From IMG/VR virus record IMGVR_UViG_3300047550_004271, positions 1-22,221 of that record: 22,221 nt of DNA. One strand, written 5' to 3'. Positions 1-22,221 of this stretch are shown here, in pieces. Both the position numbers and the translations under genes were made by a program. Under the pieces are notes generated by a model, which was not told the origin of the DNA, did not search any database, and saw nothing but the letters and a program-made list of their open reading frames with translations. This DNA comes from a virus. Each line of letters begins with the position of its first letter. The stretch's first letter is position 1.

Positions 1-82
1 GTGCTTTATCCTTGGAAGTGGAAGCACACAGAACGTGATAACCCAAATCAACATTATCAACCACACAATAGATTTTAATCAT
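1..82 (-). CDS. Hypothetical small protein, N-terminal part only
   Basis: An ATG at 82 opens a frame that runs off the left edge of the window after 27 residues, beginning MIKIYCVVDNVDLGYHV. It starts inside the stop codon of the gene before it (ATGA overlap), which is the normal spacing in this operon, so it is probably real. No function can be assigned from this fragment. It is the last visible member of a unit that begins at 548. Confidence 0.6.
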   Translation of the reverse strand, partial: MIKIYCVVDNVDLGYHVLCASTSKDKA

Positions 83-279
83 AATTCTTCCTCATTTACT
101 TTACGCATCGTTTCTACACTAATAATATCCAGTTCTAATTCGTGTGATGTTGCTACTTTGAGATAGGTTTGATACTGATACTCGTTGAGGTCTTTGGATG
201 GAATGTATCCCTTATAAGTCAGCATTTTTTGAATTGCCTTACGAGTTGGTTCTTCCCAGTCCTCTTTGAAGTTGAACAT
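79..279 (-). CDS. Hypothetical protein, 66 residues
   Basis: This is a small, charged, soluble-looking protein beginning MFNFKEDWEEPTRKAIQ and ending in acidic NEEEL. It has no signal peptide, membrane segment or cysteine motif. It overlaps the upstream gene by one base and the downstream gene by four (ATGA), which argues for translational coupling within a three-gene operon. I do not recognise a family. The coupling and coding-like composition support it as real; function unknown. Confidence 0.65.
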   Translation of the reverse strand: MFNFKEDWEEPTRKAIQKMLTYKGYIPSKDLNEYQYQTYLKVATSHELELDIISVETMRKVNEEEL

Positions 280-548
280 CAGTCATTCCACCCATCAAAG
301 TATTCTGTGAAAAAGTTGAAACTCAATCCAACATCACCAAACTGAAAATCTGCTCCAAACAAAGAAGAAGAAGTGAAAAATGAGAGCAGGATGTGTAATC
401 CACCATTACTATGAACTAAACTACTGGGGTTCTCATAATTAACCCAGAGTAATGAACGATTGTTGATGATACCAAACTGCCAAGTGCGTGAAGTTTCACC
501 ACCTTCCCAAACTTTTTTATCGTATTGAAAGAGTTTAAGTTGTTTCAT
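279..548 (-). CDS. Hypothetical protein, first gene of a small operon
   Basis: The frame is open back to 653, but the upstream 35 codons lie inside the homing endonuclease gene and its promoter region. The ATG at 548 (MKQLKLFQYDKK) is the sensible start because a TATAAT box lies about 20 bases before it, giving an 89-residue protein. The sequence is rich in aromatic residues and beta-strand-like, with a C-terminal stretch FQFGDVGLSF. The same alternation of hydrophobic and aromatic residues, and a similar position of FxFxxGxxGFxF, appears in the 92-residue protein at 3434-3712, so the two may be distant paralogues. No catalytic motif is visible and the function is unknown. Confidence 0.65.
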   Translation of the reverse strand: MKQLKLFQYDKKVWEGGETSRTWQFGIINNRSLLWVNYENPSSLVHSNGGLHILLSFFTSSSLFGADFQFGDVGLSFNFFTEYFDGWND

Positions 549-569
549 CGGTTTGTTGTGTATAAGAGT

Positions 570-626
570 ATTATACAGCATCCACACAAGGTTTTGGTGC
601 CTCCTGTGCCGGTTTATAAAGTGTCC
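570..626 (-). promoter_or_regulatory. Promoter with upstream repeated element (copy E)
   Basis: A TATAAT -10 box (570-575) sits about 20 bases before the ATG at 548. The repeated element GACACTT-N5-ACCGGC occupies 606-626, 30 bp upstream of the -10. No good -35 hexamer is seen at the proper spacing. The -10 box is also inside a small inverted repeat (560-565 with 571-576). The whole promoter lies within the 3' end of the homing endonuclease gene, whose TAA stop is part of TATAAT. Confidence 0.6.
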
Positions 627-1260
627 ATCCCTTACAGGTTTTGCTTTTTCCATTTACCATTCTATTAAATCCACCTTGGTCTAAATTATTTTTTTTACAA
701 AAATCAGTTTGATTTATTCCTCTTACTACTTCACCATCAGGACTAACTACACAAAACTCTTTACTCATAGAAAGGATTTGTTCCTCACTCATTTTTCTAC
801 CAATAGAACGAGAAACAAAACCATTTTCCAACCTCAATCTCCATCTCTCCTTCATCATCAGTTTTGTCCTTTCACTATGTTTTTTACCATACCAAGGATT
901 AGAATATTTGTATCTTGAAATACCATACATAGGATTATTTTTACCACTCATCAACATTTTTCTTCTTATCCTCGCACTTTCATAAAGATAAGAATTTACA
1001 TAATTTCCATTTGCTTTCATACTTGTGTGGGCATAAACCATCTTTATGGTTTTTTGGTCGTTCAATCCATATCTTTGGATACATATTTTTTCAAGTAGTG
1101 CGTGAGCAACATAATGTTCTCTTGAAGTAAGAACTACAACTCTATTATTCTTTCCGTAAATACTTACTGGAAAGATGTGGTGTTTTTCTGTATATCCATC
1201 AGGTGGAGTTCTGTTCTCTGCTTTCCTGATGAGATTACAATAAACTTTTAGATAGTTCAT
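571..1260 (-). CDS. HNH homing endonuclease with NUMOD-type DNA-binding modules
   Basis: This 229-residue protein starts at the ATG at 1260. The frame is open 21 codons further, but those cross the late promoter. An HNH core is near the N-terminus: EKHHIFPVSIYG (His27-His28) followed by TSREHYVAHALLEK (His49, His53). Next comes a NUMOD3-like segment (GKNNPMYG, then NPWYGKKHSERTK, residues 107-133) and a C-terminal helix-turn-helix-like module (FCKKNNLDQGGFNRM, residues 187-201) ending GWTLYK. Such proteins are selfish free-standing endonucleases that nick or cut DNA at a homing site and copy their gene. The last eleven or so residues look like translated intergenic DNA carrying the neighbour's promoter, suggesting insertion just upstream of the gene at 548. 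It has its own late promoter inside an inverted repeat. Confidence 0.85.
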   Translation of the reverse strand: MNYLKVYCNLIRKAENRTPPDGYTEKHHIFPVSIYGKNNRVVVLTSREHYVAHALLEKICIQRYGLNDQKTIKMVYAHTSMKANGNYVNSYLYESARIRRKMLMSGKNNPMYGISRYKYSNPWYGKKHSERTKLMMKERWRLRLENGFVSRSIGRKMSEEQILSMSKEFCVVSPDGEVVRGINQTDFCKKNNLDQGGFNRMVNGKSKTCKGWTLYKPAQEAPKPCVDAV

Positions 1261-1283
1261 TTCTACTCTGTAAGTCGCAATAC

Positions 1284-1291
1284 TATTTATA
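1284..1291 (-). promoter_or_regulatory. T4-type late promoter TATAAATA
   Basis: Exact match to the T4 late promoter box on the minus strand, placed so that transcription would begin near 1277, about 17 bases before the endonuclease ATG at 1260. A weaker variant, CATAAATA, occurs at 1349-1356. Confidence 0.7.
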
Positions 1292-1294
1292 CAA

Positions 1295-1320
1295 GAAAAG
1301 GTGCCCGAAAGCACCTTTTC
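1295..1320 (-). terminator. Probable intrinsic terminator
   Basis: A perfect 10-bp stem (GAAAAGGTGC with GCACCTTTTC) closes a 6-base loop. On the minus strand the 3' arm ends in CCTTTTC followed by TTG, a modest U-rich tail. It would end the operon 1866-1381 just before the late promoter of the homing endonuclease. Confidence 0.6.
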
Positions 1321-1380
1321 CACCTATAATGCGACTTACAGGTATTGTTATTTATGGTAGTTCATTTCAGGTTCTCCAGG

Positions 1381-1475
1381 TCAGCAAACTAAAAGGACAA
1401 AAACTACAAGAAGCATCAATAGTAAAAATATATCTAACTTTTTTTAAGAACTTTGATTTCTGCTTCGTGGTTCAT
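1381..1475 (-). pseudogene. Small membrane-protein gene interrupted at an A7 run
   Basis: An ATG at 1475 overlaps the previous stop (ATGA, as elsewhere in these operons) and reads MNHEAEIKVLKKS before a TAG. If the frame moves back by one base at the seven A residues (1439-1445 on the complement), it continues as KLDIFLLLMLLVVFVLLVC and stops at 1381. The combined 31-residue product would have a charged N-terminus and one very hydrophobic transmembrane helix. That is too coherent to be chance non-coding sequence. It may be a one-base deletion, an assembly error in the homopolymer, or a gene expressed by slippage. Confidence 0.5.
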
Positions 1476-1675
1476 CGCATTTCAGTGAGGACTTCAATAA
1501 AATCAATAATACAATCTTTGGGAATGTAGAATGGTTCTCCAGTTTTTCGTTCTTCAATCCCGTGAGTTGTATAATGAGTAATCTCTACAAAAACTTCACC
1601 ATCATTAGTAAATTGATAGAACCAACCATCTTCTTTGTGATGAATACGGATTTGTTTTGTGATTGAGTAAGTCAT
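1472..1675 (-). CDS. Hypothetical protein, 67 residues
   Basis: A small soluble protein beginning MTYSITKQIRIHHKEDGWFY, with alternating polar and hydrophobic residues suggesting beta strands followed by a C-terminal helix (IIDFIEVLTEMR). It overlaps the upstream 64-residue gene by four bases (ATGA), so it is the second gene of the operon starting at 1866. No motif or family is recognised. Confidence 0.65.
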   Translation of the reverse strand: MTYSITKQIRIHHKEDGWFYQFTNDGEVFVEITHYTTHGIEERKTGEPFYIPKDCIIDFIEVLTEMR

Positions 1676-1866
1676 CGGTTAGGATTGATGTAATTGGGCA
1701 GTTGAAAGTTGATGTAAGGTCTTACCTGATTGTGGTTATCATCATAGATACCATCAAAGTCAATCTCTGGATTGCCATAACATACATCAAAAGAGGCATT
1801 ATAACGACGCAGGAGTTCCTCAAAGTCCCTCATAAAAGCATCGGTGATTTGTTGTTGGTCAGTCAT
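1672..1866 (-). CDS. Hypothetical protein, 64 residues, operon leader
   Basis: A small acidic protein beginning MTDQQQITDAFMRDFEELL, with an N-terminal amphipathic helix and a Tyr/Asn-rich C-terminal half. It is the first gene after the promoter with a TATAAT box at 1889-1894, giving a predicted leader of about 16 bases, and is coupled to the next gene by an ATGA overlap. There is no recognised domain. Confidence 0.65.
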   Translation of the reverse strand: MTDQQQITDAFMRDFEELLRRYNASFDVCYGNPEIDFDGIYDDNHNQVRPYINFQLPNYINPNR

Positions 1867-1888
1867 CGGTTTGGTTGCTTATGAAGTC

Positions 1889-1946
1889 ATTATACAACGA
1901 AAAAAGGGCACCTGTGGAGATGCCCTGTGCCAGTTCCTCAAGTGTC
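1889..1946 (-). promoter_or_regulatory. Promoter with upstream repeated element (copy A)
   Basis: TATAAT (1889-1894) precedes the gene starting at 1866. The hexamer 17 bp upstream is CCACAG, a poor -35. The element GACACTT-N5-ACTGGC lies at 1926-1946, 31 bp from the -10. A terminator hairpin sits between element and -10, so the end of one operon and the start of the next are packed into about 60 bp. The element also forms the last codons and stop of the gene at 1938-2219. Confidence 0.65.
1900..1925 (-). terminator. Intrinsic terminator
   Basis: On the minus strand a GGGCA/TGCCC stem with a 10-base loop is followed directly by six T residues (complement of 1900-1905). It lies just past the stop of the gene at 1938-2219 and would end the operon beginning at 2608. 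Confidence 0.75.
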
Positions 1947-2219
1947 TTTCTGAAAAAACTCATCAGGAGGATTGTGAATAAACATAGACTTTTTCATCTT
2001 TCCAATACCCTTCTTCTCTGTAAATCCTTCGGGTATAGGTCCATCCCACCCATTCTTCTTTGCTTGTCCGACTGAGGGGAACAATTCCATTTCGACTGCT
2101 AGATGTGCTAATGTCCAATGTGGTTGTATTTCAATGTGGTCGTTTGGGTCAAATCCCCACCAGTCAGATTCTGGTAGGGAAAAAACACCAGGTTTTACAA
2201 AGTTGAATTCGAACTGCAT
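1938..2219 (-). CDS. Hypothetical protein, 93 residues
   Basis: A protein beginning MQFEFNFVKPGVFSLPESDWW, with a distinctive middle segment, FPSVGQAKKNGWDGPIPEG, followed by a basic GIGKMKKSMFIHNPP stretch. I believe such segments recur in small cyanophage proteins but cannot name the family. Its start lies 25 bases inside the upstream gene (2195-2608), so the two are likely coupled. The stop codon falls within the repeated element GACACTTGA, giving a Lys-Asp-Thr C-terminus. Function unknown. Confidence 0.7.
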   Translation of the reverse strand: MQFEFNFVKPGVFSLPESDWWGFDPNDHIEIQPHWTLAHLAVEMELFPSVGQAKKNGWDGPIPEGFTEKKGIGKMKKSMFIHNPPDEFFQKDT

Positions 2220-2608
2220 TGTTCTTCCTCATCAGACAGTACAGTTCCCATCGGACCTTTTTTCAATCGTGCCCATTCTTCTTCTGCCTGTTGCATGTCA
2301 TCAAACTTCTTCCTCAGGTCTTCACCCAAAGTCAGTTCGAATTCATCGGCAACTTTACGCATATCTTCTTCTCTTCGATCTTCACCAAATGCAACACCAC
2401 AAGCACCTTTCATAATGTTGATTTCATCATGACCCATTGCACGGGCAACGGTTGCGAAGAAACGAAACAGTTGATGAACATTAAGGTCTTCAGCAGGAAT
2501 CTGAAAAGTATAATGCTCTTCGGGGAGCATCATATCATCAAAACCACTACTGTAACTAGTAGAAGTCCATTCAGAATCAAAAGAAACTTTGAGAGATGCC
2601 TTATACAT
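2195..2608 (-). CDS. Hypothetical protein, 137 residues, operon leader
   Basis: The frame is open to 2653, but the ATG at 2608 (MYKASLKVSF) is chosen because the -10 box at 2635-2640 lies inside the longer version. The N-terminal third looks beta-rich, the middle (HQLFRFFATVARAMGHDEI) helical, and the C-terminal half is strongly charged with a likely coiled helix (DMQQAEEEWARLKK) and an acidic tail. No catalytic motif or membrane segment is seen. It overlaps the next gene by 25 bases. Function unknown. Confidence 0.7.
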   Translation of the reverse strand: MYKASLKVSFDSEWTSTSYSSGFDDMMLPEEHYTFQIPAEDLNVHQLFRFFATVARAMGHDEINIMKGACGVAFGEDRREEDMRKVADEFELTLGEDLRKKFDDMQQAEEEWARLKKGPMGTVLSDEEEQCSSNSTL

Positions 2609-2634
2609 TTTGGGGGTTTTTGATTTATAAATGT

Positions 2635-2691
2635 ATAATACCAGAAAGAGCACCCAAAATCAAGTGCCCTTGTGCCAGTCCTTTAAGTGTC
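2635..2691 (-). promoter_or_regulatory. Promoter with upstream repeated element (copy B)
   Basis: TTGATT (2658-2663) and TATTAT (2635-2640) are separated by 17 bp, a good sigma-70-type promoter about 20 bases before the transcription start region of the gene at 2608. The element GACACTT-N5-ACTGGC occupies 2671-2691, 30 bp from the -10. The element also contains the TAA stop of the small gene at 2683-2847. Confidence 0.7.
2647..2670 (-). terminator. Terminator-like hairpin
   Basis: A 7-bp stem (AGGGCAC with GTGCTCT, one G-U pair) closes a 10-base loop on the minus strand. The following sequence (TTCTGG) is only weakly U-rich. It lies between the stop of the 54-residue gene and the promoter of the next operon, overlapping that promoter's -35 region and spacer. 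Confidence 0.5.
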
Positions 2692-2847
2692 CTTGTCTCC
2701 CAATTTTACACCAATATCTTTATCAGTTAAGTCATTATATAAAAGTTTAGCAAATATAATATGAGGTTTTTCTCTTGTTTCAATTGCGGAACTAGTTGCC
2801 ACAGTCCACATAATATCAAGTTGCAGTTTATCAGGTAATTCTTTCAT
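2683..2847 (-). CDS. Hypothetical protein, 54 residues
   Basis: A complete small frame from ATG at 2847 to TAA at 2683. It begins MKELPDKLQLDIMWTVATSS, has a helical amphipathic middle (KPHIIFAKLLYNDL), and ends LGDKDT. It overlaps the upstream stop by one base (TGATG), matching the coupling style of this long operon. It is the last gene of the unit that starts with RNA ligase at 6611. Family and function are not recognised. Confidence 0.7.
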   Translation of the reverse strand: MKELPDKLQLDIMWTVATSSAIETREKPHIIFAKLLYNDLTDKDIGVKLGDKDT

Positions 2848-3437
2848 CAGTCCCACCACCAGCAGAGGTTTTCAAGTGTGTTAATAAATTGTTCATGATA
2901 AACCGTTCTACTAGGATTTGGTTTACCATCTTTCATGTCTTGTAGATATTGCATTATGCCACGAACAACTGGTGTGTCTTGAAAGTATTCGTGCATTCGG
3001 TAACAATCAAACTTTTCATTATATTCAATAAAGTCATGAAGTGGTGCCATGTTGCGACGATAAGCACGAATGAATACATCTTCATATTTGATGCCATTCT
3101 TGTTGCGAATGTCAAGTGGTGCATATCTTTCTTCTTCTGGAATATCATCAGTAAGAATTGCATGTTCTGGATTTTCAAATACAAAGTGAAGACCTTCGTA
3201 ATACTTTTCTAACAACTCTAGATCTGGTGCTACACTGAGGTCTTCATTATCTTCCATGTAATATTTCATTCGATTGATTGCATCTGGGTCTGTCAATCGA
3301 AATACAATATTACCAATATAATAGTCTACTGGACCACCATACATGCTTTCAGATAGTCTCTTGCGAAAAGACAAATGAATGATCTCAAATCCAGGATCTT
3401 CATTCTCTTCCATTACTAAACCTTGCGAAATACTCAT
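2847..3437 (-). CDS. Hypothetical protein, 196 residues
   Basis: A medium-sized acidic soluble protein beginning MSISQGLVMEENEDPGFEI and ending LENLCWWWD. Features include a Tyr/Gly-rich segment (MYGGPVDYYIGNIVF, about residues 32-46), an acidic central region (ILTDDIPEEERYAP) and a Tyr-rich helical C-terminal third. No nucleotide-binding, metal-binding or membrane motif is seen. It overlaps the upstream gene by four bases (ATGA) and the downstream gene by one, so it is part of the RNA-repair operon and probably expressed early. I do not recognise the family. Confidence 0.75.
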   Translation of the reverse strand: MSISQGLVMEENEDPGFEIIHLSFRKRLSESMYGGPVDYYIGNIVFRLTDPDAINRMKYYMEDNEDLSVAPDLELLEKYYEGLHFVFENPEHAILTDDIPEEERYAPLDIRNKNGIKYEDVFIRAYRRNMAPLHDFIEYNEKFDCYRMHEYFQDTPVVRGIMQYLQDMKDGKPNPSRTVYHEQFINTLENLCWWWD

Positions 3438-3712
3438 TCTTTTACCTCTTGAACATAAAAAGACTCATCACGCCAGTTGCGACCAGCAATATCAAAAGTA
3501 AAACCTAATTTACCAAGAGAAAATAAGAAGGAAAACAGTCTTCCATATCCCATAGAGATTTGAAGATAAGGACATTCAATCCAAGAACCATACTCACCAA
3601 TATCAAATGCAACTTGGAGAAGTGCATGATGTTCATTAAAGAAAAGAGTTAAGCAATATTCTTTACCATAATCTTCTCTGGTATACCATTTTGCTACTTG
3701 AAAGATTTTCAT
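3434..3712 (-). CDS. Hypothetical protein, 92 residues
   Basis: A beta-rich, aromatic protein beginning MKIFQVAKWYTREDYG, with a central HHALLQVAFDIGEYGSW and a C-terminal FSFLFSLGKLGFTFDI. Its general layout resembles the 89-residue protein at 279-548 (short N-terminal strand, ALLQV-like strand, then FxFxxGxxGFxF and a Trp/Asp end), which suggests distant paralogy but at low identity. It is coupled to the next gene by an ATGA overlap. Function unknown. Confidence 0.7.
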   Translation of the reverse strand: MKIFQVAKWYTREDYGKEYCLTLFFNEHHALLQVAFDIGEYGSWIECPYLQISMGYGRLFSFLFSLGKLGFTFDIAGRNWRDESFYVQEVKE

Positions 3713-3793
3713 TCTTTTAGTTCCTGCGCTAGTTGTAGCATATCATTTTTGTCCAAAACAATCAAGTCATAATGTTTGTGATTCTTCAGTCAT
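3709..3793 (-). pseudogene. Probable frameshifted micro-gene
   Basis: Between the phosphatase gene and the gene at 3712 an ATG at 3793 reads MTEESQTL then stops. In a neighbouring frame the same stretch reads HKHYDLIVLDKNDMLQLAQ and ends QELKE with a TGA overlapping the next ATG (ATGA coupling). Joining the two by a small indel near 3775-3782 gives a natural-looking 28-residue acidic peptide. Either the gene is broken or I am reading chance sequence. Confidence 0.35.
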
Positions 3794-3795
3794 AA

Positions 3796-4248
3796 TTAAA
3801 AATTACCTGCGCCCTGTCCAACATCAAAAGTCCAGATACCACGTTCTTGCCACATATTGACGACCCTTTGTCGATCATCAAAAACTCCAAGAATGTTATG
3901 AGTTTGCAGAATCTCATCGGCAATCTCACCTTTGACTACAGAATCATCACGATGATCCTTATACTTTCGCATATAAAGTTTATCGTAGAAGATTTCGTTT
4001 TCGGTCAACCAATTGACAGTTTGATTTTCATAGTCATCAGAACGACCAGAAACAATAATCAAATCAGTTTCATAGGAACTACGAAGTGCCTGATAAACCA
4101 TTTGAACTGGTCTATGCGGTTTGTCATTCACCAGACCAGCGTTCCAGGCATCCCAGTTGCGTGGTTTGGTTGCAACATACTGACGACGATGGCGAACATC
4201 ACAAATGGTTCCGTCCAAATCAAAAATGAAGCAATTACGCTTGGTCAT
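3796..4248 (-). CDS. pseT: Polynucleotide 3'-phosphatase (HAD fold), like the C-terminal domain of T4 Pnkp
   Basis: This 150-residue HAD-family phosphatase removes 3'-phosphate or 2',3'-cyclic phosphate ends from RNA so that they can be ligated. The signature DxDGT motif is at residues 10-14 (FDLDGTICD; Asp10 the expected nucleophile, Asp12 the acid/base). A motif II segment IIVSGRSD has Ser67, and a motif III-like GVFDDRQRVVNMW carries Asp124-Asp125. The C-terminal FDVGQGAGNF matches the end of T4 PseT in style. In T4 this domain is fused behind the kinase; here it is a separate gene after the kinase (4453-4929) with a small gene between. The ATG at 4248 is preferred over a GTG one codon upstream because it overlaps the previous stop (TGATG). 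Confidence 0.85.
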   Translation of the reverse strand: MTKRNCFIFDLDGTICDVRHRRQYVATKPRNWDAWNAGLVNDKPHRPVQMVYQALRSSYETDLIIVSGRSDDYENQTVNWLTENEIFYDKLYMRKYKDHRDDSVVKGEIADEILQTHNILGVFDDRQRVVNMWQERGIWTFDVGQGAGNF

Positions 4249-4475
4249 CACACTTCCTCAAAATAATAAAAAGCATCCTGGAAAACTTCATCATCCTCAC
4301 CCAAACTCATCCAACCTGCTGCCATACTATCAGAGTATTGCTCCCAAGCATGAACAGCATCAGAGTGTGAGATTTCATAACCATGATCAGCAAAGATTTT
4401 TACAATCCGATCAATGTCATTTTTATATTCAAAGTGATGGTTATATTGTTGCTTAACTTTCAACTTTTTCAACAT
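4248..4475 (-). CDS. Hypothetical protein between kinase and phosphatase, 75 residues
   Basis: The frame is open to 4508, but the ATG at 4475 (MLKKLKVKQQYNHHF) has a GAGG ribosome-binding site nine bases upstream and is preferred. The protein has a basic N-terminus, a helical middle (DIDRIVKIFADHGYEI), then HAWEQYSDSMAAGWM and an acidic C-terminus. It lies inside the split kinase-phosphatase pair, overlapping the kinase gene by 23 bases and the phosphatase by one. Position suggests a role linked to RNA repair, but no motif supports a specific function. Confidence 0.7.
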   Translation of the reverse strand: MLKKLKVKQQYNHHFEYKNDIDRIVKIFADHGYEISHSDAVHAWEQYSDSMAAGWMSLGEDDEVFQDAFYYFEEV

Positions 4476-4929
4476 AATCAAAGTCCTCATTGTGAGTTGG
4501 AATTTCAAACTGATGCCACATTCGTTTCAGAATACTTTCGGGAATGAACTTTCCTTCACGATGTTTGTTTCGTTCTAGTGCCTCTTCTAGGGATATTTCA
4601 AAGTATACCACACCCCTCCTATAATAGGAAGGAAGTTTAGAAAGTTTTTTCCTTCGGGTCTTTTTAGATAAATTTGTTTGGTCAAAAATAATGTCCTTCC
4701 CTTTGTCCTTTGCCTCAATAAAAGCAATCTCCAACTGACGAGTAGCATCAGGAATGACATCATCAAAGACTTCATTGTAAGTCTGCCCAACACGTTTGGC
4801 ATATTCTTCGATGTAATTATCTGTAGAAAGGACTACTGCATCTTTCCAGTAGTCCAGTTTCTTCAGTCTTTTCACATATGTGGACTTCCCAGAAGTAGGA
4901 ATTCCACAAAGCATTACAAGTTCAGACAT
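4453..4929 (-). CDS. pnk: Polynucleotide 5'-kinase (P-loop), like the N-terminal domain of T4 Pnkp
   Basis: This 158-residue P-loop kinase is expected to phosphorylate 5'-OH ends of RNA or DNA using ATP. The Walker A motif GIPTSGKST is at residues 9-17. Asp37 in STDNY is placed like the catalytic Asp of T4 polynucleotide kinase. DQTNLSKKTRRKK (residues 83-95) matches the conserved DTNL region, and NKHREGKFIPESILKRM resembles the arginine-bearing lid. The ATG at 4929 (MSELVML) overlaps the HNH gene stop by eight bases; an upstream in-frame ATG at 4956 is less likely. It lies downstream of RNA ligase and upstream of the 3'-phosphatase, so the three end-healing and sealing activities are co-transcribed. 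Confidence 0.87.
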   Translation of the reverse strand: MSELVMLCGIPTSGKSTYVKRLKKLDYWKDAVVLSTDNYIEEYAKRVGQTYNEVFDDVIPDATRQLEIAFIEAKDKGKDIIFDQTNLSKKTRRKKLSKLPSYYRRGVVYFEISLEEALERNKHREGKFIPESILKRMWHQFEIPTHNEDFDYVEKVES

Positions 4930-5398
4930 AAACATACTCCTTCCATTCGGACACATTACTTTTGTTTAGGGCAAGTGTCATTTTGTTAAATGGTACTTTT
5001 GGTTTTCGGTAAAGTGGTCTTCCCCATTCTTCTGGAGTCTTATCTCCCTTATGGGTATTGCAAGGCATACATGCAACTACCATGTTTTCCCAGGAATCTA
5101 CACCACCACGGGAACGTGGAATTACGTGATCAATCGTTAAATCTTTGAAAGATCCACAGTATTGGCACATGTGATCATCACGTTTGTAAATCATATGTCG
5201 TGATGGTTTGTTTGTCATAATTTTTTCGATGGGCAACTTAATATAATTGACCAAGCGAATTACACGGGCAGACAAACGCTGTGCTTTCTCTTTCAGAAGA
5301 AGAACGATTGCTCTTCTCCAATTTGTAAAATTAATGGGTTCATAACTTGCATTAAGCACAAGTATCGTTTTATTTGGTTCAATTAATAAGTTTTCCAT
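4922..5398 (-). CDS. HNH endonuclease, McrA-type, resembling a cyanobacterial chromosomal family
   Basis: This 158-residue protein has a classical zinc-bound HNH fold. CQYCG (Cys78, Cys81) is followed by LTIDHVIPRSRGG (Asp90-His91), then WENMVVACMPCN (Asn105, Cys110, Cys113) and THKG. The N-terminal half, TILVLNASYEPINFTNWRRA, is typical of a widespread cyanobacterial HNH family rather than of phage homing endonucleases with NUMOD repeats. It sits 10 bp after RNA ligase and overlaps the kinase by eight bases, so it is a resident member of the RNA-repair operon. Its substrate is unknown; roles in DNA packaging, recombination or degradation of competitor DNA are possible. An AAAGG ribosome-binding site lies just before the ATG. 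Confidence 0.85.
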   Translation of the reverse strand: MENLLIEPNKTILVLNASYEPINFTNWRRAIVLLLKEKAQRLSARVIRLVNYIKLPIEKIMTNKPSRHMIYKRDDHMCQYCGSFKDLTIDHVIPRSRGGVDSWENMVVACMPCNTHKGDKTPEEWGRPLYRKPKVPFNKMTLALNKSNVSEWKEYVYV

Positions 5399-5408
5399 CG
5401 ACCTTTAA

Positions 5409-6611
5409 TTAATTCATATTATCTATGTTGGAATAGTTCCAGTTTAGTCCGCCCCACAACCAGCGATTTTCATCAACTTTGGTTTGAGTTGTAAGCGATT
5501 TACGGATCATATCAACAATAATTTGTTTTGATCCTTTACCATTCTTCATACCATACATGATAGGAGCATAGATGGGAAGAGTTTCTTTCTGCACATATTC
5601 AACAGCAAAATCCTTTTTATCGGGATATTTTTTGTTGCCCATGCCAAACAAATGATCCATGTCAATACAAAGATCAGTAACAGATGCCCAGAAGGCATTT
5701 TGAAACGCCTTAACACGTTCTGCATCCTCTGGGGTCAAAAGAGGAACAAGGTCATCCACAGCGTCATCCAGAATGGTCTCAATCACGTTTTTTTCTTGAT
5801 TGATGGCATCCTTGGACTTGTGGCGGAGAACGTAATCATCTGCCTTGACTTTGACCATATGACCAGTATCAAAACGGAGAACAACACCTTCACCATCATC
5901 CCATTCACGGACTTGTTTCACAAACAACTCAATGTTCTGAACAGAAAGACCATCCACTGCTTTAACTACTGGAATACCCCAAGCAGTTGCATAATTCTTC
6001 ATAACTTCATAAGTTACATAAGAACCAGTAGTTTTATCGCGCATGGCAGTCAGAATAAGTTGGTCTTCTGGATAATCCACCACAATACGGTTCTTACGAG
6101 AACACCATTCAAAAATAGGAGTAAATCCTTTTTGGAGGGACTTGAGAATAAAGTGAGCATAATAAGACTTATCAGCAATAAACACTTCTGCGTTCATCGC
6201 AACATCCGTAATACCTGCTTTAGTTGCAAGACGGAAACCCTCTTTAGTAGGAATCGGACGAATCATGGAACCATCCAATTTCTCCAGAACTACATGAGGT
6301 TCATAGAGATTGATTTTATTCACTTGAGTTTCATCACGTTCTCCAGCATTGAAGAATTTATGATATGGGCGTGAGATCAGAGCACCAGTTTCAGTATCAA
6401 AAATAAGACCACGGCACTCACGGCGAATAGTAGTGTTCAGATATGAATCACTACCGTCAGGAGAATCGTAAGAGAACGTTTCTTCAAATGCCACCATGTA
6501 GTTGATTACTGTGTACCAACCTTTTTCCATTACACGGAATTCATCCCAACCTTCAATGTGAGGAAGAACGTCGTCAATGTGATTGAGGTTTGGGAATTGG
6601 TAGTTCATCAT
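5409..6611 (-). CDS. rnlA: RNA ligase 1 (T4 RnlA-like)
   Basis: An ATP-dependent ligase that seals 3'-OH and 5'-phosphate RNA ends; in T4 it works with polynucleotide kinase/phosphatase to repair tRNA cut by a host anticodon nuclease. The adenylation motif EKLDGSM places the nucleophile Lys at about residue 111. Upstream are RRECRGLIFD and KFFNAGE as in T4 Rnl1. Downstream are FEWCSRKNRIV (motif IIIa), EGVVLRFD (motif IV) and MVKVKADDY (motif V). Length is 400 residues against 374 in T4. The frame opens at a GTG (6626), but that lies before the predicted transcription start, so the ATG at 6611 (or 6608) is preferred. It heads an operon of about ten genes. Confidence 0.92.
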   Translation of the reverse strand: MMNYQFPNLNHIDDVLPHIEGWDEFRVMEKGWYTVINYMVAFEETFSYDSPDGSDSYLNTTIRRECRGLIFDTETGALISRPYHKFFNAGERDETQVNKINLYEPHVVLEKLDGSMIRPIPTKEGFRLATKAGITDVAMNAEVFIADKSYYAHFILKSLQKGFTPIFEWCSRKNRIVVDYPEDQLILTAMRDKTTGSYVTYEVMKNYATAWGIPVVKAVDGLSVQNIELFVKQVREWDDGEGVVLRFDTGHMVKVKADDYVLRHKSKDAINQEKNVIETILDDAVDDLVPLLTPEDAERVKAFQNAFWASVTDLCIDMDHLFGMGNKKYPDKKDFAVEYVQKETLPIYAPIMYGMKNGKGSKQIIVDMIRKSLTTQTKVDENRWLWGGLNWNYSNIDNMN

Positions 6612-6628
6612 CTTACGGTGTTTCACAT

Positions 6629-6684
6629 ACTATAAAACCCTCAACCGTAAAAGTCAAGGGTTAGTGGACAGTTCAAAAAGTGTC
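6629..6684 (-). promoter_or_regulatory. Strong promoter with upstream repeated element (copy C)
   Basis: TTGACT (6652-6657) and TATAGT (6629-6634) are 17 bp apart, close to sigma-70 consensus. Transcription would start near 6622, about 11 bases before the RNA ligase ATG. The element GACACTT-N5-ACTGTC lies at 6664-6684, 29 bp from the -10. A hairpin covers the -35 and spacer. Confidence 0.75.
6636..6662 (-). terminator. Terminator-like hairpin overlapping promoter
   Basis: AACCCTTGAC pairs with GTTGAGGGTT (10 bp including two G-U pairs) around a 7-base loop, followed by TTATAG on the minus strand. It is placed to end transcription of the helicase operon while containing the -35 box of the next one. 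The tail is only weakly U-rich. Confidence 0.5.
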
Positions 6685-6723
6685 TTCAATCTCTTTGACG
6701 CCAACAATGACGAATAAGCATTA

Positions 6724-6963
6724 TTACTTATTTTTATTTTCATATTCATCCATCAACTCCTTTGCGAGTTTTATAGATCGACGCCACATAAAATACTTCA
6801 CAATGGGATTCGCTGGATTATGAAGTATCCACCACTTTACTTTTTCATATTCCACTCTTGCTAGTTGAGTCAGCATGTAAAATGCCCTCGCTACAGATTG
6901 ATCGGTAACAATCAAGTAAGCAATACAAAAAAATACAACAAAGTAAATGTATGTGGTATTCAT
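6724..6963 (-). CDS. Small membrane protein, 79 residues
   Basis: The N-terminus YIYFVVFFCIAYLIV (residues 5-19) is a clear membrane-spanning helix, followed by a basic, helical cytoplasmic or periplasmic part (VEYEKVKWWILH, then FMWRRSIKLAKELMDEYENKNK). It ends in tandem stops (TAATAA). It is the last gene of the operon that starts with the helicase at 8978. Small single-span proteins of this kind are common in cyanophages, but I cannot assign a function. Confidence 0.7.
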   Translation of the reverse strand: MNTTYIYFVVFFCIAYLIVTDQSVARAFYMLTQLARVEYEKVKWWILHNPANPIVKYFMWRRSIKLAKELMDEYENKNK

Positions 6964-6970
6964 CTTTCAA

Positions 6971-7135
6971 TCATTTTTTAATTACTTTAATAGGGCAAGA
7001 AGGAATAACTTTTCGGATTTCGTGAATGATTTCTGTTTTTTGAACTTCAGTCAATCCGACAATTTTTGTAACTCGATGAATAATACTCAATGCATCACTA
7101 CAAGAGATAATGGTTGATGCAAGTAGAACAACCAT
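6971..7135 (-). CDS. Hypothetical protein, 54 residues, hydrophobic N-terminus
   Basis: A complete frame from ATG at 7135 to TGA at 6971, beginning MVVLLASTIISCSDALSII and ending CPIKVIKK. An AGGA ribosome-binding site is eight bases before the ATG. The N-terminal 11 residues are hydrophobic and end in IISC, which resembles a lipobox, but there is no basic residue before it, so export is uncertain. The C-terminal part is a helical, mixed-charge segment (EVQKTEIIHEIRKVIP). A possible AATAAATA late promoter sits just upstream. Function unknown. Confidence 0.7.
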   Translation of the reverse strand: MVVLLASTIISCSDALSIIHRVTKIVGLTEVQKTEIIHEIRKVIPSCPIKVIKK

Positions 7136-7157
7136 GCTATTTTCCTATTCTAAAAAA

Positions 7158-7165
7158 TATTTATT
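7158..7165 (-). promoter_or_regulatory. Possible late promoter AATAAATA
   Basis: A NATAAATA match on the minus strand overlaps the stop codon of the gene at 7161-7367 and would start transcription about 16 bases before the ATG at 7135. It could allow late expression of the last two genes of this operon. In AT-rich DNA a chance match is possible. Confidence 0.4.
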
Positions 7166-7367
7166 GAGCAAATCCTTTGCTCTTAACCTTTTTTTTATCT
7201 TTTACAATTATAACATCTAAAAAATCTGGAATCTGACAATTTTGATACCAATACATCCAGGTATCCTCCCAATTATCAAAAAACTGGATTTTACCACTCT
7301 TCAATACAATTTCATAATCATGCCTATCATAAGGGGCATCAGATGTACATTTGAATGTTTGTGTCAT
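7161..7367 (-). CDS. Hypothetical protein, 68 residues
   Basis: Begins MTQTFKCTSDAPYDRHDYEI, with an aromatic middle (WEDTWMYWYQNC) and a Lys-rich C-terminus (KDKKKVKSKGFAQ). The central layout, with short beta strands around WEDTW, suggests a small folded domain, but no family is recognised. It is coupled to the upstream 74-residue gene by an ATGA overlap. Confidence 0.65.
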   Translation of the reverse strand: MTQTFKCTSDAPYDRHDYEIVLKSGKIQFFDNWEDTWMYWYQNCQIPDFLDVIIVKDKKKVKSKGFAQ

Positions 7368-7588
7368 AGGAATTTATCCAAAGAAGAGACAGATTTACCT
7401 TTAATTGCTTTTTGAATGTAAGACCTAGCAGTTTTGTAGTTATTTGCAGTATGGACTTGTTGACCTTTATATACAATAATAAATTTTTTACCCCATGGCA
7501 AAGCTGCCCATTCACCATCCTTAGACACATAACCATTCGGATCTCCTGGTTTTGGATTCAGAAGACTTTCATTTTGAATATTATTCAT
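7364..7588 (-). CDS. Hypothetical protein, 74 residues
   Basis: Begins MNNIQNESLLNPKPGDPNGY, followed by WAALPWGKKFIIVYKGQQV and a basic helical C-terminus (ARSYIQKAIKGKSVSSLDKFL). It may be a small nucleic-acid-associated or scaffold-like protein, but this rests only on charge. It overlaps the upstream 46-residue gene by one base (TAATG) and the downstream gene by four, firmly within the helicase operon. Confidence 0.65.
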   Translation of the reverse strand: MNNIQNESLLNPKPGDPNGYVSKDGEWAALPWGKKFIIVYKGQQVHTANNYKTARSYIQKAIKGKSVSSLDKFL

Positions 7589-7728
7589 TAAAATACAACA
7601 GTAGAGGACATAACACGGGCATTTGGATATTGTGCAAGAGCAACTTGAACTGCTTCTTGACGATTACGGGCATAACATTCAACATAGAATGTTTGACCAC
7701 TAACCATGCAGGTAACACGATGTTTCAT
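7588..7728 (-). CDS. Hypothetical protein, 46 residues
   Basis: A complete small frame from ATG at 7728 to TAA at 7588, reading MKHRVTCMVSGQTFYVECYA then NRQEAVQVALAQYPNARV and ending MSSTVVF. The pattern is two beta strands, an amphipathic helix and a final strand, a compact beta-beta-alpha-beta layout. It starts 11 bases after the helicase stop and overlaps the next gene by one base. I believe proteins of this type are common in cyanophages, but the function is unknown. Confidence 0.7.
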   Translation of the reverse strand: MKHRVTCMVSGQTFYVECYARNRQEAVQVALAQYPNARVMSSTVVF

Positions 7729-7739
7729 AATTAAATACC

Positions 7740-8978
7740 TCAGCGTTTGATGGTAGAAATTGCAGGTTCGCCTTGAACAAAGATTGTCTCAGCGACACTC
7801 TGCAGGCGTTTGGCAGTTGCGATACCGACATTACTATACACGGGAACATGGATGAACCCATAGGACTTCACATAATCTTCCGTCTTACCAGGAGTCAAAG
7901 TCCCCTCTGAGAGGCGCTTAGAATCGTCTGGATGGAGGCGAATCACCCTACCGATGGTCTGTGCCATAGAGATGTAATCCATGTTCCTCATGAGGACGCA
8001 GGAGGTCAATCCAGGGCAGTTGATACCCTCAGACAGAATGCTGTAGTGAAGAATGATAAACTTCTTCTCAGGATCCTTACCCCATGCAGTCAGAGTATCG
8101 AAAAATACCTCACGGGAAACCTTTTGATTGTTGATGAACGCACCATACTTTGCTGTAACCCACAGCACATCATACCCATAAGACTGAACTTCTGTCATGA
8201 ATTCAGTCTCTGCAAGCATCCTAATCAACACTTTGGTATTGGGCGCTGCTACCAGAACCTTTTGCATATTATCCTCATTGAGAATCGTATCCAGAAGAGT
8301 CATGCAATCACGCTCTGCTGCATCATCTTTATCACGAATTGCATTGACTTGACTCACACAAACTTGAGGAGGAACAATGAAACCACCCTCAACCAATTCA
8401 GGAGCAGGAACATTACAAATCACTTGACCATACACAGATCCATCATTCATCCCAGGTTTGGAAATCGTAGCAGAATGCTTAGGAGTAGCAGTGAAGAAAT
8501 AACAGCGGTTAGCAGTAGCAGAGAAGTGTTTTGTAGCAGGGAAAAAATGACTCTTAACGCTGTTATGTGCTTCATCAAAGTAAATAGTGTCAATGTGAAT
8601 GTCTGCCTGTTGCAGACGCTGCAAAGAGTTGTAGGTGGTGAAGATCAGTTTGTGACCTTTGTTGTGATAGTTCCACGCAAAAATCCTATTCGGACTAGTA
8701 GTGCTAAAATGATGTGTCTCACCACTATGCACATGAAGAACGGCAGCGTTAGTGATAAACTCAAGAAACTCAGAAGACAATTGCTCCGCTAGCATGATTC
8801 TTGGAGCAACCACCACAATCGTACGATGATCGCTATTGGAAAACTCTTTGATCGCATCAGCAATCATGGTCAGAGTCTTTCCAGCACCAGTCGGCATGAT
8901 CAATTGACCAATGCGATACTTAAGCATTGCTTCAAGACCGCGTTGTTGGTGAGGACGGAGTTGAATCACGGGGTTCAT
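7740..8978 (-). CDS. Superfamily 2 DEAD/DEAH-box helicase, possibly UvsW-related
   Basis: A 412-residue SF2 helicase. Gln-motif-like LRPHQQRGLEAM is at residues 7-18, Walker A MPTGAGKT at 28-35, motif Ia VVAPRIMLAEQL at 57-68, DEAH at 135-138, motif III-like FFTATP at 161-166, motif V SEGINCPGL near 317-325, and QTIGRVIRLHP (motif VI) from 340. It most likely remodels DNA or RNA-DNA hybrids during replication and recombination. Length and motifs fit phage UvsW-like or type III restriction helicase-like proteins (UvsW of T4 is longer), and I cannot separate these without comparison. The ATG at 8978 follows the -10 box by only about 14 bases, so the leader is very short. It heads the operon that runs to 6724. 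Confidence 0.88.
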   Translation of the reverse strand: MNPVIQLRPHQQRGLEAMLKYRIGQLIMPTGAGKTLTMIADAIKEFSNSDHRTIVVVAPRIMLAEQLSSEFLEFITNAAVLHVHSGETHHFSTTSPNRIFAWNYHNKGHKLIFTTYNSLQRLQQADIHIDTIYFDEAHNSVKSHFFPATKHFSATANRCYFFTATPKHSATISKPGMNDGSVYGQVICNVPAPELVEGGFIVPPQVCVSQVNAIRDKDDAAERDCMTLLDTILNEDNMQKVLVAAPNTKVLIRMLAETEFMTEVQSYGYDVLWVTAKYGAFINNQKVSREVFFDTLTAWGKDPEKKFIILHYSILSEGINCPGLTSCVLMRNMDYISMAQTIGRVIRLHPDDSKRLSEGTLTPGKTEDYVKSYGFIHVPVYSNVGIATAKRLQSVAETIFVQGEPAISTIKR

Positions 8979-8991
8979 TGCGTATGAGACT

Positions 8992-9045
8992 ATTATAGCA
9001 GAAGACCGTCCCTGATGCGACTCAGTGGACGGTCTCTTAAGTGTC
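8992..9045 (-). promoter_or_regulatory. Promoter with upstream repeated element (copy D)
   Basis: TATAAT (8992-8997) precedes the helicase ATG at 8978. The hexamer at -35 spacing is TCGCAT, a poor match. The element GACACTT-N5-ACCGTC is at 9025-9045, 27 bp from the -10, with a strong hairpin overlapping its downstream part. A promoter with a perfect -10 but no -35 suggests dependence on an activator. Confidence 0.65.
9003..9035 (-). terminator. Strong hairpin, probable terminator
   Basis: A perfect 9-bp stem (AGACCGTCC with GGACGGTCT) closes a 15-base loop, followed on the minus strand by TCTGC. The stem is GC-rich but the U-tract is poor. It lies between the end of the tail-fibre block (stop at 9101) and the helicase promoter. 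Confidence 0.55.
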
Positions 9046-9100
9046 CTATAAAGCTTTAGACTCTCATCTTCAACCGGGACAAAGGTAGTCTATATGGTTT

Positions 9101-9556
9101 TTATGTATTTGTCAATGGTTCCCAATCATTACCATTCCATTCCCACTCTTTATAATTCCAAGTGTATCTGTCTCCAATATTTAAATTATGTTCTTCTGGT
9201 TTTGGAAACATGGGTTCTGGTGGCATATTTTTTGGAATGTCTTTATCCAGATTTTTAATGATGTTTTCGTATTCTTCAGAAACCCAGTCTTGATCGGATT
9301 CTTTCCATTTACCTAATGGACAAGAATCCAATGCAAACTTCACCTTTCCACCTAGATTACAACCACATTCCTTACATCTATGCTGTAAATCATCATACTT
9401 TGGACACTTTTTACAAATTGATAGTCTTTCTCTTTGTACCTCTTCAGAAACAAATAAAGAAGCACCACCATTTGCAACTGCTCTTTTTAAAATCTCAAAA
9501 GTAAATTTTGCTAAATTTTTTCCTTGTTCTGGTAAGGATGGATATTCATTTTCCAT
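9101..9556 (-). CDS. Zinc-ribbon protein next to the adhesin, 151 residues
   Basis: An N-terminal helix is followed by a six-cysteine cluster: ICKKCP (Cys48, Cys51), RCKECGC (Cys61, Cys64, Cys66) and DSCPLGKW (Cys79), a zinc-ribbon-like arrangement. The C-terminal part is acidic, Pro-rich (PKNMPPEPMFPKPEEH) and ends in a Trp-rich stretch (YTWNYKEWEWNGNDW). It is the last gene of the late fibre operon, 27 bp after the adhesin gene. Position suggests a tail-tip assembly factor or minor structural protein, but the sequence does not prove this. No promoter is evident immediately upstream. Confidence 0.75.
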   Translation of the reverse strand: MENEYPSLPEQGKNLAKFTFEILKRAVANGGASLFVSEEVQRERLSICKKCPKYDDLQHRCKECGCNLGGKVKFALDSCPLGKWKESDQDWVSEEYENIIKNLDKDIPKNMPPEPMFPKPEEHNLNIGDRYTWNYKEWEWNGNDWEPLTNT

Positions 9557-9583
9557 AAGATTTATTATAAACTCATATAATAT

Positions 9584-10822
9584 CTATCTAAGTCCTAAAA
9601 ATGCAGAAGAAATACTGCTAGGATCTATAATATATCCACTACCAGCAATCGCTCTTCCTGCGATTCCTTTAGGAGTACCATAAGTAGGACCATTAATTTC
9701 TCCAAAATTGGGAGCAAGGGTATAGTTTCCATCAGTTCCTTTAACTCCATCACCACCATCTTCACCATCTTCACCCCAATATCCACCACTTCCACTTCTA
9801 CCACTAGATCCTCCAGTTCCTGCATTAGTGCCACCAGCAAGACCACCTTCTGCATTAATACCAAAAGTTCTAGTTTGTCCGTAACCTTGACCTAAACCAC
9901 CAGATTTTGCAGATCCTCCAGTACCACCTGTAGTGTATACATTATAACTTCCATAATCTGTTCTATGACAACAGAAACATTCACCTTGCTGATTTGCTTC
10001 ATTGGATTTACATTCACATCCACAATTTCCGGGTGGTTGATTTATAATTCTATAACATTTTGGTTTACAATAATATTGAGATCCAAACTCTTGACGACAT
10101 GCATCATGACATAATTCATAATACACTCCATTAGGACCTTCACCATCAGGTGGGAAAGAATAAGTTTTAATACCAGACCATCCTACATTTGTTTCATAAG
10201 AGTAAGTAACTGTATAATATCCATCTCCACCTTTTCCTCCATTACCACTATTTCCACCTCCACCACCTCCACCATAAACTTTCGATGATGCTCCGATAGT
10301 TTTTATCTTAACTGTACCGGTATTATTTGTGTTTATAAGAAGAGCATTTCCACCATTCCCCCCATTAGCAGATCCACCTTTACCAAAAATAGACCCACTA
10401 ATATTAAGAATTACATTGTAAATTGCAGAAGCAACTAAACTGACTGCAGAATTTTCGTTAGATGATCCAGAAGTTCCTGCAAGATTAACCCTTTTTACAA
10501 TATTTTTTCCTAAATTACCATTCCACAAACTAGATGAAGCAATGTCTAGATTAAGATCAGTATCTCCAGATGCTTGATTTAAATCATAATATTTGATAGA
10601 ATTTCTAAATTGTGATAATTTGAGATTTAATGATGTTGATATATTTTTATTTTCAGTGGCATCAGGTACAATAGGATTAGTATTAGTTAAATCAGTAACC
10701 CTTAAAAATTCTGAAGCACGTACTACACCAGAAGAAGTCTCTTTAAAATTAGATCGTAATTGACTAAATGAGATTGATCCACTAGAAAAATATGGACCAA
10801 TTTTACTTACTGTGAGTGTCAT
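9584..10822 (-). CDS. Glycine-rich tail-fibre tip or adhesin-like protein with a cysteine-rich island
   Basis: A 412-residue protein. Residues 1-140 are a non-repetitive N-terminal domain (MTLTVSKIGPYFSSGSISFS). Two glycine-rich blocks follow, about residues 144-203 (with YGGGGGGGNSG) and 299-366 (GGTGGSAKSGG). Between them, residues 238-285 hold ten cysteines (CHDAC, CKPKC, CGCEC, CFCC). The C-terminus is SSISSAFLGLR. Glycine-rich motifs of this kind form polyglycine-II bundles in the gp38 adhesins of T-even relatives, where intervening loops bind the host receptor; by analogy the Cys-rich island may be a receptor-binding module. It begins one base after the fibre gene stop, so it is co-translated with it. 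Confidence 0.78.
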   Translation of the reverse strand: MTLTVSKIGPYFSSGSISFSQLRSNFKETSSGVVRASEFLRVTDLTNTNPIVPDATENKNISTSLNLKLSQFRNSIKYYDLNQASGDTDLNLDIASSSLWNGNLGKNIVKRVNLAGTSGSSNENSAVSLVASAIYNVILNISGSIFGKGGSANGGNGGNALLINTNNTGTVKIKTIGASSKVYGGGGGGGNSGNGGKGGDGYYTVTYSYETNVGWSGIKTYSFPPDGEGPNGVYYELCHDACRQEFGSQYYCKPKCYRIINQPPGNCGCECKSNEANQQGECFCCHRTDYGSYNVYTTGGTGGSAKSGGLGQGYGQTRTFGINAEGGLAGGTNAGTGGSSGRSGSGGYWGEDGEDGGDGVKGTDGNYTLAPNFGEINGPTYGTPKGIAGRAIAGSGYIIDPSSISSAFLGLR

Positions 10823-10823
10823 A

Positions 10824-12593
10824 TTAGAATAAATTTAATGTGGTAGACCCAATTCCAAGAACTGTAAAAACTATTCTATTTGGAGATGAATACACATCTA
10901 TCTGAACAGAATTTGATGATAAAACATTACTTTTAAATCCTGCAGTGGCAGTTACAGTTGTGGATGTAACAAATCCAGTATTTGTGTCAATACCCTCAAT
11001 TACATTAATAAAATTTGCAGAAAGGTTGTTTTTTACGGTTAATCCATAATTTGTTTCTGAAATAGTGGTTCCAATACCAACTGCAGTACCTAAACCAACA
11101 AAAGTTGTACCATCAAAATTAACATTATTTGATACTTTAAGTTGACTTAAAGTAGTAATTCCGGAAGTATTATTCAGATTCGTTCCGTCAATTATTGATG
11201 GATAATTAATATTTCCAGTAATATTGCCACCAACAGTTAAGTTACTATTAACATAAACATTTCCAGTAATTGTTGTTGCACCACCCACACTTAAAGTATG
11301 AGTCGGAGATATATTATTAATTCCTAATTTACCATCATAAGTGAGAGTCATTCTCTCAGCATTTGTCTGACCATAAACCCACTTAAAGTTGCCAGTACTT
11401 CCTGCACCGGTACCAGCGTGGATAATTGTCTTTACATCGCCAACATCGTTGTTGATAACATCTAAAACACCTGTAGAATTGCCAAATCTCAAAACAAAAG
11501 AACTATTTCCTACACCTATAGATTGTCCTACACTAATTCTTGCCTCTCCACCATTAGATACAACCTCTAAAAGTGACCCTGATGACTTTCTAATTTGAAG
11601 TTCTGATGTTGGTAGTGAAGTTCCTATTCCAACATTTCCATTACTAAGTACTGTAAAAGAATTTCCTCCATTTCCAACATTTATATTACCGGAAGTAAAT
11701 ATATCGGTGACTGAAATATTTGGATTTCCTGTTAAAGTTTGTGCAGTACTTGCAATTCCATAAAAATTTGAAGCAGTAATAACTCCTGATACATTAATAC
11801 TTTGAGGAAGTCTGCTATTACTTATAGTTCCTGAAGAAATGTTAGATGCATTAATACCTGTTATATCAGTACCGAATCCACTAAAACTATAGGAAGTTAT
11901 GATGCCAGTGACATTAATACTTTGAGGAAGTCTGCTATTACTTATAGTTCCTGAAGAAATGTTAGATGCATTAATACCTGTTATATCAGTACCGAATCCA
12001 CTGAATGCATATGCTGTTACTACTCCAGAAATATTAATATTTGATGGAAGTCTTGAATTGGATAAAGTTCCAGAAGAAATGTTAGATGCATTAATACCTG
12101 TTATATCAGTACCGAATCCACTGAATGCATATGCTGTTAAAATACCACTATAAGTAGCATTTCCATTATTATTAATAGTAACACCGACACCAATTTGAAG
12201 ATTTCCTGATGGTAGTGTAGTGCCTATTCCAACATTTGATGTTGTTGAAATAAATCCACCACTAACATGCCACCCGTCAACAGCAATAGCATATATTTCT
12301 GTTAATCCCGAAGCACTTCCATAGAAAGTTGTTGCAGTGACTGCTCCACCAACCTTTATATTAGTTGCACTTAAAAAACCAACCGTAGAGATACCTTCAG
12401 TCACAGAATTAGTTACATATAAATTACTTGCAGTAACTATTCCAGTTATTCTAGTGTTTCCATATACATTAAGGATATAATCTCTAGGAATTGTAGTACC
12501 TATTCCTACCAAACCATTCGAATTTACAATAAAGTTATCATTATCAACCTGTACACCATTTCTAAAGTTAAAAGACTTATTAAAATTTGCCAT
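10824..12593 (-). CDS. Tail-fibre protein with tandem 40-residue repeats
   Basis: A 589-residue Asn/Ser/Thr/Gly-rich fibre, beginning MANFNKSFNFRNGVQVDNDN. Recurrent units of the form NSNGLVGIGTT / NGNVGIGTS are typical of trimeric beta-structured phage fibres. Residues about 152-274 contain three 40-residue repeats (VTAYAFSGFGTDITG, then INASNISSGTISNSRLP) encoded by near-identical 120-bp DNA repeats. There is no S74 chaperone domain, so folding probably depends on another protein, perhaps the downstream adhesin. The gene starts 17 bases after the stop of the 1861-residue fibre and has a GATAAATA late promoter there. Confidence 0.85.
   Translation of the reverse strand: MANFNKSFNFRNGVQVDNDNFIVNSNGLVGIGTTIPRDYILNVYGNTRITGIVTASNLYVTNSVTEGISTVGFLSATNIKVGGAVTATTFYGSASGLTEIYAIAVDGWHVSGGFISTTSNVGIGTTLPSGNLQIGVGVTINNNGNATYSGILTAYAFSGFGTDITGINASNISSGTLSNSRLPSNINISGVVTAYAFSGFGTDITGINASNISSGTISNSRLPQSINVTGIITSYSFSGFGTDITGINASNISSGTISNSRLPQSINVSGVITASNFYGIASTAQTLTGNPNISVTDIFTSGNINVGNGGNSFTVLSNGNVGIGTSLPTSELQIRKSSGSLLEVVSNGGEARISVGQSIGVGNSSFVLRFGNSTGVLDVINNDVGDVKTIIHAGTGAGSTGNFKWVYGQTNAERMTLTYDGKLGINNISPTHTLSVGGATTITGNVYVNSNLTVGGNITGNINYPSIIDGTNLNNTSGITTLSQLKVSNNVNFDGTTFVGLGTAVGIGTTISETNYGLTVKNNLSANFINVIEGIDTNTGFVTSTTVTATAGFKSNVLSSNSVQIDVYSSPNRIVFTVLGIGSTTLNLF
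11771..12140 (-). repeat. Three in-frame 120-bp tandem repeats in the fibre gene
   Basis: The period is exactly 120 bp. The segments 11791-11882 and 11911-12002 appear identical base for base, and about 50 bases of each unit recur unchanged in the third copy (12071-12122). Each unit encodes 40 residues, so unit gain or loss would keep the frame and change fibre length. Confidence 0.9.
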
Positions 12594-12609
12594 CTTCTAT
12601 GGTTTTTAG

Positions 12610-15600
12610 TTATTTATCTTGTAACTTTTGCTCAAGAACTTCGACCTTGTGAGAAAGTTCTTTGATTGCTTCAACAAGAAGTGGAACAATCTTATGATAT
12701 GCAACGGAAAGATGTCCATCTTCTCTCTCAACAACTGCTTCTGGAAGAACTTCAAGTACTTCTTGAGCAACTACACCAATATCTTTACCACTTTGATTAG
12801 ATTTTTCATTCCAATCAAATGTATTTCCACTAATTGAAAGTACTTTTGCAAGTGAATCATTAATTGGAGTAATGTTATCTTTCCAATTTTTGTCAGATGG
12901 TGTATAGAATGCAATGATGTCTTGTGTAACTCTTAATTCACCATTGACTGTTGTAACATCAGTGTTTTCAGTTCCAAGTGTTGTATTTCCAGTTACACTC
13001 AAAGTTCCTGTGATTGATGTATCAGTTAGAATGTTAACAAGACTTCCCGCAGATGCAGATAGATTAAGATTTCCAGATGATGTATCAATCGTATTATCAT
13101 TTGCAACACCAATACGAACATTATCAATAGTCGCTCCAGCATTTGCATCAAGAAGACTGCTGAATGTTGATATTCCGGCTACAACTAATTGATCGTCAAT
13201 TGTAACAGTTCCACCAGCAGAATCGATCGTCAAGTTTCCAGTAGAGGTATCAATCTCGTTATCACCAGTAACTCCGATTTGAATATTATCAATAGTCGCT
13301 CCAGCATTTGCATCAAGAAGACTGCTGAATGTTGATATTCCAGTAACTAATACTGTTCCACCAACATTTAAATTTTTAGCAATTCCAACTCCTCCAGATA
13401 CAATTAATGCTCCAGTGGTTGATGAAGTTGAATCAGTCGTACTTAAAAGAGTAGTTTCTCCTCCAACATTTAAGTTTTCACCAACTCCAACCCCACCTTT
13501 AACAGTCAGAGCACCTTTGCCAGTTGAATCTGATGATGTTGTATTTGTAACTCTAACCTGACCACTAAAAGTAGAAGAATCTTTACTTCTGATTTGCTTG
13601 TTAAATGTAACAGGTCCATCAAATTGAGAAAGTACCGTGCCAGAATCTCCACCTTCAACAAGAAGTCTTTCTTTTACAGTTACTTCATCATAAACAACAC
13701 TCGATTTAGAAGGATCTTCACCAGTTACAGTTGGTGATGGAATATCATAAGAAATAACTTCACCAGATGATGAAGAAGTCTTTGTGTTTCCACTAAAGAA
13801 GTCACCACTATTGTTCATACCTGTGTATACAACAATACCACCTGCTCTTTCTTGAGACTGAACTAAGAAATCTTCTCTTTCTGAAAGCGACTTAACTTGA
13901 ACTTGTGGTAAACCCGTCGAATAATTACCAGGACCATATCCAAGATACTCAAAAGTATGACCTGAAGCGCGAAGAGTTGAAGGTCTACGGAATTCAACTG
14001 CAATTGGATTAATCTTACGAATTAAGGATCCTGCATCATGATTTTCTTTGCGAGTTCCAAGAGCACCACGAATGACTGTAAATTGAGAATTATTGTTTGA
14101 AGAAATGATTCTCATAATTTCATTATCAACTTGAATGTAAGATCCTAATGAAAATCTTTCATCGGTTCCAATTCCAGAGTTAATTGATGAAACTACAAGA
14201 GTTGTTGCTGCAGAGTCATCTGAAATTGCTGTTGAAAGTTGAATAAGTTCACTATCATAGAAAGAAAATTGACGAATTCCAAGATTTTCTTCTCTAACAT
14301 CAGAAATTGCTTGGTTAGCAGAATATCCATGCTTGAGAATAAATCCATTTGTAGCACTCAAAGAATTATTGGTAATTGCAGTAAATGTAGTAACACCTAC
14401 TCTTTCTTTTACAACATAATCTCCAAGATTATTATTTGTTGAGTTAATAACTCTAAATTTATTACCTTTTAGTAATCCATGTGGAGTTGCTGTTGTGAAG
14501 GTAGTAATTCCTGTTGTAGAATTATATGGTGTAGCAGTAATTCTAGAAGAAGGACCAACTGTAAGCACATATTGACCTTCAATTGGGGTTGGATCTCCAG
14601 ATGTTTTGGCAACTGAAATTTGAGTTGTAGAATTAACAGCACTGATTCTATAATATCCATCAGTTGCAGTTCCTACTCCAGTAACTTGAACTACATCACC
14701 AATATTTGTGGATATTCCTGCCGTTGCAATAGTGTAAGTAGCATTAACTCCACTTCCTACTCTTGACGAGTCTAGGTAAAGAACTTCACCATTTGTATAT
14801 CCAGAACCATTAGAAATAATTGATACAGAACTTACATTTCCTCCAGATTCTACAACTACCTTTGCTGTTGCTCCTTTCCAAGTTCCCACTGAAGGATTTG
14901 GATCTGTGTTTAAAAGTTTTACATCATAATGAGTTCCTGGAATATAGTTTGTATTAGGAGTATATAAAGTTCCTATAACAACTCCACCAAATCCATGTCT
15001 TCTTTGGAAGTTAAGAGTTGCACTTGTTGCCGATACTGAAGTAACAGAAGAAATTGTTTGTCCAATTCCGATGGCAGTTGAAAGTTTATCTACAGTTTCT
15101 CTAGTAATACTCTTTTTAAGGTCACTTGTATTTGTATCTCCAATTGGAGCACGAAGAGCGAATGTCTTTGCAGATTGTGGATTTTCTTCAACATTATCTC
15201 TGTCTAGTTGAGGATAAAGATCTACAGGACTTTGAGAATACTCAAGATTTGTAAATTCATTTGTAATTTTATTACTTGCATTTAAGAGATAAAGATGATA
15301 GATTCCATCTTGAGATCCTTGTACATAAGGAGAAATAACTTCATTACGATAAACATATAGATTTGATTGCCAATCATTTCTTTCAAATCTTGGCAAGTCT
15401 CTAACTTGATTTGCAGTTGTTCTAGAGTTAATATTGTTTGTGCTCGTCGCCCCTGGAGTATGTATTTTTCCATTTACATCAATTACAGAGTGTGTAAATG
15501 ACATATCATTCACAATGGATGCAACAGCAAATTTACCATTGTAACCGCGATCATATAGTCCAAGTGTATTACTACTATCAGTTACATTACGAATGACTAC

Positions 15601-18195
15601 TACATCTCCAATATTTAAATCATGCGGTAAAGAAGTTAATACAGTAACAGTAGAGGATGCTAAGGTACAAGTTGTAATAAATCTTGGATTTTTATTATAT
15701 TCAAAGTCAGTACTTGCAATACTAGTTCTAGAAAAATCTCCTGCTCTTGCACCTGTTGTGCTAGATTCCTGAAGAATAAATCCATCTTCTGGATCTTTAG
15801 ACCCAATAAGTTCTTTTGGAATAACAACTCTTACTTTATAAATCCTTTCATCTAAACTTCTATCATCAACAATTCTCTTAACATAAGCAAGATCAGTTGT
15901 TTCACTTAATCCTGCTACTCCAAGAGTGTTAAGTTGAGTATAAATTTGGTTTGAACTATTTACACTAATATACCAATTTCCTGCTACAGTATCAAACTGA
16001 ATTGGAGATCCAATGTCACCTGCTGATTTATCAGAAACTCTGCTATAGACTTTAAGTTGTGCTCCTCCATAAATTGTCAATGCTTCATTATTAAGAGCAT
16101 TGGTGAATGATGTTGCTAATTTAATTTGATTTGCAGATAAACCACCAGAAGTGATCGCATATCCAACAATGTGTGGAGTTACATTTTCAGGTAGATCTCC
16201 AGTTTCACTATTAATAATAATTTTTTCACCATTATTAAGAGTATGATTACCAGTAAAAGTTAAGGTTGAACTTGATACTGTCGAAACATCATAAACTTTA
16301 TAAGCACTAGTTATACCATCCTGCATATAAATGTTTGCAGAATATTCGGTATTATTAATTGAAAGGTATAGTTTATCACCATATCTAGCGCCAATACGAT
16401 ATCCCTGAGTGACGCTAACTGGTAAACTATCTATAGCGTTTAGTCCGTAAAGATAGAGTTTATTTCCAGTTGGATTATAAGTTGAATTTGTTGTTAACCC
16501 AACATCAATTGATAACCATTCAATATCTTCTTCAACAGTAGTGTCAATGCTTCTTGGAGGAATAATTGAGGTAATAAAGGCATTATTATCCTTATCAAAT
16601 GCTTCTGCTTTAAATCCGTCAGAGTTAAGTGATATTTGACCAAAGTTTGAGTTTGAGTTAGTAATCGAAGCATCACCACCAGACTCAATATCAAAGTGCT
16701 TATTAAATCCAATTGCAAAAACAGATACTACTTGAATAAATGAATCGTTGGTAACTTTGATGTGACTTGTTTCCCACCCTTGCCTATAAATTGCATTAGG
16801 ATCTAAGTGATAAACTTTTGTAGTATCTGTCTGTGATGATCCTGTTGGCAGATCCCCACCATAAACAGTAGAATAATTTACACCATTATAAGTTCTTGTT
16901 ACTGGATCATATTTTACAAATGAACGATCATCTTTTTGCAATGACACAGCGGTAAACTGTGCAACAACCATTGAACGGAATCCTGATGCTTTACTACCAT
17001 CAGCGTGCATTCCATTCATACCCCATACTGAACGTAAGGAGACATTAAATATGTAAGGAGACGCACCAGATACTGTGTCTGTTTCTACAGTTACTGTTGC
17101 TCCAGTCACTACTGGAGTTGGATCCATTGTGATTGGGAAAGATTCAAGTAAATATGTAAATGTAGTTGCACTCAGAACATTTTGTACCTTGGTTGAAACA
17201 TTATATGTTGATACACTAACTCCTTTAATTTTGATTGGAGTTCCTGCATTTAAATTATGATCTTCTGTAGTCGTAACTGTAACTAAAGTGCTTGCAGTTG
17301 TACCATTTCCAGAAATAACAGATTGAATTTCAATTGGATCAGAAGCAAATGCACCAACAATTTCCCATTCAGGGGCCATTTTTGCAAAGTCTTCATCACT
17401 TGCAGGAAACTTTGCATCTGCTGGAATTGGACGATATGAATTAAAAGCATTCGATAGTTTGCTATAATACATATCAAGGTCAGTCAGACCATATGTGCCG
17501 ACTTCATTGACACCATCAGCATACTCAAAGCAAGTGAGTTTGTGATGAGAGAATCTTGGAACTGACTGATAATTACTTGTGAAGAATGATGGATGAGTAT
17601 AAACTAAACCAGACTCATCCGCATCAAAGAATGAAAACTGCCAGAAGTAACACGCACCAGTAACTCTGAAAATTGCAGATTTTCCTACAAGAGGATCTGT
17701 TGGGTTTGGGACATACTTTGGTCTAATTTTTGTTTTTCTTAAGTCGAGACCAACAAGTGAAGTTCCTCTGGGTATTACAACACCACCATTAACACTATTA
17801 AACTTATAGAGAATATTATCTTCTTGTGTTAGATCAAAATTAGATTCTAATTCTAAAGATAATGTAGTAAGTGCTGGAGATCCTGCTCCACCTGTTGGAG
17901 GAACGGCATAAGCAGTACCACCATTATCATAAATGGCAAAACCAGGTCTGTTATCAATTAGGTGCTCACCAGGAAATACAAGAATCGTTGTTTTTTCTAC
18001 TAAGTCATTACCCTTCCCATTCACAAAAGAGAATCTTGCCGCCTCTAAAAGTGCTCTCTGAATCGTTTTAAAAGGTTGAGCAAGCGAATTTCCAGTATTA
18101 GTAATCGAATCTGTAGCGTCTAAATCGTTGGGATTTACATATAATGTGCGCCCATCGGTATTCTTGATGAAGTTGCTTAACTTATTCAGAGGCAT
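12610..18195 (-). CDS. Giant tail-fibre protein with C-terminal S74 chaperone domain
   Basis: An 1861-residue virion fibre. The N-terminus (MPLNKLSNFIKNTDGRTLYV, then PFKTIQRALLEAARFSF) is of a type I associate with large cyanophage structural proteins. The body is a long series of beta-rich, Ser/Thr/Gly/Asn-rich segments. Residues about 1600-1700 contain repeats of TFSSLLDANAGATIDN. The last 95 residues are an intramolecular chaperone / peptidase S74 domain: SDKNWKDNI (Ser1767, the expected self-cleavage site), IGVVAQEVLEVLPEAV and a coiled-coil end (LSHKVEVLEQKL). S74 domains trimerise the fibre, fold it and are then cut off. A CATAAATA late promoter lies before the ATG at 18195. Confidence 0.88.
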   Translation of the reverse strand: MPLNKLSNFIKNTDGRTLYVNPNDLDATDSITNTGNSLAQPFKTIQRALLEAARFSFVNGKGNDLVEKTTILVFPGEHLIDNRPGFAIYDNGGTAYAVPPTGGAGSPALTTLSLELESNFDLTQEDNILYKFNSVNGGVVIPRGTSLVGLDLRKTKIRPKYVPNPTDPLVGKSAIFRVTGACYFWQFSFFDADESGLVYTHPSFFTSNYQSVPRFSHHKLTCFEYADGVNEVGTYGLTDLDMYYSKLSNAFNSYRPIPADAKFPASDEDFAKMAPEWEIVGAFASDPIEIQSVISGNGTTASTLVTVTTTEDHNLNAGTPIKIKGVSVSTYNVSTKVQNVLSATTFTYLLESFPITMDPTPVVTGATVTVETDTVSGASPYIFNVSLRSVWGMNGMHADGSKASGFRSMVVAQFTAVSLQKDDRSFVKYDPVTRTYNGVNYSTVYGGDLPTGSSQTDTTKVYHLDPNAIYRQGWETSHIKVTNDSFIQVVSVFAIGFNKHFDIESGGDASITNSNSNFGQISLNSDGFKAEAFDKDNNAFITSIIPPRSIDTTVEEDIEWLSIDVGLTTNSTYNPTGNKLYLYGLNAIDSLPVSVTQGYRIGARYGDKLYLSINNTEYSANIYMQDGITSAYKVYDVSTVSSSTLTFTGNHTLNNGEKIIINSETGDLPENVTPHIVGYAITSGGLSANQIKLATSFTNALNNEALTIYGGAQLKVYSRVSDKSAGDIGSPIQFDTVAGNWYISVNSSNQIYTQLNTLGVAGLSETTDLAYVKRIVDDRSLDERIYKVRVVIPKELIGSKDPEDGFILQESSTTGARAGDFSRTSIASTDFEYNKNPRFITTCTLASSTVTVLTSLPHDLNIGDVVVIRNVTDSSNTLGLYDRGYNGKFAVASIVNDMSFTHSVIDVNGKIHTPGATSTNNINSRTTANQVRDLPRFERNDWQSNLYVYRNEVISPYVQGSQDGIYHLYLLNASNKITNEFTNLEYSQSPVDLYPQLDRDNVEENPQSAKTFALRAPIGDTNTSDLKKSITRETVDKLSTAIGIGQTISSVTSVSATSATLNFQRRHGFGGVVIGTLYTPNTNYIPGTHYDVKLLNTDPNPSVGTWKGATAKVVVESGGNVSSVSIISNGSGYTNGEVLYLDSSRVGSGVNATYTIATAGISTNIGDVVQVTGVGTATDGYYRISAVNSTTQISVAKTSGDPTPIEGQYVLTVGPSSRITATPYNSTTGITTFTTATPHGLLKGNKFRVINSTNNNLGDYVVKERVGVTTFTAITNNSLSATNGFILKHGYSANQAISDVREENLGIRQFSFYDSELIQLSTAISDDSAATTLVVSSINSGIGTDERFSLGSYIQVDNEIMRIISSNNNSQFTVIRGALGTRKENHDAGSLIRKINPIAVEFRRPSTLRASGHTFEYLGYGPGNYSTGLPQVQVKSLSEREDFLVQSQERAGGIVVYTGMNNSGDFFSGNTKTSSSSGEVISYDIPSPTVTGEDPSKSSVVYDEVTVKERLLVEGGDSGTVLSQFDGPVTFNKQIRSKDSSTFSGQVRVTNTTSSDSTGKGALTVKGGVGVGENLNVGGETTLLSTTDSTSSTTGALIVSGGVGIAKNLNVGGTVLVTGISTFSSLLDANAGATIDNIQIGVTGDNEIDTSTGNLTIDSAGGTVTIDDQLVVAGISTFSSLLDANAGATIDNVRIGVANDNTIDTSSGNLNLSASAGSLVNILTDTSITGTLSVTGNTTLGTENTDVTTVNGELRVTQDIIAFYTPSDKNWKDNITPINDSLAKVLSISGNTFDWNEKSNQSGKDIGVVAQEVLEVLPEAVVEREDGHLSVAYHKIVPLLVEAIKELSHKVEVLEQKLQDK
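12611..12618 (-). promoter_or_regulatory. Late promoter GATAAATA
   Basis: An ATAAATA core overlaps the stop codon of the 1861-residue fibre gene and would start transcription about 12 bases before the next fibre ATG at 12593. It matches the NATAAATA pattern of T4-like late promoters. Confidence 0.5.
13120..13341 (-). repeat. 57-bp direct repeat, two copies 165 bp apart
   Basis: Positions 13120-13176 and 13285-13341 appear identical and encode the repeated peptide around TFSSLLDANAGATIDN in the giant fibre. The spacing is a multiple of three, so recombination between the copies would delete or duplicate 55 residues in frame. Confidence 0.85.
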
Positions 18196-18228
18196 CGGAT
18201 TATGACTTCTTAAGATATTGCTATCTTT

Positions 18229-18236
18229 TATTTATG
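18229..18236 (-). promoter_or_regulatory. Late promoter CATAAATA
   Basis: A NATAAATA match at the 3' end of the gene at 18232-18534, placed to start transcription about 27 bases before the giant fibre ATG at 18195. Confidence 0.5.
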
Positions 18237-18534
18237 AAGTCAAATCCTCCCCATATTCAAGTTCAAAGTCGTCTGGAAGGTCTTCTGGATTTTCCAATTC
18301 TACTGGAAATAACATTGGATGTGCTTCCTCATCTATTAAATAAAATGAAGATCGATACAAGTCTTCTGGATCATATGTACGATTCTTATCTGCTTCTCTG
18401 CATAAATCCTGATCGTATAGGTGACCATCGGGAATTTCATCGAAAGTGAATGGAACAGAGTTGATAAAATACATCTTCACAATCATACTGCCGTCATTGT
18501 ACCAGCAGTATGCGGAGTCGATACGATAAGACAT
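18232..18534 (-). CDS. Hypothetical acidic protein, 100 residues
   Basis: The frame opens at a GTG (18543), but a GGGAG ribosome-binding site lies eight bases before the ATG at 18534 (MSYRIDSAYCWYNDG), which is therefore the start. The C-terminal half is very acidic (ENPEDLPDDFELEYGEDL). No membrane segment or catalytic motif is seen. It sits between the homing endonuclease and the giant fibre gene and has its own AATAAATA late promoter. Function unknown. Confidence 0.7.
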   Translation of the reverse strand: MSYRIDSAYCWYNDGSMIVKMYFINSVPFTFDEIPDGHLYDQDLCREADKNRTYDPEDLYRSSFYLIDEEAHPMLFPVELENPEDLPDDFELEYGEDLTS

Positions 18535-18555
18535 AGGATTCACTCCCGTATCTTA

Positions 18556-18563
18556 TATTTATT
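18556..18563 (-). promoter_or_regulatory. Late promoter AATAAATA
   Basis: A NATAAATA match just downstream of the homing endonuclease stop; transcription would start about 15 bases before the ATG at 18534, leaving the GGGAG ribosome-binding site in the leader. Confidence 0.5.
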
Positions 18564-18564
18564 T

Positions 18565-19119
18565 TTACTTACATACCCGTCCCTTTCTGTAACCTTCTGG
18601 AATAGGTTCGTTTTTGTTTATCTTATACGTTCCCTCTTTTGTTCCATTTGTAATCCACATAGACCCATATTGAGAGTTATTACTTCCTTGTTGATGACCT
18701 ATTTGCTTATAAGTTTCTTTTTTCTTTTTTAAACCTTCTCCACTATTTCCCAATACACTTGCAGTTTTTTGAAGTTCTAAAAGACGTGGTATTTGTTTTT
18801 CTCTATATTCTTCTCTTTTCCAGTGTTCTTTTTTCATATTAGACCATTCTTCTTTTAACTTTTTATCTTTCATTTTATTTTTCATTACTTGACCTGTTTT
18901 TTTAGCGCCAAGTTTTATTGCCTCATATTGTGCTTCACTCAAAGTCATTTGACCACTTAAAGTTTTCCAAGCAATCTTATCTTCTTCTTTACCCCACAAC
19001 TTCCAGTTACAATAGTGAAACATAGCGTGTCTCTCAACAGTAACTTCTATTAAGTTTTCTTCATTATTATTCCCACCCATATGTCTAGGAATAATATGAT
19101 GCCTATGTTTAATGCTCAT
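18565..19119 (-). CDS. HNH homing endonuclease beside the tRNA cluster
   Basis: This 184-residue protein begins with an HNH motif: RHHIIPRHMGG (His7-His8), EENLIEVT (Asn22) and VERHAMFHYCNW (His31, His35). A long, highly charged helical linker follows (KMKDKKLKEEWSNMKKEHWK). The C-terminal domain is NNSQYGSMWITNG with NEPIPEGYRKGRV, which is widespread at the ends of phage GIY-YIG and HNH homing endonucleases and likely binds DNA. It is inserted between a tRNA gene and the gene at 18534, a favoured site for homing genes. Its ATG (19119) is preceded by a perfect inverted repeat that encloses a TATAAATA late promoter. Confidence 0.86.
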   Translation of the reverse strand: MSIKHRHHIIPRHMGGNNNEENLIEVTVERHAMFHYCNWKLWGKEEDKIAWKTLSGQMTLSEAQYEAIKLGAKKTGQVMKNKMKDKKLKEEWSNMKKEHWKREEYREKQIPRLLELQKTASVLGNSGEGLKKKKETYKQIGHQQGSNNSQYGSMWITNGTKEGTYKINKNEPIPEGYRKGRVCK

Positions 19120-19122
19120 AAT

Positions 19123-19158
19123 AGTTCGTTCCGTACAACTATTTATAAGGAACGAACT
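19123..19158 (-). promoter_or_regulatory. Late promoter TATAAATA inside a perfect 10-bp inverted repeat
   Basis: The arms AGTTCGTTCC and GGAACGAACT (19123-19132 and 19149-19158) are exact reverse complements. TATAAATA lies between them (19140-19147). Late RNA would begin near 19133, just before the downstream arm, which carries the GGA ribosome-binding sequence of the endonuclease. Read-through RNA from the early promoter would contain both arms and could hide that site. Confidence 0.75.
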
Positions 19159-19163
19159 TTTGA

Positions 19164-19236
19164 TAGGCGTGGTCGGATTCGAACCGACACTGGATCGATT
19201 TTAAGTCGATTTTCTCTGCCGTTGGAATACACGCCC
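19164..19236 (-). tRNA. tRNA-Leu(UAA)-like, but without a long variable arm
   Basis: The cloverleaf folds well. Acceptor GGGCGTG pairs with CACGCCT (one G-U), the D stem is TTC/GAA, anticodon stem ATCGA/TCGAT closes loop CTTAAAA (anticodon UAA), and the T arm is GTCGG-TTCGAAT-CCGAC. The variable region is only five bases (CCAGT), whereas bacterial and phage tRNA-Leu normally has a long variable arm. Discriminator base is A, as in tRNA-Leu. CCA is not encoded. Confidence 0.8.
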
Positions 19237-19268
19237 ATATATAAGACCATTATAGCATAATGGTCAAG

Positions 19269-19341
19269 TGCCCGTTGTCGGTTACGATCCGACCTTCTAT
19301 CTGTTATGAGCAGATCGCCTTCACCAGAGGGCCAAACGGGC
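19269..19341 (-). tRNA. tRNA with CAU anticodon (elongator Met, or Ile read after lysidine modification)
   Basis: Acceptor GCCCGTT pairs with AACGGGC, anticodon stem ATCTG/CAGAT closes loop CTCATAA (anticodon CAU), and the T arm is GTCGG-ATCGTAA-CCGAC with an unusual A at the first T-loop position. The G1-C72 pair and AT-containing anticodon stem argue against an initiator tRNA. I cannot decide between Met and Ile(k2CAU). CCA is not encoded. Confidence 0.82.
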
Positions 19342-19496
19342 AAGTGGGAGAGATCCATACAGTGAAACAGAAGGTCGCAATACAAGTCATAGGTCTGTTT
19401 CGCACCGACTTGCAGCTGGGGTTTTTCACTCTCCCTTTTTCAAGTAGGTTTACTGTTGCTTACCCTCTAAAACCCACTACAAAATGGGTAAGCAAA
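19342..19496 (-). other. Structured spacer between tRNA genes
   Basis: 155 bp with no convincing gene. It holds a perfect 10-bp inverted repeat (TTGCTTACCC, 19456-19465, with GGGTAAGCAA, 19486-19495), an 8-bp one (GAAACAGA, 19364-19371, with TCTGTTTC, 19394-19401) and a 7-bp long-range pairing (19346-19352 with 19429-19435) that encloses the second. It may be a processing leader, a small RNA or a decayed tRNA. Confidence 0.45.
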
Positions 19497-19584
19497 TACG
19501 AGTGCCTGGATTCGAACCAGGTCAAAGCCGCTAATCTGGCGGAAAGAGTTTATAAGACTCCTCTGACTACCAAGTCTCACTCGC
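19497..19584 (-). tRNA. Class II-shaped tRNA or tRNA-like gene with UAU anticodon
   Basis: Acceptor GCGAGTG pairs with CACTCGT (one G-U), T arm CCTGG-TTCGAAT-CCAGG is perfect, and the anticodon stem GGAGT/ACTCT closes loop CTTATAA, giving UAU (Ile). The variable region is 23 bases with its own stem (CCGC/GCGG), the shape of Leu, Ser or Tyr tRNAs rather than Ile. The D arm is short (GAC-TTGGTA-GTC). It is either an abnormal tRNA, a tRNA-like RNA or a pseudogene. Length is 88 bases with no encoded CCA. Confidence 0.65.
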
Positions 19585-19592
19585 TTCTGCGT

Positions 19593-19766
19593 TTATGATG
19601 CCTCGTTGTTTAACTCGGTGTGTATTCGTATGAGATCATCATCAGCAGGCATCATAATCGCTGCCTTTCCGTTTTCATCAACAATACCTATGTGCTCTCC
19701 ACCTTCTACTCTTCCAATCAGTTCATCCCATTGTTCCTGAAACTCTTCCACCGTGAAAACTTCCAT
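19593..19766 (-). CDS. Phd/YefM-like small protein, 57 residues
   Basis: A complete frame from ATG at 19766 to TAA at 19593. It begins MEVFTVEEFQEQWDELIGRV, continues EGGEHIGIVDENGKAAIMMP and ends ELNNEAS. The pattern (short strand, amphipathic helix, EGGE turn, two strands IGIVDENGKAAIMMPA) matches the N-terminal fold of Phd/YefM antitoxins, which bind DNA and repress their own operon. There is no toxin gene beside it and the C-terminal toxin-binding extension is short. It could be a solitary regulator or an antitoxin against a host toxin. It lies eight bases before a tRNA-like gene and has overlapping early and late promoter boxes upstream. Confidence 0.6.
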   Translation of the reverse strand: MEVFTVEEFQEQWDELIGRVEGGEHIGIVDENGKAAIMMPADDDLIRIHTELNNEAS

Positions 19767-19781
19767 TTGGTTGTTTGTCGA

Positions 19782-19817
19782 TATTTATATTATAGCATCA
19801 CTGCCCATAAACCGCAA
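19782..19817 (-). promoter_or_regulatory. Overlapping early (TTGCGG-17-TATAAT) and late (TATAAATA) promoters
   Basis: TTGCGG (19812-19817) and TATAAT (19789-19794) have 17-bp spacing, and TATAAATA (19782-19789) abuts the -10. Both would give leaders of roughly 8-16 bases for the Phd-like gene at 19766, so it and the following tRNAs may be expressed both early and late. Confidence 0.5.
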
Positions 19818-19998
19818 GGTCTGCATATTCAATTTGATCAGGATCAAGATTCGCAGTCACAACTTCAAGAACATTCATAAACTCTTGAACGGTATCACAT
19901 TCTACCAGACGCTCACTACCCTGATCGCTCAGGAGAAGGAAGGTGCGGGTGCAGACATCAATTACAATACCTTGTACGGTCTCTTGTGCAGTACTCAT
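19798..19998 (-). CDS. Hypothetical protein, 66 residues
   Basis: Begins MSTAQETVQGIVIDVCTRTF and continues LLLSDQGSERLVECDTVQEF, then helical MNVLEVVTANL. The first half looks like a small beta barrel or strand pair, the second half is helical and acidic. No family is recognised. It is the first gene after the near-consensus early promoter at 20024-20052 and so is likely made soon after infection. The next gene has its own promoter within the 3' end of this one. Confidence 0.7.
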   Translation of the reverse strand: MSTAQETVQGIVIDVCTRTFLLLSDQGSERLVECDTVQEFMNVLEVVTANLDPDQIEYADLAVYGQ

Positions 19999-20023
19999 TC
20001 AGTGTTCCGTTGATTACTCCCGT

Positions 20024-20052
20024 ATTATAGGGTGTCTGAGTCCTGATGTCAA
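20024..20052 (-). promoter_or_regulatory. Consensus early promoter TTGACA-17-TATAAT
   Basis: Both hexamers match the sigma-70 consensus perfectly (-35 at 20047-20052, -10 at 20024-20029) with ideal spacing. It lies just after the structural gene stop at 20060 and drives the accessory island (66-residue protein, Phd-like protein, tRNAs). Unlike the promoters at 570-9045 it carries no GACACTT element. Confidence 0.85.
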
Positions 20053-20059
20053 GAGATTT

Positions 20060-20743
20060 TTAAGAGTAATTTTTAATTGTTGTGATTGCTGTGGATATTC
20101 GTGTATTTTCTTCGGTCAAAATACGAATCGTATAATTACCTGCATATCTTTCTATTTCATAATCAACTCTTTCACCTTTTACACTATTAGAAGATGTAAC
20201 TAAACTTGTTAATTGATTTCTAAGAATTGTAAGTTGATTTTGCTTTTCAGTAATGGAGGAAGCAAAAGAAACACAATTGCCAGAAGTACAAGGTGTTCGA
20301 TAACAAACTCCAATATCAACATAAAGAGTTCCTATTCCTGATTGTGAAGAATCATTCTGAGTATAAACAAGTAAGGTTCCAAATCCAACATTTCCAGAAC
20401 TTAAAAAAGCAATATTAACATCATATGGGGAATTTCCATCATAAGACTGTGTGGAGATATTATAACTATAATTTCTTACAGTATCTGGAAAAATTGTTGA
20501 GACACCTACTCCTGTAGTTCCACAACCAACAGCATAGGCATTCGTAGATAAACCAACAATTTCAGTTTGAATCGTTACAATACTTGCAGCAATAGAAACA
20601 ATTTGACTATCGATAGTATTGCAAACAGGGGAAAATAAATTAATATTTGTTTGTATTCCAGGTCTTCTTTCTGTCAATACTTCAATTGAACCAGTATTTC
20701 CTTCTATTTTTTCAGATAATAAATTAGTAAGTTGTTCGCTCAT
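20060..20743 (-). CDS. Probable virion structural protein, 227 residues
   Basis: Begins MSEQLTNLLSEKIEGNTGSI. N-terminal and C-terminal thirds are helical, with Ser/Thr/Ile-rich coiled-coil-like stretches (IVSIAASIVTIQTEIVG; ITEKQNQLTILRNQLTSLV). The middle is a beta-rich region with GCGTTGVGVST and GNVGFGTLLVYTQ, plus several cysteines (VCYRTPCTSGNC). Coupled by an ATGA overlap to the S74 protein upstream, it is the last gene of the structural operon. The shape suggests a trimeric short fibre, collar or baseplate component, but no specific family is recognised. Confidence 0.72.
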   Translation of the reverse strand: MSEQLTNLLSEKIEGNTGSIEVLTERRPGIQTNINLFSPVCNTIDSQIVSIAASIVTIQTEIVGLSTNAYAVGCGTTGVGVSTIFPDTVRNYSYNISTQSYDGNSPYDVNIAFLSSGNVGFGTLLVYTQNDSSQSGIGTLYVDIGVCYRTPCTSGNCVSFASSITEKQNQLTILRNQLTSLVTSSNSVKGERVDYEIERYAGNYTIRILTEENTRISTAITTIKNYS

Positions 20744-21447
20744 TTACCTTCTCCACTTTTTAATTTTTCAATTTCTTCTCTAAGACTGTCAATTTGAGAC
20801 TGTTGTTCTTTAATTGCTTCAACCAAAACAGCGGTTAAATGTTGATAAGATACTGCTAGGTTTCCATTTTCTTGTTCGGATACAATTTCAGGAATTACTT
20901 TTTCTACTTCCTGTGCAATTAAACCAATCTGATGTTTCTTTAAGTAACCATAATCTTTTGAATATTTAAAGTCATACTCAACTCCATTTAATTTAGATAC
21001 TTTTTCTAGAGCATTTTTGATTGGACTAATATTTTCTTTTAATCTTATGTCTGATGATGGAAGTGTGTCTGCTCGGTTAATTCTAGAGGCAACATCTCCA
21101 CAAAAAGCAAGTTGCAGTCTACCATTTATGATTACATTACGATTTGCAATGACTGTATTATTAAAAGTGGAGATATTTGAAATAGTTAGATTTCTAAATC
21201 CAAAAATATTTCCAGATACAAAAAGATTTGGAAGTTGCGCGTTTCTTTTAAGTGGATTTAATATTATATAAGTATCTCCACAAATTACTTTTTCACCAAG
21301 AGTTAAAGAATTACTTTGAGAAATTAAGTCTCCAGTAACTCTTACATTTTGATTGAAAGTGCTATTATCGTGATAAAACTTTTCCTCACCTTTTTTGGGT
21401 AATAATGGAAATCCAATTAGACTGAATAGAGTATTTACTGCTGACAT
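20740..21447 (-). CDS. Short fibre or spike protein with S74 chaperone domain, 235 residues
   Basis: The N-terminal 131 residues are beta-rich (NVRVTGDLISQSNSLTLG; NVIINGRLQLAFCGD). The S74 domain begins at Ser132 in SDIRLKENISPI and continues IGLIAQEVEKVIPEIV, LAVSYQHLTAVLVEAI and a C-terminal coiled coil (QIDSLREEIEKLK). The canonical SDxRLKxNI motif predicts self-cleavage at that serine and release of the chaperone after trimer folding. A mature protein of about 131 residues is small for a fibre, so it may form a tail pin or spike. It overlaps the next gene by four bases and the previous one by one. Confidence 0.85.
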   Translation of the reverse strand: MSAVNTLFSLIGFPLLPKKGEEKFYHDNSTFNQNVRVTGDLISQSNSLTLGEKVICGDTYIILNPLKRNAQLPNLFVSGNIFGFRNLTISNISTFNNTVIANRNVIINGRLQLAFCGDVASRINRADTLPSSDIRLKENISPIKNALEKVSKLNGVEYDFKYSKDYGYLKKHQIGLIAQEVEKVIPEIVSEQENGNLAVSYQHLTAVLVEAIKEQQSQIDSLREEIEKLKSGEGK

Positions 21448-22004
21448 TATCCTACTCCTACAATCGTTTTAATAGCACCAATTACATTTAATCCACCAAC
21501 AAATACATCACTAATGTATTCATTTCCAACAGGAGAGAGTGAGAATGCTCTCTTTCCAAATGTGTCAAGAATAGCATTACCAGTCAATGCAACTTGATCT
21601 ATTTTATTTGCTTTCTGAATAATTCTACCAGATCCAGATACTAAGTTAATATTTCTACCTGCTTTCATATCTAAATCTTCCACTGCCTCAATCATAATAG
21701 TTTTTCCTTTGATTTTTACTGTGCCATTACTCATTGCAGTGATACAAATATCTCCACCCATTCCAGTGAGACAAATATCAACATTTCCCTCAGATCCTGT
21801 ATTTCCAGCGACGATTTCAATTCCTTTGTCATTTAAAATCTTATAAGACCCTGTTTCAGTAAAAGTCTGCAAATGTACATCATTATCATTTGTGTAAGCA
21901 TACATCTGATAAACGGATGTTCCATCTCCTCCCATTAAAGGATCATTTGTAGTAATTCTAAACTTTGGTCCTACACTAATATAATCTCTTGCTTCGTAAT
22001 TCAT
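21447..22004 (-). CDS. Structural protein with needle-like beta repeats, 185 residues
   Basis: After an N-terminal segment (MNYEARDYISVGPKFRITT), residues about 70-135 are short repeating strands: GIEIVAGN, GNVDICLTG, GDICITAMSNG, TVKIKGKTIMIEA, EDLDMKAGRNINLVSGSG. This resembles the C-terminal beta-helix of gp5 and VgrG needles. The C-terminus (FVGGLNVIGAIKTIVGVG) is hydrophobic. It is tightly coupled to flanking structural genes (2-bp gap and 1-base overlap). A baseplate spike or hub-associated role is likely by resemblance and position, not proven. Confidence 0.7.
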   Translation of the reverse strand: MNYEARDYISVGPKFRITTNDPLMGGDGTSVYQMYAYTNDNDVHLQTFTETGSYKILNDKGIEIVAGNTGSEGNVDICLTGMGGDICITAMSNGTVKIKGKTIMIEAVEDLDMKAGRNINLVSGSGRIIQKANKIDQVALTGNAILDTFGKRAFSLSPVGNEYISDVFVGGLNVIGAIKTIVGVG

Positions 22005-22005
22005 A

Positions 22006-22221
22006 TTATGTTGGACAATCTATTGATGTTTGAATACCTATTCTATCTCTAATTATTTTCTGTGCATCCGACAATTGAGAATCTTGACCGGTAATTGATG
22101 TTTGGGTAATAGATCCAAGAATTGGTTTCAAGATAGCACCAAATCCAGTTTCAGAGTCAACCGTAATTACAGGAATATCAGAAACCTCCAAAATATTTAG
22201 AGGTGTTGCTGAAAGTATTCT
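22006..22221 (-). CDS. C-terminal fragment of a structural protein
   Basis: The frame is open from the right edge of the window to the TAA at 22006, giving 71 residues. It contains PVITVDSETGFGAILKPILG and ends DRIGIQTSIDCPT. The start lies outside the window; the TTG at 22191 is unlikely to be a start because the frame continues cleanly through it. The gene precedes the needle-like protein by two bases and is probably part of the same baseplate or tail operon. Confidence 0.65.
   Translation of the reverse strand, partial: RILSATPLNILEVSDIPVITVDSETGFGAILKPILGSITQTSITGQDSQLSDAQKIIRDRIGIQTSIDCPT

Follow-up and report, generated by a model that had tools for sequence, protein, structure and literature searches.

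A palindromic element at a fixed distance from the -10 box, probably the upstream half of early-type promoters in T4-like cyanophages

The early genes of the cyanophages Syn9 and P-TIM40 reportedly carry a "novel regulatory element", described by Doron et al. in 2016; this element is reported to be conserved across T4-like cyanophages and abundant in metagenomes. The middle promoters of T4 itself use the MotA box, which is short, lacks palindromic symmetry and is centred near -30. Cyanomyoviruses contain neither motA nor asiA (PMC5780444, PMC2984593), and T4-like cyanophages also lack alt and modA, which with these two are T4's genes for redirecting the host polymerase (PMC2984593). The PeSLs of T4-type phages combine an early promoter and a stem-loop terminator in one block (Arbiol 2010; Comeau 2014; via PMC4503421). 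PeSLs lie in the hypervariable early regions of T4-type phages, and only sparse ones were noted in S-PM2 (PMC4503421).

We analysed a 22,221-nt stretch of viral DNA (the window), in which a first-pass annotation had described five minus-strand copies of the repeat GACACTT-N5-ACYGKC. The five repeats are real, all of them were recovered as exact matches and all lie on the minus strand. With up to two mismatches the window contains six matches against 0.99 expected, and none of 100 shuffled windows contained six. The copies are dyad elements whose composite scores are partly circular, because the training sites of the weight matrix had been picked with a -10 box: copy E is GACACTTTATAAACCGGC (608..625, score 41.3, null 0), copy A is GACACTTGAGGAACTGGC (1929..1946, 40.8), copy B is GACACTTAAAGGACTGGC (2674..2691, 35.9), copy C is GACACTTTTTGAACTGTC (6667..6684, 27.3) and copy D is GACACTTAAGAGACCGTC (9028..9045, 26.5). 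Copy E sits within the ORF of a NUMOD3 endonuclease (571-1323), at its 3' end. There is no copy in the fibre region of the window and none at the consensus promoter TTGACA-17-TATAAT (20024-20052), as had been claimed for both places.

Each copy stands upstream of the -10 box that had been listed for it, these are TATAAT for E (570..575), A (1889..1894) and D (8992..8997), TATTAT for B (2635..2640) and TATAGT for C (6629..6634), all on the minus strand. The gap had been given as 27-31 bp for a longer version of the element; measured from the end of the shorter element it is 30-34 bp (E 32, A 34, B 33, C 32 and D 30 bp). All five copies directly precede operons, and at every promoter the -10 box is followed by the ATG of the next gene over a distance of about 13-26 nt. 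Promoter E has a predicted +1 at 563 (ATA) and its first gene begins with the ATG at 548 (ORF 279-548). The first gene of promoter A is ORF 1672-1866, and that of promoter B is ORF 2195-2608, which belongs to phrog_6458 and is of unknown function. Promoter C precedes a T4 Rnl1-like RNA ligase (5409-6611), which is followed by an HNH protein, a kinase and a PNKP-type phosphatase, and promoter D precedes a DEAD/ResIII helicase (7740-8978). Three promoters (E, A and D) lack a usable -35, as originally noted, with nothing better than TCCACA at 18 bp in the -35 region of A. A -35-like hexamer is present in C (TTGACT, 17 bp upstream of the -10 box) and in B (TTGATT).

The spacing histogram and scans at other distances are less biased tests than the composite scores. 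Among 544 dyads selected by element score only, with the -10 box ignored, an exact TATAAT follows at 32 bp in 171 cases, at 33 bp in 76, at 31 bp in 20 and at 30 bp in nine, and at nearly all other distances up to 89 bp the count is 0-2. The peak at 32-33 bp corresponds to three helical turns, and the centre of the dyad lies about 41 bp before the start of the -10 box, near -53. When IMG/VR was scanned, the pattern with 30-34 bp to the -10 box occurred in at least 119 stretches, whereas changing this distance to 22-26 or 38-42 bp left 21 and 24 stretches; a scan with changed element letters likewise gave a lower bound and was unusable as a control. The predicted starts that are common to the sites read RTA (A/G.95, T.81, A.61), and at these sites the first ATG is mostly 27-32 nt from the start of the -10 box.

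The explanation that we consider likely is a two-part, early-type promoter of the T4-like cyanophages, with each copy forming its upstream half. The palindrome, at about -62 to -45, would be held 32 +/- 1 bp from a sigma-70-type -10 box (TATAATA), the predicted transcription start, RTA, would lie 12 nt beyond the first base of the -10 box, and the first gene would be reached through a short leader that mostly lacks a Shine-Dalgarno sequence. We think it most likely that the dyad is bound on the polymerase face by a dimeric protein, and this protein would aid the host sigma-70 polymerase at promoters in which the -35 is often weak or absent. The element is probably the docking site for such a candidate activator protein. 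There is no trade-off between element strength and -35 quality (Spearman 0.11), leaving a simple replacement of the -35 unsupported. The likeness to MotA that had been drawn holds loosely; like the T4 MotA/AsiA system this arrangement has an upstream element and a -10 box with a weak or absent -35, but unlike the MotA box near -30 the dyad is palindromic and centred near -53. The T4 genome itself contains no copy of the cyanophage dyad.

Palindromic operators of this size are also typical of dimeric repressors. The dyad could be the operator of a phage or host repressor that turns early promoters off later, though it keeps a constant place some 32 bp before the -10 box and overlaps neither this box nor the start, which is more typical of activator sites, and many of these promoters lack a good -35. 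We regard repression as improbable.

In the window the two arms of the element form an inverted repeat, GACACTT on the left and AACYGKC, which runs on into ACA, on the right; this symmetry had been missed in the first reading. Across the tested T4-like cyanophages the consensus is an imperfect palindrome, (TGT)GMCASTT-N4-AASTGKC(ACA). In an arm co-variation test paired positions are complementary about as often as expected if they varied independently, and for the variable pair 4/13 complementarity falls below this expectation (0.31 vs 0.45). The arms thus do not co-vary as those of an RNA stem would, which favours recognition of the DNA by a protein, and the element as an RNA hairpin was rejected. 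Nor is the element itself an intrinsic terminator, which would show a GC-rich hairpin with a T run behind it.

Hairpins do occur in the spacer. The first-pass annotation had reported a terminator-like hairpin after four of the copies, and copies A-D have a spacer hairpin while E has none (z 0.25), but only that of A passes a strict terminator scan. Hairpin A (1905..1926, minus strand) lies between the element and the -10 box and is intrinsic terminator-like, with a 9-bp stem, a loop of 4 and a T run. Hairpins B (2646..2671), C (6636..6662) and D (9002..9036) are on the same strand, with z of -2.37, -2.15 and -4.62 for the respective folded stretches; D is a strong hairpin, the 5' arm of which reuses the right half of its dyad. 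The spacer folds at -9 kcal/mol or below in 39% of sites compared with 6% of shuffles. About 44% of sites lack a spacer hairpin that reaches -6 kcal/mol, and a hairpin of this strength together with a T run is present in only 27%. In many copies the spacer hairpin probably also ends the upstream operon, the block of about 90 bp would then comprise both a terminator and a promoter.

The alternative that had been offered, a 3'-end signal, is partly right in that the spacer often harbours a terminator-like hairpin, but this hairpin is distinct from the element. A role of the element itself at the RNA level, as a signal for 3'-end formation or processing of the upstream operon, would agree with the excess of spacer hairpins over shuffles and with its position, since the element frequently touches or covers the stop codon before it (in S-SRM01 at 16 of 29 sites, 5% at random). 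The lack of compensatory pairing between the arms, a distance to the -10 box fixed to about 1 bp and the many sites without a hairpin or without a T run all speak against it, and we consider it very improbable.

The sites lie in a particular gene context. In the close relative S-SRM01, 27 of 29 sites are at 32-93 kb, where the ORFs are small and have no known function (p ~2e-14), and none of the 29 precedes a polymerase, helicase, primase or ribonucleotide reductase gene. The Syn9 sites cluster in a small-ORF region at 44-53 kb, with centres at 44785, 47215, 48569, 49089, 51011, 51222 and 53007. The copies had been proposed to form an activator or sigma-appropriation site defining a regulon of middle genes. 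The link to promoters, the activator-type arrangement and the definition of a regulon in cyanophages are borne out, but the middle class is unsupported, since the clustering among small ORFs in S-SRM01 and the avoidance of the four kinds of gene just named fit early and not middle genes. This context fits elements that precede operons of an early-type small-gene region, with early timing predicted from gene position.

Like a PeSL, the element-bearing block can unite a putatively early promoter and a stem-loop terminator in one short intergenic segment, as in copy A and in the 27% of sites with a hairpin plus T run. Unlike a PeSL it has an additional palindromic upstream element, and its hairpin lies between this element and the -10 box. 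The block might mainly be a PeSL-like recombination cassette for the shuffling of early genes, with transcription secondary. Its union of terminator and early-type promoter, the clustering of copies in hypervariable small-ORF regions and the sites directly after homing-endonuclease genes (49073 and 51993 in S-SRM01, and copy E in the window) would suit this role. Conservation is however mainly in the element, -10 box, start and leader, with a variable spacer sequence, which fits selection on a promoter and not a shared homology arm. We give the cassette as main role little credence, but it is compatible with the role as a promoter.

The search that had been suggested, over the whole genome and related cyanophages for the element at a fixed distance from TANNNT, was strongly positive. 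Dyad-promoter sites number 29 in S-SRM01, 27 in S-CRM01, 23 in S-PM2, 20 in S-SKS1, 18 in P-SSM2, 15 in P-TIM40 and 10 in Syn9, so that seven cyanomyoviruses have 10-29 sites each; S-TIM5 is weak. Markov-shuffled genomes gave 0-0.3 sites (S-SRM01 0.0, Syn9 0.3, P-TIM40 0). The dyad is thus present in the tested cyanomyoviruses, and no dyad-promoter site was found in T4, Ma-LMM01 or the Pelagibacter relative HTVC008M. Of the 119 IMG/VR stretches listed, 118 have genes for proteins related to those of cyanomyoviruses, with higher scores against these than against T4, Ma-LMM01 or HTVC008M. A Microcystis-type CRISPR spacer containing the element (L248) had no exact match in IMG/VR. With the element, early-type operons can be annotated in cyanophage contigs from metagenomes.

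In range and context the element matches the early-gene element of the 2016 study. It is probably the same one, and elements of this kind have most likely been described before, as it is found here in Syn9 (10 sites) and P-TIM40 (15 sites) and is conserved across T4-like cyanophages. Its palindromic form, its 32-bp phasing and the hairpin nested in the spacer are described here, and may or may not figure in that study.

The element bears on how cyanophages without T4's polymerase-redirecting genes start early transcription, and a 24-bp dyad with fixed phasing is a sharply defined bait for the candidate factor. Early promoters have to function before phage proteins exist, so a cyanobacterial host transcription factor could bind the dyad, the phages having copied its operator to hijack a host activator. 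In larger cyanobacterial genomes the palindrome is indeed enriched at up to one mismatch (75 sites, several of them exact, against 15 for a reversed-pattern control, or 8 minus one repeat-rich genome). In genomes of up to 2.6 Mb, the size range of picocyanobacterial hosts, the palindrome is not over-represented (2 against 3 in the control), and a host operator in picocyanobacteria was rejected on this count. In 257 Gb of genomes the element followed by TATAAT at the promoter distance is seldom seen, with 13 stretches, three of them from one MAG, against about nine estimated to arise by chance. Twenty host sites from larger cyanobacteria gave no coherent regulon, and a pattern search did not find the element in cyano-podo- and siphoviruses infecting the same hosts. 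A host factor seems rather unlikely.

Also conceivable, though less likely than not, is an undescribed dimeric activator that is phage-encoded, perhaps delivered with the virion, and that contacts the host sigma-70 polymerase from about -53, switching on early operons of T4-like cyanophages. A search for protein families that the phages with the element share and that T4, Ma-LMM01 and HTVC008M lack gave about two dozen, none with a clear DNA-binding domain. Pfam and PHROGs were uninformative for eight binder candidates, with two exceptions. One is phrog_385, a PHROG named 'transcriptional regulator' and located beside phoH, and the other carries the annotation DUF7717.

The closest named relative of the 22.2-kb window, S-SRM01, is a freshwater phage of Synechococcus; this T4-like cyanomyovirus has 240,842 bases. 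The pattern GACACTT-N5-ACYGKC, proposed in the first-pass annotation, is matched exactly by all five copies, E (608-625), A (1929-1946), B (2674-2691), C (6667-6684) and D (9028-9045), all on the minus strand, which is the coding strand of this region. Allowing up to two mismatches the window contains six matches against 0.99 expected, a number reached in 0 of 100 shuffles. The element ends 32, 34, 33, 32 or 30 bp from the -10 box in the five copies. Promoters E and A precede small genes of unknown function, B a phrog_6458 gene and D a DEAD/ResIII helicase. The operon under C (3796-6626) encodes a T4 Rnl1-type RNA ligase, an HNH protein, an AAA_33/zeta-like kinase and a PNKP-type phosphatase; it looks RNA-repair-like, resembling a split T4 Pnkp/Rnl1 set.

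Cyanophage genomes and IMG/VR stretches yielded 519 unique sites. Their consensus reads G-A/C-C-A-C/G-T-T, then four bases that vary, then A-A-C/G-T-G-G/T-C, flanked by a less conserved TGT and ACA. The arms form an imperfect inverted repeat; GACAGTTGAGGAACTGTC at S-SRM01 76613 is an example with perfect symmetry. Across the 519 sites the variable pair at positions 4/13 is complementary in 31% of cases, compared with 45% expected from independent columns, the non-complementary pairs being chiefly C-C or G-G, and the remaining arm pairs are near independence. An RNA stem formed by the arms would give the opposite of this deficit. As the arms show no excess complementarity, the symmetry would most simply reflect a protein dimer on DNA. 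In the same set the half-sites tend to differ (one CACTT, the other CAGTT) and perfect palindromes are under-represented, which may mean that the dimer is asymmetric or that cruciforms and hairpins are avoided.

The spacing was measured on 544 dyads picked by element score only. Exact TATAAT lies at 32 bp in 171, 33 bp in 76, 31 bp in 20 and 30 bp in nine, and at nearly all remaining distances up to 89 bp it occurs zero to two times; a smaller peak at 31-33 bp on the opposite side comes from dyads of ambiguous orientation. A pattern scan of IMG/VR found at least 119 stretches with a gap of 30-34 bp, against 21 at 22-26 bp and 24 at 38-42 bp. Taking the start of the -10 box as -12, the dyad centre is near -53. 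An A directly follows the -10 box, RTA lies 12 nt past its start and, at most sites, 27-32 nt separate its start from the first ATG. No -35 hexamer is conserved across the sites; good -35 matches are commoner than in shuffled spacers, and element strength does not drop as the -35 improves.

Spacers with a folding energy of -9 kcal/mol or below occur at 39% of sites, versus 6% for composition-shuffled sequences; a hairpin together with a T run is present at 27%. Copies A-D have spacer hairpins and E has none; in D the 5' arm reuses the right half of the dyad. In S-SRM01 the element abuts or overlaps the upstream stop codon at 16 of 29 sites, against 5% at random. Given these hairpins and stop codons, the block probably ends the upstream operon and starts the following one, to judge from sequence. 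In this it is like the PeSLs of T4-type phages, reportedly described as such blocks in work cited by PMC4503421. The alternative first offered, a 3'-end signal, survives as a nested companion, the terminator-like hairpin, and not as the element. The element also extends over the end of homing-endonuclease-type genes (NUMOD3 or HNH) or comes directly after them, as at the window ORF 571-1323 with copy E and at S-SRM01 49073 and 51993, which suggests that genes of this type insert immediately upstream of the promoters.

Genomes were scanned with a composite weight matrix for the element plus its -10 box, with Markov-shuffled genomes as null (0-0.3 sites). S-SRM01 has 29 sites, S-CRM01 27, S-PM2 23, S-SKS1 20, P-SSM2 18, P-TIM40 15, Syn9 10 and S-TIM5 seven, poorly placed. 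The scan gave zero sites in T4, Ma-LMM01 and HTVC008M, the last a Pelagibacter phage though placed in Kyanoviridae by NCBI, and a pattern search found no element in P-SSP7, Syn5, PSS2, S-CBS2 or phiM12. Among the matches listed, 118 of 119 IMG/VR stretches code for proteins related to those of cyanomyoviruses. The composite pattern was found in only 13 stretches when 257 Gb of bacterial and archaeal genomes were searched, with about nine expected by our estimate; three are phage-like contigs of one uncultured Microbacteriaceae MAG. These contigs have several element-TATAAT promoters and probably come from phages, having been binned with the MAG.

The first-pass annotation assigned the element to middle genes. 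In S-SRM01, 27 of 29 sites lie within 32-93 kb, a small-ORF region of mostly unknown function (binomial p ~2e-14), and the other two at 146-150 kb. The structural blocks contain none, and no site precedes the genes for DNA polymerase, helicase, primase or ribonucleotide reductase. These positions, and the genes behind the window promoters, argue against that assignment and point to a class that is probably early, serving host takeover rather than replication-centred middle genes. The near-perfect TTGACA-17-TATAAT promoter at 20024-20052, previously labelled early, shares the GTA start and the short leader and lacks the dyad; it probably belongs to a host-like class. Doron et al. in 2016 reportedly found that the early genes of Syn9 and P-TIM40 have a novel regulatory element and their middle genes host-like promoters. 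With the element present in both phages, the early and middle labels would be reversed, and this kind of element has most likely been reported already.

The original observation was right and the activator-site proposal largely so, with a class that is probably early and a structure that is palindromic and precisely phased. Cyanomyoviruses are without alt, modA, motA and asiA (PMC2984593, PMC5780444), and no single candidate stood out in a shared-protein comparison. The palindrome was compared with a reversed-pattern control in 386 cyanobacterial genomes. Larger genomes have 75 palindrome sites versus 15 for the control by our count from the table (eight when one repeat-rich genome is left out), but at 2.6 Mb or less there is no enrichment (2 versus 3). 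Twenty of the larger-genome sites, which include some in coding sequence, one in a CRISPR spacer and others at unrelated intergenic positions, form no coherent regulon. This leaves a host activator as a possible reading, though not the favoured one. The CRISPR spacer, of Microcystis type, carries an element copy (GTGACACTTTGAGAATTGGCAC, about 2493-2527 of its stretch) and has no exact protospacer match in IMG/VR. In large cyanobacterial genomes the palindrome is about 5-9 fold over the control, and some of its sites are conserved positions close to putative ppk-, panD-, chlH- and purH-like genes (named by eye). A further element-like dyad, GACACTATTTATACTGGC at S-SRM01 207136, lies upstream of an endonuclease-interrupted psbA and adjoins a TTGACA/TATGAT promoter.
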